Shown here: positions 1 to 64,000 of the stretch, piece by piece
Position numbering within the stretch: position 1 is the stretch's first letter
Layout: every line of letters starts with the position of its first letter
Assembly (NCBI RefSeq): GCF_002855515.1
Contig: NZ_PKRP01000001.1
Span: 744,001-808,000 of the forward strand
Reading direction: 5' to 3'
Source of the DNA: Rhizobium sp. TH135
Lineage (GTDB): Bacteria > Pseudomonadota > Alphaproteobacteria > Rhizobiales > Rhizobiaceae
DNA: 64,000 nucleotides
The notes under the pieces: model-generated
Databases searched by the model: none
What the model was told of the DNA's origin: nothing
What the model saw: the letters and a program-made list of their open reading frames with translations, nothing else
Program-made: the position numbers and the translations under genes

Positions 1-126
1 GCCCGGCCCCATGCGAAACGCGGTTCCGAGTTCCAGCGACAAGGATTGAATGACGAAGAAGAGGCCAAGCCCGATGAACAGCAAACCGCAAAGCAGGTTG
101 GCCGTGTCGAAGCGTAAGGATTTCAT
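1..126 (-). CDS. tctB: TctB-family small membrane subunit of a tripartite tricarboxylate transporter, N-terminal fragment
   Basis: Only the first 42 codons are inside the window; the gene runs off the left edge. The visible protein begins MKSLRFDTANLLCGLLFIGL and continues into a first membrane helix and a FRMGPG segment typical of the start of TctB proteins. TctB is the small membrane subunit that works with the large permease TctA and the periplasmic receptor TctC to import carboxylates with a cation gradient. The ATG is preceded by a GGGGGA ribosome site about five bases upstream. It lies 98 bases downstream of tctC on the same strand, so the two are probably co-transcribed. TctA is presumably beyond the window. 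Substrate unknown. Confidence 0.75.
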   Translation of the reverse strand, partial: MKSLRFDTANLLCGLLFIGLGLFFVIQSLSLELGTAFRMGPG

Positions 127-224
127 GTTGTCCCCCGACAAAAGGCGCGGACGGCCTTGGACTTGGCCGACCGGCACGACAAGTCGCGGACCCGGCCAAC
201 CGGGCCCGCGCAGATGTGGATGGA

Positions 225-1205
225 TCAGTCGGCGTACTGGCCGGCAGCTTCGATCACCGGCTTCCACCGGGCGATTTCGCCTTCGAGCTTGGCCTTGAGG
301 GCCGCAGACGTCACATCGCTGTCCGGCGACGGTGCGGTGCCGAGTTCGGCGAAGCGAGCGACGACGTTTTCGTCCTTGAGAGCCTTCTTGAGCGAGGCGT
401 TGAGCTTCTCGATCGCTTCAGCCGGCGTGCCCTTCGGCGTGTATACGCCATGCCAGATACCGACCTGGAAGTCGTTCAAGCCACCTTCGGCAGCCGTCGG
501 CACGTCAGGCAGGACCGGCAGGCGCTCGGCAGAGGTCACAGCATAGGCCTTGATCGTGCCACCCTGGATCTGCTTTGTCGTATTGGTGGTCTGGTCGCAC
601 ATGATATCGACCTGGCCGCCGAGCAGATCGGTCATGGCCGGACCCGTGCCCTTGTAGGGAACGGTGACGAGCGGGGTCTCGATCTGGCTCATGAACAGCA
701 TGCCGCAGAGATGCGAGGCTGCGCCGATGCCGGCATTGGCCACGGTGACGGTATCCTTGTTGGCCTTCACATATTCAACGAGACCCTTGAGATCGCTGGG
801 CTCGAAATCCTTGCGAGCGACGATCGTCATCGGAACGTCGGTGACGAGACCGACATAATCAAAGGCGTTCAGCGGATCATAGGCGAGCTTGCGATAAAGG
901 CTTGCGCTGGTCGCCATGCCGATGTGGTGAAGCAGAATGGTGTAGCCATCCGGCTCCGAGCTTGCGACGCGGCCGGCACCCAGCGTGCCACCGGCGCCGC
1001 CGACATTCTCGACGAGAACCTGCTGGCCGAGATCCTTGGACATGGATTCAGCGACGAGACGCGCGACGGTATCCGTCGGGCCGCCTGCTGCGAACGGGAC
1101 CACCATGGTGATCGAACGCTCGGGATAGGTCTGGGCCGATGCGGATGCTGCGATGAAGGTTGCCGCAATGGCAGTCGCGCTGAAGAGCGACTTGAAGAAA
1201 GTCAT
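225..1205 (-). CDS. tctC: TctC-family periplasmic tricarboxylate-binding receptor
   Basis: A 326-residue periplasmic receptor of the Bug/TctC family, the extracytoplasmic part of a TctCBA carboxylate transporter. Residues 1-24 form a Sec signal peptide (MTFFKSLFSA... ending at ASA-Q). The mature start carries the family signature YPERSITMVVPFAAGGPTD, and the core includes a VPYKGTGPAM segment and a C-terminal AEAIEKLNASLKKAL helix. The start at 1205 is preferred over the longer frame because a GGGAGG ribosome site sits just upstream and the signal peptide then begins at residue 1. tctB follows downstream. The DctD/DctB-like genes immediately upstream suggest sigma-54-dependent induction by the substrate. 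The ligand (citrate, tricarballylate or another acid) cannot be read from sequence. Confidence 0.88.
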   Translation of the reverse strand: MTFFKSLFSATAIAATFIAASASAQTYPERSITMVVPFAAGGPTDTVARLVAESMSKDLGQQVLVENVGGAGGTLGAGRVASSEPDGYTILLHHIGMATSASLYRKLAYDPLNAFDYVGLVTDVPMTIVARKDFEPSDLKGLVEYVKANKDTVTVANAGIGAASHLCGMLFMSQIETPLVTVPYKGTGPAMTDLLGGQVDIMCDQTTNTTKQIQGGTIKAYAVTSAERLPVLPDVPTAAEGGLNDFQVGIWHGVYTPKGTPAEAIEKLNASLKKALKDENVVARFAELGTAPSPDSDVTSAALKAKLEGEIARWKPVIEAAGQYAD

Positions 1206-1254
1206 GAAAGCCTCCCGGTTCAATTGATCCTGCCGGTTCGGCTCCTCCCGCCCG

Positions 1255-1268
1255 GCATTGGATGGCCC
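1255..1268 (-). promoter_or_regulatory. Possible sigma-54 (-24/-12) promoter for tctC
   Basis: On the minus strand a GG (1268-1267) and a GC (1256-1255) are separated by exactly ten bases, the invariant frame of RpoN promoters. It would start transcription about 35-40 bases before the tctC ATG. The surrounding bases match the full consensus only partly. It was looked for because a DctD-type activator gene is adjacent. Weak on sequence alone. Confidence 0.3.
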
Positions 1269-1382
1269 GATCTTCTTCAGGCGAGACCGCGTCACAATCG
1301 CCCGGTCAGGTATCAGCCGAGCTTTTGTGAGGCATCGCAGTGCAACATGGGTGGGTTTCCTCCCAAGCGGCTCAGATGATGT

Positions 1383-1394
1383 GTGGAATTCCAC
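1383..1394. promoter_or_regulatory. Palindrome upstream of tctC, possible activator site
   Basis: GTGGAATTCCAC is a perfect 12-base palindrome between the dctD-like stop and tctC, about 115-130 bases upstream of the candidate -24/-12 element. That is a normal enhancer distance for an NtrC/DctD-type activator. Assignment to the adjacent regulator is inferred from position only. Confidence 0.4.
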
Positions 1395-1428
1395 CCATTA
1401 CTTAAGGAGGGTGCGGTCAGGAGGGCCC

Positions 1429-2778
1429 CTAGTCCCTGCCATCGAAGGCGAGGCTCTTGTCGAGCCCATGCTTCTGCATCTTCTCGTAAAGTGTCTTGCG
1501 GGAGATTCCGAGCTGCTCGTAGACCGGCCGCAGCGATCCGCCATGGGCGGTAATGGCATTGGCGATCAGCTGCTTTTCATAGGCCGCCACCTTGTCGGCC
1601 AGACGCGTATTCGCCGTTTCGAGTGCTGCCGCACTGTCGAGCCCGGTTTCCAGCCCGAGCACCAGCCGATCGGCCGCATTCCGCAACTCGCGAACATTGC
1701 CCGGCCAGTCACGCTCGGCGATCTCGGAGAGGATCTCCGGCTCCACCTCCATGTCATCGCGGCCGTAGCGTGCACACGCTTCGCGCACGAGATGCAGGAA
1801 GAGCAGCGGAATGTCGGCCCGCCGCTGCGCAAGCGAGGGCACGCGGAGTGTCACGACATTCAGCCGGTAGAAGAGGTCCGCGCGGAAACGCCCCGCCGCC
1901 ACCTCGCTCTCGAGATCCACCTTGCTCGTGGCGAGGAAGCGCACGTCGAGCGGCACCGTTTCGTTCGACCCCAGACGCGTGATTGTCCGCTCCTGCAGCA
2001 CCCGCAGGAACTTCGCCTGCAGGTCGAAGGGCATTGAGCCGATTTCATCTAGGAGAATGGTTCCGCCGCGTCCGTGTTCGAACTTGCCGTAGCGTGCCCG
2101 AAGCGCACCCGGGAAGGCACCGGCTTCGTGGCCGAAGAGCTCGCTTTCGATCAGGGTCTCAGGCAGAGAAGCACAGTTGATCGCGAGGAAGGGGGCCTTC
2201 GCCCGGGCGCTGATATCATGCAGGCTGCGCGCAACGACCTCCTTGCCGGCCCCCGTATCGCCGATAATCAGCGCGTCAGCCTCCGTCGCACCGATCGCCC
2301 GTACCCGATAGCGCAGGTCGACCATGACAGGCGTGCGGCCGGGAAGCCGCGTCTCGATATCGTCGCGCTTGCCGGCAACGGCCCTCAGGCGCCGGTTTTC
2401 GAGAACGAGCGAACGGCGGTCCAGCGCATGGCGCACGACGCCCGCCAACGCCTGACTTGCAAAAGGCTTCTCTATGAAGTCATAGGCGCCCTCGCGCATG
2501 GCCTTCACCGCGAGCTGCACTTCGCCATGGCCCGTCACCAGAATGACGGGGATTTCGTGATCCAGTTCGCGGATCCGGTGCAGAAGCGTCATTCCGTCCA
2601 TGCCCGGCATCCGGATGTCGCTGACGACCACGCCATCAAAGCCGAAGCCCACCCGCGAAAGGATCTCGTCGCCCGAGGCAAAGGCCTTAACTTGCAGACC
2701 ATGCAGTTCCAGCGCCTGACTGGTGGAGAAGCGCAGCTCCTCCTCGTCATCGACGAGCAACACCAGACCTGAATTCAT
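1429..2778 (-). CDS. dctD: DctD-like sigma-54-dependent response regulator
   Basis: A 449-residue NtrC-family regulator. Residues 1-120 are a receiver with phospho-acceptor D54 (SDIRMPGMDG) and the K104-P pair. Residues 145-375 are the AAA+ domain with Walker A GDTGAGKE (173-180), Walker B ILLDEIG (241-247) and an arginine-finger region near FRADLFYRLN. Residues 395-440 hold a Fis-type helix-turn-helix (YEQLGISRKTLYEKM). The sigma-54 contact loop reads GAFPGA (220-225) rather than the usual GAFTGA. It overlaps the kinase gene by four bases, so the pair is translationally coupled. By analogy with DctBD/TctDE it should switch on the neighbouring tct genes in response to an external acid. The exact partner acid is not known. 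Confidence 0.88.
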   Translation of the reverse strand: MNSGLVLLVDDEEELRFSTSQALELHGLQVKAFASGDEILSRVGFGFDGVVVSDIRMPGMDGMTLLHRIRELDHEIPVILVTGHGEVQLAVKAMREGAYDFIEKPFASQALAGVVRHALDRRSLVLENRRLRAVAGKRDDIETRLPGRTPVMVDLRYRVRAIGATEADALIIGDTGAGKEVVARSLHDISARAKAPFLAINCASLPETLIESELFGHEAGAFPGALRARYGKFEHGRGGTILLDEIGSMPFDLQAKFLRVLQERTITRLGSNETVPLDVRFLATSKVDLESEVAAGRFRADLFYRLNVVTLRVPSLAQRRADIPLLFLHLVREACARYGRDDMEVEPEILSEIAERDWPGNVRELRNAADRLVLGLETGLDSAAALETANTRLADKVAAYEKQLIANAITAHGGSLRPVYEQLGISRKTLYEKMQKHGLDKSLAFDGRD

Positions 2779-4598
2779 TCCGCCGCCTCGTGCAATGCTT
2801 CCGCTTCCAGGAGATCGATCCGGAACAGGGCACCGCCACCCTCACGTTCCCGAACCGTCAGGCTTCCGCCGAAATCCTTGATGATATTGTAGGAAATCGA
2901 AAGGCCAAGCCCAAGGCCCTTGCCGACGCCCTTTGTGGTGAAGAACGGATCAAAGATGCGCTCCATGATCGCCGGCGGCACACCCGGTCCCCGATCCACG
3001 ATCTCGATCACCACACGACCATTATCCCGACGCGCCGAAAGTTCGATCGCGCGATCATCGAGCCCTTCGACAGCATCGCAGGCATTGGTCAGAATATTGA
3101 CGAGCACCTGTTGCAGGCGAACGGATCCGCCCTGCACAGGCGGCAGCCCCGGCTCGAAATTCAGCGACAACGTCGCATCCGCCGTGCCAAGACGCGCGGA
3201 GACGATTTCGAGTGTCTCTTCCACCACCTCTTCGATCGAGATGGCGCTCAGCTTCTCGTTCGGCTTGCGCGCGAAATTGCGCAGGTGCCTAGAGATCGAA
3301 GCCATCCGGTCGATGAGATTGGAAATACGCCCCAGATTGTCCCGCGCCTCGGAGATCCGGTCGCGATCGATCAGCATGGTCGCGCTGTCGGCATAGGTCT
3401 TGGCAGCAGCGAGCGGCTGGTTGAATTCGTGTGAAAGGGCAGCCGACATCTGGCCGAGGCCTGCAAGCTTGCCGGCCTGGATCAGGTCGGCCTGCGTCTG
3501 GCGGAGCTGCAGGTTGACCCGGGCGAGATCGGCGGTACGCTCCTCGACCCGCCGCTCCAGTTCAGCCTGAGCCTCGATCTGCATATGCATGCGCTCCTGC
3601 AACCGGGCACGACGCTGGATGACGACAGCCAGCCCCAGCCCGAACAGGCACAGGAAGAGCAAAATGGCGACCAGCATGGTCCGCGCCTGGGCATGGATGG
3701 TGCCGGTGTCGAAGAGCACCTTCACCGTCCAGTCGGCGTCCGGCATGTACTGCTCAAGAACCAGATACTCCCGAGATCCCGCCCCCTGGTTGACGGTCAT
3801 CAGCACATGATCATCAAGCGCACTTCGCTTGATCGGCAACTCCCGCAAGACCGCATCGGAATAGCGCCGCGAGGCGGTGGTCCGTTCCAGTCTCTCCGGC
3901 GTGAGCGGCAGCACGGAGGCGTAGAGCCATTCGGGATTCCCGGTCATGAAGATGATCCCCTCGGGATCATGCACGAGGATCTTGTACTCCCCACCCCGCC
4001 AGGAGGTTTCGATGCCCTCGATATCGACCTTGAAGGCGATGACACCACGGACCGTCCCATCCACCTCGATCGGCGCCGAGAAATAGTAGCCGCGCTTGGC
4101 CGAGGTCGTACCGAGTGCGTAGAAACGCGCCTGCTTGCCGGCAGCCGCTTCGTAGAAATAGGGACGGTAGATGAAGTTCTCGCCGACAAAGCTCGCGACA
4201 CCATCGAAATTGCTCGCGGCGATCGTGTTGCCGTCCATCGTCATCACATAGATGTCGGAGGACTCGAGCAGCGTGTTGATTTCCTTGAGATAGAGATTGG
4301 CAGCCCGCCGTAGCGCCGGATTGTCAGGATCAAGGATGAGTTCCTTCATGTCCTCATGGTCGGCGATCAGCGCCGGCAAGGTCTCATAGCGGCTGAGATG
4401 GCCTGAGAGCGCCGAAGTCGCCAGACGCAAGGCGCTGTTGGCCTGCAGCGACGCTTCCGCCATGACATTGCGGGTGAGGAGCCGGTTGCCGATGGTGGCG
4501 AGTGCAAGGCTTGCAGCGATGAGGATCAGCACGAGCGCCAGGATCATGCGCCGCGCCACGGCCAGTCGTCGCGCCGGTGGTGTCGTTGCTGTCGTCAC
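2775..4598 (-). CDS. dctB: DctB-like membrane sensor histidine kinase
   Basis: A 607-residue sensor kinase. A short cytoplasmic tail leads to helix TM1 (about 17-37). A periplasmic double-Cache-like sensor follows (about 45-300, with the IYRPYFYEA and GYYFSAP segments typical of DctB). TM2 is at about 307-328, then a coiled coil (330-375), the H-box with phospho-histidine H390 (ALSHEFNQPLAAAK), an N-box (LVNILTNACDAVEG) and G-boxes (DRGPGVP, GKGLGLGLS). Family knowledge: DctB senses C4-dicarboxylates and phosphorylates DctD. Here it probably senses the substrate of the adjacent tct transporter. The start is a GTG preceded by GGAGGAG. Its last four bases overlap the regulator start. Confidence 0.88.
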   Translation of the reverse strand: MTTATTPPARRLAVARRMILALVLILIAASLALATIGNRLLTRNVMAEASLQANSALRLATSALSGHLSRYETLPALIADHEDMKELILDPDNPALRRAANLYLKEINTLLESSDIYVMTMDGNTIAASNFDGVASFVGENFIYRPYFYEAAAGKQARFYALGTTSAKRGYYFSAPIEVDGTVRGVIAFKVDIEGIETSWRGGEYKILVHDPEGIIFMTGNPEWLYASVLPLTPERLERTTASRRYSDAVLRELPIKRSALDDHVLMTVNQGAGSREYLVLEQYMPDADWTVKVLFDTGTIHAQARTMLVAILLFLCLFGLGLAVVIQRRARLQERMHMQIEAQAELERRVEERTADLARVNLQLRQTQADLIQAGKLAGLGQMSAALSHEFNQPLAAAKTYADSATMLIDRDRISEARDNLGRISNLIDRMASISRHLRNFARKPNEKLSAISIEEVVEETLEIVSARLGTADATLSLNFEPGLPPVQGGSVRLQQVLVNILTNACDAVEGLDDRAIELSARRDNGRVVIEIVDRGPGVPPAIMERIFDPFFTTKGVGKGLGLGLSISYNIIKDFGGSLTVREREGGGALFRIDLLEAEALHEAAE

Positions 4599-4678
4599 GG
4601 GCTGTCTCCTCCGAGCACAAGGATAGCGACCTGACCGTCGCTTTCCAAGCCGGCTTGCGAACGCGGCCTCGGCTCACG

Positions 4679-4713
4679 AAAAAGCCGCCAGACCTTTGCG
4701 GATCCGGCGGCTC
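4679..4713 (-). terminator. Rho-independent terminator after the chemoreceptor gene
   Basis: On the minus strand, seven-base arms AGCCGCC (4706-4712) and GGCGGCT (4683-4689) surround a 16-base loop and are followed by a run of five T. It sits 26 bases past the chemoreceptor stop, separating it from the dctBD-like operon. Confidence 0.65.
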
Positions 4714-4738
4714 GAAAACGTGGCGGGCCTGGAGGCAA

Positions 4739-7279
4739 TCAGGCCGCGCGGCTGTGTGAATGCGCAGAGGCACGACGACCTTCCGGCGCGAGCTTGAACT
4801 GGTTGACGAGCTGCATCAGCGCATCCGCCTCGTCGGCTAGCTGGCGGGTGGCGGCATTCGTCTCTTCGACCATGGCAGCGTTGCGCTGGGTCATCTGGTC
4901 CATCTCGTTGACGGAGGAATTCACTTCCGCCAGCCCGTTCGACTGATCACGGCTCGCCATGGCGATGACCGAAACGCGGTCGGCAACCGTGATGATATTG
5001 GCCGAGATCTCGGCGAGTACCGCACCAGTCTGCTGCACCAGCTTGGATCCGGCCGAGACTTCCGTGCTCGACTTGTGAATGAGGTCCTTGATCTGCTGGG
5101 CGGCACCCGCCGAGCGTTGCGCCAGTTCACGCACTTCCTGGGCAACGACGGCGAAGCCCTTGCCGGCCTCGCCCGCACGTGCCGCTTCGATGCCGGCGTT
5201 CAGTGCCAGCAGGTTCGTCTGGAAGGCGATCTCGTCGATGACATCGATGATCTGCACGATCTGGCCCGAGGCGTCCTCGATACGACCCATGGCGTCGATG
5301 GCATTTCCGACAACCGTCGACGATGTGTCAGCGCGGCCCTTAGTATCGGCAACGATGTTGTTCACTTCCTCAGCGCGCTCTGCGGACGACTTCACGGTCA
5401 CCGTGATCTCGTCGACGGCAGCCGCCGTTTGCTCGAGCGAGGCCGCCTGCTGTTCGGTGCGCTTGGCCAGCTGGTCGGCCGCACTGCTCATCTCGGCGGC
5501 GTTGCGCTGGATCATGTAGGTGTTCGAACGGATCTGCGTCATCGTATCCTGCAGATGCTCCAGCGACTGGTTGAAGTCGTTGCGCAACTGCTCGAGACGA
5601 CCGTGGAACGGCGTCTCGATGGTCTCCGAAATGTCGCCCTTTGCAAGGCGGCCAAGACCGGTGGCAAGCGCATTGACCGCGAAGTCGATCTGACGGTCGA
5701 TCTCCTGCTTTTCGAGATCGTTGCGACGACGCTCTTCCTCGGCCTGGACCCGTTCGGCCTCGCTGCGGCTTTCGATCTCGATCTTCGACAGCGCGTTCTG
5801 CTTGAACACGCCAAGCGCACGGGCCATCTCGCCGATTTCGTCGACGCGGGCTTCGCCATTGATCTTGGTGTCGAGCACGCCTTCGGCCAGACGACGCATG
5901 GCGCCGGTGATCTGGCCGATCGGGCCCTTGAAGGTCAGCACGAGGCCGATGCCTGCAAAGATCGAGATGAGGATGCCGAGGCCTGTCGCGCCGATGGAGA
6001 TGGAGTTCGCCTCCTGGCGCTCCTCGCCCGCCGAGACCTTCTGCATTTCGGCAAAGGTGGTCAACTGCTTCCAGATGACATTGAGATCGGAGGCGGCCTG
6101 CTCGAAGCTTGACTTGCGCTCCTGGCTGACCTTCACGAGTTCAGCGCTTGCCCCGATCATGGAATCGACGGCCGGCCCGAGCTCCTTCTTCACCTGCATC
6201 ATGATCGGCTGATCGGCAGCAGTCTTGTCGAGTGCGGCCAGGAACTTCTTCACGGCATTGAACTGTTGCTCCAGGAGCATCCGGTTCTGCTCGGTCGGCT
6301 CCAGCAGGAAGCGAGCCATCATGATCTGCAAGGCATAGCCGGCAGCCATGACCTGGCGACCGTCGGCGATGACGGCCTGGGCCTTCGCGAGCGGCGCATC
6401 GAGCTCACCGAACTTGATGGTGGCTTCCTTCATCTTCTGCTGGGCGGCAAGACCGAGATAGGCGTTGAGCTGGGTGAAGTTGCGCAGCTTGCCGGCGAGA
6501 TCGGTGATGACGGCTTCGGACTTGTCGTTGGCAGCCACGGCAGCCTTCAATTCGCCGCCGATCTTGTCGAGCGTCTTTGCGGCAGACTGGTTGGCCTTGG
6601 GCAGGACGGCAGCCAGCACCTGCTGGCGCGCAATGATTTCGTCGACGCGGGCCGTGATCACGGCAAACTTCTCGTCCGGCGTCTTGGCCTTGGTGAAGGC
6701 GGAATTGGTTTCGGTCAGGAAGGTCCCGGTGCTGCGAATGCTCTCAGCATCGCGCAGCATGGTCTTGGCGGCGGCATCATCCCCCTGGACGGCGCGTTCA
6801 AGGGTGGCCATGGCGGCGGTCACGCGGCCTTGGGCGACAACGATCTGCTTGGTGCCCTGCTGCAGCGTATCCACAAGCTTGGACTCGGCATCATGCAGCG
6901 TCCAGAGATCGCCGATATGGACGAACACCTGGTCGATCAGTTTGCCGGCTTCTTCAAGTTCGGGGCGGCCATCGGCATCGGGGGCGAGTTGCGAAAGCGT
7001 CGTCTCGAGATCCCGCTTCTGCTGCTCGAGGCGCCCCGTCAGATCAGCCCTTGCCTCTTCCGTCGTGTTCGCAAGGAAGCTGGTCATCGAAGCGGAAACA
7101 TCACGGAAACCGCTCAGCGACTGCAGCACACTGTTCGAAATCTCGATGCGCCCCTGCAGCAGGCCCGACGCGTAAAGGCCGGTAAAGCCGACGGCGGAAA
7201 TGCTGATGACGAAAGGCAGAATGAAAATCAGCACCTTCGTCTGAATATTGAAGCGCGACAATATACGGTCGATGAACAC
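4739..7279 (-). CDS. Methyl-accepting chemotaxis protein with long periplasmic helical sensor
   Basis: An 846-residue transmembrane chemoreceptor. TM1 is at about 15-37. A mostly helical periplasmic sensor of about 390 residues (roughly 38-426) resembles HBM-type or four-helix ligand domains. TM2 is at about 427-449, followed by HAMP (450-503) and a second HAMP-like segment near 540-590. The cytoplasmic signalling hairpin has the highly conserved tip [20 protein letters not shown] and the CheA/CheW-contact region that follows. The C-terminus ends [12 protein letters not shown], with no obvious CheR/CheB-binding pentapeptide. The GTG start has a GGAGGAG site eight bases upstream. It is transcribed alone and ends at a terminator. 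The nearby carboxylate transport and sensing genes suggest an organic-acid ligand, but that is only inferred from position. Confidence 0.9.
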
Positions 7280-7544
7280 GGTTTGGTCTCCTCCGACATC
7301 GGCAACCGGCTAAACTGCGGTCATCGAGGTCCATGCCTGAATCGTATGGAGAATGGGCAAGGAAGACTAATATGACCTTAATGAGACAGGTCAGATTGAC
7401 GTCCGGGAAGCGGTATCAGCGACACCGGAACCTCAACGGAATGCGCAACTTTAAATCGAAAATCGCAACGCAAGACGGCACGCGAGATGGACGATCCCGC
7501 ATGCCACAAGAATGTGTATGACCGGTATGATGAACTGGTCGAGC

Positions 7545-8387
7545 TCAGCGCATGTCTTCGATGGCCACCGGATCCACGTCGGTATAGTCGACATTGTCGC
7601 CGGCCATGGCCCAGATGAAGGAATAATTCGCCGTTCCCGCACCCGAATGGATCGACCAGCCGGGCGACAGCACCGCTTCCTCGTTCTTCATGATGATGTG
7701 GCGCGTCTCGTCCGGCTCGCCGAGCAGGTGGAAGACGCGCGTCTTTTCCGCCATGTCGAAATAGAGATAGGCCTCCATGCGCCGGTCATGGATGTGACAC
7801 GGCATGGTGTTCCAGACGGAACCCTTGGCGAGGCTGGTCATGCCGACCACGAGCTGGCAAGTTTTCACGCCCTCCGGGTGCACGAACTGGAAGATCGAGC
7901 GCTCGTTGCTGGTTTCCTGCGCTCCAAGATCGAGCCGCTTGGCATCGCCGATACCGATATGGCGGGCCGGATGGCGGGTATGGGCAGGCGCACTCAAGAG
8001 GTAGAACTTCGCCGGCTGCTCGGACGACACAGATGAGAAGCTGACCGAGGAGCCCATGCCGGCATAGACCATGTCGCGGTTGCCGGCCTCGAACCTTTCG
8101 CCATCAACCGTCACGACCCCTGCGCCACCGATATTGACCGCAATCATCTCACGGCGCGCCAGAAGCTCCGGCGTGCCGGCCGGCTTGATCGTTTCAAGCG
8201 ACAACTCCGACGTGACGGGCACGGCGCCACCGACGATCATGCGGTCATAATTGGTGTAGTGCAGCTGGATGCGTCCAGGCACGAAGAGCGGCGGCAGCAG
8301 GAAATTCGACCGCAATTCGTCCGTGCCGAAGCCGGCAGCGGTCAAGGGGTCCACGGCGAAGCGATTGGTGAAGTCGGTGTGCGACAT
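7545..8387 (-). CDS. kduI: 5-keto-4-deoxyuronate isomerase
   Basis: A 280-residue cupin enzyme (family length about 278). It converts 5-keto-4-deoxyuronate (DKI), released from unsaturated galacturonides, into 3-deoxy-D-glycero-2,5-hexodiulosonate in the cytoplasmic pectin pathway. Signatures are the metal-binding MPCHIHDRRMEAYLYFDM segment, the later SPGWSIHSGAGTANYSFIWAM segment with the fourth ligand histidine, and the C-terminal AGDNVDYTDVDPV. Of the tandem ATG codons, the one giving MSHTDF (8387) has best spacing from GGGAGG; a start four codons earlier would lack a ribosome site. kduD and kdgK are not in the window. The divergent GH105/GH28 operon provides its likely substrate. Confidence 0.93.
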   Translation of the reverse strand: MSHTDFTNRFAVDPLTAAGFGTDELRSNFLLPPLFVPGRIQLHYTNYDRMIVGGAVPVTSELSLETIKPAGTPELLARREMIAVNIGGAGVVTVDGERFEAGNRDMVYAGMGSSVSFSSVSSEQPAKFYLLSAPAHTRHPARHIGIGDAKRLDLGAQETSNERSIFQFVHPEGVKTCQLVVGMTSLAKGSVWNTMPCHIHDRRMEAYLYFDMAEKTRVFHLLGEPDETRHIIMKNEEAVLSPGWSIHSGAGTANYSFIWAMAGDNVDYTDVDPVAIEDMR

Positions 8388-8397
8388 CATTCCTCCC

Positions 8398-8428
8398 ATA
8401 CATGTTATTTCAACTTATCATACATGTT
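8398..8428. promoter_or_regulatory. Pair of direct repeats ATACATGTT, candidate kduI operator
   Basis: ATACATGTT occurs at 8398-8406 and again at 8420-8428, exactly 22 bases (about two helical turns) apart. One copy overlaps the candidate -10 of kduI, the other abuts its ribosome site. This geometry suggests repression, perhaps by a FadR-type GntR or other uronate regulator encoded elsewhere. Confidence 0.45.
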
Positions 8429-8444
8429 GGAAATTGCACAGCAA
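8417..8444 (-). promoter_or_regulatory. Candidate sigma-70 promoter of kduI
   Basis: Minus strand: -35 TTGCTG (8444-8439), 16-base spacer, -10 TATGAT (8422-8417). Transcription would start near 8410, leaving a leader of about 22 bases. The -10 is embedded in one of the ATACATGTT repeats. Confidence 0.45.
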
Positions 8445-8516
8445 GGAGAAAATCTCAGTGCGCTGGCCGAAAAGCCGCCTCTAGGATCTGCTTCGCTGTA
8501 ACTCATAAGACAGGTT

Positions 8517-9431
8517 TTAGGGGCGCAGCAGCGGATACACGACCTGCCCGTCTTCTTCACCACGCGGAAAGGCCCCTTCCCGGTTGCGGCGTTCCGCTTC
8601 GCGATAGCCCTGCGGGCTGATGCCGATATAGCGCTTGAACATCCGGGAAAAATAATAGGCGTCCGTATAGCCAGAAATGGCAGCTGCCCGCTTCACCGTG
8701 CATCCGCCGGCCAGCAACCCCATGGCGCGCTCCATGCGCTTGAACTCCTGAAACTTGTCCATGGTCCAACCGACGCGCTTGCGGAATTCACGCTTGAAAT
8801 AATCCGGATTGTACGGCGCTGCGGCCAGCACCTGTTCGCTGATTGCCTCGTTCAGCGGGTCGGCTGCGATCTGGCTGGCGGCCACCATGATCGCAAGCGA
8901 GAGCTGATCCGGATTGGCAACCGTACCGACGGATTGCTCGCGCCACCGGACGAAAGCCTGCTCGATGAATTCGATGAGCAGGAACATGAAGACATGATGC
9001 TGCTGCAGCGTCGTCGAATAGGGCGGCGCCGTCTCGCGGAAATGCCGGACCACCTTTTCCAGCATGTCCCAACGGGCAAGCTTCACCGAAAGCGCCAGAT
9101 CCATTTGCGCAATCAGGTCGAGGCGACCGAAGAGATCGAGCGTGAAATGCTGCGCGATGCCCGTATAGGCCTCGACAGAAGCCGACCGCCCGACAAACCG
9201 CGTGCCGGCTGGTAGAAGCATGGCAGAGCCCGGCTCAAGCTCTACCGTCTGTCCCTCGACCTCATAGATTCCGCGACCGCTGAGGCAGATCACGAGATCA
9301 TGCACCCGGTTCGACTTGTCGATCGACCAGGTCTGCGAATGCTGCATCCGGATGGTCGAGCGGGTCAGGTTCAGCGCGAGTGCCTGCATTGGAATGCCGG
9401 TGAGAACGCTACCTTCAGTTTCGTCCATCAT
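8517..9431 (-). CDS. AraC-family regulator, probable regulator of the pectin locus
   Basis: A 304-residue AraC/XylS protein. The N-terminal half (about 1-150) is an AraC-type cupin sensor (VEGQTVELEPGSAMLLPAGTRF). The C-terminal about 100 residues hold two helix-turn-helix units, the second with the family signature SGYTDAYYFSRMFKRYIGISPQGYR. The start at the ATG of MMDETEG is chosen because AGGGGA lies just upstream; an upstream extension in the same frame lacks a ribosome site. It lies upstream of kduI on the same strand and diverges from the GH4-ABC-GH28-GH105 operon across about 160 bases. It therefore probably controls that operon in response to a galacturonide; this is inferred from position. 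Confidence 0.85.
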   Translation of the reverse strand: MMDETEGSVLTGIPMQALALNLTRSTIRMQHSQTWSIDKSNRVHDLVICLSGRGIYEVEGQTVELEPGSAMLLPAGTRFVGRSASVEAYTGIAQHFTLDLFGRLDLIAQMDLALSVKLARWDMLEKVVRHFRETAPPYSTTLQQHHVFMFLLIEFIEQAFVRWREQSVGTVANPDQLSLAIMVAASQIAADPLNEAISEQVLAAAPYNPDYFKREFRKRVGWTMDKFQEFKRMERAMGLLAGGCTVKRAAAISGYTDAYYFSRMFKRYIGISPQGYREAERRNREGAFPRGEEDGQVVYPLLRP

Positions 9432-9593
9432 TTTTCCCCTATTTGTCGATTTCCGCGCGAGACCAATTGGGGGGATATTAGCCACAGGAGCGGCCCTTTT
9501 GGGAAGGCCGGGAGGATATCAGGAGGAGAAGGGACGTCGGCCAGACGGGCAGCCTTGTGGGCCGCCGCAAAGCCGCAGCCCTTGAATGTTGCG

Positions 9594-11000
9594 ATGCAGA
9601 AAACGGAATACACGCGCTCGGTCACCATCGCCTATATCGGCGGCGGCTCGCTCAACTGGGCGACGAAACTGATGGGCGACCTGGCCCAGGACGGCACCGT
9701 TCCGGCAACCGTCCGGCTCTACGATCTCGACCATGCCGCCGCCGAGCGCAATGCCCGCATCGGCAACCGCTATGCCACCCGCAGCGACGCACGCGCACGC
9801 GTCACCTACTCAGCCGAGCGGACGCTCGAGGCCGCCCTTGCCGGTGCCGACATCGTGATAATCTCGATCCTGCCAGGCTCCTTCGAGGACATGGCGAACG
9901 ACATCGCGATCCCCGAGCGCTACGGCATCCGTCAGTCGGTCGGCGACACCGTCGGACCCGGCGGTTTTGTCCGCGCCATGCGGGCAATACCGATGATCGC
10001 CGAGATCGGCCGCGCCATCGCCCGCCATTGCCCTGAGGCTTACGTCTGCAACCTGACAAATCCCATGTCGGTGCTGACGGGCACGCTCTATGCCGTCTTC
10101 CCGGAAATTCGTGCATGGGGCTCCTGCCACGAGGTCATCAAGACCCGCAAGATCATGGCCTATCTGGCCAACCGTCGGGCTGGCGAGGTTCTCTACGGCT
10201 ATCGCGACGCCCAAGTGAATGTTCTCGGCATCAACCACTTCACCTTCGTCGATCGAGCTGCCGTCGGCGGCGTCGACATGATGCCGGCCTATCTCGATTT
10301 CGCCCGCGAGCATCTCGCCACGGGCTGGCGGGAATCCCCGCTCGATCAGGCCAACGAGCACGACCGCTACTTCACAGACAGTTTCCGCGTGAAGTTCGAT
10401 CTCTCGCTCCGCTTCGGCATCGCCGCGGCCGCCGGTGATCGCCATCTCGTCGAGTTCCTGCCCCAGGCGTGGTATCTCGATGATCATGCCGCATGGAAAT
10501 TCGGCCTCACCCCCGTGGAGTTCCGGATGCGCGAGCGAAAGCAGAAAGTCGATCACGCGGAGGCGCTCGACAAGGGAGCCGCCCTGCCGCCGGCCCTGGC
10601 CTCCGACGAGGCCATCGTCGAGCAGATCAAGGCGCTCCTCGGTGGGCCCGAGCATGTGAGCAACGTCAATCTGCCGAACCGGGGGCAACTTGCTGGGTTC
10701 GCGGAAGGCACCATCGTCGAAACCAATGCCCGCTTCAGCCCACTCGGCGTACAGCCCGTCGTCGCAGGGCGATTGCCGCAGGCGATTGAGCTGCTCGCCC
10801 GGCCCCATGCTGACCGGCAGAACGCCCTCGTCGCAGCGGTCCTTTCCGATGACGTCGACGCTCTTCTGCCACTCTTTATCTCGGACCCGCTCGTCGCCGC
10901 CCTGCCCCAGGACAAGGCGAAGCGCCTCTTCCGCGAGATGGTGACAGCAACCCAGCATCGCCTGCCCGAAACGCTGAGCAGAGCCGGAGGTGCCGCATGA
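9594..11000 (+). CDS. Glycoside hydrolase family 4, probable alpha-galacturonidase
   Basis: A 468-residue GH4 enzyme. GH4 enzymes are cytoplasmic and use NAD and a divalent metal to hydrolyse glycosides by a redox mechanism. The Rossmann start IAYIGGGSLNW (12-22), YDLD (43-46), VGDTVGPGGF (116-125), CNLTNP (152-157), the metal cysteine region GSCHE (176-180) and GINHF (212-216) are all present. The pectin context favours alpha-galacturonidase activity like Bacillus LplD rather than alpha-glucosidase or alpha-galactosidase. The start is uncertain: the ATG at 9594 has no good ribosome site, an in-frame TTG lies at 9555, and a strong AGGAGGAG lies further up near 9520. First gene of a seven-gene operon; its stop overlaps the next start by four bases. 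Confidence 0.85.
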   Translation: MQKTEYTRSVTIAYIGGGSLNWATKLMGDLAQDGTVPATVRLYDLDHAAAERNARIGNRYATRSDARARVTYSAERTLEAALAGADIVIISILPGSFEDMANDIAIPERYGIRQSVGDTVGPGGFVRAMRAIPMIAEIGRAIARHCPEAYVCNLTNPMSVLTGTLYAVFPEIRAWGSCHEVIKTRKIMAYLANRRAGEVLYGYRDAQVNVLGINHFTFVDRAAVGGVDMMPAYLDFAREHLATGWRESPLDQANEHDRYFTDSFRVKFDLSLRFGIAAAAGDRHLVEFLPQAWYLDDHAAWKFGLTPVEFRMRERKQKVDHAEALDKGAALPPALASDEAIVEQIKALLGGPEHVSNVNLPNRGQLAGFAEGTIVETNARFSPLGVQPVVAGRLPQAIELLARPHADRQNALVAAVLSDDVDALLPLFISDPLVAALPQDKAKRLFREMVTATQHRLPETLSRAGGAA

Positions 11001-11881
11001 GCGGAGACAGCCGTTACCTCGGGCTCCTCTACCTGGCGCCTTACATCATCGGGCTGCTGATCTTCACGGCGCTGCCCTTCGTCGTCTCGCTCTATCTGAG
11101 CTTCACCGACTACAATCTCATGAGCGCGCCGATCTTCACCGGCTTCGACAACTATGTCAGGCTCTTCACCGGCGATAGGACCTTCCGCAAGTCGCTCTGG
11201 GTGACCCTCATCTACGTCTTCACGACGGTGCCACTGAAGCTGATTTTCGCGCTCTTCGTCGCGGTGATCCTGAACTACAAGCTGAAGTTCATCAACGTTT
11301 ACCGCACGGCCTTCTACGTGCCCTCGATCCTCGGCGGCTCGATAGCGATCGCGGTTCTCTGGCGCTACATGTTCGCCGATGTTGGCCTGGTCAATATGGG
11401 GCTGGCGATGATTGGCCTCGAACCCGTCAACTGGTTCGGCGATCCGACCAATGCGCTCTTCACCATCACGCTACTGCGTCTCTGGCAGTTCGGCTCCGCC
11501 ATGGTGATCTTCCTCGCCGCCCTCCAGAGCATCGACAAAAGCCTCTATGAGGCAGCCGCCATCGATGGCGCCGGCAAGTGGAAGAGCTTCGTCCACATCA
11601 CCCTGCCGCTGATCACGCCTGTCATCTTCTTCAACCTGATCATGCAGATGGTCCAGGCCTTCCAGGAGTTCAACGGCCCCTACATCATCACGCAGGGCGG
11701 CCCGTTGAAGGCCACCTATTTCCTGCCGATCTACATCTATGACGAAGCCTTCAAGCGCTTCGACATGGGCTATGCCTCGGCCATCGCCTGGGTGCTCTTC
11801 GTCATCATCATGGCGCTCACCCTCATCGCCTTCTGGTCTTCGCGCCACTGGGTCTACTACGCCGGCGACAAGCGGAGCTGA
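10997..11881 (+). CDS. Carbohydrate ABC transporter permease, MalF/UgpA type
   Basis: A 294-residue inner-membrane permease with six predicted helices and the cytoplasmic EAA loop (YEAAAIDGAGKWKSFVHITLPLITP, about 178-202) that docks onto the ATPase. N-terminal YLGLLYLAPYIIGLLIFTALP and the YLSFTDYN motif are typical of CUT1 sugar permeases. It forms the heterodimeric channel with the next gene. The four-base overlap with the GH4 gene implies coupled translation. Flanking GH4, GH28 and GH105 genes suggest a pectic oligosaccharide substrate, comparable in role to TogMN of enterobacteria. Confidence 0.9.
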   Translation: MSGDSRYLGLLYLAPYIIGLLIFTALPFVVSLYLSFTDYNLMSAPIFTGFDNYVRLFTGDRTFRKSLWVTLIYVFTTVPLKLIFALFVAVILNYKLKFINVYRTAFYVPSILGGSIAIAVLWRYMFADVGLVNMGLAMIGLEPVNWFGDPTNALFTITLLRLWQFGSAMVIFLAALQSIDKSLYEAAAIDGAGKWKSFVHITLPLITPVIFFNLIMQMVQAFQEFNGPYIITQGGPLKATYFLPIYIYDEAFKRFDMGYASAIAWVLFVIIMALTLIAFWSSRHWVYYAGDKRS

Positions 11882-11885
11882 TCAC

Positions 11886-12794
11886 ATGACCGACCACGCC
11901 CTCACCCCCTATGCCACAGGCTTCGACGAAGTCGACAAGGCCCATCGCCGCGATCTGCGCCGTCAGAAGATCACCACTGTCTTCCGCTACGCCGTGCTGA
12001 CGCTGGTCGGCCTGATCATGATCTATCCGCTGGTCTGGCTGATCGGCGCGTCGTTCAAGACCAACTCCGAGATCTTCGCCAATCCGGGCTTCTGGCCGGA
12101 AAACCCGACCGCGGACGGCTATATCCGCGGCTGGCAGACCTCGACGCCCTATTCCTTCGGCACCTTCTTCCTGAACACGCTGTGGATCGTTCTGCCGAAG
12201 ATCATTGGCACGGCGATTTCCTGCACGGCCGTCGCCTATGGCTTCGCCCGCTTCGACTTCCCCTTCAAGAAGCTGCTCTTCGCGACGTTGATCGCGACGC
12301 TACTGCTGCCGAATGTCGTCACCCGCATTCCCCAATACCTGCTCTTCCGCGATCTCGGCTGGCTCGATACCTATCTGCCGCTCTGGGTCCCCTCAGCCTT
12401 TGCCGGCGACGCCTTCTTCGTCTTCATGCTGGTGCAGTTCCTGCGCGCCATCCCACGTGACATGGAGGAAGCCGCCCGCGTCGACGGGGCCAATACCTGG
12501 CAGGTGCTGGTTTTCATCGTCATCCCGCTCCTGATGCCGGCCCTGATCTCGGTCTGCCTCTTCCAGTTCATGTGGACGATGAACGATTTCTTGGGACCGC
12601 TCATCTACATCTCCTCCGTCGACAAGTTTCCCGTCTCCCTGGCGCTGAAACTCTCGATCGATACGACGGAGGCCTTTGAATGGAACCGGGTGCTCGCGAT
12701 GTCGGTGCTGACGCTGTTGCCAGCCCTCACCGTCTTCTTCCTCGCCCAGAAATACTTCATCGACGGCATCTCCGCCGGCGGCATCAAGGGATAA
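11886..12794 (+). CDS. Carbohydrate ABC transporter permease, MalG/UgpE type
   Basis: A 302-residue second permease. After a cytoplasmic tail of about 35 residues there are six helices. The first is VLTLVGLIMIYPLVWLIGAS, followed by the family phrase SFKTNSEIF. An EAA loop (MEEAARVDGANTWQVLVFIVIPLLMPAL) faces the ATPase. The C-terminus ends in QKYFIDGISAGGIKG, the standard MalG-type ending. The ATG at 11886 is five bases after the previous stop; longer versions of this frame would overlap the first permease and are rejected. Predicted to import pectic oligosaccharides with the neighbouring subunits. Confidence 0.9.
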   Translation: MTDHALTPYATGFDEVDKAHRRDLRRQKITTVFRYAVLTLVGLIMIYPLVWLIGASFKTNSEIFANPGFWPENPTADGYIRGWQTSTPYSFGTFFLNTLWIVLPKIIGTAISCTAVAYGFARFDFPFKKLLFATLIATLLLPNVVTRIPQYLLFRDLGWLDTYLPLWVPSAFAGDAFFVFMLVQFLRAIPRDMEEAARVDGANTWQVLVFIVIPLLMPALISVCLFQFMWTMNDFLGPLIYISSVDKFPVSLALKLSIDTTEAFEWNRVLAMSVLTLLPALTVFFLAQKYFIDGISAGGIKG

Positions 12795-12798
12795 AACA

Positions 12799-13911
12799 AT
12801 GGCCCGGTTGCAACTGAAAAACCTCGAAAAAGACTATGGCGCCTTCCGTGCCGTGCACGGCATCAACCTCGATGTCGAAGACGGCGAGTTCATGGTTCTG
12901 GTCGGCCCTTCCGGCTGCGCGAAATCGACGACACTGCGCATGATCGCCGGCCTGGAAAGGATCACCGGCGGCGAGATCCGCATCGGCGGCGAGCTCGTCA
13001 ACGACCGCGCCCCCGGCGATCGCGGCATCTCCATGGTCTTTCAGAATTACGCGCTCTATCCGCACATGAAGGTGAAGAAGAACCTCTCCTTCTCCATGCG
13101 CCTCAAGCGCCGCCCCCAGGCTGAAATCGACGAAGCGACCGACAAGGTGGCGGGCACGTTGGAGATCGGCGCCCTGCTCGACCGGTTGCCGAAGCAACTC
13201 TCCGGTGGCCAGGCCCAGCGCGTCGCTGTTGGCCGCGCGCTGATCAAGAAGCCGCAGGTCTTTCTCTTCGACGAGCCGCTGTCGAACCTCGACGCCAAGC
13301 TGCGCGCCTCGATGCGCGTGCGCATCACCGACCTGCACAAGCAGCTGAAGGCCGACGGCATGGCGGCGACCGTCATCTACGTCACCCACGACCAGACGGA
13401 AGCCATGACCATGGGCGACCGGATCTGCGTCATGAAGGACGGGCACATCATGCAGGTAGCCGATCCGGTGACGCTCTACAACCGCCCGGCCAATGCCTTC
13501 GTGGCCGGCTTCATCGGTAGTCCGGAAATGAACCTGATTGCGGCAGAGCTCACCGGAAACGGAGAACTCGTCACTGCCGGCCAGACGCTCTCGATCATGG
13601 ATGGCCTCGCCCAGCGGCTGCATCGCGATGCCGCGCGTGAGGTCACCATCGGCATACGCCCACAGCATCTGAAGATCGCGCCGCCTGAAACGCCGGGCAC
13701 GCTGTCCGGGCGCATCAGCCATGTCGAGTTCATGGGCCACGAAGTCTATCTCTATGTGGATATCGGCGGCGAGCGCGTCATCGCCGTCGTCCCCTCCAGC
13801 CAGTACGACCGGTCCGCGATCCGCGACAACCGCGTCTGGCTGAGCCCGGACATCCGGTCCACGCACATCTTCAACCGCATGACGGGCGAGAACATCTCGC
13901 TCGCCGACTGA
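12799..13911 (+). CDS. Sugar ABC transporter ATPase, UgpC/MsmX type
   Basis: A 370-residue ATP-binding subunit: nucleotide-binding domain at about 1-235 and an MalK-like TOBE regulatory domain after it. Visible motifs are Walker A GPSGCAKSTT (34-43), Q-loop MVFQNYALYPHM, signature LSGGQAQR, Walker B VFLFDEPLSNLD and switch histidine VTHDQTEAM. Walker A is unusual in having alanine where the canonical motif has the glycine before lysine. The gene lies four bases after the MalG-type permease and supplies energy to this transporter; UgpC/MsmX-type ATPases can also serve several importers. Confidence 0.92.
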   Translation: MARLQLKNLEKDYGAFRAVHGINLDVEDGEFMVLVGPSGCAKSTTLRMIAGLERITGGEIRIGGELVNDRAPGDRGISMVFQNYALYPHMKVKKNLSFSMRLKRRPQAEIDEATDKVAGTLEIGALLDRLPKQLSGGQAQRVAVGRALIKKPQVFLFDEPLSNLDAKLRASMRVRITDLHKQLKADGMAATVIYVTHDQTEAMTMGDRICVMKDGHIMQVADPVTLYNRPANAFVAGFIGSPEMNLIAAELTGNGELVTAGQTLSIMDGLAQRLHRDAAREVTIGIRPQHLKIAPPETPGTLSGRISHVEFMGHEVYLYVDIGGERVIAVVPSSQYDRSAIRDNRVWLSPDIRSTHIFNRMTGENISLAD

Positions 13912-13945
13912 AAGCCGTCATCGTTCAAACTTGGGAGGAGCTAGA

Positions 13946-15202
13946 ATGAGAACCTTGATCATGACCGCCGCACTTCTTGCGGCAACCAGCCTGAGCACTG
14001 CCTATGCCGCCGATTTGCGCATGTCCTGGTGGGGCAGCGACGACCGCCATATCGCCACGCAGGAAGCCTTGAAGCTCTGCGGCGGCAAGTTCGGTCACAC
14101 TGTTGCGCCCGAGTTTACCGGCTGGACCGGTCACCAGGAGAAGATCACGACGCAGCTCGCCGGCCGCACCGAAGCCGACATCATGCAGATCAACTGGCCA
14201 TGGCTGCCGATCTTCTCGAAGAACGGCGACGGCTTTGTCGATCTCAACGAGTTCAAGGACGTGATCGACCTCAGCCAGTGGTCGGAGACGGACCTAAAGG
14301 GCGGCACAGTCGAGGGCAAGCTGAACGGCCTGCCCGTTTCGACCACCGGCCGCGTCTTCATGTTCAACAAGACCACCTATGACAAGGCAGGCCTCGCAAT
14401 CCCGACCACCTGGGACGAACTGCTCGCCGCAGCCCCGGTCATGAAGGAAAAGCTCGGCCAGGATTACTATCCCTTCGAAGGCACAGCTCTCGACGCCCGC
14501 CTCGTCGTGATCCTGCGCACCACGCAGAAGACCGGCAAGGACCTGATCGATCCGGCGACCAACCAGGTTGCCTGGACCGTGGAGGAACTGGCCGATGGCC
14601 TGAAGTTCTACCAGACGATGGTCGACAACGGCGTCATCAAGTCCTGGAAGGACGTAGCCGCCGGCGGCAATGCGCCGCTGCATGAGAACCCGGCCTGGGC
14701 CAGCGGCAAGATCGCCGGGACCTATCAGTGGGACAGCACCTACGGCAAGATCTCCGGTCCGATGGAAGAGGGCCAGCAACTCGTGCCCGTGAAGCTCCTG
14801 CAGATCGAGGGCGCAACGACCGAAGGCGTCTACCGCAAGCCCTCGATGCTGCTCGCCATCTCCAAGAACAGCAAGGAGCCGAAGGCGGCCGCCGAGATCG
14901 TCAACTGCCTGCTGAACGATCCGGAAGCGATCAAGATCCTCGGCGCAACCCGTGGCGTGCCCTCCAGCAAGGTGGCGCTCGACGAACTGACCAAGGCAGG
15001 CTCGATCAAGCCGGTGCAGGTCGAGGCGAACAAGATCGTGCTGGAAAGCAACGGCGTCGGCGTCTCACCGCTCAACGAGCATCCCCGCGTGACGGAAGCC
15101 TTCGACAGCACCTTCGAAGCCTTCGCCTATGGCCAGGTCTCCGCCGAAGACGCGGCCGCCGAGATCATCGACGGCATCAACAGCGCGCTGACCGGCATCT
15201 GA
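13946..15202 (+). CDS. Sugar ABC transporter periplasmic binding protein
   Basis: A 418-residue extracellular solute-binding protein (family 1). Residues 1-22 are a signal peptide (MRTLIMTAALLAATSLSTAYA). The mature protein begins ADLRMSWWGSDDRH and shows the usual ITTQLAGRTEADIMQINWPWL and FNKTTYDKAGLAIPTTWDEL segments. The ATG at 13946 follows a GGGAGGAG ribosome site; a start five codons earlier would place that site inside the gene. It lies between the ATPase and the GH28/GH105 genes and is expected to bind oligogalacturonides or rhamnogalacturonan fragments in the periplasm. The precise ligand is unproven. Confidence 0.92.
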   Translation: MRTLIMTAALLAATSLSTAYAADLRMSWWGSDDRHIATQEALKLCGGKFGHTVAPEFTGWTGHQEKITTQLAGRTEADIMQINWPWLPIFSKNGDGFVDLNEFKDVIDLSQWSETDLKGGTVEGKLNGLPVSTTGRVFMFNKTTYDKAGLAIPTTWDELLAAAPVMKEKLGQDYYPFEGTALDARLVVILRTTQKTGKDLIDPATNQVAWTVEELADGLKFYQTMVDNGVIKSWKDVAAGGNAPLHENPAWASGKIAGTYQWDSTYGKISGPMEEGQQLVPVKLLQIEGATTEGVYRKPSMLLAISKNSKEPKAAAEIVNCLLNDPEAIKILGATRGVPSSKVALDELTKAGSIKPVQVEANKIVLESNGVGVSPLNEHPRVTEAFDSTFEAFAYGQVSAEDAAAEIIDGINSALTGI

Positions 15203-15213
15203 GGAGGACGATC

Positions 15214-16725
15214 TTGACCGACGGCCCCATCCAGCTGCTGCACCTGTCGTCGAGGACGGCAGCACTCACGATCGAGGCGGACGCACATCTGTTCGCCCTC
15301 GACCGGGCGTTGCCCTGGGTGCTGCAGCTGGATGACGGCACGACGGTCAAGACCGGCAGCGCGACCTCGGTCGTGCTGTGCATCGACGGTCTCGAACCGG
15401 ACAACGAGTACCGGTTCTCGACCGCGATCGGTGGCATCACCTTTCGAACACGCGACGAGACGGCCCTGGTCGATATCCGCGACCACGGCGCGCGACCAGA
15501 CAGCAAGGACAATACCAAGGCGATCCAGTCCGCGATCGCCGCGGTGCCGGCGGGTGGAACACTCCGGCTGCCCGCCGGCTCCTGGACTTCAGGCCCGCTT
15601 TTCCTGAAGAGTGACATGACGCTGCTGATCGAAGACGGCGCGGCTCTGCAAGACATCGGCACCCGCGAGCGGCGCCCGATCCTATCCGCCCGGCATCCGG
15701 ACGGACGCGTGCTCGGCACCTGGGAAGGGGTCGCGGAAGCCTGTTTCGCCAGCCTGCTCAACGCAATCGATTGCGACAACCTGACGATCTGCGGCAAGGG
15801 TATCGTTGATGGCGGCGGCGACCGTGGCGACTGGTGGACCTGGCCAAAGGAAACCCGCGACGGAGCCCGGCGCCCACGCACGATCTTCCTGCCCGGCTGC
15901 CGTCATCTGACCATGGCCGGCATCACGGTGCAGAATTCCCCCTCCTGGACCGTCCATCCAGTGCTCTGCGAGGATGTTCTCGCGGCAGGACTGACGATCC
16001 GCAACCACCCTGACAGCCCGAACACCGACGGGCTGAACCCCGAATCCAGCCAGAACATTCGCCTTGTTGGCCTCGACATTTCGGTTGGCGACGACTGCGT
16101 GGCGGTCAAGGCCGGCAAGCGCGATCCGCGCGGCGGTCCGGATCGGCCGACCCGCAATGTCGAGATCCGCAACTGCCTGATGCAACGCGGCCATGGCGCC
16201 GTGGTCATGGGCAGCGAGATGAGCCAGGGGATCAGCGACGTCACCATCAGTCGCTGCCATTTCATCGGCACGGACCGAGGCCTGCGCATCAAGACCCGGC
16301 GTGGCCGTGGCGGCACCGTGTCCAACATCAGCGTCCATGACTGCCGCATGGAGCACGTCGCGACCCCGATCGCCGTCAACGCCTTCTATTTCTGCGATGC
16401 CGATGGACGCTCCGATTATGTCCAGTCCCGGATCGCCCTGCCCGTCTCCGTGACCACGCCGAAGATCGAGGGCATCGACATCCGCAATCTCGAGGTTTCA
16501 GGCGCCGAGACGGCGGCTGCCGTCTTCTACGGTCTTCCGGAATCGACCATCGACGCTGTGTCGATCGACGGCATGCACATTGCCTACAGCGCAGATGCGA
16601 AACCCGCCGTGCCGGAAATGGCCTGCCATCTGCCGGAACTGCGCCACGCCGGCATCATTGCCGAAAACACGAGGTTCAGTCGTCTGACGCGCCTCTCACC
16701 CGCTTCCATTCACCCGGACCCATGA
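15214..16725 (+). CDS. Glycoside hydrolase family 28 polygalacturonase-like enzyme, cytoplasmic
   Basis: A 503-residue GH28 protein: an N-terminal fibronectin-III-like segment (about 1-75) followed by a parallel beta-helix. The four GH28 catalytic motifs are intact: NTDG (270-273), GDDC (292-295), GHG (326-328) and RIK (358-360), which supplies the catalytic aspartates, histidine and substrate-binding arginine. No signal peptide is visible, so it probably acts as an intracellular exo-enzyme on imported galacturonides. The start is a TTG at 15214 with GAGGAGG six bases upstream, 11 bases after the binding-protein stop. A longer in-frame extension would overlap the binding protein and is rejected. 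GH28 also contains rhamnogalacturonases and xylogalacturonases, so linkage specificity is open. Confidence 0.88.
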   Translation: MTDGPIQLLHLSSRTAALTIEADAHLFALDRALPWVLQLDDGTTVKTGSATSVVLCIDGLEPDNEYRFSTAIGGITFRTRDETALVDIRDHGARPDSKDNTKAIQSAIAAVPAGGTLRLPAGSWTSGPLFLKSDMTLLIEDGAALQDIGTRERRPILSARHPDGRVLGTWEGVAEACFASLLNAIDCDNLTICGKGIVDGGGDRGDWWTWPKETRDGARRPRTIFLPGCRHLTMAGITVQNSPSWTVHPVLCEDVLAAGLTIRNHPDSPNTDGLNPESSQNIRLVGLDISVGDDCVAVKAGKRDPRGGPDRPTRNVEIRNCLMQRGHGAVVMGSEMSQGISDVTISRCHFIGTDRGLRIKTRRGRGGTVSNISVHDCRMEHVATPIAVNAFYFCDADGRSDYVQSRIALPVSVTTPKIEGIDIRNLEVSGAETAAAVFYGLPESTIDAVSIDGMHIAYSADAKPAVPEMACHLPELRHAGIIAENTRFSRLTRLSPASIHPDP

Positions 16726-16731
16726 AGACCG

Positions 16732-17865
16732 ATGCTGATCTCCTATTTCGACGACTACGCTCGCGACTACGAACCCTACAAGGCCGGTGCCTGGTGTTAT
16801 GAGGATGGATGCCTCTATCGCGGCCTGATCACGCTGCATGAGGCGACGGGAGACCGGCGCTGGCTCGACCATCTGACCCGTCTGATCGATGCGCAGGTGG
16901 ATGCCGACGGCGGTCTTGCCGACTACCGGATTACTGAATTCAACATCGACAACATTCTGCCAGGCCGGGCATTGTTCTACCTCCATCGCCTGACGGGACA
17001 GGTCCGTTATCTGGAGGCCGCCAAGCTGCTTGGCCGGCAACTCACCCATCACCCCCGCATCGGAAGCGGCCCCTATTGGCACAAGCTGCGCTACCCGCAT
17101 CAGGTCTGGCTGGATGGCCTATACATGGCCATGCCTTTCAAGGTCGAGCTTGGCCTGGCACTCGGTGACCAGCGCCTCGTGGACGACGCGATCGCCCAGT
17201 TCAACACGGCGCTCGACCTGACATTCGACACAGCCTCCGGCCTCTATCGCCACGGCTACGACGAGTCGCGCCTGCAGGACTGGGCCGATCCCGACACCGG
17301 TCTCTCGCCCGCCCGTTGGGCGCGCTCCATCGGTTGGCTCGCCATGGCCTTCGTTGACGTGATCGAGCATCTGCCGGAGGGCAATAACCGCCGCGACCTC
17401 TCGGCCCGGCTGGCAGCGCTCAACGATCGGCTTGCCGCGCTGGTGACCAAAGATCATCGCTGGTTGCAGGTGATCGATGCACCGGACGCCAGCAACAACT
17501 ACCCTGAAAGCTCGGCAACGGCCATGTTCGCCTACGCCCTGCAAAAGTCCGAACGGTTGGGGGTCGACCGCCATGCGTCCCTCGGGCGATCCGCGCTGCA
17601 GGCGCTTGCCGATCATGAGGTTCGACCCGTCGAGGGCGGACGGCGTCAGTTGCAGAACATCTGCTGCGTCGCGGGTCTCGGCCCTTTCCAGGGCATCTAT
17701 CGCGACGGAAGCATCGCATACTATCTCACCGAAGCCATCCGGCCGGATGACATCAAGGGTGTCGGTCCGCTGATGATGGCTGAGGCCGAGCGTCTGCTTG
17801 CGAGCGGCAAGACCGCATCGCATGTGTCGGAGGCGTCGCGGCTCCAGACCGCCAGCGCTGTCTGA
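16732..17865 (+). CDS. Glycoside hydrolase family 105 unsaturated (rhamno)galacturonyl hydrolase
   Basis: A 377-residue (alpha/alpha)6-barrel protein of the YteR/YesR family. These enzymes remove the 4,5-unsaturated galacturonyl residue left by pectate or rhamnogalacturonan lyases, giving the keto acid that KduI isomerises. Key features are VWLDGLYMAMPF, containing the expected catalytic aspartate, the substrate-pocket motif ARWARSIGW, and the C-terminal DGSIAYYLTE. No signal peptide, so cytoplasmic. It begins six bases after the GH28 stop and is the last gene of the operon. Working with kduI on the opposite strand, it ties the locus to uptake and breakdown of lyase-generated pectic fragments. 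Confidence 0.9.
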   Translation: MLISYFDDYARDYEPYKAGAWCYEDGCLYRGLITLHEATGDRRWLDHLTRLIDAQVDADGGLADYRITEFNIDNILPGRALFYLHRLTGQVRYLEAAKLLGRQLTHHPRIGSGPYWHKLRYPHQVWLDGLYMAMPFKVELGLALGDQRLVDDAIAQFNTALDLTFDTASGLYRHGYDESRLQDWADPDTGLSPARWARSIGWLAMAFVDVIEHLPEGNNRRDLSARLAALNDRLAALVTKDHRWLQVIDAPDASNNYPESSATAMFAYALQKSERLGVDRHASLGRSALQALADHEVRPVEGGRRQLQNICCVAGLGPFQGIYRDGSIAYYLTEAIRPDDIKGVGPLMMAEAERLLASGKTASHVSEASRLQTASAV

Positions 17866-17887
17866 CAGGCAACTGGTCACCGCCGAC

Positions 17888-17948
17888 GCAAAAGGCCGGC
17901 GGCTTCCACTTTTCCCATTTCAGCTCGCGGCCTTTTGCTCGACGTCAG
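17888..17948. repeat. Inverted repeat spanning the convergent GH105/dabA ends
   Basis: GCAAAAGGCCG (17888-17898) and its exact complement (17938-17948) form an 11-base inverted repeat with a long 39-base spacer; the second arm lies inside the 3-prime end of dabA. There is no clean T run at standard spacing, so it is at best an atypical bidirectional termination or mRNA-end structure. Confidence 0.35.
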
Positions 17949-20334
17949 ATGCCGCACTCGGACGGGTATCCGTCCAGCCGAGATTGCCGGCATAGCGCCA
18001 GGCCATCTGCCCCTGCTCGTCGAGCGTGAAGAGATGCAGCCAGCCATTGTCGAAGAGGGCGCGCACCTGGGCATGCCGCTTCAGGATGTCTGAAATCGCC
18101 TCCTTCGGCGCATCGACGGCGACCGTCAGTCGAAGCGGCTCGTGGACGAAATTCTCCCCGTCATGCACCGACTGCCAGGGAAGCCCGGCGCGCAGGTTCC
18201 CGCCATTGCCCTCGACGACCCCGATACCGCCGACGACATTGTGCAACAGCTTGTTGCCAGCTCCGAAGAGCGAGGGCGCAACCGACGAGCCGAAGTATTG
18301 CAGGCTGATCCAACTCGCGACGACCACGGGAGCCGTCAGGATGAGTTCGAGGATCTTGAAGCCCTCGTCCTTCTTCCACACATAGTCGTGCAGGAAGGCC
18401 TGGCCTTCCAGTGAGCGACCAGCCGTCCGTGAGCGCGGTGCCGCGATAAAGGCGCGGCAACCGGCAAGCCCGAGTTCTGGGCGAACTTCTGACCAGTCCT
18501 TGCTGCGCTCGATGACACGGTCAGCGGTCGCCCGCGGCAGACGCCGCGCCCGCTCTGCCCGCGTCAGGCTGCCGGCCTGGGCGAGCCACTGGCGGATCCG
18601 AACGATGTCTTCAGGCAGAATATCGTTCTCAAGGTCGTCCTCAAACAGCGTCACGCTATCAGTCGTCGTGTCATGCAGGCCACCGAGGAAGACAGTATCG
18701 GCCGGGATGCTGATCCCGTTCCCCGCCAGCTTTTCCCGCACGGCGCGGTCGTTCAAGAGATCGGCCAGCAGCCGCGCGTTGACGTCACCCGCATACCCGC
18801 CACAGGCACCGCAGTGAAGCGCACTGGCATAGGGGTTGTTGACCACATTCGCCCCATGGCCGGAGATCAGCACAAAGCGGCCGAACCCTTCCGTCAGCGA
18901 CATCGCTTTCAGCACCGTTTCGGCGACCACGGCGCGGGTATCCAGATCAAGGCTCGGCGCAAAGCGGGGCTTTGCGGCGTCAGGACCCTTGCCCTTGCCG
19001 AAGCCGAGACCATCACGCAGCAGCTTGCCGGCATAAACAGGCCCCATTGCCTCGACGAAGGCGAAGGAGGACACGGCGGCCAGCTTGAACCGGCCCCAGG
19101 CACGGGTCGCGCGCGCGCTGAACCGCGCCTGCTGATCGGCATCCTCGTCATGATCGACAGCACTGCAGCTGAACACGGAGGGCTTCAGGAGAACCGGCAG
19201 ACGATGCTCTGATACGTCGGAGGCAAAGCCTTTGTGGCTGGCACCCAGACCGAAGAAACCGGCAAAGCCGAGTGTGCGAACAGCAGGATCAACGCTTTCG
19301 ATCGCGCGGCGGAAGACTTCCGAGCGCACGTCGATGCAGAAGGCCGCCTGCAGCACTGGCCGCAACTCGGCAACCTTGATCGGCGCGGGTGCAGCAAGCG
19401 TAGCCGCAAGCTTCCGCTGCGCCGCCCGCTCGGCAGCGACCTGCAGCAACCCGTCGATGACGGTGTCGAAGTCAGGGCTGACCGGCTCGACATGGCTCCG
19501 CCGCACCTGCTGCCACTCACTCTCGATGGCGGCCTTGTGACGCGCATAGAGCGCCTCTTCGAAGACCAGCCTGATCGCCAGCAGCTCAAGCGCCGTGGTG
19601 TCCGTGCGTCCCTCGACCTCGGCCTTGAACTGGATGTGGCGCGCATACTGCGCCCAGCCGCCGACGGTCAGCAGCAGTTGGTGGAAATAGGTGCCGGGCT
19701 CAGCACCGAGGCCGAGCGAAACGGCCGCCCGCTCAATCGCCCCATGCGGCGTCTCCGGCGTTTCATCGACATGGATGCTGAAGCCCTTCAGCCCCAAGAT
19801 CTCAGGCGTCAGGTCATGGGTCGCAAAGGCACGCCAGGCAGCGTAGAGACCGTTGCGCCGGGAAGCGGCCCAAAGCGCCTGGCCCTGATCGAAGAAACCG
19901 GCTGCAAAGGTGCCGATCCGCTCGGAGACGAGCCCCGGCCAATCCTTGCCCGTGGCCCGCGCGGCAAGTTCCGCGATCGTTGGGAGTGCTGCCACCGGCT
20001 GCGGCTCCTCGGCGACGGCAGCTTTCAGCGCCTGCAAGTCGATGCGGTTGAAGAGCGTGCTCGACTGAAGTGCGGCGACCAGATCTTCATCGATGATCTC
20101 GCCCTTGGCGATCTGGTCGGCATAATACTTGCGCGGGAGAGCAAGCCTGACGCCACCGATCCGGGCGAGCCGGGCTGCGGTGTTGTCCAGCGTTTCGCTG
20201 ATCTGGCCGAGGAAGGGATTGACGGCGACGGTCGCCGTCAGCGGCCAGGCCGGCGGGATCGCCCGCACGGCCTGATCTGCCGCCCGGGCAAGGGCTTCGC
20301 CATGCAAGGTGTCAATCGTGGTCATCTCGGTCAT
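17920..20334 (-). CDS. dabA: DabA-type inorganic carbon uptake subunit (DUF2309)
   Basis: An 804-residue protein of the UPF0753/DUF2309 family, now known as DabA. DabA is a beta-carbonic-anhydrase-like zinc protein that, with the membrane subunit DabB, converts CO2 to bicarbonate in an energy-coupled, one-way manner. The zinc and active-site pattern is intact: CID with C333 and D335 ([10 protein letters not shown]), H493 ([15 protein letters not shown]) and C508 (LHCGACGG). No signal peptide; it is expected at the cytoplasmic face bound to DabB. The ATG has GGAGTG five bases upstream and lies four bases after dabB. Its presence beside heterotrophic catabolic genes suggests carbon supply for carboxylases rather than autotrophy; no RuBisCO gene is seen. 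Confidence 0.88.
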
Positions 20335-20338
20335 CGGT

Positions 20339-21922
20339 TCACTCCTTCACGGAAGCAGGCGTTGCGGAGGTGGTGCGCGGAAGCGTCCAGCCACCGAGCA
20401 GGCGATCGAAGAGGGCATTGACGTAGAGGCCGTTGGCGAGATGGACGCGCAGGCCCGCCGCTGCCGGATGATAGGCCCAGAGCGGGAAGAGCGACTGAGC
20501 GACCGCCACCACGCCGAAGGTGACGACGGCGAGCAGCATCAGTGTCCATTCGAGCGGCCCGGGCTGTGGGGTCGCGGGCAGCGTGCCAAGCATCAGCTTG
20601 TCGGAAATACGCTGCAGGGCGAAGTAGGCCGTGGCCGCCGAGATCGCGTAGAGCGAGGTCCGCCAGGTGAGCGCCCGGGGAGCCGCATCCGCCAACCCTT
20701 GTGCAATGAGATAGGCGACGCCGAAGATCAGGATCGCACCGAGTGCCAGCGCCTGCGGCGGCTTGTCGGCAAAGCCGAAGAGCACACCGATGACGGCATA
20801 GATGGCCAGCGCCAGCAGGAAGGCACGCCCGACCGCCTTGGCATTCGGTATCGCGACCGGACCGGGACGCTTGATCGAGGCGACCGTCTCGATGGCGGAG
20901 CCGGAGGCGAGGAAGGCATGAGCCTTGTAAAGCGAATGGGCGACGATGTGCAGAAGCGCGATCGGGAACAGTGCCAGACCACACTGCAGGATCATGAAGC
21001 CCATCTGCGCGACCGTGGACCAGGCGAGCGAGGTCTTCACCGCCGACTGCGTGAGCATCACGAGGCTGCCGAAAAGGGCCGTGAAGCCACCGACCATGAC
21101 CAGCACCGCAAGCACCACCGGCGCCTGCAGCATGACATCGGCAAAGCGGATCAGCAGGAAACCGCCGGCATTGACGACGCCAGCATGCAACAGGGCGGAA
21201 ACCGGGGTCGGCGTTTCCATGACTTCGGTGAGCCAGCCATGGGTCGGGAACTGGGCGGACTTCAGAAGTGCCGCGATCGCCAGCAGGGCTGCGGCGGCAA
21301 TCGTCAGCGGCAGCCCCTCGCCCTCGCGGGCCGCGGCGAGAATGGTGGCGATATCGCCGGTGCCGAAGGAGATGGCGAGCAGGATGACAGCGCCGATCAG
21401 GGCGGCATCACCGGTGCGCGAGACGATGAATTTCTTGCGCGCGGCCCGCTGGGCAGCAATCCGCTCGGGATAGAAGAGCAGCAGCTGATGCAGGAGCAGG
21501 CTGGTCGCGACCCAGCCGACAACGAGCTGGAGCAGCGTGCCCGACTGTACGAGGAGCAGGACGGCAGCGAGGGTCGCCGTCATCCAGCCGGTGAACGGAC
21601 CCTGCCGCTCTTCCCCGTCGAGGAATGTGCCGGCATAGCGCAGCACCACCCAGCCGATGAAGGACACGAGCAGCAGCATTACCAGGCTGACAAGATCAAG
21701 CCGCGAGGCAAGTGCGAAGTAGCTATAGCCGATGGCAGGACTGGTTCCCGGCCCCTGCAGCACCAAGACAACAGCGGAAAGCCCTGCGACGAGGATCGAA
21801 CCGAGGGCAGCGAATTCGGCAATGCGGATCGCCTGACGCGGGCGAAGCCCGGGTGCCTGGAAGGCACAGAGCGAAGCACCGGCAAGCAGCAGCGGCGCGA
21901 GAAGCGGCAACATATGGATCAC
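20339..21922 (-). CDS. dabB: DabB-type membrane subunit, NuoL/MrpA-like
   Basis: A 527-residue polytopic membrane protein of the proton-conducting NADH-quinone oxidoreductase (NuoL/ND5) family, with about 13 hydrophobic helices. Conserved helical elements are recognisable: [20 protein letters not shown], the [21 protein letters not shown] region with the antiporter lysine/histidine motifs, and [17 protein letters not shown]. In the two-gene Dab system DabB provides a cation gradient (proton or sodium) that drives DabA. Adjacency to dabA, rather than to nuo or mrp genes, identifies it. The start is taken as the GTG at 21922 with GGAGA about six bases upstream; an ATG three codons in is the alternative. 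Confidence 0.88.
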
Positions 21923-21941
21923 TAGATGTCTCCGGTCTGGG

Positions 21942-21965
21942 CCGCTGCTTGGGAGGAGGCAGCGG
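21942..21965 (-). other. Stem-loop in the dabB leader
   Basis: CCGCTGC (21942-21948) and GCAGCGG (21959-21965) can pair around a ten-base loop, about 20-40 bases before the dabB start and clear of the ribosome site. It could affect mRNA stability or leader translation; no known riboswitch class is recognised. Confidence 0.35.
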
Positions 21966-22028
21966 CGATCTCACAGACCTGTTATCAGCGGCGTGATCGC
22001 AATAAAAATTCATTGTTTCTCTAAATTC

Positions 22029-22045
22029 GTTCTATAAAATAGAAC
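22029..22045. promoter_or_regulatory. Perfect inverted repeat abutting the LysR start codon, with embedded -10-like box
   Basis: GTTCTAT-AAA-ATAGAAC is a perfect seven-base inverted repeat that ends one base before the ATG of the LysR gene. It contains TATAAA, a -10-like box, about seven bases before the ATG, so the regulator mRNA may be leaderless. No Shine-Dalgarno sequence is visible. A LysR dimer bound here would block its own promoter and could activate the divergent dabBA operon. Confidence 0.5.
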
Positions 22046-22046
22046 T

Positions 22047-22943
22047 ATGTCCGAGCTGAACTATCATCACCTCCGCTATTTCCGCGCCGTCGCCCATGAC
22101 GGGAACCTGACCCGCACGGCCGAGCGGCTGAACCTGTCGCAATCGGCGCTCTCGATCCAGATCAAGCAACTGGAGGAGCGGTTGGGCCATTCTCTCTTCG
22201 AGCGTCGCGGCCGACAGCTCTATCTGACAGAAGCCGGCCGCATCGCGCTCGACCATGCCGACACGATCTTCTCGGCCGGCGAGGAACTGGTCGAGACGCT
22301 GAAGGAAACCGGGAGGACACGCCGCGCCATCCGTATCGGCGCGCTTGCAACGCTCTCCCGCAACTTCCAGATGGAGTTCCTGCGTCCGATCCTCGGACGC
22401 TCCGACGTCGACATGATCCTGCGCTCGGGCAGCACCAGCGAGTTGTTGGGCGCGCTCGAAGCCCTCAACCTCGACATCGTTCTGCTCAACCAGGCGCCGA
22501 TGGCCGACTCGGTGACACCCTTCATCGCCCAACACGTCTACCAGCAGCGGGTCAGTCTCATCGGCAGACCGTCCTACGGCAAACCGGGCGCCAAGCTTGC
22601 CGACCTGCTGGGCGAGCATCCCGTCATCCTGCCGACGCTGGAAAGCGGCGTGCGCTCGCAGTTCGAAGCACTCGTCGCGCGCCTCGGCATCACGCCGCAG
22701 ATCGCCGCCGAAGTGGACGACATGGCGATGATGCGTCTTCTCGCCCGCGAAGGTGCGGGCCTTGCCGTTCTGCCGCCGATCGTTGTCAAGGGCGAGCTTG
22801 AAGCCGGCACGCTGGTCGAATTCGACGCCCTGCCCGGCATGATCGAATCCTTCTATGCCGTGACCGTGAAGCGTCGCTTTCCGAACCCGCTCATCCGGCC
22901 ACTGCTGGAAGCGAGCGAAGACGGCAAATCCACCACCGCCTGA
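22047..22943 (+). CDS. LysR-family regulator divergent from dabBA (NhaR-like)
   Basis: A 298-residue LysR regulator: N-terminal winged helix-turn-helix (about 4-63, RTAERLNLSQSALSIQIKQLEERLG) and a two-lobed LysR substrate-binding domain after about residue 90. The opening SELNYHHLRYFRAVAHDGNLT resembles the NhaR branch. It diverges from dabB across 124 bases, the standard arrangement for a LysR protein controlling its neighbour. A plausible role is induction of dabBA under low inorganic carbon, or sensing of ions or pH; the effector is unknown. The ATG lacks a ribosome site and is overlapped upstream by a palindrome. Confidence 0.9.
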   Translation: MSELNYHHLRYFRAVAHDGNLTRTAERLNLSQSALSIQIKQLEERLGHSLFERRGRQLYLTEAGRIALDHADTIFSAGEELVETLKETGRTRRAIRIGALATLSRNFQMEFLRPILGRSDVDMILRSGSTSELLGALEALNLDIVLLNQAPMADSVTPFIAQHVYQQRVSLIGRPSYGKPGAKLADLLGEHPVILPTLESGVRSQFEALVARLGITPQIAAEVDDMAMMRLLAREGAGLAVLPPIVVKGELEAGTLVEFDALPGMIESFYAVTVKRRFPNPLIRPLLEASEDGKSTTA

Positions 22944-22988
22944 ACCGCGTAAAGCAGAGGCGCGCCAAGCGCTTGAGAGAGGGATTGC

Positions 22989-23978
22989 GTGAAGACGTCC
23001 ATTGCCATCATCGGAGCCGGGATCGCCGGCATAACGCTCGCGCGGGCGCTAACCCCGTCAGCCGACGTCACCGTTTTCGAAAAGAGCCGAGGCCTCGGCG
23101 GCCGGATGGCAAACCGCCGCCGGGAGGGCTTTGCCTTCGACCATGGCGCCCAGTATTTCACCGCCCGCTCGCCGGCATTCCGGTCGGTTGCGGAACGTGC
23201 CATCAAGACGGGTCATGCCGGCATCTGGCCGAAGGCGGTGCACACGCTCAGGGCCGACGGATTGGTGGCCGACAGCCGCCCACCGGAGCCGCGCTATATC
23301 GGGCTGCCTGGCATGAGCGGGTTTGCGAACGGATTGGCCGAGGGCCTTCAGATCCGCAAGGAAGCGACGGTTGCCGCCCTCAAGCCTGCCGAACATGGTT
23401 GGTCACTCACCGATAGCGAAGGCCAGGATCTCGGTAGTTTCGATCTTGTACTTTCCACCGCCCCGGCACCACAAACCATCCGCCTGTTGCCCGAGGCATT
23501 TTCAGACTGCGAAGCGCTGGCCCGTGTCCGCATGAGCGGCTGCTTCACCCTGATGATCGGCCTCGACGAGCCCCTGCATCTCGGCTTCGATGCCGCCCGC
23601 ATCGAGGATGACGTCTTGAGCTGGATCGCCATCGAGGGCAGCAAGCCCGGCCGCGGAGAGAAAGAGGCGCTCACCATCCACAGCCGCAATGATTGGGCCG
23701 AGTCAAACCTGGAACGCGACCGCGACGAGGTGAAATCGGAAATGCTCGCCTCACTGAAGCGCCTGCTTGGACGGGACTTCTCGAACGCCGCCTGGCTGGA
23801 TATGCACCGCTGGCGCTACGCCAATGTGGACCAAGCCGCTGACCAACCGTATCTCTTCGATGAAGCCCTCGGCCTCGGCGCCTGCGGCGACTGGTGCCTC
23901 GGCAACCGCGTCGAGGCAGCGGTCGAAAGTGCGACGGCCCTGTCGGAACGACTGATCACACGCCTGCATGGAGCCTGA
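22989..23978 (+). CDS. FAD/NAD(P)-dependent oxidoreductase, renalase-like
   Basis: A 329-residue flavoprotein with an N-terminal dinucleotide-binding motif IIGAGIAGITLARAL, the SRGLGGRMANRR second FAD motif, and a DHGAQYFTARS segment characteristic of the bacterial renalase/amine-oxidase-like group. The C-terminus carries the closing FAD motif LGACGDWCLGNRVEAAVESA. The family includes enzymes that re-oxidise aberrant dihydro-NAD(P) isomers, but many members are uncharacterised, so the reaction is not assigned. GTG start with AGAGGGA upstream. The next gene, a small membrane protein, begins three bases after its stop, suggesting an operon. The ECF sigma factor just downstream suggests a stress role. 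Confidence 0.78.
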   Translation: MKTSIAIIGAGIAGITLARALTPSADVTVFEKSRGLGGRMANRRREGFAFDHGAQYFTARSPAFRSVAERAIKTGHAGIWPKAVHTLRADGLVADSRPPEPRYIGLPGMSGFANGLAEGLQIRKEATVAALKPAEHGWSLTDSEGQDLGSFDLVLSTAPAPQTIRLLPEAFSDCEALARVRMSGCFTLMIGLDEPLHLGFDAARIEDDVLSWIAIEGSKPGRGEKEALTIHSRNDWAESNLERDRDEVKSEMLASLKRLLGRDFSNAAWLDMHRWRYANVDQAADQPYLFDEALGLGACGDWCLGNRVEAAVESATALSERLITRLHGA

Positions 23979-23981
23979 CCG

Positions 23982-24413
23982 ATGTATCGCGATCCCGCGC
24001 TCACCAAACTCCTGACCTATGCCGGCGCCCTGCCCTTTTGGGCGGTGGGGCTGGCCCAGGTGCTCGGCTACCAGCCCGCACTCGCCGCGCAAGCCTTCAT
24101 CGCCTACGGAACCGGCATAGCCTGCTTCATGGCCGGCACGCTCTGGAGCCAGGCTCAGATCCGCGCTCAGGATCCACGGCTCATGCTGATCGTGAGCAAT
24201 GTCGCGGCCCTCGCTGCCATTGGCGGGGTTCTGGCCTATCCTTACATCCCGGCTTTGACGATGGCGCTGCATGTGGGGGTATTTCTGGTCCTGCTTGCCG
24301 CCGATCTCGGCATCCACCGCAAAGGCGACCAACCCGCCTGGTATCTGGCGCTCCGGCGCAACGTCACGCTGCTGGTAATTGCCGCCTATGCCGTGGCGAT
24401 GATCCTGACATGA
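23982..24413 (+). CDS. DUF3429 small integral membrane protein
   Basis: A 143-residue protein with four to five predicted transmembrane helices (for example LLTYAGALPFWAVGLAQVLGY, AFIAYGTGIACFMAGTLW, LIVSNVAALAAIGGVLAYP). Its conserved YGAxIxxFxxGxxW-like and WYLxLRRxVT features fit DUF3429. Biochemical function is unknown. It starts three bases after the flavoprotein gene and is almost certainly co-transcribed with it. No signal peptide beyond the first helix and no catalytic motif seen. Confidence 0.75.
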   Translation: MYRDPALTKLLTYAGALPFWAVGLAQVLGYQPALAAQAFIAYGTGIACFMAGTLWSQAQIRAQDPRLMLIVSNVAALAAIGGVLAYPYIPALTMALHVGVFLVLLAADLGIHRKGDQPAWYLALRRNVTLLVIAAYAVAMILT

Positions 24414-24523
24414 GATTTTTTCTGCGCGACCTGTAAGATGGCGCTGAAAGCCGCGACCAAATGAAGGCGTGCTGTGTTGCGCGCCGGGTCTTGGCAGGCG
24501 CGGGCAATGTCCGGGGGATCACG

Positions 24524-25156
24524 ATGGTAAATGCGGGCGAGCAGGAATTGAACGGCGGAAACGGTGCAGCCGCGCCGTTTCTGGCCGATGCGATGTATAT
24601 GGCGGAGCTGCGTCAACGCATGTTGAGTTTCGCAAGCCTCCAGCTTGCCGATCCCGGCCTTGCCGAAGATGCCGTCCAGGAAGCGCTCGCCGGCGCACTT
24701 CGCAATGCCAAGGCCTTTGCGGGACGGTCTGCCTTTCGCACCTGGGTCTTCGCCATCCTGCGCAACAAGATCGCCGACCAGATCCGCTTCAAGCGCAAGC
24801 AGTCGCAGATGATCGCCATGCCGCTCGGACATTTTCCGGATGAGGATGAGCCGCGCTACTTCGATGTCAAGGGTCACTGGGTTCCGGAAAACCGCCCGAG
24901 CGACTGGGGCAATCCGGAAGTCGAACTACTCGGCAAGGACTTCTGGCGCGTTTTCGAGGCCTGCCTCGATCATTTGCCCCCCGACCAGGGCCGCGTTTTC
25001 ATGATGCGGGAATTCGTCGAGATGGACACGGAAGAAATCTGCGCCGAGATCGGCATCACCACCACCAACATGCATGTCCTGATGCACCGCGCGCGGCTTC
25101 GTCTGCGCAACTGCCTGCAAGGACACTGGTTCGCGCCGGAGGCGACATTGTCATGA
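24524..25156 (+). CDS. ECF-type RNA polymerase sigma factor
   Basis: A 210-residue extracytoplasmic-function sigma factor with region 2 (about 25-95, LADPGLAEDAVQEALAGALR and FAGRSAFRTWVFAILRNKIADQ) and region 4 (about 145-200, LPPDQGRVFMMREFVEMDTEEICAEIGIT followed by the recognition helix NMHVLMHRARLRLRNCL). A linker of about 50 residues (EDEPRYFDVKGHWVPENRP) is longer than usual and characteristic of one ECF subgroup. The ATG at 24524 follows GGGGGATC; a start 21 codons earlier has no site. Its end overlaps the anti-sigma gene by four bases. Together with the flavoprotein and DUF3429 genes upstream it probably forms a stress-response unit; the trigger is unknown. Confidence 0.88.
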   Translation: MVNAGEQELNGGNGAAAPFLADAMYMAELRQRMLSFASLQLADPGLAEDAVQEALAGALRNAKAFAGRSAFRTWVFAILRNKIADQIRFKRKQSQMIAMPLGHFPDEDEPRYFDVKGHWVPENRPSDWGNPEVELLGKDFWRVFEACLDHLPPDQGRVFMMREFVEMDTEEICAEIGITTTNMHVLMHRARLRLRNCLQGHWFAPEATLS

Positions 25157-25347
25157 TGTGCGAAAACGCAACGAAGCTCGCCTCGGACGAACTCGACCGA
25201 CGTCTGTCGCTTGGGGAAACAGTCGGCCTGCGTCTGCATCTCTTCAAATGCGGCGCATGTTCGGGCTTCGTCCGGCAAATCCAGATGATGCGCAAGGTCA
25301 CCCGCCGCTACGTCGCGACCGATGCATCCGATCCGAACGAGGGCTGA
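25153..25347 (+). CDS. Very small zinc-type anti-sigma factor
   Basis: A 64-residue protein whose start overlaps the ECF sigma stop (ATGA). It contains H29-x3-C33-x2-C36 (HLFKCGAC), the zinc-binding core of ZAS-family anti-sigma factors, in an otherwise helical protein; the preceding LASDELDRRLSLGE helix fits the sigma-binding fold. It has no transmembrane helix and no sensor domain. It therefore looks like a minimal cytoplasmic anti-sigma factor, possibly responding directly through oxidation or metal loss at the zinc site. The assignment rests on this motif and on coupling to the sigma gene. Its stop codon directly abuts the stop of pcaB. Confidence 0.78.
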   Translation: MMCENATKLASDELDRRLSLGETVGLRLHLFKCGACSGFVRQIQMMRKVTRRYVATDASDPNEG

Positions 25348-26397
25348 TCAACGCTCGCCGAGCTGTTCGATCGACTGCAGGACTTCAGTGCCAAGCCGCG
25401 TGGCGGCCCCCGTGGCGATTGCCATTTGCGGCAAGATCATCCATTCGAGCGTCCAGGCGGCGCCCGATCGCTCCTGCTCATGCACCAGGGCCTGATGCAG
25501 GCCTGAGATTTGCACGGCATTGAACCGGGCGAGCGTGACGAGAACTTCGGCCTTCACCGGGTTTCTCTTGTGCGGCATGGCGGACGAAGCACCGCCGCCG
25601 CCGATCACTGCCGTGCCATTGTCCGCCATCAGCGCCAGATCCTGGCCGATCTTGCCGAGGCTGCCAGTGATGAGGGAGAGGAGACCGCCTATCTCGGCAA
25701 TTACGGCCCGCTGGCTGTGCCATTGGGGCCGGTCTGAGAGTTGAAGGAGTGTGGCGAGCCTTGTACGAACGAACGACGCCTTGTCTCCAAGCTTTTCGAG
25801 CGTGCCGGCAGCGCCGCCGAACTGAAGCGGCAGACCGGCTTTCAGCATGTCCTGAACAGCAGCCCGATGCGCGACGACCGGCCCCTTCCACGTGGCAAGT
25901 CGATCGGCAACCGTGATCGGAATCGCCGCCTGCATGCGCGTGCGCCCCATCAGGGACTGGGTGCCGAAGCGCGTCTCCAAACCGTCAAGCGACGAGATAA
26001 TCGCCGCCAGACGCTGATCGAGGATTGAAAGCACAGCACCCAGCCGCAGCATCAGACCGGTATCGATGGCATCCTGGCTGGTCGCGCCGAAATGGAGATG
26101 TTTTCCGGCGTCGCCCAGTCCTGCACGCCACTGCCGCACGAGATCGGGGATAACAACACCGTCGCGTCCAATCGCCTGCTTCAGAGCGTCGAGATCGGCA
26201 ACGAACGCCTCCGGCAGCGCCGCAATCTCTTCAGCGGATGCGCGCGGAATAAGCCCTTCGGCAGCCTCCGCCTCGGCAAGTGCCACCTCGAAACGCAGCA
26301 TGGCCGAAAGCTCGGCTGCGGCCGAGAACTGAGCTCCGATTTCGTCATCGCCCAGAAGGCCGGACAGGATCGGATGGTCGAAGACGGATGCGGTCAT
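25348..26397 (-). CDS. pcaB: 3-carboxy-cis,cis-muconate cycloisomerase
   Basis: A 349-residue fumarase/aspartase-superfamily enzyme that converts 3-carboxy-cis,cis-muconate to 4-carboxymuconolactone. The superfamily signature GASSAMPHKRNP is intact, as are the HFGATSQDAIDTG and MQAAIPITVADR regions. Start at MTASVF (26397); the upstream frame extension overlaps pcaG and is rejected. Last gene of the pcaDCHGB operon, 19 bases after pcaG. Length is typical of rhizobial PcaB, shorter than the pseudomonad form. Confidence 0.93.
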   Translation of the reverse strand: MTASVFDHPILSGLLGDDEIGAQFSAAAELSAMLRFEVALAEAEAAEGLIPRASAEEIAALPEAFVADLDALKQAIGRDGVVIPDLVRQWRAGLGDAGKHLHFGATSQDAIDTGLMLRLGAVLSILDQRLAAIISSLDGLETRFGTQSLMGRTRMQAAIPITVADRLATWKGPVVAHRAAVQDMLKAGLPLQFGGAAGTLEKLGDKASFVRTRLATLLQLSDRPQWHSQRAVIAEIGGLLSLITGSLGKIGQDLALMADNGTAVIGGGGASSAMPHKRNPVKAEVLVTLARFNAVQISGLHQALVHEQERSGAAWTLEWMILPQMAIATGAATRLGTEVLQSIEQLGER

Positions 26398-26416
26398 ACT
26401 GATCTTAAGGCCCTTC

Positions 26417-27031
26417 TCAGATGTCGAAGAAGACCGTCTCCTTCTCACCCTGCAGGTGGATGTCGAAGTGATAGGTCGAACCGTCCCGCTGTGCAATCAG
26501 CGTCGGCACGCGCACGCGGTGCTCGATGCGCGCGAGGATCGGATCCTCGGCATTGGCCGCCTCTTCGTCACCGAAATAGAGGCGCGTGTTGAGGCCGAGA
26601 TTGATGCCGCGCGCGACGATCCAAAACGAGATATGCGGCGCCATAAGTCGTCCGTCCCGGAAGGGTACCCGGCCCGGCTTGATCGTCTCGAAGCGATATT
26701 CGCCGGTCGAGAGGTCACAAGGGCAGCGTCCCCAGCCAGTGAAGTTCGGATCGGCGCTGCCGCGCGTCTCGGACGGACTGTTGTAGAGACCCTCGGCATC
26801 CGCCTGCCAGATTTCGATCAGCGCGTCCTTGAGCGGCGTGCCCGAGCCATCGATGACGCGACCGGTCACAGTGATGCGCTCACCGCGCGTCTTGTCGTTG
26901 ACCATGGTAGTGCCAAGATCAACCGGATAAACGCCCTTGATATCGGCGAAATTCGGCGTGAGGCCGATGTGGACGTAAGGGCCCGCCGTCTGCGAGGCGC
27001 TTTCCTTGAGGTAACCGAGATCCTGGACCAT
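26417..27031 (-). CDS. pcaG: Protocatechuate 3,4-dioxygenase alpha subunit
   Basis: A 204-residue subunit of the intradiol ring-cleaving dioxygenase that opens protocatechuate with O2. It has the common intradiol fold (ITVTGRVIDGSGTPLKDALIEIWQADAEGLY, DPNFTGWGRC, YRFETIKPGRVPFRDG, APHISFWIVARGI) but lacks the full Tyr/Tyr/His/His iron set, as expected for the alpha subunit. Its ATG overlaps the pcaH stop by one base (TGATG), giving equimolar coupled synthesis with the beta subunit. Confidence 0.94.
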   Translation of the reverse strand: MVQDLGYLKESASQTAGPYVHIGLTPNFADIKGVYPVDLGTTMVNDKTRGERITVTGRVIDGSGTPLKDALIEIWQADAEGLYNSPSETRGSADPNFTGWGRCPCDLSTGEYRFETIKPGRVPFRDGRLMAPHISFWIVARGINLGLNTRLYFGDEEAANAEDPILARIEHRVRVPTLIAQRDGSTYHFDIHLQGEKETVFFDI

Positions 27032-27780
27032 CAATTTCCCTCCATCCGGTTTTCGAACAAGGTCGAACGCCGTCCGCGCAACACCATATCGAACTTGTAG
27101 GCCCGCGCATCCATCGGGATGGTTGCCGACCAGTCGAGGGCTGCGACAAGCTGCTCGATCGCCGCACGATCCGGGATCGTCAGCACGATCGGACACTTCC
27201 AGATCATCGGATCGCCCTCGAAATACATCTGGGTGATCAGACGCTGCGAGAAGCCATGGCCGAAGATCGAGAAATGGATATGCGCCGGCCGCCAGTCGTT
27301 GACACCATTCGGCCAGGGATAAGGACCGGGCTTGATCGTGCGGAAGGCATAATAGCCGTTCTCGTCGGTGATCGTGCGCCCGCAGCCGCCGAAGTTCGGA
27401 TCGAGCGGTGCGAGATAGCTTTCCTTCTTGTGGCGATAACGACCGCCGGCATTGGCCTGCCAGAACTCGAGGAGCGCGCCCGGAACCGGCCGTCCGCGCT
27501 CGTCGAGCACACGGCCATGCACGATGATCCGCTCGCCGATCGCGCTCTCGCCCGGCTTGGCGAAATTGTGGATCAGGTCGTTGTCGAGCTCACCCAGGAT
27601 CGAGTGACCAAACACTGGACCTGTTATCTCGGACTTCGTGCCGTCGAGCGACAGCAGCGCCTTCTGCGGCGAGCGCAAGACGGAGGTCTTATAGGTTGGC
27701 GTATAGGCCGGCGGATGCCAGTTGCGGTCACGCGGGAAGAAGGCACCCGTCTCCGGCTTCTTGTTCGGCAGATCAGTCAT
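27031..27780 (-). CDS. pcaH: Protocatechuate 3,4-dioxygenase beta subunit
   Basis: A 249-residue catalytic subunit carrying the mononuclear Fe(III) site. The second tyrosine ligand is in [24 protein letters not shown], which also contains the two histidine ligands (AHIHF); the first tyrosine is in the [26 protein letters not shown] region. The start at MTDLPN (27780) has GGGAGCC upstream and overlaps the end of pcaC by eight bases. It catalyses cleavage of protocatechuate to 3-carboxy-cis,cis-muconate, the committing step of the operon. Confidence 0.95.
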
Positions 27781-28192
27781 GGCTCCCTCCCGCAGTCTCG
27801 CCCGCATCCATCTGTTCAAACACGTGTTTGGCGATCTTGAAAGCCCTGTTGGCGGCGGGAACGCCGGCATAGATGGCAACATGCATCAGCGCTTCGGTGA
27901 TGTCCTCGCGGCTCGCCCCGGTATTGGCGGTGGCACGCACATGCATCGCCACTTCTTCGTCATGTCCGAGGGCCGCGAGCAGTGCGATGGTGATCATCGA
28001 GCGCTCGCGCGAGCTGATGGTTGGACGCGACCAGACGGTACCCCAGGCGCCCTCGGTGATCATTTCCTGAAACGGCTGATCGAAGGGAGTGGCCAAAGCC
28101 GAAGCTCGGTCGACATGGGCATCGCCCAGGACACGGCGGCGTGTCGCCATGCCCTGTCGATAGCGGTCAGAGGGGCTGCGGGCGTCAGCCAT
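27773..28192 (-). CDS. pcaC: 4-carboxymuconolactone decarboxylase
   Basis: A 139-residue member of the carboxymuconolactone decarboxylase/AhpD fold that produces beta-ketoadipate enol-lactone. It has the typical [34 protein letters not shown] core and the C-terminal [18 protein letters not shown] segment. The start MADARSP at 28192 is inside the end of pcaD (eight-base overlap). It is separate from pcaD here, whereas some bacteria have a fused pcaL. Confidence 0.94.
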
Positions 28193-28997
28193 GGGATATA
28201 TCTCCTGAAACGAGAGGCGCAAGAAAGGCCTCAATAACGGCGGTCAGCGCCTCCGGCTGTTCCACGCAAGGGATATGGCCGGCACCGGAAATGACTTCGT
28301 AGCGGGCCGAAGGAATGAGACGTGCCAGCGACAGGACCAGATCCGGCGGGGTCGCCCCGTCCTGATCGCCGACGACACAAAGGGTCGGCACAGCGATCTT
28401 GGTGGCGGCCACGGTGAAATCGGCATCGCGGATGGCGGCACAGGTGCCGATATAACCCTCGACGGGTTGGCGAAGCATCATGTTGCGATAACCGGGAAAG
28501 GCAGGATTGGAAGCATCGCGGAACGGGGCCGTAAACCAGCGTTCCATCACGCCATCGACAATGCCGGAAAGGCCATTCTCCTCGATCGCCTTGATCCGGG
28601 CAGCCCACATCTCCGACGTGCCGATCTTGTGGGCTGTATCGCAGAGGATGAGCGCCCGCACGAGATCCGGCCGGCGCGCATAGAGGCCCTGGGCGATCAG
28701 CCCGCCGACCGAAAGACCGCAGATCACCGCCTGCCGGACATTCAGATGCTCCAGAATGCCGATCAGGTCGTCGACATGGTCATCAATCGAATAGGGCGCC
28801 TCGCCGACATCCGACAGACCATGGCCGCGCTTGTCATAGGTGAGCAGCGGATAGTCGCCTGCCAAGCGCACCAGCACGTCACGCCAGATCCGGAAATCGG
28901 TTCCAAGCGAATTGATGAACACGATGACGGGACGCTGCGCCGGTCCGCCGATGACCTGGTAGTGCAGCGCCGCATCGTTGACCTGAACGAATTGCAC
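28185..28997 (-). CDS. pcaD: 3-oxoadipate enol-lactonase
   Basis: A 270-residue alpha/beta-hydrolase that opens beta-ketoadipate enol-lactone. Catalytic triad candidates: serine in CGLSVGG, aspartate in VGDQDGATPP and histidine in SGAGHIPCVEQP. The start is placed at the GTG of VQFVQVND (28997), because GGAGG lies eight bases before it and family members begin at this point. An ATG eight codons upstream would put that ribosome site inside the gene. First gene of pcaDCHGB, facing pcaQ across about 97 bases with a PcaQ-type operator. Confidence 0.93.
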   Translation of the reverse strand: MQFVQVNDAALHYQVIGGPAQRPVIVFINSLGTDFRIWRDVLVRLAGDYPLLTYDKRGHGLSDVGEAPYSIDDHVDDLIGILEHLNVRQAVICGLSVGGLIAQGLYARRPDLVRALILCDTAHKIGTSEMWAARIKAIEENGLSGIVDGVMERWFTAPFRDASNPAFPGYRNMMLRQPVEGYIGTCAAIRDADFTVAATKIAVPTLCVVGDQDGATPPDLVLSLARLIPSARYEVISGAGHIPCVEQPEALTAVIEAFLAPLVSGDISHG

Positions 28998-29069
28998 GAA
29001 TGTGTCCTCCACTGCCAGCATATTGCTTGCGCAGTTTGGTTAGGTAAAATGATGTTTTCGCCGCCACCC

Positions 29070-29085
29070 TTAACTGCAGAGTTAT
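29070..29085. promoter_or_regulatory. PcaQ-type operator between pcaD and pcaQ
   Basis: Read on the minus strand, ATAACT-CTGC-AGTTAA matches the inverted-repeat consensus I recall for the Sinorhizobium PcaQ site (ATAACC-N4-GGTTAA), with one symmetrical change in each half. It ends nine bases before the pcaQ ATG, fitting activation of pcaDCHGB and autoregulation of pcaQ. Confidence 0.75.
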
Positions 29086-29094
29086 GATTCCACC

Positions 29095-30018
29095 ATGATC
29101 GACAACAGGATCAAGTTTCGCCATCTGCAGACCTTCGTCGAGGTAGCACGCCAGAAGAGCGTGATGAAAGCGGCGGAAATCTTGCATGTCAGCCAGCCGG
29201 CCGTGACCAAGACCATCCGCGAGTTGGAAGAGGTCCTCGGCGTTGCCGTCTTCGAGCGCGACGGCCGCGGCATCCGCATCACCCGCTATGGAGAGGCCTT
29301 CCTGAAACATGCAGGTGCTGCCCTGACGGCGCTCCGCCAAGGCTTCGATTCCGTTTCACATGCGCTTCACGCCGATGCCCCGCCGATCCGGGTGGGCGCC
29401 CTGCCGACCGTCTCGACCCGCATCATGCCGCAGGCCATGACCCAGTTCCTCTCGGAAGACATTCCCGCCCGCATCAAGATCGTCACCGGCGAGAATGCCG
29501 TGCTGCTCGAACAATTGCGAGTCGGTGACCTCGATCTCGTCGTCGGCCGTTTGGCGGCACCCGAACAGATGACGGGCTTTTCCTTCGAACATCTCTATTC
29601 GGAGCAGGTGATTTTCTGCGTGCGCGCCGGCCATCCGCTACTCCAGCAGGGACCGGGCGTCTTTGCCGAACTGGAGCGCTATCCGGTCCTGATGCCGACC
29701 CGCGCCTCGATCATCAGACCCTTCGTCGAGCGCTACCTGATCGCCAACGGTATTTCCGCGCTGCCGACCCAGATCGAGACCGTCTCCGACAGCTTCGGCC
29801 GCGCCTTTGTTCGCTCGACCGATGCAATCTGGATTATCTCGGCTGGTGTCGTGGCAACCGACTTGGCGGACGGTACGCTGGCGGCTCTGCCAATCGACAC
29901 CAGCGAAACCAAGGGACCGGTCGGCCTCACGGTCCGCGCCGATTCCGTACCCTCCATGCCGCTGGCTCTTCTGATGCGTACCATCAGAGACGTGGCAGCC
30001 GGCATCACGCCCGGCTGA
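29095..30018 (+). CDS. pcaQ: LysR-type activator of the protocatechuate operon
   Basis: A 307-residue LysR regulator: winged helix-turn-helix at about 6-66 (KAAEILHVSQPAVTKTIRELEEVLG), then the substrate-binding domain (ALPTVSTRIMPQAMTQFL, VGDLDLVVGRL). PcaQ is known in Agrobacterium and Sinorhizobium to activate pcaDCHGB with beta-carboxymuconate and gamma-carboxymuconolactone as inducers. The position divergent from pcaD and the operator at 29070-29085 support orthology. Only a weak ribosome site is visible. Its 3-prime end is five bases from the convergent pcaR stop. Confidence 0.93.
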   Translation: MIDNRIKFRHLQTFVEVARQKSVMKAAEILHVSQPAVTKTIRELEEVLGVAVFERDGRGIRITRYGEAFLKHAGAALTALRQGFDSVSHALHADAPPIRVGALPTVSTRIMPQAMTQFLSEDIPARIKIVTGENAVLLEQLRVGDLDLVVGRLAAPEQMTGFSFEHLYSEQVIFCVRAGHPLLQQGPGVFAELERYPVLMPTRASIIRPFVERYLIANGISALPTQIETVSDSFGRAFVRSTDAIWIISAGVVATDLADGTLAALPIDTSETKGPVGLTVRADSVPSMPLALLMRTIRDVAAGITPG

Positions 30019-30023
30019 TCGGG

Positions 30024-30785
30024 TTACGGCAGAAGGGGCCGCAAGCCCACCTGCACCTCACGCAGCGCATCGAGACAATGCCCCGGCAGGGCCTCGGCCG
30101 ATAACATGGCCGCCGGTGCGCCGACATTGATCGCCGCGACCACCTTGCCGCGCGCATTGCTGACCGGAACGGCGATCGAGCATAGCCCCATCTCCAACTC
30201 CTGATCGATCACGGCATAACCCTGCGCCCGCACCCGGCCGATTTCGGCGATCAGGTCCTGCGGGTCGGTGCGAGTCAGAGGCGTATGCGCCTTGATCTGG
30301 GAGGCAGCGAGGATGGTTGCTACCTCTGCATCGCTGAGCGTGGCCAGGAGAACGCGCCCCATCGAGGCGCTATAGGCAGGCAGCCGCGAACCGGGCATCA
30401 GGTTGATCGACATCACCCGCTTCTGAGCGGCGCGTGCAATGTAGACGATCTCCGTGCCATCCAGCACGGAAGCCGAGGCGCTATGCCCCAGCCGCTCCGA
30501 CAGCCGGTCGAGGAAAGGTTGCACGATCGTCGGCAGCGGCGTCGCCGACAGCCAGGCATGGCCGAGCCGCAGGATCTTCGGCGTGAGCGCAAAGAATTTC
30601 CCGTCATAATCGGCGTAACCGAGCTGGGCCAGCGTCAGCAGGCAGCGCCGGGCCGTCGCCCGGTCGAGCCCGCTGATTTCGGCAGCCTCTGCGATGCTCA
30701 GCCGCTGGCGCTCCGGGCCAAAGGCCTCAATCACCCGCAGTCCCTTGGCGAAGCCACCCATCAGGTCGCGCTCTCCGACGGTCAT
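30024..30785 (-). CDS. pcaR: IclR-family regulator of pcaIJF
   Basis: A 253-residue IclR-type regulator: N-terminal winged helix (about 5-65, SIAEAAEISGLDRATARRCLLTL) and C-terminal effector domain (about 80-250, AQKRVMSINLMPGSRLPAYSASMGRVLLA; GYAVIDQELEMGLCSIAVPV). The start MTVGERD (30785) has GGGAGC five bases upstream. Divergent from pcaIJF across 133 bases holding a clear PcaR-type operator. Family knowledge: PcaR responds to beta-ketoadipate, the substrate of PcaIJ. A much longer frame running into the pcaI gene is rejected. Confidence 0.92.
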   Translation of the reverse strand: MTVGERDLMGGFAKGLRVIEAFGPERQRLSIAEAAEISGLDRATARRCLLTLAQLGYADYDGKFFALTPKILRLGHAWLSATPLPTIVQPFLDRLSERLGHSASASVLDGTEIVYIARAAQKRVMSINLMPGSRLPAYSASMGRVLLATLSDAEVATILAASQIKAHTPLTRTDPQDLIAEIGRVRAQGYAVIDQELEMGLCSIAVPVSNARGKVVAAINVGAPAAMLSAEALPGHCLDALREVQVGLRPLLP

Positions 30786-30796
30786 CGACGCTCCCG

Positions 30797-30835
30797 TTTG
30801 TGCGATTATCGAACAAATATCAAATATCGCACAAA
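30797..30835. promoter_or_regulatory. PcaR operator region between pcaR and pcaI
   Basis: Minus strand 30814-30800 reads GTTCGATAATCGCAC, which I recall as the 15-base PcaR site described for Pseudomonas putida. It lies in a larger perfect ten-base inverted repeat, TTTGTGCGAT (30797-30806) with ATCGCACAAA (30826-30835). TATCGAACAAAT and TATCGCACAAAT also form near-identical direct repeats. Control of both pcaR and pcaIJF is expected. Confidence 0.8.
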
Positions 30836-30918
30836 TTTCTTGCTGTCGATGCCGTGAGGGACATATTTGTGGACAGAAGACAGCGGCTGGACCGCTGCCC
30901 GAGGAAACGGGAGTTCCC

Positions 30919-31626
30919 ATGGACAAGACAATTGCGAGCCTGGCAGACGCCGTGGCCGAAATCGGCGACGGCGCAACGGTGATGATCGGCGGCTTCGGCG
31001 GCTCCGGCGCGCCGATCGAGCTCATTCACGCGCTTATCGACAAGGGCCCGAAGAACCTGACGGTCATCAACAACAATGCCGGCAACGGTCGCATCGGCAT
31101 CGCCGCCATGATCGATGCCGGCCTGGTCAAGAAGATGATCTGCTCCTTCCCGCGCTCCTCCGACCCGCGCGCCTTTACCGACCGTTACCTTGCCGGTGAG
31201 ATCGAGCTGGAATTGGTGCCGCAGGGCACGCTCGCCGAGCGCATCCGTGCCGGTGGCGCCGGCATCCCGGCCTTCTACACGCCCACGAGCTTCGGCACGG
31301 AACTGGCCAACGGCAAGGTGATCGCTGAGTTCGATGGCCGCAAATACGTGCAGGAGCGCTGGCTGAAGGCCGACTTCGCCATCGTCAAGGCGCATCTCGG
31401 CGATACCATGGGCAACCTGACCTACCGGATGGCAGGCCGCAACTTCAATCCGCTGATGTGCATGGCCGCCGCCAAGACCATCGCCCAGGTCTCGAAGATC
31501 GTCGCCCCCGGCGGCATCGATCCCGAGCAGGTGATTACACCCGGCATCTTTGTCGATGGCGTCGTTGAAGTCGCCAACCCGCAACAGGAAGAAGCGCTGA
31601 TCCGCGCCGGAGTGGTTTACGCATGA
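30919..31626 (+). CDS. pcaI: 3-oxoadipate CoA-transferase subunit A
   Basis: A 235-residue alpha subunit of the CoA-transferase that moves CoA from succinyl-CoA to beta-ketoadipate. Family I features are present: the glycine-rich VMIGGFGGSGAP, NNNAGNGRIGIAAM and KAHLGDTMGNLTYR. The ATG at 30919 follows GGGAG. Overlaps pcaJ by four bases, as usual for the heteromeric enzyme. Confidence 0.94.
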   Translation: MDKTIASLADAVAEIGDGATVMIGGFGGSGAPIELIHALIDKGPKNLTVINNNAGNGRIGIAAMIDAGLVKKMICSFPRSSDPRAFTDRYLAGEIELELVPQGTLAERIRAGGAGIPAFYTPTSFGTELANGKVIAEFDGRKYVQERWLKADFAIVKAHLGDTMGNLTYRMAGRNFNPLMCMAAAKTIAQVSKIVAPGGIDPEQVITPGIFVDGVVEVANPQQEEALIRAGVVYA

Positions 31627-32324
31627 GCGACGCAGCTGCAATCGACACCCGCGAAGACATCAAGCTCTCCAACGCCCAGATCGCCTGGCGCGCCGCCCAG
31701 GACATTGAGGACGGCGCCTATGTGAATCTCGGCATCGGCTTTCCGGAAATGGTCGCCAAGTTCCAGCCTGAGGGACGCGAAGCGATCTTCCACACGGAAA
31801 ACGGCGTGCTGAACTTCGGCGAAGCCCCACCGGCGGGCGAGGAAGACTGGGACCTGATCAATGCCGGCAAGAAGGCGATCACGCTGAAGCCGGGTGCGGC
31901 CTTCTTCCATCACGCCGACAGTTTCGCCATGGTCCGCGGCGGCCATCTCGACGTCGCGATCCTCGGCGCGTACCAGGTGGCCGAAAACGGTGACCTCGCC
32001 AACTGGCGTGTCGGCTCCAAGGGCGTTCCCGCCGTCGGCGGCGCCATGGACCTCGTGCACGGTGCCAAGCAGGTCGTCGTCATCACCGAACACGTCACCA
32101 AGGATGGCAAGCCGAAACTCGTTGAGCGCTGCACCTTCCCGTTGACCGGCGTCGGCTGCATCACCCGCGTCTATACGAGCCACGCCGTCATCGACATCGT
32201 CGACGGCAAGTTCGTCGTGCGCGAAAAGCTCGCCGCCATGACCATGGACGAGCTACAGGCCATGACCGGTGGCAAGCTCCACACCGACGGTCCGGTCGCC
32301 GACCTCGTCGTCCCGGCCCTGTGA
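31623..32324 (+). CDS. pcaJ: 3-oxoadipate CoA-transferase subunit B
   Basis: A 233-residue beta subunit. The active-site glutamate is in HTENGVLNFGEAP; the glycine-rich YVNLGIGFPEMV and the GGAMDLVHGAKQVVV motif are standard for this family. Coupled to pcaI by an ATGA overlap and followed ten bases later by pcaF. With PcaI it yields beta-ketoadipyl-CoA. Confidence 0.94.
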   Translation: MSDAAAIDTREDIKLSNAQIAWRAAQDIEDGAYVNLGIGFPEMVAKFQPEGREAIFHTENGVLNFGEAPPAGEEDWDLINAGKKAITLKPGAAFFHHADSFAMVRGGHLDVAILGAYQVAENGDLANWRVGSKGVPAVGGAMDLVHGAKQVVVITEHVTKDGKPKLVERCTFPLTGVGCITRVYTSHAVIDIVDGKFVVREKLAAMTMDELQAMTGGKLHTDGPVADLVVPAL

Positions 32325-32334
32325 GGAAAATCCA

Positions 32335-33540
32335 ATGACCGAAGCCTTTATCTGCGATTACATCCGCACGCCCATCGGCCGTTTCGGCGGTTCGCTCTCC
32401 TCCGTCCGCGCCGATGATCTTGGCGCCGTGCCGCTCAAGGCACTGATGGAGCGGAATGCCTCCGTCGACTGGGAAGCCGTCGAGGACGTGATCTTCGGCT
32501 GCGCCAACCAGGCTGGCGAAGACAACCGCAACGTCGCCCGGATGTCGCTGCTGCTGGCGGGCCTCCCCGTTTCGGTGACCGGCACCACGATCAACCGTCT
32601 CTGCGGGTCCGGCATGGATGCCGTGATCACGGCGGCCCGCGCCATCAAGTCAGGCGAGGCCGAGCTGATGATTGCAGGCGGCGTCGAAAGCATGAGCCGC
32701 GCGCCCTTCGTCATGCCAAAGGCCGACACAGCCTTTTCTCGCAATGCCGAGATCTACGACACCACGATCGGCTGGCGCTTCGTCAATCCACTGATGAAGA
32801 AGCAATATGGCGTCGATTCCATGCCGGAAACCGGCGACAACGTCGCGATCGATTTCAAGGTCTCGCGTGAAGACCAGGACGCCTTTGCAGTCCGCAGCCA
32901 GGCCAAGGCAGCGGAAGCGCAGGCCAATGGCCGACTGGCGAAGGAAATCACAGCCGTCACAGTACCTCAGCGCAAGGGCGATCCCGTGATCGTCGACCGC
33001 GACGAACATCCGCGCGCGACCTCGGTCGAGGCGCTGGCCAAGCTGAAGCCGGTCAACAAGATGGAGGGGGCTACCGTCACCGCCGGCAATGCGTCGGGCG
33101 TCAATGACGGCGCTGCCGCCCTGATCATCGCGTCTGAAGCTGCCGTGAAGAAATACGGCCTTAACCCCATCGCCCGCATCCTGGGTGGCGCGACGGCTGG
33201 CGTCCCGCCGCGCATCATGGGATTCGGCCCGGCACCGGCCTCGAAGAAGCTGCTTGCCAGCCTCGGGCTCACGCAGCAACAGATAGATGTCATCGAACTG
33301 AACGAGGCCTTTGCATCCCAGGGCATCGCCACGCTGCGCGATCTCGGCATTGCCGACGACGCCCCGCGCGTAAACCGCAACGGCGGCGCGATCGCTCTTG
33401 GCCATCCGCTTGGCATGTCGGGCGCCCGCATCGCCGGAACGGCAGCGCTGGAACTGAAGGTGACAGGCGGGCGCTATGCGCTTTCCACCATGTGCATCGG
33501 CGTCGGCCAGGGCATCGCGATCGCTCTGGAGCGTGTCTGA
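32335..33540 (+). CDS. pcaF: 3-oxoadipyl-CoA thiolase
   Basis: A 401-residue thiolase that cleaves beta-ketoadipyl-CoA to succinyl-CoA and acetyl-CoA, completing the pathway. Acyl-accepting cysteine in NRLCGSGMDA (about residue 90), catalytic histidine in IALGHPLGMSGAR and second cysteine in STMCIGVGQG. Length and the FICDYIRTPIGRFGG start match PcaF rather than general acetyl-CoA acetyltransferases. Ends just before a hairpin at 33552-33574. Confidence 0.94.
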   Translation: MTEAFICDYIRTPIGRFGGSLSSVRADDLGAVPLKALMERNASVDWEAVEDVIFGCANQAGEDNRNVARMSLLLAGLPVSVTGTTINRLCGSGMDAVITAARAIKSGEAELMIAGGVESMSRAPFVMPKADTAFSRNAEIYDTTIGWRFVNPLMKKQYGVDSMPETGDNVAIDFKVSREDQDAFAVRSQAKAAEAQANGRLAKEITAVTVPQRKGDPVIVDRDEHPRATSVEALAKLKPVNKMEGATVTAGNASGVNDGAAALIIASEAAVKKYGLNPIARILGGATAGVPPRIMGFGPAPASKKLLASLGLTQQQIDVIELNEAFASQGIATLRDLGIADDAPRVNRNGGAIALGHPLGMSGARIAGTAALELKVTGGRYALSTMCIGVGQGIAIALERV

Positions 33541-33551
33541 TCAGAATACCA

Positions 33552-33574
33552 GTGCACGCCAGACCGGCGTGCAC
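33552..33574. terminator. Hairpin between convergent pcaF and the DUF922 gene
   Basis: GTGCACGCC and GGCGTGCAC pair perfectly (nine bases) around a five-base loop in the 41-base gap between two convergent stops. No long T run follows on either side, so termination strength is uncertain. Confidence 0.5.
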
Positions 33575-33581
33575 GTCTTCG

Positions 33582-34178
33582 TCACGGATTGAGAAAAGCC
33601 AGGATCAACTGATGCACCGCCCCGCCGGGCGACATCTCGATCTGGTCGTATTCGCTATGGCGCGCACCGTGCGCGTCGGAAATCGGTTTCAACTGCGCCT
33701 GCAGCGCCGCACGCACCTTCTTGCAGCCCGGATCGTTTTCATCACGCAGGCCGATCGACACATCCTGGATCGCCTGCGTGAGGTCCTTCATGAACTGCCC
33801 ATGCAGCTTCTCATGCTCGACGATCCCGTCGTAGAAAGTCTGCCACTTCGCCGCCACCTCCGGTGGAAGCTTCTGAGCGGGCTTCGGCAGCGTGTAAGTG
33901 ATAACAAGTCTCGGCTTGGCCGTCGCTAGCACGCAGGCCTGCCCCTGCTGCTGATAGTCGCGCTGCCAGGTGAGCTTGAAGGTCGTGTGGGCAATCACCC
34001 GCCCGAGGCTGAGCTTCGGTCCACGCTCGCCGATCGACTGGTAGAGCTCCATCGGCGCGATGCCATTGACCTTGTAATGCTCCACCTTTTCGGTCGCCTG
34101 CCATTCCTGAGCGGCGGCTGGCAATGCTGCGGCGAGTGAGGCGATGAGGACGGCGAGCAGACGAGAGATCGAATTCAC
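33582..34178 (-). CDS. Secreted DUF922 protein with HExxH motif
   Basis: A 198-residue protein with a signal peptide (MNSISRLLAVLIASLAAALPAAA-Q). The mature part carries the DUF922 pattern (VEHYKVNGIAPMELYQSI, YTLPKPAQKLPPEVAAKWQ) and a zinc-protease-like HEKLH (HExxH) followed by DLTQAIQDV. DUF922 has been predicted to be a Zn-dependent periplasmic protease, but I know of no characterised enzyme. Start: the GTG at 34178 gives a standard signal peptide and has AGGAG ten bases upstream; an ATG nine codons earlier would add a charged extension. Monocistronic, convergent with pcaF. Confidence 0.75.
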   Translation of the reverse strand: MNSISRLLAVLIASLAAALPAAAQEWQATEKVEHYKVNGIAPMELYQSIGERGPKLSLGRVIAHTTFKLTWQRDYQQQGQACVLATAKPRLVITYTLPKPAQKLPPEVAAKWQTFYDGIVEHEKLHGQFMKDLTQAIQDVSIGLRDENDPGCKKVRAALQAQLKPISDAHGARHSEYDQIEMSPGGAVHQLILAFLNP

Positions 34179-34370
34179 GGTGAGGCGGCTCCTAGGATCA
34201 GGCATCCTGATACCGGCCGACTTAGCCAACCGCAATGACCATCTGAAGGCAGCCTGCGATGGTGCTTGAATCTGGTAGTCCGCGCTTTCCGCAATTTTAA
34301 CGGATTCTCATATAAAAAAACAAGCTTGAAGCGACGGGGAGAGCGGACAGGCGTGGCTGAAAAAGGGACG

Positions 34371-36365
34371 ATGCAAGACATCCGAAGCCGGATGGGAGAG
34401 TGGTTCGGCCTGCTAAAGGTTCCCAACGGCAATCCGGCGCTGACGGCAGCCCAGTTCGAGGCTTTCTCCAAGCAGGTCCCCCTGCTCTACTTTATTCTTG
34501 CCACAAACCTGATCTCGCTCGCCTGGACGCATCAGGGTGCAGCACCGGCTTATCTCGTCGTCTACCTGCCGACTGTCCTGACGGCCCTCTTCGCCCTGCG
34601 CTCCCTGATCTGGCTCAGGGGCCGGAACCGCGAGAGAACACCGGAGCAAGCCTACAGGCAGCTCCGCGCCACCAACATTCTCAGCTTTCCGATCGCCGTT
34701 TTCTGCACCGCCTGGTCGATTTCGCTGCTTCCCTATGGTGACGCCTATCAGAAAGCGCATGTCGCCTTCTTCATGGCGATCACCGTCATCGGATGCATCT
34801 TCTGCCTGATGCACCTGCGCTCCGCAGCCCTGATAGTGACGGTGACGGTCAACCTGCCTTTCTTCGTCGTCATGTGCCTGTCGGGCGAGCCGACCTTCAT
34901 TGCCACCGGCGTGAACGTAATTCTGGTGACGATGGCGATGATCATGATCCTCGTCTCGCACTACCGAGACTTTCGCCAGCTGCACGAATCCCGCAATGTC
35001 CTGATGCTGCAACAACAGGCGCTGCAGGAGCAGAACAAGGCCATGCAGGCGCTCTCGGACGAGAACCTGCGCCTTGCCAATCTAGACAGCCTGACGCTTC
35101 TCGCCAACCGCCGCAGCTTCTTTCACATGCTGGAGACGGCCTTTGCGCGGGCGAGCGTCGCGGGTGACAAGCTTGCGGTCGGCGTCATCGACCTTGATGG
35201 ATTCAAGCCGGTCAACGATCTCTATGGTCACTCCGCAGGCGACAAGGTGCTGATCGAAATCGGTGCCCGCCTGTCGGCCATCCATGACAAAGGACTGTCG
35301 GTCTATCGTCTCGGCGGCGACGAGTTCGGCCTCTTGCTCGAGGGTGAATGCGGCGACAACGAGGTCATGGCGCTTGGCCAGAAGGTCTGCGAACTGATTG
35401 CCGAACGCATCAATATCGGCAGCGGCATGGTTCAGGTCACCGGCTCCGTCGGTTTTGCCCTCTATCCGAACGTCGGTGAGACAGGCCAGGAAATCTATGA
35501 GCTTGCCGACTATGCGCTCTACACCGCCAAGCGCCATCACCGCGCAGGCACGGTGATTTTCAATGCAGATCAGGCCAACGAACTGAACCGCCAGAAAATC
35601 GTCGAAGAGGCCCTCGTCGCAGCCGACCTGGATAAGGAACTCTCGCTCGTCTTCCAGCCGATCACCTGCGTCAACCGCCGTATCTGCATCGGCTTCGAGG
35701 CTCTTGCGCGCTGGGAAAGCCCGCGCATCGGCCAGGTCTCGCCCGCAGAGTTCATTCCCGTTGCCGAACACAATGGTCGCATCACACTGATCACGCGCCT
35801 CCTGTTGGAACGCGCTCTGAGCGTCGCACATCTGTGGCCGGATGACGTCTATCTCTCCTTCAACCTCTCACCACACGATCTCAGCTCGCCGGAAAACACG
35901 TTGAAGATCGTCTCGATCGTGCTGAAGAGCGGCTTCGACCCGCGCCGCATCAACTTCGAGATCACCGAAACCGCCGTCATGCACGACTTCGAGCAGGCGA
36001 GCGCCTCGATCCAGATGCTGCGCGAAATGGGGGCCGGCATTTCGCTCGACGATTTCGGCACCGGCTATTCCAGCTTGAGCCATGTGCACAAGCTACCGCT
36101 CACCAAGATCAAGATCGACGGCAGCTTCGTGCGCAACATTCACACGCGCCGGACGAGCTTCAACATCGTCAAATCCGTGCTGGCGCTTTGCGCGGAGATG
36201 GAGCTGGAAGCGATTGTCGAAGGCGTCGAGACTGAAGAGGAACTGCGGATCCTTGAAAATCTCGGTGTCCGGGCGGTGCAGGGCTACTACTTCAGCAAGC
36301 CGATGCTGGCGGCCGAGACCGTCAAGTTCCTGGCGGCAAAACCTGCCCAGGCGATGGCGTCTTAA
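34371..36365 (+). CDS. Membrane GGDEF-EAL cyclic-di-GMP protein
   Basis: About 664 residues. The N-terminal 200 hold five or six hydrophobic helices (VPLLYFILATNLISLAW, YLPTVLTALFALRSLIW, AHVAFFMAITVIGCIFCLM, VNVILVTMAMIMILV) forming a membrane sensor. A coiled-coil linker follows, then the GGDEF domain with intact RLGGDEF and the EAL domain with EALARWE, NLSPHDL, FEITETAV and DDFGTGYSS. Both catalytic motif sets look intact, so it may make and break c-di-GMP; the net activity is unknown. No RxxD inhibitory site is seen before GGDEF. Start: ATG at 34371 after AAGGGA; an in-frame extension up to 34266 lacks a ribosome site. Transcribed alone. Confidence 0.88.
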   Translation: MQDIRSRMGEWFGLLKVPNGNPALTAAQFEAFSKQVPLLYFILATNLISLAWTHQGAAPAYLVVYLPTVLTALFALRSLIWLRGRNRERTPEQAYRQLRATNILSFPIAVFCTAWSISLLPYGDAYQKAHVAFFMAITVIGCIFCLMHLRSAALIVTVTVNLPFFVVMCLSGEPTFIATGVNVILVTMAMIMILVSHYRDFRQLHESRNVLMLQQQALQEQNKAMQALSDENLRLANLDSLTLLANRRSFFHMLETAFARASVAGDKLAVGVIDLDGFKPVNDLYGHSAGDKVLIEIGARLSAIHDKGLSVYRLGGDEFGLLLEGECGDNEVMALGQKVCELIAERINIGSGMVQVTGSVGFALYPNVGETGQEIYELADYALYTAKRHHRAGTVIFNADQANELNRQKIVEEALVAADLDKELSLVFQPITCVNRRICIGFEALARWESPRIGQVSPAEFIPVAEHNGRITLITRLLLERALSVAHLWPDDVYLSFNLSPHDLSSPENTLKIVSIVLKSGFDPRRINFEITETAVMHDFEQASASIQMLREMGAGISLDDFGTGYSSLSHVHKLPLTKIKIDGSFVRNIHTRRTSFNIVKSVLALCAEMELEAIVEGVETEEELRILENLGVRAVQGYYFSKPMLAAETVKFLAAKPAQAMAS

Positions 36366-36368
36366 GGG

Positions 36369-37118
36369 TCAGTCCCGCCCCGGCCGCAACTGCGCCTTCA
36401 GAAGACGGACGATATCGGCATCCGTGTACCGGGGTGCCTCGGTCGAGAAACCGAGTTCGGTCAGTCGTGGCTCGCCGATACCCGCCCGGCTGCAGGACGC
36501 ATGCAGTTCCCTCACCCCGGCAATCGCGAGAAAACGACCCGCATTCTCTGGCCGCACGCCACCCCCGGGCATGATCGAAACGCGGCCGGAACCCCGCTTC
36601 GCCAGTCGGGCAATCACATCAATGCCCTCTTCGGCATGCCGCGCACCGCCCGATGTCAGCACACGGGAGAAACCGAGTTCGATCGCAAGATCAAGGGCTG
36701 CATCCATGTCTTCAACGACATCGATCGCCCGATGCAAAGTGAGGTCCAGCCCCTGTGCCGCATCGATGAGCCGACGGATGACGTCTTTATCCAGCGCACC
36801 AGCGGGCGTGGTCACGCCGATCACAACTCCGGCCAAGCCGGCCTCGCGCGCAGCCACAATGTCGGCCTCCATCAGCGCGACTTCGGCCTCGCTAAAGATG
36901 AAGCCACCGGCGCGCGGACGGATCAGCGCATGGACGGGGATCGGTGCTTTGGCCGCGACCACCATGAAACCACGAGAGGGCGTAAGCCCGCCGGAACCAA
37001 GCGCTGAGCAGAGTTCGATCCGGTCAGCGCCACCGGCGACGGCCGCGTCCAGCCCGGCGACGTCATCGACGCAGATTTCGAGCAGCGGTCCTGCGGCTTT
37101 CTCCCGAGATGTCACCAT
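36369..37118 (-). CDS. cutC: CutC-family TIM-barrel protein in an amino-sugar operon
   Basis: A 249-residue CutC protein (LEICVDDVAGLDAAVAGGADRIELCSALGSGGLTPS; HALIRPRAGGFIFSEAE; TLHRAIDVVEDM; LTSGGARHAEEG; IMPGGGVRPENAG). CutC was named for copper tolerance in E. coli, but its biochemical role is unsettled. Here it is the last gene of a seven-gene operon with GH20 hexosaminidase, M81 peptidase and a sugar-efflux-type transporter, and no copper gene is near. A carbohydrate-related role therefore looks at least as likely. Its stop is three bases from the convergent GGDEF-EAL gene. Confidence 0.88.
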   Translation of the reverse strand: MVTSREKAAGPLLEICVDDVAGLDAAVAGGADRIELCSALGSGGLTPSRGFMVVAAKAPIPVHALIRPRAGGFIFSEAEVALMEADIVAAREAGLAGVVIGVTTPAGALDKDVIRRLIDAAQGLDLTLHRAIDVVEDMDAALDLAIELGFSRVLTSGGARHAEEGIDVIARLAKRGSGRVSIMPGGGVRPENAGRFLAIAGVRELHASCSRAGIGEPRLTELGFSTEAPRYTDADIVRLLKAQLRPGRD

Positions 37119-37127
37119 GCTCCTCCC

Positions 37128-38339
37128 TCAACCCTCTGTCTTCACGCGTGGCACCCGATCGAGCAACCACAGCAGGCAGACGCCGATGAACCCCGCGATC
37201 GAGGCAATGATCGCAGTCCCTGCATAGTCGCTGATGCTGGTGCCGAGCGCAAACATCAGCGAGGCCATGCCACCGCTGAGGAAGATGTTGACCGCAATCA
37301 GCGAGCTACCGAGGCCGGCCCGGTCCGCGATCAGGTTCTGCAGATAGGTAATCGGGATTGCGATGATGCCTGCCGCTCCAAGGCCTGCAACGACAGTCAA
37401 CAGATAGACGTCCATCGGTCGGTCAGCGAGGCCGAGGAAGACGAGATAGCTGCAATAGATCAGCGCAGCCGTCACCATCGCGAAGAGGATGGAGGTTCGG
37501 GCTTCGACCCATCCCCAGAAGAGGATGAAGATGATCTCGAGGAAGGCTACGATACCGACGATCACGCCGACGTCAGCCGGTGTTCCGCCGGCCTTGCCGG
37601 TGACGATCAGCGGAAGCACGGTGCCATTGGCATGCAGCATGGCCGAGATCAGCGAGATCGCCAGAAGCCTTGGCAACACGCTTGCCGAGCCGATCTGCCG
37701 GATGGAACGGAAGAAGGAATAGTGCTGCCGTTCCCCCTCCTGCACAGGCGGCAAGCGATCGAGCCCGAAGACGAACAGAAGAAGACACACAAGGCAGGCG
37801 AGGCTCGCGAGCAGGAAAGCCGGCAGCATGCTGGGCTGGCCGGCAAGCAGCGCCCCGACGATGCCGGGAACGAGCACCCACGAAGCAGACAGTACAGCCC
37901 GGACGGCAGAATTCACCGCCATCAGCTCGCGCACGGCCATGCCCGAGGAGACCGCCCGGATATTGGCGAAGATCAGCGAATTGATCGTGCCGAAGACCGG
38001 GATCAAGACCAGCGTCGCGATGGCGAACATGACAGGTGTCGGCACCACATAGACCAACCCGAAACCGCCGATGCCGAAAAGCGCTGCCAGGATCATCGGC
38101 GACCGGAAATGGCCGAGCCGATCGGCGATGATGCCAGCCGTCACGCTGGCCGTAACATTCACCACGGCGGCTAGGAAGATCAGCACTGAGTAGACGGCGT
38201 CGGACAGTCCGAGTTCGCGGATGCCGATCAACGACATGTAGGGCGACGTCGCAGCGCCCGAGAAGCCGAAGAAGAAGATCGCGGCCGCACTGACCCGGAT
38301 CGGCTTGTGGCGATAGACCACCGAAAAGGAGGACAACAT
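37128..38339 (-). CDS. MFS transporter of the sugar-efflux (SetA-like) type
   Basis: A 403-residue major facilitator with 12 predicted helices. The N-terminal half has the conserved loop GIIADRLGHFRSPMILAALFG (motif A-like) and an early AAIFFFGFSGAATSPYMSLIGI segment; a central cytoplasmic loop (DRLPPVQEGERQHYSFFRS) separates two six-helix halves. Closest in style to SetA/SotA sugar efflux or uncharacterised sugar MFS proteins. ATG at 38339 chosen over an upstream TTG. Lies ten bases before cutC and 59 bases after the M81 gene, with a hairpin in that gap. It may move amino sugars or oligosaccharides; direction unknown. Confidence 0.8.
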   Translation of the reverse strand: MLSSFSVVYRHKPIRVSAAAIFFFGFSGAATSPYMSLIGIRELGLSDAVYSVLIFLAAVVNVTASVTAGIIADRLGHFRSPMILAALFGIGGFGLVYVVPTPVMFAIATLVLIPVFGTINSLIFANIRAVSSGMAVRELMAVNSAVRAVLSASWVLVPGIVGALLAGQPSMLPAFLLASLACLVCLLLFVFGLDRLPPVQEGERQHYSFFRSIRQIGSASVLPRLLAISLISAMLHANGTVLPLIVTGKAGGTPADVGVIVGIVAFLEIIFILFWGWVEARTSILFAMVTAALIYCSYLVFLGLADRPMDVYLLTVVAGLGAAGIIAIPITYLQNLIADRAGLGSSLIAVNIFLSGGMASLMFALGTSISDYAGTAIIASIAGFIGVCLLWLLDRVPRVKTEG

Positions 38340-38364
38340 CAAGGGTACAATCGGGTTGGGGATC

Positions 38365-38385
38365 GTGCCGCCGAAGGGGCGGCAC
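38365..38385 (-). other. Intercistronic stem-loop between the M81 and MFS genes
   Basis: GTGCCGCC (38365-38372) and GGCGGCAC (38378-38385) form a perfect eight-base stem with a five-base loop, with no T run. Likely to protect the upstream mRNA or to reduce expression of the distal MFS and cutC genes. Confidence 0.5.
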
Positions 38386-38398
38386 CGACATCAATGTC

Positions 38399-39838
38399 TC
38401 AAGGGAATCGCGTCGAGAAGAAGACCTTCGGCATATAACTGAAATCCTTGACGAAGGGATAGCTCGGCTGATGGCGTCGGTGACTGGGCAGGTTCTCGAT
38501 ATCCTGGTTGATCACGCCATCCGTCAGCGCCATCAGGTTCGGATTGGCGATCGGCGCAAGCTCCGGCGAGAGATAGCCCGACTTGACGACGAGCAGCCGA
38601 ACCTTGGTCGGATCGAGACCAAGCCGGGTGAAATCCGCGATGTTGTGATAGGGCCTGCGCCTTGCCGCGAGCACCAGCGTGATGCCACCAATCTTGACGA
38701 CCGCCTGTTGCTCGGCAGCCGAGCCGGGATCATCGAGAAAGACGACATCCGCCTCCACCTCGACAGAAGGGCTTGCCGGATCGAGCGAACCACCGACCGT
38801 CAGCGACACCCGCGCGCCGGCACCGGCTTCGAAACAGCGTTCGACGGCGGGACGGTCGGTTATGCCAGCAATCAGGACATCATCGATCGACCGCGCCAGA
38901 AGCGCCTTCAACACATCCGCCCGGTCGCCCACGCCACCCCCGGTCGGGTTGTCGCCGGAATCAGCGAGGATAACAGGCCGTGTCTCGGTGCTTTCAGCGA
39001 TATCCAGCATCTCCGCGAGAGGACCCGTAACCGGTCCAAAGCGGAAGTCTTCGCGCGCATCCCAGTAGGACTGAGCAATGGCAGCCGTAACCTTTTCCGC
39101 CGCAGCCTTGTCGACAGCCGTGACGACGGCACAGGCCGTCCCGCGTGGCTCGTCGGCCCAGACATAGCCGACCATCAGGTTGGCGTCCCAGATGCCTGGC
39201 ACGGCATCATGCTCCGGCAGCTTCAGATAGAGGCTCTTCGCCGGCTCGTCCTCGGTCGAGGTGCGCTCGCCGGGCAGGAGAACCGGCACCGGCGCCCAGG
39301 CGACGCCCGGCTTCTCGCCGGTGGTGAGCGTCCGAACCAGCATCGACCAGGCCCGCGCCATGGTCTCCCGCACATCGATATGCGGCGCTGTGCGATAACC
39401 GGCGAAGATATCCAGCTGATCGACAATCTTCTGTGTGACATTGCCGTGCAGGTCATAGCTCGCCGCAACCGGGACATCGGGCCCGACGACTGCGCGCGCC
39501 GCCGAAATCCAGTCACCCTCGGCATCATCCATGCCCTCGACATTCATCGCGCCATGCATGGCGAGATAAAGCCCGTCGATCGGCAGTGCAGCTTTCAGCC
39601 GCTCGAGGAACTCAGCCTTGAAGCCCTCATAAGTCGCGCGCGCCAAGGGACCCCCGGGAACTGCGCGGGCATGCAGCAGTGGCAGATGCTCCACGCCTTC
39701 CGCTTCGAGGAAATCGAAATACTCGTGCGCCAACAGGTCCGGCCCGCGCAGCACGCGAAAATCCTCCGGCTGCATCAAGACGGGAGACGAGGTCGAGCAT
39801 TCGGTATGGATACCGCCAACGGCGATGCGGAAGGTCAT
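38399..39838 (-). CDS. M81-family metallopeptidase (MlrC-like), copy 1
   Basis: A 479-residue protein of the MlrC/DUF1485 family. N-terminal FRIAVGGIHTECSTSSPVLM, metal-site candidates ASYDLHGN and LAMHGAM, and the C-terminal GDNPTGGGVGDRADVL match the family. The founder MlrC (microcystinase C) hydrolyses linearised microcystin and its Adda-containing tetrapeptide; most homologues have no known substrate. The ATG at 39838 is chosen over an upstream TTG. It sits between GH20 and MFS genes in one operon; a paralogue lies at 44529-46010. The pairing with amino-sugar genes suggests a peptide or amide linked to an amino sugar. Confidence 0.85.
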   Translation of the reverse strand: MTFRIAVGGIHTECSTSSPVLMQPEDFRVLRGPDLLAHEYFDFLEAEGVEHLPLLHARAVPGGPLARATYEGFKAEFLERLKAALPIDGLYLAMHGAMNVEGMDDAEGDWISAARAVVGPDVPVAASYDLHGNVTQKIVDQLDIFAGYRTAPHIDVRETMARAWSMLVRTLTTGEKPGVAWAPVPVLLPGERTSTEDEPAKSLYLKLPEHDAVPGIWDANLMVGYVWADEPRGTACAVVTAVDKAAAEKVTAAIAQSYWDAREDFRFGPVTGPLAEMLDIAESTETRPVILADSGDNPTGGGVGDRADVLKALLARSIDDVLIAGITDRPAVERCFEAGAGARVSLTVGGSLDPASPSVEVEADVVFLDDPGSAAEQQAVVKIGGITLVLAARRRPYHNIADFTRLGLDPTKVRLLVVKSGYLSPELAPIANPNLMALTDGVINQDIENLPSHRRHQPSYPFVKDFSYMPKVFFSTRFP

Positions 39839-39851
39839 AGGCCTCAATTCC

Positions 39852-41783
39852 TCAGTAGCGGGGGCTCAAACGAACGATGGCGGCAAAGCGCAGCCAGTCC
39901 TTGTTGTCCTTCGGCGTCCAGGCCGCCTCGGCGATGGCCGGAAGACGCGGGAAGACGAGGTGATTGAAGTAGTCGCGGGTCAGGAAGTGTTCGCACCAGA
40001 TGCAGGCTTGAACGCCGCGCATGCGGGCCGCAAGCTCGGCCGGAAACTCGGCGACCGCCTCATACGTGTAGGTATGCTTGGGTGGAACAGTGCCGGCCCA
40101 GCTTGCACCCGGCTCCTGGAAGGCCTCGTCCTGCACCATGTCGAGATAATAGGCCTGGCCCGGTGTCATGACGACGTCGTAGCCCTGTTTTGCCAGTTCC
40201 AGCCCGACCTCCGGCTTCTGCCAGGCCATCAGCAATGTGCCCTCGGGATCGACGCCGCCGCCATGGCTGACTTCGTCCCAACCGGCGAGCTTGCGGCCGC
40301 GCTCGGCCAGCATCTTCTGGATACGCTTCATGAAATAGCTCTGCAGCCCGAAGGTGCCTTCGATGCCTTCCTGCTCCATCAGCTTGCGGGCAAGCGGAGA
40401 GGCCATCCAGGTATTGGCCGCCACTTCATCGCCGCCAATATGAATAAGCGTCGACGGGAAGAGCTCGACCATTTCGTCGAACACCTTGCCCAGCACCTCG
40501 TAGGTGTATTCGATCGCCGGGTTAAGCGCATTGTTTGGATAGCCCTGCACCGAGCGATAGCTGTCCGGTGCTTCCTGTCCGTCGACCAGTTCCGGCAGCG
40601 CCACCAGCATCGCCGTGCTGTGGCCGGGGATGTCGATCTCCGGCACCACTTCGACCTGTAGAGCTGCGGCATGGGCAACGATGTCACGCACCTCGTCCTG
40701 GGCGTAGAAACCGCCGACCGGCTCGGCGCCATTACCGAGCTGCGGCAGGAGCGGCTCGTCCGGACCGCGCAACACGCCAAGCGTCGTCAGCTGCGGGAAA
40801 GCCTTGATCTCGAGCCGCCAGGCTTCGTCATCGGACAGATGCCAGTGGAAGGTGTTCATCCGGAACCAGGCGAGGATGTCGATCAGGCGTTTAACGTCCG
40901 CAACGGGGAAGAACTGGCGGGAGACATCGAGATGGCAACCGCGCCAGTCGTAGCGCGGCTTGTCGGCGACCGTGCCTGATGCGGGAAAACGGAAGGTCTC
41001 CGGCTGGGAGCGCGCACCGTGCAGCATCTGGGAGAGCAGGGTCAGTGCATATTGCAGGCCCGCGACATCGCCATAGGTGAGCGTGATGCCATCAGCGGCG
41101 AAGTCTAGCCGAAAGGCAGAGGCACCAAGCGCCTCGTCGGACTTGAGGAAGAGTGCCCGCCCCTGATGCACCGGCGCCAGCGAAAGCGGCGCATGGCCGA
41201 CCGGGAACAGCCGGCAGAAGAGGCGCAGCACATTCTCGACAGCGCGCAGTTCGACCAGCGAGGCGCCTTCTGCCGGATAAAGCGCGACGGGGAAGCCTTC
41301 TCCGGCGATCAGGTCGGCCGATGCCGGCCAAGGCAACATTGCAAAGGGCTGGGAAACCTTGCCCTCGGGCAGGAGCGCTGGAGGTGGTGCACTATGACCA
41401 CCGCCGAGAATCAGGTCGGCAACTGCGACGGCGGCATGCTGACCGGTGGAGAGGGTGATGTAGGCGGACTTCGCCCCATCCGTCCTGTGTTTGGCTGGGC
41501 GCCAGAGGCCACCGACCCGGAAGGTCCAGGAAGCACCCGGTTGCAGCACGAAGCCTGCCGGCGGCGCGAACTGATGGAAGTTGGCATTGCGCTTCAGGAA
41601 GATGGCGTTCTCGAGGAGCGGCTCTTCCAGATCCTTCACGCGGGTGAGCGACGTATAGGCGAGCTTGAAATCGGAAAGCGCCACGTCGGAGAGATTGACC
41701 AGCGTGAAGACGAAGGCGCCGCAGTCGTCGCCCTCCACCGGATGCCACGCGTTTTCGAGGCGGAACTGAACTTCTGTTGCCAT
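39852..41783 (-). CDS. Cytoplasmic GH20 beta-N-acetylhexosaminidase
   Basis: A 643-residue GH20 enzyme. N-terminal beta domain (about 1-140) precedes the GH20b-like domain and the catalytic TIM barrel (about 270-620). The catalytic pair D452-E453 is in LIHIGGDEVAANTW; the substrate arginine lies in DWRGCHLDVSR, and FHWHLSDDEAWRLE is typical. It releases terminal GlcNAc or GalNAc by substrate-assisted catalysis. There is no signal peptide, so it acts on imported oligosaccharides. ATG with AGGAG about nine bases upstream. The neighbouring nag operon can use the GlcNAc it releases. Confidence 0.92.
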   Translation of the reverse strand: MATEVQFRLENAWHPVEGDDCGAFVFTLVNLSDVALSDFKLAYTSLTRVKDLEEPLLENAIFLKRNANFHQFAPPAGFVLQPGASWTFRVGGLWRPAKHRTDGAKSAYITLSTGQHAAVAVADLILGGGHSAPPPALLPEGKVSQPFAMLPWPASADLIAGEGFPVALYPAEGASLVELRAVENVLRLFCRLFPVGHAPLSLAPVHQGRALFLKSDEALGASAFRLDFAADGITLTYGDVAGLQYALTLLSQMLHGARSQPETFRFPASGTVADKPRYDWRGCHLDVSRQFFPVADVKRLIDILAWFRMNTFHWHLSDDEAWRLEIKAFPQLTTLGVLRGPDEPLLPQLGNGAEPVGGFYAQDEVRDIVAHAAALQVEVVPEIDIPGHSTAMLVALPELVDGQEAPDSYRSVQGYPNNALNPAIEYTYEVLGKVFDEMVELFPSTLIHIGGDEVAANTWMASPLARKLMEQEGIEGTFGLQSYFMKRIQKMLAERGRKLAGWDEVSHGGGVDPEGTLLMAWQKPEVGLELAKQGYDVVMTPGQAYYLDMVQDEAFQEPGASWAGTVPPKHTYTYEAVAEFPAELAARMRGVQACIWCEHFLTRDYFNHLVFPRLPAIAEAAWTPKDNKDWLRFAAIVRLSPRY

Positions 41784-41808
41784 GGGGAATGCTCCTGGCT
41801 TGTCGATT

Positions 41809-42585
41809 TCAATAATTGTCGGATTGCGAGAAGGTTCGCGCGAGTTCGGCCTGGCCCGCTGTCAGCCCGCAATCGACCGGAAGGCACACGCCCGTGATGG
41901 CAGCCGCCTGATCGCTCGAAAGGAAGAAGACCGCATTGGCAATGTCCTCAGCCGTCGCAATGCGGCGCAGCGCATACCAGCGCTTGGCTTCCTCGAAGAC
42001 CTGAGGATTGGCGGCAGCCCGCGCCTCCCAGGCTTGGGTGCGCACCGTGCCGGGGGCGACCGCATTGGAGCGGATGCCGTATTTGCCGTATTCGACGGCA
42101 ATCAACTTGGTGAGATGAATAAGCCCGGCCTTTGCCGCGCTGTAGGCGGGATGACCGAAGACGGCCATGCCATTGACCGAGGAAATGTTGACGAGCGCGC
42201 CCTTGGACGCCTTCAGCGCGTCCTCAAAAGCGCGGAAGCAGAGAAAGGGCGCTTCGAGATTGAGCGCATTATCCTTGCGCCAGATCTCACCATCGGTATC
42301 GCCGAGGCTCACCGCCCGCGCTGCGCCGGCATTGTTGACCAGCGTATGCACGAGGCCATGGCCGGCCACGCGAGCAGCGGTATCGGCGAGAGACACCTCG
42401 TCCGTCACATCGCACGTGAGCGGCACGAAACGCGGATCGCTTCCGAGCTCCACGATTGCCTTGTCCAAGGCAGCAGAATCCAGATCCAGCAACACCACGA
42501 TGTCGTGGCTGTCCGCCAGACGCTTGGCGATCGCCCGCCCGATATCTCCGGCAGCACCGGTTACGACAGCAACCTTATGCGTCAC
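41809..42585 (-). CDS. Short-chain dehydrogenase/reductase
   Basis: A 258-residue classical SDR: cofactor motif VVTGAAGDIGRAIA, NNAG (about 86-89), catalytic serine in VNISSVNG and the YSAAK tyrosine-lysine pair, with a VDCGLTAG C-terminal part. The aspartate after beta-strand 2 (LLDLDS) suggests NAD(H) preference. Substrate unknown; in this operon it may oxidise a sugar or an intermediate of amino-sugar breakdown. GTG start with GGAGACC upstream, between the RpiR regulator and GH20. Confidence 0.85.
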   Translation of the reverse strand: MTHKVAVVTGAAGDIGRAIAKRLADSHDIVVLLDLDSAALDKAIVELGSDPRFVPLTCDVTDEVSLADTAARVAGHGLVHTLVNNAGAARAVSLGDTDGEIWRKDNALNLEAPFLCFRAFEDALKASKGALVNISSVNGMAVFGHPAYSAAKAGLIHLTKLIAVEYGKYGIRSNAVAPGTVRTQAWEARAAANPQVFEEAKRWYALRRIATAEDIANAVFFLSSDQAAAITGVCLPVDCGLTAGQAELARTFSQSDNY

Positions 42586-42617
42586 GGCAGGTCTCCGCTA
42601 TCGATACTGGCATGGGC

Positions 42618-43484
42618 TCAGTCTCCGAGAAGTTGCCGGTCGTCTCCGCCATCGCGGTGTTCGACCAGCTGTTGCTTGATATGGCGCAGCGTCACCTGCG
42701 ACTGCTTGCGATTGCGATAGGCGACCAGGCTCGCGATCACGTCGACGACGGCGAGATAGGCAAAGCGCGTCGAGGTCGGCCGGAAGATGTTTTCACCCTC
42801 CGGCAGATCGATGCCGATGACGAGTTCGGACGCCTCGGCCACCAGGCTGTTGCTTTGGGTGAGCGCGATCGTGGTGATGCCGTTCTCGCGGGCGAGCTTG
42901 AAGCATTTCACCAGCTCGGCGTTGCGACCCGAAAACGACGAGCCGATCAAAACGTCATTGGAGCGAGCAGCAGCCGTCAGCATCAGTTGCATATTGTGAT
43001 CGGCAGAGGCCGTGACCCGCGAGCCCAGACGAAACAGGCGGTTCTGAATCTCGCCCGAGATCATCGACGAATTGCCGCCCGAGCCGAAGGCATAAACCAT
43101 CTCTGCCCGCGCCAACCGGTCCGCTACCTTGTCGAGAACTGCAGGATCGAGCGCCCGGTGCACCATGAACATGGCGTTCTGCGCCTTGGTGATGACATCG
43201 GTGGCCACATCGGCAGGCTCAGTGCTCTGCGCCTCCGGGTTGAGATAGCGCACGCCAACATAGGCCGTGCGCGCCAGGCTCACCTTGAAATCGGCGAAGT
43301 TCTGGCAGCCGAGACGACGGCAGAAGCGCGTCACCGTCGGCGGCGAGACCTCTGCCTTCTCGGCCAGTTCGATGATCGAGGCATTGACGGCGAAGTCGAA
43401 GGAATTGAGCAGGATATCCGCGATGCGTTGCTCGGAGGCCGAAAACTGCCCTGCCTCTTCCTGAATGCGCGCGAAGATATCCAA
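42618..43484 (-). CDS. RpiR/MurR-family transcriptional regulator
   Basis: A 288-residue regulator with an N-terminal helix-turn-helix of the RpiR type (about 1-77, IIELAEKAEVSPPTVTRFCRRLGCQNFADFK) and a SIS sugar-phosphate-binding domain (about 110-250, AEMVYAFGSGGNSSMISGEI; NDVLIGSSFSGRNAELVK). RpiR members such as MurR sense phosphorylated sugars including MurNAc-6-P. Start is TTG at 43484. Second gene of the RidA-to-CutC operon and a good candidate regulator of both divergent transcripts from the region 43888-43999. Confidence 0.9.
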   Translation of the reverse strand: MDIFARIQEEAGQFSASEQRIADILLNSFDFAVNASIIELAEKAEVSPPTVTRFCRRLGCQNFADFKVSLARTAYVGVRYLNPEAQSTEPADVATDVITKAQNAMFMVHRALDPAVLDKVADRLARAEMVYAFGSGGNSSMISGEIQNRLFRLGSRVTASADHNMQLMLTAAARSNDVLIGSSFSGRNAELVKCFKLARENGITTIALTQSNSLVAEASELVIGIDLPEGENIFRPTSTRFAYLAVVDVIASLVAYRNRKQSQVTLRHIKQQLVEHRDGGDDRQLLGD

Positions 43485-43500
43485 TGCCCTGCCCTCTCTC

Positions 43501-43887
43501 TTATTTCGAAGGCTTGAAGGCTACGCAGTCGATCTCGACCTTGCAATCAACCATCATCGAGGCCTGGACGCAGGCGCGCGCCGGTGGGTGTTCGCCGAAA
43601 TACTGCTGGTAGATCTTGTTGAAGGTCCAGAAGTCGCGGGGGTCATCCAGCCACACGCCACAGCGCACCACATGCTCCAGCCCATAGCCGGCCTCGTCCA
43701 GAATGGCGATGACATTGGCGATCGTCTTGTGGGTCTGCTCGATGATGCCACCCGGGATGATCTCCCCGTCTTCCATGGCTACCTGGCCGGAAACATAAAG
43801 CCAGCCATCGGCCTCGACAGCGCGGGCAAACGGCAGCCGCTGCCCACCCGCACCCGCCTTCTCGGCCCCGTAACGCTTGATCGTCAT
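43501..43887 (-). CDS. RidA-family (YjgF/YER057c/UK114) protein
   Basis: A 128-residue RidA-fold protein. RidA members hydrolyse reactive enamines or imines made by PLP enzymes. The active-site arginine is kept (PPARACVQASMMV), as are the LYVSGQVAMEDG and IEQTHKTIANVIAIL segments. The ATG at 43887 lies five bases after GAGGGG; a GTG two codons upstream is the alternative. It is the first gene of the minus-strand operon, consistent with detoxifying imines formed by the D-amino-acid or PLP enzyme encoded divergently. Confidence 0.88.
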   Translation of the reverse strand: MTIKRYGAEKAGAGGQRLPFARAVEADGWLYVSGQVAMEDGEIIPGGIIEQTHKTIANVIAILDEAGYGLEHVVRCGVWLDDPRDFWTFNKIYQQYFGEHPPARACVQASMMVDCKVEIDCVAFKPSK

Positions 43888-43902
43888 GGACACCCCTCAT
43901 GC

Positions 43903-43984
43903 AAATTATTTTCTTCTATCGTTGACAAGCGACCACAAAAAACGGATTTTGACCAGACAAAATCGACATTCATGAAAAGAATTT
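43903..43984. promoter_or_regulatory. Paired AT-rich half-sites in the RidA / NTF2-like divergent promoter region
   Basis: AAATTATTTTC (43903-43913) and, in opposite orientation, GAAAAGAATTT (43974-43984) are near-complementary (one mismatch). They sit about 15 bases from each divergent start codon. A TTGACA (43922-43927) lies between them without a strong -10 partner. The layout fits a dimeric RpiR regulator shutting both promoters by looping; this is inference. Confidence 0.4.
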
Positions 43985-43999
43985 AAAAGCGGGGGAGAT

Positions 44000-44491
44000 A
44001 TGCGCGACCCATTCCACAATCCGTTTCCGGCAACAGACGAAGCCCGCCATGCCATATGGGAGATGCTCGTCCCCCGCGATATCGATGCCTTCCTCGCCGC
44101 CGACTGGGGCATGGTCGCCCATGACTTCGTTGAGGACGGCTTCATCGGCATCAGTGGCAATCGCGAGGAGGATCCGGACAAGTGGACGCTGGCATTCCCC
44201 AATCTGCCCGCTTATCGCGACGAGTGGCTGACGCAGGCCAAGGACTTCGCCGCCCAGACCTATGGCGAGGATCCGCGTAGCGCAATCTTCACGACGACGA
44301 CGTTGGAAGAGATCGAGATCTCAGGCGAGACGGCACTGGTGCGCAAGAAGTTCGACGGCGGCATCAAGAAGGTAGACGGCACATTCGACGTCATGCGCTG
44401 GCAGACGCTCTACTATTGCCGCCTGCATGAAGGCCGCTGGAAAATCTCCGGCTTTACCGGTTATCTGCCCAATCCGATGGGCAAGCGCTGA
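44000..44491 (+). CDS. Conserved hypothetical protein, NTF2/SnoaL-like
   Basis: A 163-residue soluble protein, not assigned to a named enzyme. It has the alpha-plus-beta cone pattern of NTF2-like proteins (IDAFLAADWGMVAHDFVEDGFIGI; LEEIEISGETALVRKKFDGGI; QTLYYCRLHEGRWKISGFTGYLP). NTF2-like members act as small enzymes or binding proteins. No signal peptide. Good ribosome site GGGGGAG. First gene of the plus-strand set with M81 copy 2 and the PLP enzyme, so it is probably an auxiliary enzyme of the same pathway. Confidence 0.7.
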   Translation: MRDPFHNPFPATDEARHAIWEMLVPRDIDAFLAADWGMVAHDFVEDGFIGISGNREEDPDKWTLAFPNLPAYRDEWLTQAKDFAAQTYGEDPRSAIFTTTTLEEIEISGETALVRKKFDGGIKKVDGTFDVMRWQTLYYCRLHEGRWKISGFTGYLPNPMGKR

Positions 44492-44528
44492 ACCGCCCTC
44501 AAACCCTCAAGACCCCGGAGGTCAGCCT

Positions 44529-46010
44529 TTGCGCATCTTCACCGCCGCGCTTGCAACGGAAACGAACACCTTCTCCCCGATCTGCATCGACCGGCGCGCC
44601 TTCGAGGATTCGCTCTATGCACCTCCGGGACAACATCCCGCGACACCCACGCTCTGCACCGCGCCGATCACGGTTGGCCGCAAGGTCTGCGCTGACAAGG
44701 GCTGGACCCTGATCGAAGGCACAGCGACCTGGGCGGATCCTGCAGGTCTCGTCAACCGGCAGACATTCGAGAGCCTGCGCGACGAGATCCTCGGCCAGCT
44801 GCGCGGAGCCATGCCCGTCGATGCCGTGGTGCTCGGCCTGCATGGCGCCATGGTCGCAGACGGTTATCTCGACCCGGAAGGCGATCTCTTGACCCGCATA
44901 CGCGAGATCATCGGCCCTGATATCCTTCTCTGCGCAGAGCTCGATCCGCATAGCCACCTGACGGCAAAGCGCGTGGCCGCCGCCGATTTCTTCGTCGTCT
45001 TCAAGGAGTTCCCGCACACCGATTTCGTCGACCGCGCCGAAGATCTCTGGCGGATCGCAGTCGACACGCTGGAAGGTCGGGTGAAGCCGGTCATGTCGGT
45101 TTTCGACTGCCGGATGATCGATATCTTCCCGACGTCGCGCGAGCCGATGCGCAGCTTTGTTGACAGACTTATGGCCATTGAAAAGGTCGATGTAGACGTT
45201 CTGTCACTCTCTGTTATCCACGGCTTCATGGCCGGTGACGTGCCTGAGATGGGCACCAAGACAATTGCTGTGACCAACGGCAATGCTGACAAGGGCGCAA
45301 TGCTCGCCCGCGACCTCGGCCTTGAGCTGTTTGCCAAGCGCGGCACCTTCATGATGCCGCAGATTGATGAGAAGACCGCTCTCGACAAGGCTCTTGCCTA
45401 TCCGGAAGGCCCCGTCGTCATTGCCGACATGTGGGACAATCCGGGTGGCGGCACGGCGGGTGACGCGACCGTGATCCTTGAGGAAATGCTGGCGCGAGGC
45501 GTGACGAATGCCGCTGTCGGCATGATCTGGGATCCGATTGCCGTGCAGATCTGCATGGCCGCCGGCGAAGGCGCTGAAATCCCGCTGCGTTTCGGCGCAA
45601 AATCGGCCCCCGGCACCGGCCACCCGGTCGACGCATTGGTGAAGGTGGTCAAGGTCGTGCCTTCTGCCGAAATGCGTTTCGGCGACAGCATCGCCCCCTT
45701 CGGCGATGCCGCCCATATCCGGCTTGAGGGTATCGACATCATCCTGAGCTCGGTCCGCGTCCAGAGCTACGATCCCTCGCTGTTCACCGCGCTCGGCATC
45801 GACCCGACGACGAAGCACCTGCTGGTCATCAAGTCGACCAACCACTTCTATGCCGCCTTCTCGCAGATCGCCTCGGAAATTCTCTACTGCGCCGCAGGTA
45901 CACCCTATCCGAACGATCCGGCCAAAACAGCCTATCGGCATGTGCGCCGCGATATCTGGCCGATCATGGCCAATCCGCACGAGACGCCCGAAGGCAGCGA
46001 GGCCGCATGA
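44529..46010 (+). CDS. M81-family metallopeptidase (MlrC-like), copy 2
   Basis: A 493-residue MlrC/DUF1485 paralogue. The N-terminus LRIFTAALATETNTFSPICID, metal-site region CAELDPHSHLT, LGLHGAMVADGY and C-terminal DMWDNPGGGTAGDATVIL follow the family. It differs from copy 1 in its metal-site flanks (DPHSH versus DLHGN), so the two enzymes probably have different substrates. Start is TTG at 44529 with GGAGG seven bases upstream. Overlaps the PLP enzyme by four bases (ATGA). Confidence 0.85.
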   Translation: MRIFTAALATETNTFSPICIDRRAFEDSLYAPPGQHPATPTLCTAPITVGRKVCADKGWTLIEGTATWADPAGLVNRQTFESLRDEILGQLRGAMPVDAVVLGLHGAMVADGYLDPEGDLLTRIREIIGPDILLCAELDPHSHLTAKRVAAADFFVVFKEFPHTDFVDRAEDLWRIAVDTLEGRVKPVMSVFDCRMIDIFPTSREPMRSFVDRLMAIEKVDVDVLSLSVIHGFMAGDVPEMGTKTIAVTNGNADKGAMLARDLGLELFAKRGTFMMPQIDEKTALDKALAYPEGPVVIADMWDNPGGGTAGDATVILEEMLARGVTNAAVGMIWDPIAVQICMAAGEGAEIPLRFGAKSAPGTGHPVDALVKVVKVVPSAEMRFGDSIAPFGDAAHIRLEGIDIILSSVRVQSYDPSLFTALGIDPTTKHLLVIKSTNHFYAAFSQIASEILYCAAGTPYPNDPAKTAYRHVRRDIWPIMANPHETPEGSEAA

Positions 46011-47098
46011 TGGAACTCCCCCGCCCCAAGCCCGGCCAGCCGATATCAGAACTCTCCACGCCGCTACCGCTGATCGACGAGCGGAAGCTTGCCACCAATA
46101 TCGAGCGTGTGCAGGCCTACATGGACAGCCACGGCCTCGCCTTCCGTCCGCACATCAAGACCCACAAGATCCCGGCGATCGCAGCCGAACAGGTCAAGGC
46201 GGGCGCGAAGGGCATCAACTGCCAGAAAATCACCGAAGCCGAGATCTTCGCCGATGCCGGCTTCGAAGACCTGCTGATCACATTCAACATTCTGGGCAGC
46301 GAGAAACACAAGCGCCTCGTCGCCCTTAACGCCCGCATTTCCGGCCTGAAGGTCGTAGCGGACAGCGAAACCACCGTACGCGGACTTTCCTGCGCTTTCT
46401 CACAGACCCGCCCGCTGACCGTTCTCGTTGAATGCGACACCGGCGGCGGACGCTGTGGCGTCCAGAGCCCGGATGAGGCCGTAGCACTTGCCGAGACAAT
46501 CGCTGCTGCCCCCGGCCTCACCTTCGGCGGCATCCTGACCTATCCCAAAGCAGACACAGAAGAGGCCGTCGAAGCATTCTTCGCTGCGACACTCGCCGGC
46601 CTCGCGGCCAGTGGCATTGCCTGCCCCATCGTCTCCAATGGCGGCACGCCCAGTCTCTTCTCGGCGCATAAGGTGACCTCGGCGACCGAGCACCGGGCCG
46701 GCACCTATGTCTATAACGATCGCGCGATGGCAAGATCTGGCCATTGCAGCCTCGACGACTGCGCCATGCACATCCTGGCGACCGTCGTCTCCCGTCCGAT
46801 AGAGGATCGCGCCATCCTAGACGCCGGCTCCAAGGCGCTGACTTCGGACCTGCTCGGCTTCTCCGACTACGGCATGATCGTCGAGTATCCAGACGCGGTC
46901 ATTACAGGTCTTTCCGAGGAGCACGGCACGGTCGACCTGTCGAAGGTTGAGGGCCGGCGACCGGAGATCGGCGAAAAGGTCAGGATCATCCCCAACCACA
47001 CCTGCGTGGTCTCGAACCTCTTCGATATCATGACCTTCCACCGCGACGGCATCGTCACCCGTGTGGAAGAGGTCGCAGCCCGAGGGCTCGTCTGGTAA
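46007..47098 (+). CDS. D-threonine aldolase / D-serine dehydratase-type PLP enzyme
   Basis: A 363-residue fold-III (alanine racemase N-terminal) PLP enzyme. The Schiff-base lysine is K51 in RPHIKTHKIP; YVYNDRAM and the metal-binding NHTCVVSN (His and Cys) match the DSD1/D-threonine-aldolase family. These act on D-amino acids: retro-aldol cleavage of D-threonine-type substrates or dehydration of D-serine. Coupled to M81 copy 2 by a four-base overlap. Together they suggest that D-amino acids are released and then broken down; the RidA gene across the divergent promoter fits a dehydratase that makes an imine. Confidence 0.85.
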   Translation: MMELPRPKPGQPISELSTPLPLIDERKLATNIERVQAYMDSHGLAFRPHIKTHKIPAIAAEQVKAGAKGINCQKITEAEIFADAGFEDLLITFNILGSEKHKRLVALNARISGLKVVADSETTVRGLSCAFSQTRPLTVLVECDTGGGRCGVQSPDEAVALAETIAAAPGLTFGGILTYPKADTEEAVEAFFAATLAGLAASGIACPIVSNGGTPSLFSAHKVTSATEHRAGTYVYNDRAMARSGHCSLDDCAMHILATVVSRPIEDRAILDAGSKALTSDLLGFSDYGMIVEYPDAVITGLSEEHGTVDLSKVEGRRPEIGEKVRIIPNHTCVVSNLFDIMTFHRDGIVTRVEEVAARGLVW

Positions 47099-47150
47099 CG
47101 GCTTGCACCTCGCTGTCCTGTACGCCTAGTTTGGCCCCAGGAGGACGATC

Positions 47151-47585
47151 ATGGGCAGGAAGACCACAAACTCGGGAATAGGCCGGCTACGCGGCGGCTG
47201 CATGTGCGGCGCCGTTACCTACGAGGTTACGGATCGCTTCCTCTACGCGATCAACTGTCACTGCTCGAAATGCCGCCGCACCACGGGCGCGGCCTTCAAG
47301 CCCATCGCCGGCGTCACAACTGACGAATTCACGGTGACGGCAGGTGCGGACGCGATGTTCCGCCACGGAGACCCTGAAGGCATCCATGACATGCACTGCC
47401 GCACCTGCGGCTCCCTCGTCTACTCCTGGATCGCCGAGAATGTCAGTGTGAAAGTCCATGTGCCCATGGGCACCCTTATCGACCCGCCCTCGATGAAGCC
47501 CACCATGCACATCTTCGTCGGCTCAAAGGCGCCATGGTACGAGATCCTCGATGACCTGCCGCAGTTCGACGAATTTCCGGGCTGA
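47151..47585 (+). CDS. GFA-family zinc protein (glutathione-dependent formaldehyde-activating-like)
   Basis: A 144-residue protein with the GFA/CENP-V zinc motifs: GGCMCGAVTYEV, CHCSKCRRTTG and CRTCGSLVYS supplying the zinc cysteines. Despite the name, most GFA proteins have no proven reaction. Good ribosome site (AGGAGG). 52 bases separate it from the PLP enzyme, so co-transcription is possible but not certain. No signal peptide. Confidence 0.82.
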   Translation: MGRKTTNSGIGRLRGGCMCGAVTYEVTDRFLYAINCHCSKCRRTTGAAFKPIAGVTTDEFTVTAGADAMFRHGDPEGIHDMHCRTCGSLVYSWIAENVSVKVHVPMGTLIDPPSMKPTMHIFVGSKAPWYEILDDLPQFDEFPG

Positions 47586-47611
47586 CCACAAGCCGCCCCT
47601 TCCCCTAAACG

Positions 47612-47637
47612 AAAAAAGGTCCGCCCGAAGGCGGACC
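47612..47637 (-). terminator. Strong rho-independent terminator of the GlcNAc transporter operon
   Basis: Minus strand: GGTCCGCC-TTCG-GGCGGACC, a perfect eight-base stem with a UUCG tetraloop, followed by six T. It lies 35 bases after the ATPase stop and ends the 53126-47672 operon. Confidence 0.9.
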
Positions 47638-47671
47638 AGGGGATTGGCCTTTGGCATGGCCGGGAGGAGCT

Positions 47672-48802
47672 TTATTCAGCCGCCGTGACGGAGGCGGGCA
47701 AGTCGAGCGTGCGCCAGTCGATGCGCCGTTCCAGCGCCTCGCCATTGGCGTCGAAGAGGTGGCAGTCTGCCGCCATGATGCCGGTGACCATCGGCTGCTC
47801 GACACGGATCGGCGCCGAACCGGGCAAGAGTGCACAATAGGGTTCGCCGTTCGGCAGTGCGGCATAGGCGATGGTGTTGATGCCGAGCCGCTCGATGACG
47901 CTGGGCGTCACCATGATGTTGATATCGCCTTCGCTGAGACGCGTGTGCTCAGGCCGGATACCGAGCGTCAGCGACTGACCGACGAGATCGGGACGCGCAT
48001 CGACCGGGATCAGCGCCGTCTGGCCCTCATAGGAAATCGTCACGCCGATCGCATCGACGCCGACACAGGTGACCGGCACGAAGTTCATCTTCGGGTTGCC
48101 GATGAAGCCGGCCACGAAGGTGTTTTGCGGCTTGTGATAGAGCTCGAGCGGCGCACCCACCTGGGCGATATGGCCGGCATTCAACACGACGATCCGGTCG
48201 GCCATGGTCATGGCCTCGATCTGGTCATGGGTAACGTAGATCATCGTCGCTTCGAGGTCGCGATGCAGCTTTGTAAGCTCGATGCGCATGTCGGCGCGCA
48301 GGGCCGCGTCGAGGTTGGACAGCGGCTCGTCGAAGAGGAAGATCTTCGGTTCGCGCACGATCGCGCGGCCGATGGCAACACGCTGGCGCTGGCCGCCGGA
48401 AAGCTGGCCTGGGCGCTGCTGCAGGCGTTGATCGAGCTGCAGGATCTTGGCAACGCCTCCCACCTTCTCGCGGATCTGCTCTTCTGAGAGCTTCTCGACG
48501 CGCAGTGGGAAGGCAATGTTCTCGAAAACGGACATATGCGGATAAAGCGCGTAGGACTGGAAGACCATGGCGATGCCGCGTTCGACCGGCGGCTTGTCGT
48601 TGACCCGTTCGCCATCGATGACGATGTCACCGTCGGTCGTGTCATCGAGGCCTGCGATCATGCGCAACAGTGTGGACTTGCCGCAGCCCGAGGGTCCGAC
48701 GAAAACGACGAACTCGCCGTCCTTCACCTCGAGATCGACACCCTTGATGACCTCGAAATGTCCGTACGACTTGCGCACCTTTTTCAGAAATAGCTGACCC
48801 AC
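47672..48802 (-). CDS. Sugar ABC transporter ATPase, UgpC/MsmX type
   Basis: A 376-residue ATPase with Walker A GPSGCGKST, Q-loop MVFQSYALYPHM, signature LSGGQRQRV, Walker B IFLFDEPLSNLD and H-switch VTHDQIEAM, followed by a TOBE/MalK regulatory domain. Start is GTG at 48802 with GAGGG upstream. Last gene of the transporter operon, 100 bases after the binding protein with a strong hairpin in the gap, which may set lower expression for the ATPase. Probably energises uptake of GlcNAc or its oligomers. Confidence 0.92.
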   Translation of the reverse strand: MGQLFLKKVRKSYGHFEVIKGVDLEVKDGEFVVFVGPSGCGKSTLLRMIAGLDDTTDGDIVIDGERVNDKPPVERGIAMVFQSYALYPHMSVFENIAFPLRVEKLSEEQIREKVGGVAKILQLDQRLQQRPGQLSGGQRQRVAIGRAIVREPKIFLFDEPLSNLDAALRADMRIELTKLHRDLEATMIYVTHDQIEAMTMADRIVVLNAGHIAQVGAPLELYHKPQNTFVAGFIGNPKMNFVPVTCVGVDAIGVTISYEGQTALIPVDARPDLVGQSLTLGIRPEHTRLSEGDINIMVTPSVIERLGINTIAYAALPNGEPYCALLPGSAPIRVEQPMVTGIMAADCHLFDANGEALERRIDWRTLDLPASVTAAE

Positions 48803-48859
48803 GACCCTCAGTCTCCATTGCCGGTCCTGTAGCGACCAGCCAAACCCGCTTGATGAATT

Positions 48860-48884
48860 CCACGGGCCGAAAACCGGCCCGTGG
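48860..48884 (-). other. Stem-loop between binding-protein and ATPase genes
   Basis: CCACGGGCCG and CGGCCCGTGG form a perfect ten-base stem with a five-base loop, 19 bases after the binding-protein stop and without a T run after it on the minus strand. This position is typical of structures that stabilise abundant binding-protein mRNA and attenuate distal genes. Confidence 0.65.
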
Positions 48885-48902
48885 AGCCTCGGTTGCCCGA
48901 GA

Positions 48903-50123
48903 TTACTTGTACTGCTCGAGTTCGCCGGCAGCCTTCTTCAGGGCATCGGCCGGCTCGGCCTTGCCGGTGACGACAGACTGGACCATCTCGATCATGACGT
49001 TCTGGAAGCCCTTGTAGTCGGTGAAGAGGGGCTCCGGACCACCATAGGCGATGCCGTCGATGAACGGCTTCCAGAAGGGCTCGTTGGCAACGAACTGGTC
49101 GACCACGGCGCCCGGACGAAGCGGGGTAAGGCCAGCGCCGCCCTGCAGTTCGTATTCGTGCTGGATGTCGGTCGAGGTGATGTACTTGGCGAATTCGGTC
49201 GCCTTTTCCTCAACGCCCGAGCCCTTGAAAATGGCAAGGCTGTCGGTGATCAGCAGCGTGCCTTCACCCTTGGCGGACGGACCGAGCGGCAGCGGAGCAA
49301 CGCCCCAGTTGACCTTGGTGTCTTTCAGGCGATAGGCGGCGCCCGAACCGGCCTGGATCATGCCGACCTTGCCGTCGAGGAAGATGGCGCGGATTTCGTT
49401 CTGCTCGTAGGCGGTTGCACCTTCGACGGAGTAAGGCGTGATGTCCTTGTAGGCCTGGAGGGCGGCCAGAACTTCCGGGCTGTCGATGACAATGGCGTCG
49501 CCGTCGATTACCTTGCCGTTGTTGGTGTAAACCCAGTGCATGAACTGGTGCATGGTGTTGTCAAAGGTCTTGGCCGGCAGACCGTAACCGGCAGTGCCAG
49601 TCTTTTCCTTGATCTGCTTGGCGAATTCGATTTCTTCAGCCCAGGTCTTCGGCGGAGTTTCCGGGTCGAGGCCGGCGGCCTTGAACAGGTCCTTGTTCCA
49701 GTACAGCGCCTTGGTCGAGAAGGCGACCGGAACGCCCCACTGCGTGTCTTCGAAGGTCACGGTGTCGACGATGTTCGGGTAGTACGAGGCTTTCTCCTCA
49801 TCCGTCATCGGAACCGGAACGATGAGTTCGTTCTGCGCAAATTCCTTCAGCGTACGCGAGCCGACATAGGCCATGGCAACGGGTGTGCCCGCAACGGCAA
49901 GCGTCGTTGCCTTGTCCTGGCACTGCTCCCAGCCGACGACTTCAGGCTTGACCTTCCAGCCGGCATTCTTGCCTTCCCATTCGGCGATGTACTTCTCGTG
50001 GATCGGGTCGATCTTGTCGCCGCAATAGATCCAGCTGATCTCCTGGTCGGCCGCTAGCGTGGTGAGCGCCGAGCTTGCGAGCAGGGCGAACGAGCCTGCG
50101 AGCATGGTCAGTTTTCTTGTCAT
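48903..50123 (-). CDS. Sugar ABC transporter periplasmic binding protein, probable amino-sugar ligand
   Basis: A 406-residue binding protein. Signal peptide at 1-24 (MTRKLTMLAGSFALLASSAL...LA). The mature protein has ISWIYCGDKIDPIHEKYIAEW, GVPVAFSTKALYWNKDLFKAAGL and a C-terminal FQNVMIEMVQSVVTGKAEPADAL typical of CUT1 receptors. ATG preceded by AGGGGAA. The operon context (dehydrogenase, two permeases, ATPase; divergent GntR-nag operon) points to GlcNAc, chitobiose or related glycans as ligand, which is inferred. Confidence 0.9.
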   Translation of the reverse strand: MTRKLTMLAGSFALLASSALTTLAADQEISWIYCGDKIDPIHEKYIAEWEGKNAGWKVKPEVVGWEQCQDKATTLAVAGTPVAMAYVGSRTLKEFAQNELIVPVPMTDEEKASYYPNIVDTVTFEDTQWGVPVAFSTKALYWNKDLFKAAGLDPETPPKTWAEEIEFAKQIKEKTGTAGYGLPAKTFDNTMHQFMHWVYTNNGKVIDGDAIVIDSPEVLAALQAYKDITPYSVEGATAYEQNEIRAIFLDGKVGMIQAGSGAAYRLKDTKVNWGVAPLPLGPSAKGEGTLLITDSLAIFKGSGVEEKATEFAKYITSTDIQHEYELQGGAGLTPLRPGAVVDQFVANEPFWKPFIDGIAYGGPEPLFTDYKGFQNVMIEMVQSVVTGKAEPADALKKAAGELEQYK

Positions 50124-50187
50124 CGGTAGTTCCCCTTTGTTGACAGATTGAAAGCGTCCGGTTGGCCCGAATTTTGATTGGCAGCCT

Positions 50188-51048
50188 TTATTTCACGGCA
50201 CCAGCGGTCAGTCCGCTGACGAGGTAGCGCTGCAGGAAAAAGATCACGATCATGGCGGGTGCGATCCCGACGAAGCTCGCCGCCATCAGCTCGTTCCAGA
50301 TGACCTCCTGGCGACCGAAATAGGCAAACAGCCCGATCGGAAGCGGCATGTATTCGGTCTTGGAATTGAAGGTGAGGGCAAAGATGAACTGCTGGGCATA
50401 GGCGCCAATGAAGGTGGTGATGGCGACGACAGCGATGCCAGGTGTGGCGAGCGGCAGGATGACCCGGCGGAAGGTGTAGAAATAGCCGGCGCCATCGACA
50501 TAGGCTGCTTCTTCCAGCTCCCGTGGGATGCGCATCATGTAGGTGCGCAACAGCCAGATGGCCGACGGGATGAGAAAGGCGACACCCGGCACTATCATCG
50601 CAAAGTAGGTGTTCAGCACGCCCATCGACCGCATCAGCCGGAAGAGCGGGATGAGCAGCACGGCGCCCGAGAACATGTTGACCGCGAGGAAGGCTGCAAG
50701 CAGCTGGCCACGACCGCGGAACTCGAAGCGGGCAAAGGCGTAGGATGCCGGCACCACGAGCAGGAGCACGACCATGGTTGCGATCGTCGAGATGAAGAAG
50801 GAGTTGAAGATATAGCGCGCAAAGCCCGGCACGCTGTCCCACATGGTGATGTAAGCATCGAACGAACCGTTTTCCGGCCAGAAACGATAGGGCGAGGAAA
50901 ACAGCTGGCTGAGCGGCTTGAGCGACACCAGGAAGCCTTCGACGAAGGGCGCGAGCACGAATGTCAGGAAGAGCGCGATACCCGCATAGATGCCGACCAA
51001 TTCATACCAGCGATAGCGGTTGATCAGGGCTGTCTTGTCGTAGCTCAT
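50188..51048 (-). CDS. Sugar ABC transporter permease, MalG type
   Basis: A 286-residue permease with six helices, EAA loop (LEEAAYVDGAGYFYTFRRVILPLATPG) and the standard ending QRYLVSGLTAGAVK. ATG at 51048 gives MSYDKTALINRYRWYELVG and overlaps the MalF-type permease stop by four bases; a longer frame continuing upstream through that gene is rejected. Partner of the next permease in the predicted amino-sugar importer. Confidence 0.9.
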   Translation of the reverse strand: MSYDKTALINRYRWYELVGIYAGIALFLTFVLAPFVEGFLVSLKPLSQLFSSPYRFWPENGSFDAYITMWDSVPGFARYIFNSFFISTIATMVVLLLVVPASYAFARFEFRGRGQLLAAFLAVNMFSGAVLLIPLFRLMRSMGVLNTYFAMIVPGVAFLIPSAIWLLRTYMMRIPRELEEAAYVDGAGYFYTFRRVILPLATPGIAVVAITTFIGAYAQQFIFALTFNSKTEYMPLPIGLFAYFGRQEVIWNELMAASFVGIAPAMIVIFFLQRYLVSGLTAGAVK

Positions 51049-51929
51049 CGGGCATGCTCCTGCGAGAGACGGCTGGTCACGCGGAAATAGGCGACGCAGA
51101 AGATCGAGAGGAAGATGCAGATCAGGACTGCACGGGCGGCACCCTCCCCGTATTTCTTCGAGCCGATCGCGGTGTGATAGGTATCGATGATCATCGTGGT
51201 GGTCTCGCCGCTCGGCCCGCCGCGCGTCAGGATCCAGATGATGTCGAAGGAGTTGAAGGTCGCGATCAGGGACAGCATCGACATGGTGATCATGGCCGGC
51301 AGGATCAGCGGCAGGGTGATGCGGCGGAAGCGATAGAAGCGGCCTGCACCATCCGTCCATGCGGCCTCGTAGAGATCCTGGGGGATCGCCTGCATGGCAG
51401 CCAGCATGTAGAGCGTGACCATCGGCACACCGATCCACACATCGGTGAAGATCGTTGCCCAGAAGGCGGTCGAACCATAGGCCAGGAAGGCGACGGGTCC
51501 GTCGACCACGCCCATGCGCTGCAGCACGCCGGAAATCATCCCGAACTGGCCGTTATACATCCAGCCCCACATGAAAATGCCGATCGCCATGGGCACGATC
51601 CAGGGCGGCATGGTGAGCACCCGGAAAAGTGTGCGGCCAGGCACCGCCGTGTTCAGCATCGCGGCACCGAATGTGCCGATGATCATCTTGATCGACACCG
51701 AGAAGAAGGTCCAGATGAAGGTCCTGATGATGACGGTGGCGAAGGTATCGTTGAAGATCTTCTCGTAGTTCACCCAGCCCACCCAATTTGTCGTCTTCTT
51801 GAGCGACGCGTCGGTGAACGAGAGAATGAAGGTCTGCACCAGCGGATAGGCGACGATGACGGCGATATAGAGAAGGGCCGGCGCAATCAGCAGCCAGGCA
51901 AAGATGATAGCACTTCGGCGAGCTTGCAT
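51045..51929 (-). CDS. Sugar ABC transporter permease, MalF type
   Basis: A 294-residue permease: six helices beginning IIFAWLLIAPALLYIAVIVAYP, LSFTDASL motif and EAA loop (LYEAAWTDGAGRFYRFRRITLPLILPA). Twelve bases after the Gfo/Idh/MocA dehydrogenase stop and overlapping the MalG-type gene, so all are one transcript. Forms the membrane channel of the predicted amino-sugar importer. Confidence 0.9.
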   Translation of the reverse strand: MQARRSAIIFAWLLIAPALLYIAVIVAYPLVQTFILSFTDASLKKTTNWVGWVNYEKIFNDTFATVIIRTFIWTFFSVSIKMIIGTFGAAMLNTAVPGRTLFRVLTMPPWIVPMAIGIFMWGWMYNGQFGMISGVLQRMGVVDGPVAFLAYGSTAFWATIFTDVWIGVPMVTLYMLAAMQAIPQDLYEAAWTDGAGRFYRFRRITLPLILPAMITMSMLSLIATFNSFDIIWILTRGGPSGETTTMIIDTYHTAIGSKKYGEGAARAVLICIFLSIFCVAYFRVTSRLSQEHAR

Positions 51930-51941
51930 CCGACCGCTCCT

Positions 51942-53126
51942 TTACGCCGACCGAACACGGGCGGAAGCGTCCGACGTGCCGTGCAGGCAGCCATCGAACT
52001 TCTCCCAGACCGGCTTCAGATCGACGACCTTGCGGGCGAGCCGCGCTTCATCCATGGCAAGCGCCAGAATGCCGGCTTCGAGCGCATCGATGGCGGACAC
52101 GGGCTGCTTGGCACCCGTCTGCACAAAGGCAATCACGTCTTCTGCCATCTGCTCGTCGGCACCGTAGTGCTGCGACAGAGAGGACGGGGCCTTGTATGTG
52201 TTTGCAATGACCTTCTCATTGGTGCGGGCGTCATGGACATCCATGAACCCGCGCACGAAGTCACCTTCCGCCATGCCCTTCGAGCCGATGACGCAGAAGC
52301 GACGGAACTCGTCAGGGACATTGAGATTGGTGTGGAAGGTCATCGACACACCGTTCTCGTATTCGACGATCGCGGTCTGGAAATCGATGATGTCGCCGTC
52401 GCTGTCGAACACCTTGTCGGAGCCCTGCCAGCCGCTCGGCTTGCGGTGATAGACGTTGAGGTCGTTGATACCTTCTGCCTCAGGCGCATTTTCCGGCACG
52501 AAGCTCTTGCGGCCGCCGAAGCTCGCGACGAAACGCGGACGGGCACCGACCACGCCGTTGTAAAGATCGAGGTCGTGACAGCACTTTTCCAGCATGAAGC
52601 CACCGGCATAACGGCCATAACGGCGCCAGTCGCGCATGAAGAAAGCGCCGTGATAGGGCTGAATATGCTCGGACGCCTCGATCGAGACGACATTGCCGAG
52701 ACGCCCCTCTTCCTGCGCCTTGCGCAGATCGCGGTAGAGCGGGGAGTAACGCAGGACCAGACCGACCAGCAGACGATCGTGGCCATAGGTATTCAGCAGC
52801 GACGCGAGCGTATAGCTTTCCTCGATGCTGGTGACGATCGGCTTTTCGGTGAAGACAGTCAGGCCAGCCTCAAGGCCGAGCCGGATATGGTCGAGATGCA
52901 GGTGGTTCGGCGAACCGATCATCAGAAGATCGAAAGTCTCACCGGCGATCAGAGCTTCAGGCGTCTCGTAGACCTTGCCGGCAGAGATACCATGCTCATC
53001 GAGCGTTACCATCCCGGCTGGCGCCGGATCGACATAGCCGACGATCTCGAAGCTCGGATCAATCTCCTTGAACACCCGACCCAGATATCCAAGACGGAAT
53101 CCGAGTCCGATAATCGCGACCTTCAT
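51942..53126 (-). CDS. Gfo/Idh/MocA-family sugar oxidoreductase
   Basis: A 394-residue NAD(P)-dependent dehydrogenase. Rossmann motif AIIGLGFRLGYLG, the EKP dyad (VFTEKPIVTS, lysine expected catalytic) and a C-terminal alpha/beta substrate domain with GGFMLEKCCHDLDLYNGV (candidate catalytic Asp/His). The family oxidises, reduces or de-glycosylates sugars, and some members are GH109 enzymes using NAD. Being first in the transporter operon it probably processes the imported sugar. RBS AGGGGA and ATG at 53126. Which sugar is unknown. Confidence 0.87.
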   Translation of the reverse strand: MKVAIIGLGFRLGYLGRVFKEIDPSFEIVGYVDPAPAGMVTLDEHGISAGKVYETPEALIAGETFDLLMIGSPNHLHLDHIRLGLEAGLTVFTEKPIVTSIEESYTLASLLNTYGHDRLLVGLVLRYSPLYRDLRKAQEEGRLGNVVSIEASEHIQPYHGAFFMRDWRRYGRYAGGFMLEKCCHDLDLYNGVVGARPRFVASFGGRKSFVPENAPEAEGINDLNVYHRKPSGWQGSDKVFDSDGDIIDFQTAIVEYENGVSMTFHTNLNVPDEFRRFCVIGSKGMAEGDFVRGFMDVHDARTNEKVIANTYKAPSSLSQHYGADEQMAEDVIAFVQTGAKQPVSAIDALEAGILALAMDEARLARKVVDLKPVWEKFDGCLHGTSDASARVRSA

Positions 53127-53215
53127 GATGCATTCCCCTGCTTTCGTAATTATTTTTCGCAGACTGCGTCAATTTTCCAAGATCGTCAACACGGGAAGCG
53201 AAAATCCCACCGTTG

Positions 53216-53232
53216 ATGAAAATGGTTTTCAT
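53216..53232. promoter_or_regulatory. Palindrome upstream of the amino-sugar transporter operon
   Basis: ATGAAAA-TGG-TTTTCAT, perfect seven-base arms and a three-base centre, about 90 bases before the dehydrogenase start. GAAAA/TTTTC palindromes are common for RpiR and other sugar regulators, so it may bind the RpiR protein encoded at 42618-43484 or the GntR protein; unproven. Confidence 0.45.
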
Positions 53233-53476
53233 AACTGCCTACGATATTGGATGAAGAGCCGAAATGCCGGGGCCTGCAGTCGCAACTCATCCCATCTCGG
53301 AAGAAGGCGCAGAGGCTTTGGATTGGGCTCCTCTCCAATCGTTAATTTAAGATACCAAAACTAGTCCAATCGTAAAGCGGGTTATGTCAAAATCAGCTTT
53401 AAAACATCCAAATTGCTGTTTTTCCGGCGAAATTTCTTCATATCAACATTCATGCGCACATCCTTTTCAAAACCAT

Positions 53477-53505
53477 TTGCGAAATAGGTTTCTGGTTGGT
53501 ATTGT
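53477..53505 (+). promoter_or_regulatory. Candidate promoter of the GntR-nag operon
   Basis: -35 TTGCGA (53477-53482), 17-base spacer, -10 TATTGT (53500-53505); four of six matches in each box. The -10 overlaps a TTGGTAT half-site that could be a GntR (HutC-type) operator. The leader would be about 95 bases. Confidence 0.4.
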
Positions 53506-53609
53506 TTTGAGAAAGACCACCGAGGGGATGGAAGCATGCAGACACCGAAGACGGAATGCGCAATTGCCCTCCGCTTGCGGTCTCTCCACCACTGGGGCAG
53601 AGGAACCGC

Positions 53610-54377
53610 ATGAGCACGCCCCTTCCCCTGGAACAACTTCAGTCCGTCCGCGGCGGACCGCTTTACGTGAAGCTGCGAAAGATGATCGAAGACGCCGTCG
53701 CCTCGGGTCGCCTCAAGCACGGCGACGCCCTGCCGGCCGAGCGCGACATCGCAGAAGCGGCCGAGATCAGCCGCGTGACGGTCCGCAAGGCGATCGATGA
53801 ACTGGTGGAGGAAGGCCTGCTTGTCCGCCGTCGTGGGTCCGGCACCTTTGTCGTGAAGCCCGTGCCGCGCATGCAACAGCCTCTGAGCCAGCTGACCTCC
53901 TTCACCGAGGACATGCGCCGGCGCGGCATGGTTGCCGGCTCTCGTTGGCTGGGACGCGGCCTGTTTTATCCGACGGCCGAAGAAACCATGATGCTCGGCC
54001 TCGTCAGCGGCGCACGTGTCGCCCGCATCGATCGTCTCAGAACCGCCAACGACATGCCGATCGCGCTGGAACGCACCAGCCTGCCGGACGACCTGCTGCC
54101 GGATCCGGACAGAATAGAGGACTCTCTCTACCTCTGCCTGCTGGACGCCGGCATCCGTCCTGTGCGGGCCAACCAGCGCATCTCGGCCGTTCTGCTGACG
54201 GATGAGGAAACCAAGCTGCTTGGCGTCCCGCCCGGCTCGGCAGCACTCTCGGTGCAGCGGATTGCCTATCTCGAAACCGGCCGCGTGATGGAAATGTCGC
54301 GCGCGCTTTATCGCAGCGACGCCTATGACCTGGTTGCCGAACTCGGCATCGGCTCGCCCATGAAGCCTCAAGACTGA
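53610..54377 (+). CDS. GntR-family (HutC type) regulator of GlcNAc genes
   Basis: A 255-residue regulator with an N-terminal winged helix (about 12-80, PLYVKLRKMIEDAVASGRLKHGDALPAERDIAEAAEISRVTVRKAID, split over the domain) and a UTRA effector domain (about 95-245, QPLSQLTSFTEDMRRRGM; SLYLCLLDAG). NagR/NagQ/DasR-like proteins of this class bind GlcNAc-6-P or GlcN-6-P. The ATG at 53610 (MSTPLPLEQ) has GAGGAA upstream; an in-frame extension to 53556 is less likely. First gene of the operon with nagB-II, nagA and nagK. Confidence 0.88.
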   Translation: MSTPLPLEQLQSVRGGPLYVKLRKMIEDAVASGRLKHGDALPAERDIAEAAEISRVTVRKAIDELVEEGLLVRRRGSGTFVVKPVPRMQQPLSQLTSFTEDMRRRGMVAGSRWLGRGLFYPTAEETMMLGLVSGARVARIDRLRTANDMPIALERTSLPDDLLPDPDRIEDSLYLCLLDAGIRPVRANQRISAVLLTDEETKLLGVPPGSAALSVQRIAYLETGRVMEMSRALYRSDAYDLVAELGIGSPMKPQD

Positions 54378-54388
54378 AAGCGCGTACC

Positions 54389-55411
54389 ATGATCACCAAG
54401 ATGCGTGAGGAGATCGACGAGATCCCCGCAGCCGCTGCCCGATTGCTGGACAGCTCCAGGACCGTGATATCAGAGGCGGCGAACGCGCTGCGCGACAAGG
54501 ACCCAGGCGTCGTGGTCACGATCGCCCGCGGCTCGTCCGATCACGCGGCTCACTTCCTGAAATATGCGATCGAGCTGCAGATGGGCCTACCGGTCGCCTC
54601 GCTCGGCCCCTCGCTCGCCTCGATCTACGAGACGCCGATGAAACTCGCCAAGGCCGCCGCCTTTGCCGTATCGCAGTCCGGGGCAAGCCCTGACATCGTC
54701 GCCATGGCGAGAGGTGCCCACGATGGTGGCGCGACCACGGTGAGCCTGGTGAACACCCTGCCTTCGCCACTCGCCGATGCCGCAACCTTCGCCATAGACA
54801 TCAAGGCGGGTCCTGAAATCGCGGTCGCCGCCACCAAGTCCTTCGTCAATTCGATCGTAGGCGGCCTTGCTATCCTTGCAAGCTGGAGCAGAGACGAAGC
54901 GCTGACCCGCGCCGTCGATGCGCTGCCCGCGCACTTCGACAAGGCGCTCGCTCTCGACTGGAGCGCACTGCTCGAGCCGCTGAAATCGGCAGACTCCCTC
55001 TACATGCTCGGCCGCGGTCCGGCGCTCGCCATCGCAGCTGAAGCCGCACTCAAATGCAAGGAAACCTGCGAACTGCACGCCGAGGCCTATTCCTCCGCCG
55101 AAGTGCTGCACGGCCCGGTCTCGATCGTCGGCCGCGATTTCCCCGTCGTCGCCTTTGCGGCCCGCGACAAGGCCGAAGCCTCGATTGCCGGCACCGTCTC
55201 GAAGCTCGCCGCCAGCAATGCCACCTGCTTCATCACCTCGGATCAGGCGACGGCCGGCCACAAGCTGCCTTTCATCGCAACAGGACATCCGATCACGGAT
55301 GCGCTGGCCCTCATCGTTCCCTATTATGGCTTTATCGAATCCCTCTCCCGTGCCCGCGGCTTCAATCCCGACAAGCCGGTCGCACTGAAGAAAGTTACCG
55401 AGACCCAATGA
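54389..55411 (+). CDS. nagB-II: SIS-domain glucosamine-6-phosphate deaminase (NagB-II type)
   Basis: A 340-residue protein with two SIS domains, like the isomerase half of GlmS but lacking the glutaminase half. N-terminal SIS: VVVTIARGSSDHAAHFLKYAIE and AVSQSGASPDIV; C-terminal SIS: LYMLGRGPALAIAAEAALKCKETC and HAEAYSSAEVLHGPVS. Proteins of this type between GntR and nagA act as GlcN-6-P deaminases unrelated to classical NagB, giving fructose-6-P and ammonia. It overlaps nagA by four bases. AgaS-type GalN-6-P specificity is the alternative. Confidence 0.85.
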   Translation: MITKMREEIDEIPAAAARLLDSSRTVISEAANALRDKDPGVVVTIARGSSDHAAHFLKYAIELQMGLPVASLGPSLASIYETPMKLAKAAAFAVSQSGASPDIVAMARGAHDGGATTVSLVNTLPSPLADAATFAIDIKAGPEIAVAATKSFVNSIVGGLAILASWSRDEALTRAVDALPAHFDKALALDWSALLEPLKSADSLYMLGRGPALAIAAEAALKCKETCELHAEAYSSAEVLHGPVSIVGRDFPVVAFAARDKAEASIAGTVSKLAASNATCFITSDQATAGHKLPFIATGHPITDALALIVPYYGFIESLSRARGFNPDKPVALKKVTETQ

Positions 55412-56592
55412 GCCAAGCCTTCGCCATCACAGCAAGCCGCATTTTCGATGGGCACACGTTCTACGAAGATGCAGCCCTCCTGGTCGACAACGGCCGGATA
55501 AAGGCTGTTCTCGCCAGAGCCGACTTGCCCGCGGGCATTGCCAAGCAGGATATGGGCGATGCGCTGATTGCCCCCGGCTTCATCGACCTGCAGGTGAATG
55601 GCGGCGGCGGCGTGCTGTTCAACAACGATCCGACGATTTCAGGGATCCGCACGATCTGCGACGCCCATGCCCGCTTTGGCACGACTGCTCTGATGGTCAC
55701 TCTGATCACCGATGCCCCCGAACTGAAGAGAGAAGCTATCATCGCCGGCGAGGCCGCCGCCAAGGCAGGCGAGCCGGGCTATCTCGGCCTGCATCTCGAA
55801 GGTCCGCATCTCTCGATCGCCCGCAAGGGCACCCATGATCCAGCCCTGATCCGCCCGATGGCGCAAGCCGATCTCGACTATCTCGTCGAACAGGCATCGC
55901 GTTTCGGCATCCCGATGATCACGGTCGCGCCTGAAAGCGTCACACCGGATCAGGTCAAGCGCCTGGTCCAGGCCGGCTACCGCGTGAGCCTCGGCCACAC
56001 CGATACGAGCTGCGCCAGCGTCGCGGCCTACGTAGAAGCAGGCGCCACACTCGTCACCCATCTCTTCAACGCCATGAGCCCGCTCGGCAATCGCGAACCG
56101 GGCCTCGTGGGCGCTGCCCTCACCTCGCCGATCCTCCATTGCGGACTGATCGCCGACGGCTTCCATGTCGATCCGGTCACCATGAAGATCGCGCTCGCCG
56201 CCAAGACCGGCCCCGCCCACATCTTTCTCGTGACCGATGCCATGTCGACCATCGGCTCTGATGAGACAAGCTTCGACCTGAACGGCCGGACCGTCTACCG
56301 CCGCGATGGCCGGTTGACACTCGCCGATGGAACGCTTGCCGGCGCCGACATCGACATGCTTTCCTGCGTTCGCTACGTGCACGAAAAGCTGGGACAGCCG
56401 CTGGAGGAAGCGCTGCGTATGGCATCGCTCTATCCCGCAGAGGCCATTGGTGCCAAGACCAAGGGAAGCTTGGCCGCAGGCCAGGATGCCGACTTCATTG
56501 TCCTGAGCCCTGATCTCACCATCCACTCGACCTGGATTTCAGGCGCCTGCGTCCATGGTACCGCCACGGCGCCGAGCAGGGCCTTCGCATGA
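55408..56592 (+). CDS. nagA: N-acetylglucosamine-6-phosphate deacetylase
   Basis: A 394-residue amidohydrolase. Metal and catalytic motifs: GFIDLQVNGGGG, GLHLEGPHLS, SLGHTDTS, THLFNAMSPL and the catalytic aspartate in VTDAMS. It removes acetate from GlcNAc-6-P, feeding NagB-II. ATG at 55408 inside the end of the preceding gene (ATGA). A longer frame through the preceding gene is rejected. Overlaps nagK by four bases. Confidence 0.94.
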   Translation: MSQAFAITASRIFDGHTFYEDAALLVDNGRIKAVLARADLPAGIAKQDMGDALIAPGFIDLQVNGGGGVLFNNDPTISGIRTICDAHARFGTTALMVTLITDAPELKREAIIAGEAAAKAGEPGYLGLHLEGPHLSIARKGTHDPALIRPMAQADLDYLVEQASRFGIPMITVAPESVTPDQVKRLVQAGYRVSLGHTDTSCASVAAYVEAGATLVTHLFNAMSPLGNREPGLVGAALTSPILHCGLIADGFHVDPVTMKIALAAKTGPAHIFLVTDAMSTIGSDETSFDLNGRTVYRRDGRLTLADGTLAGADIDMLSCVRYVHEKLGQPLEEALRMASLYPAEAIGAKTKGSLAAGQDADFIVLSPDLTIHSTWISGACVHGTATAPSRAFA

Positions 56593-57521
56593 TCGTCTGC
56601 TTCGACATCGGCGGCACCGCCATCAAGGGTGCGCTCGCAACGAGCCCGGAAGACATCCGGCCCTTCCCGCGCCAACCGACCCCGATCCACGATTTCGACG
56701 CCTTCGTCGCCACACTCGCCTCCGTCATCGCGGAAGCCGAAGCCATCGCCGGTGAGCGCGCTGCCTGCATCGCGATCTCGATCGCCGGCGTCATCGATCC
56801 CGACACGGCGAACGCCGTTGTTGCCAACATTCCCTGCATCCACGGTCGACCGCTGCAGGCAGATCTCGAAGCTGCCCTCGGCCTGCCTGTCATAGTCGCC
56901 AATGATGCCGACTGTTTCGTGCTGGCCGAAGCCGGCATAGGTGCTGCCCGCGGGCACCGGGTCGTCTTCGGCGTCATCCTCGGCACCGGCGTTGGCGGCG
57001 GCCTCGTCATCGACGGCAAGCTGATCAACGAGAGCGGCTTTGCCGGCGAATGGGGCCATGGGCCGATCCAGCCAACGGAAGCCGGCAATCCGCCGGTGCA
57101 CGTGCCACGCTTCCAATGCGGCTGCGGCCAAATCGGCTGCATCGACGCAATCTGCAGCGCGCGAGGCCTCGAAAAGCTGCATAAGCATATTCACGCTGAA
57201 CAACTGACCAGCGAAGAAATCATCGCTGATTGGCAGAACGGTGATGCAAAGGCGGAACGCACCATCGATGTCTATGTCGACATCCTGACCGATGCGCTTT
57301 CGATGGTGGTCAACGTCACCGGCACCACAATATTGCCCGTCGGCGGCGGCCTTTCAAACGTGCCGGCGCTTCTCTCTCGGATCGACACGGCCCTGCGCGC
57401 CCGCATCCTGCGCAAGTTCAAGAACCCGATCGTTGTGCCCGCAGCCTGCGGCGTCGAGCCGGGCCTGATCGGAGCCGCGATCCTCGGCCTCGACTACGCT
57501 AGAGAGCATCAAGGAGGCTGA
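56589..57521 (+). CDS. nagK: ROK-family N-acetylglucosamine kinase
   Basis: A 310-residue ROK kinase. ATP motif CFDIGGTAIKGAL, catalytic aspartate in VANDADCFVLAE, GTGVGGGLVIDG and the ROK zinc motif with CGCGQIGCID. It phosphorylates intracellular GlcNAc, matching release of free GlcNAc by the cytoplasmic GH20 enzyme and ABC uptake (which, unlike PTS, does not phosphorylate). Coupled to nagA by overlap; the next gene's ribosome site lies within its end. Specificity for GlcNAc rather than glucose or ManNAc is inferred from context. Confidence 0.9.
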   Translation: MIVCFDIGGTAIKGALATSPEDIRPFPRQPTPIHDFDAFVATLASVIAEAEAIAGERAACIAISIAGVIDPDTANAVVANIPCIHGRPLQADLEAALGLPVIVANDADCFVLAEAGIGAARGHRVVFGVILGTGVGGGLVIDGKLINESGFAGEWGHGPIQPTEAGNPPVHVPRFQCGCGQIGCIDAICSARGLEKLHKHIHAEQLTSEEIIADWQNGDAKAERTIDVYVDILTDALSMVVNVTGTTILPVGGGLSNVPALLSRIDTALRARILRKFKNPIVVPAACGVEPGLIGAAILGLDYAREHQGG

Positions 57522-57522
57522 G

Positions 57523-58023
57523 ATGGCAGCGGACATGCTGGTAAAGCTCTACGATCTGCAGCCAAATCCCGACCTTGATCGGCGCATGCAGGCCGAAGGC
57601 GTGACGATCCGGCGCGCGCTTGTTCCTGAGCTTTCGGGGATCTGCGCCTGGATCGAGCCCCGTTTCGGCGCTGGCTGGGCATCGGAGGCGACGGCGGCAA
57701 TCATGCGCCAGCCCGTGACCTGCTGGATTGCCCATGAAGGCGAAACGCTGCTTGGTTTTGCCTGCCACGAAGCGACGATGAAGGGCTTTTTCGGCCCGAC
57801 CGGCGTCGATGAAAGCGCCCGTGGCCGCGGCATCGGCCATGCGCTGCTGATCCGCACACTCCTCGACATGCGCGACCAAGGCTACGGCTATGCGATCATA
57901 GGCGGCGCCGGCCCCATGGGCTTTTATGAGAAAAGCGTCGGTGCCATCGCCATTCCGGGTTCCTCGCCCGGCATCCACAAGGGCATGCTGCCGCTTGCCG
58001 CCCCGTCAGGCATGGCAGACTGA
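57523..58023 (+). CDS. GNAT-family N-acetyltransferase at the end of the nag operon
   Basis: A 166-residue GNAT protein. Acetyl-CoA-binding motif ESARGRGIGHALLIRTLLDM and a C-terminal GGAGPMGFYEKSVGAIAIPG substrate region. Starts two bases after nagK with AAGGAGG inside the kinase end, so it is in the operon. The substrate is not known; an amino-sugar, such as re-acetylation of a glucosamine product, is possible. Confidence 0.85.
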   Translation: MAADMLVKLYDLQPNPDLDRRMQAEGVTIRRALVPELSGICAWIEPRFGAGWASEATAAIMRQPVTCWIAHEGETLLGFACHEATMKGFFGPTGVDESARGRGIGHALLIRTLLDMRDQGYGYAIIGGAGPMGFYEKSVGAIAIPGSSPGIHKGMLPLAAPSGMAD

Positions 58024-58029
58024 GAGACC

Positions 58030-58881
58030 TCAGCCCAGCTCCAGTGTGGTGATCGCATAGACGCCTGTCTTCTGCATTTGAGGCGGTTCGCCTCGATACA
58101 TGCGCGAGGTCTGGAACCCCCGTTTGAAGCCGAGACGGCCGAGCAGGTAGCGAAAGCCTTCCTGGTATTCCGGCACATCCAGATGCACTTCCTCGCCCTT
58201 GAGGTTTGCGAGACAGACCTTCAGCAGATCCTCGGCGGTCCGACCATCCATGGCAAACAGCGGCCCTATCTTGTAGCCACCAAGGCAAGGTCGCATCACA
58301 ACATAGCCGGCCACGACACCCTGCCGACGGCAGAGGAAGGCACGACGCGGCGGCTTCAGCCATTCCGAGAGGAAGTCTTCTCTGGGCGCGGGAAAGAACG
58401 CCCGATCGAGCGAAAGGATCTCGGCGAGATCGCCCTCGGCGATCGCCTCACAGCAGGTGAAGCTCGCAGGCAGAGCCGGCATGCGCTCGATGCTCCAACG
58501 CACGGTGTCATAGGCGGGCGCGAACCCCATGCGGCCATAATTCGCCTGCTGCTCAACGACACCGTCGAGGCCGATGACACGATCCCTGAGATGCGCCATT
58601 CCGGCATCCCACACCTGCCGTCCGAGCCCTTGGCCCCGAAAGTCCGGATGGCAGATATAGAGCCCGATAAAGCCGAAGCCGTCCCCATATCGCACGGCCG
58701 AAATGCCGGCAGCCAGCCGCCCGTCGACGAAGCATCCCAGAAAGCCCTCGGGATCGGCGAAACGGAAGGCTGCTGCATCGCCATGCCCCGGGTTCCAGCC
58801 TTCAAGCGCCGCCCAGCCGATGAGGTCCTCGACCTCGCCAGCCGCCAGGACCCTGATCTCTAGATCCTCCGCCACGCTCAC
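58030..58881 (-). CDS. GNAT-family N-acetyltransferase with C-terminal GNAT-like domain
   Basis: A 283-residue protein with an N-terminal GNAT domain (IGLYICHPDFRGQGLGRQVWDAGM, the acetyl-CoA loop) and a C-terminal second GNAT-like domain (EGDLAEILSLDRAFFPAPREDFLSEWL; GYVVMRPCLGGYKIGPLFA) as in the YitH/HolE group. Start GTG overlaps the racemase stop (GTGA), so it is the last gene of the polyamine-type transporter operon. Substrate unknown. Confidence 0.85.
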   Translation of the reverse strand: MSVAEDLEIRVLAAGEVEDLIGWAALEGWNPGHGDAAAFRFADPEGFLGCFVDGRLAAGISAVRYGDGFGFIGLYICHPDFRGQGLGRQVWDAGMAHLRDRVIGLDGVVEQQANYGRMGFAPAYDTVRWSIERMPALPASFTCCEAIAEGDLAEILSLDRAFFPAPREDFLSEWLKPPRRAFLCRRQGVVAGYVVMRPCLGGYKIGPLFAMDGRTAEDLLKVCLANLKGEEVHLDVPEYQEGFRYLLGRLGFKRGFQTSRMYRGEPPQMQKTGVYAITTLELG

Positions 58882-59621
58882 ACGCCCATGGCAGCGGGAG
58901 AGAAACGGGCGAGGTCACCGTGATAGGTCTTGGAAACGGGTGTCGCATAGGCGCCGCGCTTGGCGGTCGACAGGCCCTGCGCAATCAGGCTCTCCGCCTG
59001 TTTCACGGCAGCAGCCACGCCGTCGATCACGGGTACGCCGAACTCCTGCCGGAGCGATGCCGTCAGATCCGCCATGCCGGCACAGCCGAGCACGATCGCT
59101 TCGGCCCTGTCGTCCTTGAGCGCTGCCGATATCTCGCTGCGCAGCCGGTCTCGGGCGTTGGAATTCGGATCCTCCAGCGACAGCACCGGCACATCCGCCG
59201 CCCGTACCTTGCAGCGGCTGCCCATGCCATAGCGATGCACGAGATGTTCGACCGGGAGCCGGGAGCGTTCCATGGTCGTCACGACCGAAAAGCGTTGGGC
59301 GATAAAGGATGTGGCCGAAAGCGCCGCCTCACAGATACCGATGACCGGGATGCCCGCCAGCGCGCGTGCAGCATCCAGCCCCGTATCGTCGAAACAGGCA
59401 ATCACGATTGCATCTGCCCCTTCGCGTTCGGCCTTGGCGATTTCCATCAGCAGGCCGGGCACAGCGAAGACCTCGTCATAATAGCCCTCGATCGAGACCG
59501 GACCCATCGACGAGGTAATCGCCAGGATTTCGGTTCCGGTATGGGCCACCCGCCGCGCGGCGTCCGCAATGGTCGCGGTCATGCTAGCGGTGGTATTCGG
59601 ATTGATGACGGCAATTTTCAT
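58878..59621 (-). CDS. Asp/Glu/hydantoin racemase-family protein
   Basis: A 247-residue cofactor-free racemase. N-terminal VINPNTTASMTATIADAARR, first catalytic cysteine in VIACFDDTGLDAAR and second in VLGCAGMADLT. The HyuE branch racemises 5-substituted hydantoins or allantoin. Four bases after the PotC-type permease, so the transporter may carry a hydantoin, ureide or related chiral compound. No hydantoinase gene is in the window. Confidence 0.88.
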   Translation of the reverse strand: MKIAVINPNTTASMTATIADAARRVAHTGTEILAITSSMGPVSIEGYYDEVFAVPGLLMEIAKAEREGADAIVIACFDDTGLDAARALAGIPVIGICEAALSATSFIAQRFSVVTTMERSRLPVEHLVHRYGMGSRCKVRAADVPVLSLEDPNSNARDRLRSEISAALKDDRAEAIVLGCAGMADLTASLRQEFGVPVIDGVAAAVKQAESLIAQGLSTAKRGAYATPVSKTYHGDLARFSPAAMGV

Positions 59622-59625
59622 ACGA

Positions 59626-60444
59626 TTATGCCCGCCCCCGACGGCGGTTCATGGCCATGATAATGCCAAGCGTTCCCGCAATCACCAGGAAGGAGAAGAG
59701 CGTCGTCACCGTGCCGAGCGCATAAAGCACCGGCGTGGTGACATTGGTCGTCATGCCGTAGATCTCGAGCGGCAGCGTGTTGTAGGTACCCGAGGTCATC
59801 AGCGTGCGCGCGAACTCGTCATAGGAGAGTGTGAAGCCGAAGAGCCCGACCCCGATCAAGGGCGGCGCGATCATCGGCAGCACCACATGCCGGAACGTCT
59901 GCCAGGAAGTGGCACCAAGGTCGCGCGCGGCTTCCTCATAGGCCGGCGAGAAACGATTGAAGATCGCAAACATGATCAGCACGCCGAAGGGAAGCGTCCA
60001 GGTCAGATGCGCGCCGAAGCCCGAGGAATACCAGGCCGGCTGCAGCCCGAGCTGGCTGAACAAGACGCCGATGCCGAGCGAAATGATGATCGAGGGCACA
60101 ACGAGGCTTGCGACCGACAGGTAGAAGAGCGCCGTCGAGCCGACAAACTTGCGCCGGAAGGCGAGGCCCGCCAGCAGCGAAACGACCACTGTCACCACCA
60201 TGACCATGAAGCCGAGCGCGAAGGAACGCCGGAACGAGCCGCCGAAATCGCCCACCGCCTGCTGTTCGAAGAGATTGCCGAACCAGTGCAGCGAGACGCC
60301 ATTGAGCGGGAAGGTCAGACCACCGTTCGGCCCCTGGAAGGAGAGGATCAGGATCGCTGAGAGTGGGCCGTAAAGGAAGAGGACGAACAGGGCGAAGAAG
60401 GCGGCGAGAACGTAGAACTCGCGCGGGCGCTTGTCGGAATTCAT
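59626..60444 (-). CDS. ABC transporter permease, PotC type
   Basis: A 272-residue permease with six helices and the EAA loop YEEAARDLGATSWQTFRHVVLPMIAP. FALFVLFLYGPLSAILILSFQGPNG near the N-terminus is characteristic of polyamine/opine/putrescine family permeases. Overlap-free, two bases downstream of the PotB-type gene. Forms the channel with it. Confidence 0.9.
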   Translation of the reverse strand: MNSDKRPREFYVLAAFFALFVLFLYGPLSAILILSFQGPNGGLTFPLNGVSLHWFGNLFEQQAVGDFGGSFRRSFALGFMVMVVTVVVSLLAGLAFRRKFVGSTALFYLSVASLVVPSIIISLGIGVLFSQLGLQPAWYSSGFGAHLTWTLPFGVLIMFAIFNRFSPAYEEAARDLGATSWQTFRHVVLPMIAPPLIGVGLFGFTLSYDEFARTLMTSGTYNTLPLEIYGMTTNVTTPVLYALGTVTTLFSFLVIAGTLGIIMAMNRRRGRA

Positions 60445-60446
60445 CG

Positions 60447-61352
60447 TTAGAGCTCCTTCCGGATATCGACGACGCGCAGGATCGCGGCGACCATCAGGAG
60501 AACCAGCGCCAAGAGCACCACGGCATTGGCGGCAGCGGCCGGATATTGCAGCAACGACATCTGGTTCTTCATCATCAAAGCAACGGACGCGCTCTGCCCG
60601 CCGGACATGACCTGCACGGTGGAGAAATCGGCCATCACAAGCGTCACCACGAAGATCGTACCGATCGCCATGCCGGGTTTCGACAGGGGGATGATGACAT
60701 TGGTCAGGATCTGCCAGCCGCTGGCACCGGCATCACGCGCCGCTTCGAGTAGCGAGCGGTCGATGCGCATCATCGTGTTGAAGATCGGGGTCACCATGAA
60801 CAGCGTGTAGAGATGCACCATGGCGAGCACGACAGCGAAATCGGAGTAAAGCAGCCATTCGATCGGCTGCGGCACGATCCCGGCATTGACCAGCGCCGTG
60901 TTGATCAACCCGTTGCGGCCGAGCACCGGGATCCAGGAGATCATGCGGATGATGTTGGAGGTGAGAAACGGCACGGTGCAGACGAGGAAAAGGACACTCT
61001 GCATGGCGGAGGTGCGCACGTGGAAGGCCAGGAAATAGGCGACCCAGAAGCCGACAAAGAGGGTAATCGCCCAGACGATGAAGGCGAATTTCAACGTGTT
61101 GAAATAGATCTTCCAGGTAACCCAGGAGCCGAGCGTCTCGGTGTAGTTGAAGGTGACGAAGTCGGGATACATCTGGGCAAAGTCGTAGTCCCAGAACGAG
61201 ACCGTCCCGATCATCAGGATCGGCAGCAGCAGGAAGCAGCCGAGAATGACCATGAGCGGCGTCGCCTGCAGATAGGAGACGAGCACAAGCGGCACACGGA
61301 TGACGCGTTTCGGCTTCGGCTCGCCAACACCCAGAAATCGCACTTCCACCAT
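60447..61352 (-). CDS. ABC transporter permease, PotB type
   Basis: A 301-residue permease with six helices. LMVILGCFLLLPILMIGTVSF and the EAA loop LLEAARDAGASGWQILTNVIIPLSKPG match the PotB side of polyamine/opine-type ABC transporters. A 224-base gap filled by palindromic repeats separates it from the binding-protein gene upstream. Confidence 0.9.
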   Translation of the reverse strand: MVEVRFLGVGEPKPKRVIRVPLVLVSYLQATPLMVILGCFLLLPILMIGTVSFWDYDFAQMYPDFVTFNYTETLGSWVTWKIYFNTLKFAFIVWAITLFVGFWVAYFLAFHVRTSAMQSVLFLVCTVPFLTSNIIRMISWIPVLGRNGLINTALVNAGIVPQPIEWLLYSDFAVVLAMVHLYTLFMVTPIFNTMMRIDRSLLEAARDAGASGWQILTNVIIPLSKPGMAIGTIFVVTLVMADFSTVQVMSGGQSASVALMMKNQMSLLQYPAAAANAVVLLALVLLMVAAILRVVDIRKEL

Positions 61353-61420
61353 GATGTTAGGTCTCCTGTCGCTTCGAAAAGAGCGGACCGGGAAGGTTGC
61401 CCCTCACCCGGCTGCCGCCA

Positions 61421-61570
61421 CCTTCCCCCCGCAAGCGGGGAGAAGGCACCTGTGGCCCACCTCCCCGCTCAGGGGGAGGTCGCGGCGAAGCCGCGGGTGG
61501 GGGGTCATCCATTGCAGACTTTCACCCCACCCCGGAGCTTCGCACCGCCCCTCCCCCTCAAGGGGAGGGT
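61421..61570. repeat. Palindromic G/C-rich intergenic repeat, rhizobial type
   Basis: Four hairpins in series: 61421-61446 (12-base arms, one mismatch), 61459-61480 (eight-base arms), 61481-61495 (six-base arms) and 61549-61569 (eight-base arms CCCTCCCC/GGGGAGGG). Composition and pattern (CCTCCCC...GGGGAGG blocks joined by CACCCCACCCCGGAGCTTCG) are those of mosaic palindromic elements frequent between rhizobial genes; it may be a RIME-like element. It lies seven bases after the binding-protein stop. Confidence 0.8.
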
Positions 61571-61576
61571 AAGGCA

Positions 61577-62866
61577 TCAAGCCGCGATGAACTCGTTCCA
61601 GCGGCGGACCATGTAGCGGTCTTCGTCCATGACGGAGTTCCAGCAGGCGACCTTGCCCATGCGTTCTTCGAAGGAGCCGCCGTCGCGAACCGCTCCGGCC
61701 TTTTCCATGACCGCACCTTCCGGAGACATGATGTCACCGGTCGCGGCCTTGCCTTCGATCCAGTAGCCCCACTCGTCGGCAGACATGAATTCCTTCGCGG
61801 TTTCCATGCAGGCGGAGTAGTAGCCCTGGCGGTTGAGATAGCCACCGACCCAGCCGGACGTGTACCAGTTGATGTATTCATAGGCCGCATCGAGCTGCGC
61901 GCCGGTGAGATGTGCGGCAAGTCCGAGACCGCCGCCCCACGAGCGATAACCTTCCTTGAGCGGCTGATACTTGCAGGCGATGCCCTTGGAGCGAACGGCG
62001 GCAACTGCCGGCGACCACATCGACTGGATGACGACTTCACCAGACGCCATCAGGTTGACGCTTTCGTCGAAGGACTTCCAGAAGGCGCGGAACTGGCCGT
62101 CCTGCTTGGCCTTGATCAGGAAGTCGATCGTCGTGTCGATCTCGGCCTTCGTCATGTTGCCCTTGTCGGCATATTTGATGATGCCCATGGCTTCGCAGAT
62201 CATCGCGGCATCCATGATGCCGATCGATGGGATATTGAGGATCGAGGTCTTGCCCTTGAAAGCCGGGTCCATGATGTCGGCCCAGGAGGAGATCTCACGA
62301 CCGACGAGATCCGGACGGATGCCGAGCGTGTCGGCATTGTAGATCGTCGGCATCATCGTGAAGAGTTCGGTCTCGCCCGATGCAAAGGTCTTCGCATCCT
62401 TGCTCTCGACATAGCCGACAGTGTGCGGCGCAGTGCCTTGTGCGATCACGCTGTCGGGCAGCAGCTTGCCGGTTTTGAACAGCGGCACGACCTTGTCGTA
62501 GAACTTGAGCTTCGAGGTTTCCATCGGCTGGATGACGCCGGTCGGATAGACCTTCTTCAGGATCCAGTATTCGATGTCGGCGATATCGTAGGACATCGGC
62601 TGGGTGACGGCGCGCTGGGCTGCGGCGTCAGAATCGGTTGCCGTCATCTCGAGCGTGATGCCGAGGTCGGCTTTGCACTTCTCGGCGATGGCATTGATGT
62701 TCGACACGCCGGTGCCGAACTGGCGCAGCGTGATCGGGTTCTGCGCCCAGATCGTCGGGAAGCCGGTGATCGCGCCCGAACCGGCGGCGAGGCCGGCAGC
62801 GGCCGATGCGGTCTTCAGGAATGTGCGGCGGGATACGCCCTTCTTTGTCTTGCTGCTGTCTGACAT
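61577..62866 (-). CDS. Tat-exported periplasmic binding protein, PotD type
   Basis: A 429-residue solute-binding protein. The N-terminus has a twin-arginine signal (VSRRTFLKTASAAAGLAAGS, cleavage near WAQ), so it is folded before export. The body has DIADIEYWILKKVYPTGVIQPM, TMMPTIYNADTLGIRP and GWVGGYLNRQGYYSA, typical of polyamine/opine binding proteins. Ligand unknown; the co-transcribed hydantoin-type racemase suggests a ureide or hydantoin. It precedes the two permeases, separated by the repeat element. Confidence 0.9.
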   Translation of the reverse strand: MSDSSKTKKGVSRRTFLKTASAAAGLAAGSGAITGFPTIWAQNPITLRQFGTGVSNINAIAEKCKADLGITLEMTATDSDAAAQRAVTQPMSYDIADIEYWILKKVYPTGVIQPMETSKLKFYDKVVPLFKTGKLLPDSVIAQGTAPHTVGYVESKDAKTFASGETELFTMMPTIYNADTLGIRPDLVGREISSWADIMDPAFKGKTSILNIPSIGIMDAAMICEAMGIIKYADKGNMTKAEIDTTIDFLIKAKQDGQFRAFWKSFDESVNLMASGEVVIQSMWSPAVAAVRSKGIACKYQPLKEGYRSWGGGLGLAAHLTGAQLDAAYEYINWYTSGWVGGYLNRQGYYSACMETAKEFMSADEWGYWIEGKAATGDIMSPEGAVMEKAGAVRDGGSFEERMGKVACWNSVMDEDRYMVRRWNEFIAA

Positions 62867-62898
62867 TGCGCTGTTCTCCTGGTTTTATTGGTTTGGCT

Positions 62899-63987
62899 TC
62901 ACTTCACGATGCGTCCGAGGACGATCGAATCCGGCTGATCCCATGACAGGGTGACGCCTTCCCCGACGCGAACCGGGGAGGCAAAGAAGGCCGCGTCCGA
63001 AAGAACGGCGGTGAATTCATCGGTAAAGGCGGTGGTGACGGTCAGCTTCACCTTGGCGCCGAGATATTCGACATTCGAGACGATACCGTCGAAGCCGAGA
63101 CCATCGGCCGGCATTGCGCCAATGCGCACATGGTCCGTGCGGATGGCGATATCGGCCGTTTCATCCTCGACAGGTGCCGTACCGAGCGCGAAGAAGCGGC
63201 CGCCACCGACAACCTCGATGAACAAGCCCTCAGCCGTGCGCTCGACGATGCGCCCGGAGAGCACATTGTGATCCCCCATGAAGCGGGCAACGAAGGCTGT
63301 CGCCGGCCGCTCGAAGACAGCCCGCGGCGTCGCCGCTTGCTCGATGCGCCCCTCATTCATGACGACGATGAGATCGGCAAGCGCCATCGCCTCTTCCTGG
63401 CTGTGGGTCACATGCACGAAGGTAATGCCGAGCGAGGTCTGCAGCTTCTTCAGCTCGGCGCGCATGCGGATCTTGAGAAACGGGTCGAGCGCCGAAAGGG
63501 GCTCGTCGAGCAACAGGGCCTCGGGCTTGGTGATCAGCGCCCGCGCCAGCGCCACGCGCTGCTGCTGTCCGCCGGACAATTGAGCCGGACGACGACTGGC
63601 GTAAGGCTCGAGCTGCATGAGCTTGAGCATCTCCATGGCCTGTCCGCGACGGGTCTCCTTGTCGACACCCTTCATCTTCAAACTGAAGGCAACATTGTCG
63701 ACAAGATCGAGATGCGGGAAGAGCGCATAGGACTGGAACATCATGGCCGTACCCCGCTGCGCAGGCGGCAGCGTGGTGACATTGGTATTGCCGAACACGA
63801 CGTCGCCGGAGGAGACACTTTCATGCCCGGCGACCATTCTGAGCGTCGATGTCTTGCCGCAACCGGACGGTCCGAGCAGGCAGCAATAGGTACCGGCCGG
63901 GATCTTCAGGCTGATGGCATGAACCGCAGTCGACGTCCCGTAGGTCTTGGTAACGGCGGCAAGTTCGATGTCGGCGGCTTTCGTCAT
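62899..63987 (-). CDS. ABC transporter ATPase, PotA type
   Basis: A 362-residue ATPase: Walker A GPSGCGKTSTLR, Q-loop MMFQSYALFPHL, signature LSGGQQQRV, Walker B LLLDEPLSALD, H-switch VTHSQEEAM, then a TOBE domain. First gene of the minus-strand operon 63987-58030. ATG at 63987 preceded by GGAGCC. Energises the predicted polyamine/opine/ureide importer. Confidence 0.92.
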   Translation of the reverse strand: MTKAADIELAAVTKTYGTSTAVHAISLKIPAGTYCCLLGPSGCGKTSTLRMVAGHESVSSGDVVFGNTNVTTLPPAQRGTAMMFQSYALFPHLDLVDNVAFSLKMKGVDKETRRGQAMEMLKLMQLEPYASRRPAQLSGGQQQRVALARALITKPEALLLDEPLSALDPFLKIRMRAELKKLQTSLGITFVHVTHSQEEAMALADLIVVMNEGRIEQAATPRAVFERPATAFVARFMGDHNVLSGRIVERTAEGLFIEVVGGGRFFALGTAPVEDETADIAIRTDHVRIGAMPADGLGFDGIVSNVEYLGAKVKLTVTTAFTDEFTAVLSDAAFFASPVRVGEGVTLSWDQPDSIVLGRIVK

Positions 63988-64000
63988 GGCGGCTCCTTGG

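Follow-up and report, generated by a model that had tools for sequence, protein, structure and literature searches.

How is an ECF sigma factor governed, and what might release it, when the putative anti-sigma factor encoded behind it is only 64 residues long? Such a pair lies in a stretch of 64,000 nucleotides from Rhizobium sp. TH135 (hereafter the window), and an initial annotation took it for a compact switch responding to an oxidant or a metal. We compared the pair with those of other genomes of the genus (14 with the sigma factor, the own genome included, and 22 without it), with related loci of other species, and with published relatives. The features discussed are collected in Table 1.

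Table 1. Positions of the features discussed; numbers refer to the window unless a locus on another contig is named.
Feature	Position	Strand	Basis
NADH-quinone oxidoreductase subunit L-like protein	20339-21922	-	NF006029, 369.5 bits, just below the cut-off of 380
LysR-type regulator gene	22047-22943	+	Lies beside the subunit L-like gene
Renalase-like flavoprotein, co-inherited neighbour	22989..23978	+	PDB 4zcc, E 4.6e-52
DUF3429 membrane protein, co-inherited neighbour	23982..24413	+	PF11911, 70.2 bits (cut-off 39.1)
Predicted promoter of the sigma operon, TGTAAG-N16-CGAC	24432..24457	+	Exact site, conserved position, enriched in related loci
ECF sigma factor, TIGR02943 family, 210 aa	24524..25156	+	TIGR02943; Pfam regions 2 and 4
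Zinc-motif anti-sigma factor (predicted), 64 residues, Cys3/His29/Cys33/Cys36	25153..25347	+	NF052368, zf-HC2, invariant ligands
pcaB, pcaG, pcaH, pcaC (protocatechuate)	25348-28234	-	All above model cut-offs
Reversed site beside the bufferin operon	L042 1501-1526 (own contig C6)	-	Conserved in the genus
Reversed site beside msrP	L045 1501-1526 (own contig C8)	+	Conserved in the genus

The sigma factor matches the NCBIfam model TIGR02943 with 231.8 bits (cut-off 162.2), and its regions 2 and 4 are both above the Pfam cut-offs, so that the profile search bears out the ECF classification. Its reading frame has an alternative upstream start at 24461, which would fall upstream of the transcription start expected from the promoter element; the ATG at 24524 is common to the eight closest relatives in a DNA alignment, and it is this alignment that carries the evidence, the starts in the protein alignment having been preset at 24524. 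The long linker described between regions 2 and 4 is present (about 52 residues) and is no special trait of this protein: among 58 sequences it measures 43-54 residues, 51-54 in 51 of them, and F134, W140, P146, W149, P152 and F161 are each kept in at least 57. Both the length and the residues are thus the norm of the family.

The ATG of the small gene and the TGA of the sigma gene share an ATGA overlap, and the annotated H-x3-C-x2-C core is found as H29-x3-C33-x2-C36. Cys3, which the annotation had left unnamed, is likely to be a fourth zinc ligand: with it the protein follows the zinc anti-sigma (ZAS) pattern Cys-x25-His-x3-Cys-x2-Cys, and the four residues are invariant in all 14 sequences of the genus, as well as in all 21 of a wider set made of the window protein and 20 of 51 more distant anti-sigma factors, chosen for their clean starts. 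The protein matches the anti-sigma model NF052368 at 61 bits (cut-off 50, NCBIfam) and zf-HC2 at 25.9 (cut-off 22.2). No other Pfam domain was found within the 64 residues, in agreement with the description of an anti-sigma factor lacking a sensor domain. Its AlphaFold model consists of three helices (pLDDT 87.9), and structure alignment places this predicted fold nearest to RsiW (Z 7.4), MucA (7.1 and 7.0) and ChrR (6.4), all with Z below 8 and with the best unrelated structure at 3.8. The Foldseek E values were weak (0.4 at best), a profile search with the anti-sigma factor brought up RsiW (E 0.08) alongside matches attributable to chance, and a sequence search of the PDB with the anti-sigma factor alone gave no match. 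Directly behind the small gene, its stop abuts that of the first pca gene.

The missing sensor domain is not an oddity. A protein with the pattern C-x24-27-H-x3-C-x2-C is encoded downstream of the sigma gene in 51 of 57 related loci and, with start codons called mechanically, 23 of the 26 frames that begin within 21 bases of the sigma stop have 60-78 residues. Since the published MseR and the 67-residue HrsE are equally small, an anti-sigma factor of this size without a sensor domain is nothing special. In Neisseria meningitidis, RpoE (NMB2144) is followed by MseR (NMB2145), a small cytoplasmic zinc-motif anti-sigma factor whose Cys4, Cys34 and Cys37 are required for activity, His30 being dispensable (PMC2893595). 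The two systems resemble each other in ligand spacing, in having a methionine-sulfoxide reductase target, and in the -35 core and spacing of the promoter, given for Neisseria RpoE as GTMAGBWTT-N12-13-CGTCTAAH (PMC2893595); they differ in the -10 core, CGTC there and CGAC here, and in the operon neighbours, a DoxX-like protein and others there, a renalase-like and a DUF3429 protein here. RpoE2/HrsE of Haemophilus influenzae, termed ECF group 13, has its anti-sigma factor co-transcribed with the sigma gene and drives msrAB (PMC7907618), which lies in the same gene region, whereas here msrA is on another contig. RsrA of Streptomyces coelicolor, likewise a zinc-motif anti-sigma factor, senses thiol oxidation (PMC4960319). 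The RsrA model TIGR03988 gives the window protein 16.1 bits, below its cut-off of 62.5. Judged by sequence, the pair is an ordinary member of a known family, of a type already known from RpoE/MseR and RpoE2/HrsE. Further literature drawn on comprises PMC3420878, PMC8315932, PMC6527743 and PMC3511200.

The genes that the pair may control can be sought through its promoter. The element TGTAAG-N16-CGAC sits between the DUF3429 gene and the sigma gene, a position that it occupies in 12 of the 14 genomes with the sigma factor. One locus carries the variant TGTAAT (L011), and another genome (G014) has three elements around the sigma locus in place of the usual one, one upstream of a gene trailed by an oxidoreductase gene, one upstream of a TVP38-oxidoreductase gene and one upstream of a transporter gene. 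In the 57 related loci taken from a set of 80 (L101-L157, many of them mutually related; the 23 loci L158-L180, with at most 33% identity or a fragment match, were left out), TGTAAG-N16/17-CG[AT]C occurs at 54 sites in 32 loci, against 3 sites for the backward control. The spacing peaks at 16-17, and every other value from 8 to 26 gives 0-4 sites. Part of the 54 sites lie within the sigma gene or upstream of unsupported frames. Model-checked genes downstream of sites in these loci encode, among others, a DUF2282 bufferin precursor, HvfA-like peptides, ArsS, DoxX, MsrA, a solute-binding protein, an oxidoreductase for pyridine nucleotides and a fusion of TVP38 with an oxidoreductase. The occurrence of sigma factor genes in bufferin clusters has already been described (PMC12452194). 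A locus of Pseudogulbenkiania subflava has six TGTAAG-N16/17-CGAC sites in about 6 kb. The assignment of this element as the predicted promoter of TIGR02943 sigma factors is new here and is well supported by its enrichment and its spacing.

In the own genome the exact pattern occurs at 9 sites, compared with 25 for the backward control. As there is no overall enrichment, each site has to be judged by its place and conservation. Genomes of the genus have a mean of 6.4 sites when the sigma factor is present and 3.6 when it is absent, among the matches listed and with ten rows missing from that list (three of G009, five of G015 and two of G032). Three sites of the own genome are well placed, upstream of the sigma gene, of msrA and of a second ECF sigma gene on contig C7; the predicted regulon is small. 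On reading frames only, we set aside the exact sites C9:23824, C11:396915 and C12:312133, which lie within or face a gene, C13:50489, which overlaps the start of a frame, and the candidate C8:464280.

The own msrA matches TIGR00401 with 200 bits. A site upstream of msrA was found in 7 of 13 examined genomes with the sigma factor (8 when TGCAAG is admitted) and in none of 17 without it, and the 5 of the 13 lacking any such site are those with the most divergent sigma factors (60-73% identity). msrA was sought in 36 genomes and 30 loci were read; G016 gave no match, the loci of G012, G015, G024, G029 and G032 are outside the 30, and G004, G016, G018 and G029 are less than 90% complete. The second ECF sigma gene is adjoined by a site in at least 9 of the 14 genomes with the first sigma factor, the own included, by coordinates and among the matches listed. 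Its product remains below the TIGR02943 cut-off (101.8 bits versus 162.2), and an operon divergent from it encodes an 81-residue protein one bit above the NF052368 cut-off. On the own contig the order is the second sigma gene, a divergent VTT-domain gene, and then this 81-residue zinc-motif anti-sigma gene. The second sigma gene may be driven by the first sigma factor, or its product may use the element itself. In G026, the only genome without the first sigma factor to have a clear relative of the second sigma gene, this relative has no exact site upstream; in G006, which has the first sigma factor, a related sigma gene of doubtful orthology likewise lacks a site.

Family membership, the conserved ligands and the places of the promoter element, as read from the sequence, lead us to infer a switch of the RpoE-MseR or RpoE2-HrsE type, and we regard it as probable that a thiol oxidant frees the sigma factor to drive its own operon, msrA and the second sigma gene. 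In the unstressed cell, the zinc-loaded 64-residue protein would bind the sigma factor and bar its contact with RNA polymerase. The zinc site at Cys3, Cys33 and Cys36 would come under attack from a thiol oxidant in the cytoplasm, with reactive chlorine or a related oxidant as the likeliest candidate; the small protein would itself be the sensor, so that no extra domain would be required, and the released sigma factor would fire the TGTAAG-N16/17-CGAC sites upstream of its own operon, of msrA and of the second ECF sigma gene. Most likely, then, the pair responds to stress from thiol oxidants or reactive chlorine and switches on the repair of methionine sulfoxide. Oxidant is the likeliest signal, even though the published relatives conflict on this point: meningococcal rpoE and msrAB transcripts were unaltered by H2O2, diamide, singlet oxygen or SDS-EDTA (PMC2893595), and H. 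influenzae that had lost rpoE2 was no more readily killed by HOCl, H2O2 or paraquat, with weak rpoE2 autoregulation (PMC7907618).

Of the proposal of a switch responsive to an oxidant or a metal, the compact switch fits the family and the predicted msrA target fits an oxidant, whereas metal sensing is not singled out by the sequence. The same pair would answer to a metal if Cu, Cd or Zn displaced or occupied the zinc site, with metal defence as its purpose. In favour of this, sites in other species stand upstream of genes for metal peptides of the DUF2282 and HvfA-like kinds, bufferins have been described as chelators of excess copper (PMC12452194), and the overlapping Caulobacter SigF set is reported to respond to chromium and cadmium. 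The correctly oriented sites of the own genome, however, precede two sigma genes and msrA, the site adjacent to the bufferin operon being reversed, and we consider a metal signal unlikely.

With ChrR among the closest structures (Z 6.4, rmsd 4.4), the pair could also be read as a switch of the RpoE-ChrR kind that responds to singlet oxygen and has the flavoprotein encoded nearby as its photo-oxidative partner. ChrR (a chain of 169 residues) nevertheless carries a further C-terminal domain, a cupin, behind its anti-sigma domain, while Pfam finds zf-HC2 alone in the 64-residue protein. Together with the lack of induction of the meningococcal relative by singlet oxygen (PMC2893595), this makes such a switch very improbable. 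Even less credible is a small protein that assists the sigma factor, as its positive co-factor or its chaperone, instead of inhibiting it: co-production from overlapping genes would suit it, but the family and ligands are those of the MseR/HrsE-type anti-sigma factors, deletion of MseR turned its regulon on (PMC2893595), and HrsE co-purified with RpoE2 and abolished RpoE2-driven reporter activity (PMC7907618).

The flavoprotein and DUF3429 genes annotated upstream of the sigma gene were both recognized. The former aligns to renalase over residues 4-326 of 329 and is predicted to be a renalase. Of the 14 genomes of the genus that have the sigma factor, 12 carry the renalase-like gene, compared with 1 of the 22 that lack it (Fisher p 9e-7, taking genomes as independent although they are related by descent), and the DUF3429 gene was found in the same 13 genomes. 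Neither had a match in the 57 wider related loci, so that within the loci examined the link is confined to this genus. The promoter element is downstream of both genes, so a transcript starting at 24432 excludes them. No exact site lies upstream of either, and the one-mismatch matches at 18385 and 22204 do not exceed what chance would give (3 in all versus a mean of 1.82 expected). The renalase-like and DUF3429 genes are tied to the sigma gene by co-inheritance, an association that is new here; our literature search found no paper joining any two of renalase, DUF3429 and ECF sigma factors.

Two more conserved sites of the own genome do not fit the proposed oxidant switch. They lie beside msrP (NF003767, 485 bits) and the bufferin operon (identified by the DUF2282 and MbnB_TglH_ChrH models), each in 12 of the 14 genomes among the matches listed, and point away from both operons. 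At msrP, adjacency is by coordinates alone in G016, as it is at the bufferin operon in G002, G005 and G031; the msrP frame was read directly in the own genome, G035, G027 and G026 and is deduced elsewhere from the common flank. Among the genomes without the sigma factor, the flanking aldolase gene was read in 21, and all 21 lack the bufferin-adjacent site; in G026, the one of them whose downstream frames were viewed, the bufferin operon is not at this position. The msrP-adjacent site is present in G026 as well. No small-protein frame that the reversed sites could drive was seen in the stretch inspected by eye. In 18 of 21 sequences the operon strand carries CTTACA and TACA at a distance of 20 bases; both reversed sites are accompanied by TGTA-like blocks whose distance hardly varies. 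A second conserved block, TGAAAC-N17-CGTC, lies on the msrP strand in all 12 sequences read, and may be a promoter for a different ECF sigma factor.

These same operons recall SigF/NrsF (ECF16) of Caulobacter crescentus, which is reported to control YedY (MsrP) and DUF2282 clusters through GTAACC-N16-CGAA promoters resembling TGTAAG-N16-CGAC, in overlapping surroundings of YedY (MsrP) and DUF2282/DUF692/DUF2063/DoxX genes. Unlike the soluble zinc-motif protein of the window, NrsF is membrane-bound, and six helices are predicted for it. A match to NrsF above the cut-off was found in 1 of the 14 genomes with the sigma factor and 16 of the 22 without it (p 1e-4, genomes as independent; matches in G010 and G035 are under the cut-off, and that in G023 is above it but short), and there is none in the own genome. 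DUF2282 is present in 26 of 30 genomes with either regulator and in none of the 6 with neither. A SigF-like promoter was present in one of the four NrsF-side loci in which it was sought. The near-exclusion, the distribution of DUF2282 and the Caulobacter targets together suggest that a common gene set is governed either by the zinc pair or by SigF-NrsF. It is possible, and we propose it tentatively, that in this genus the soluble zinc switch replaced membrane-anchored SigF-NrsF over msrA/msrP and bufferins, with a sigma cascade and reversed sites.

These observations yield a promoter rule for TIGR02943 sigma factors that can be put to the test in many Pseudomonadota, and connect the family with methionine-sulfoxide repair and metal-binding peptides. 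Co-inheritance ties a renalase-like enzyme and a DUF3429 protein to this switch. If the replacement took place as proposed, the first sigma factor would drive a second pair of ECF sigma and zinc anti-sigma factors, and the reversed sites at msrP and at the bufferin operon may give rise to antisense RNA or obstruct a promoter. The results point to an exchange of two unrelated anti-sigma designs within one genus.
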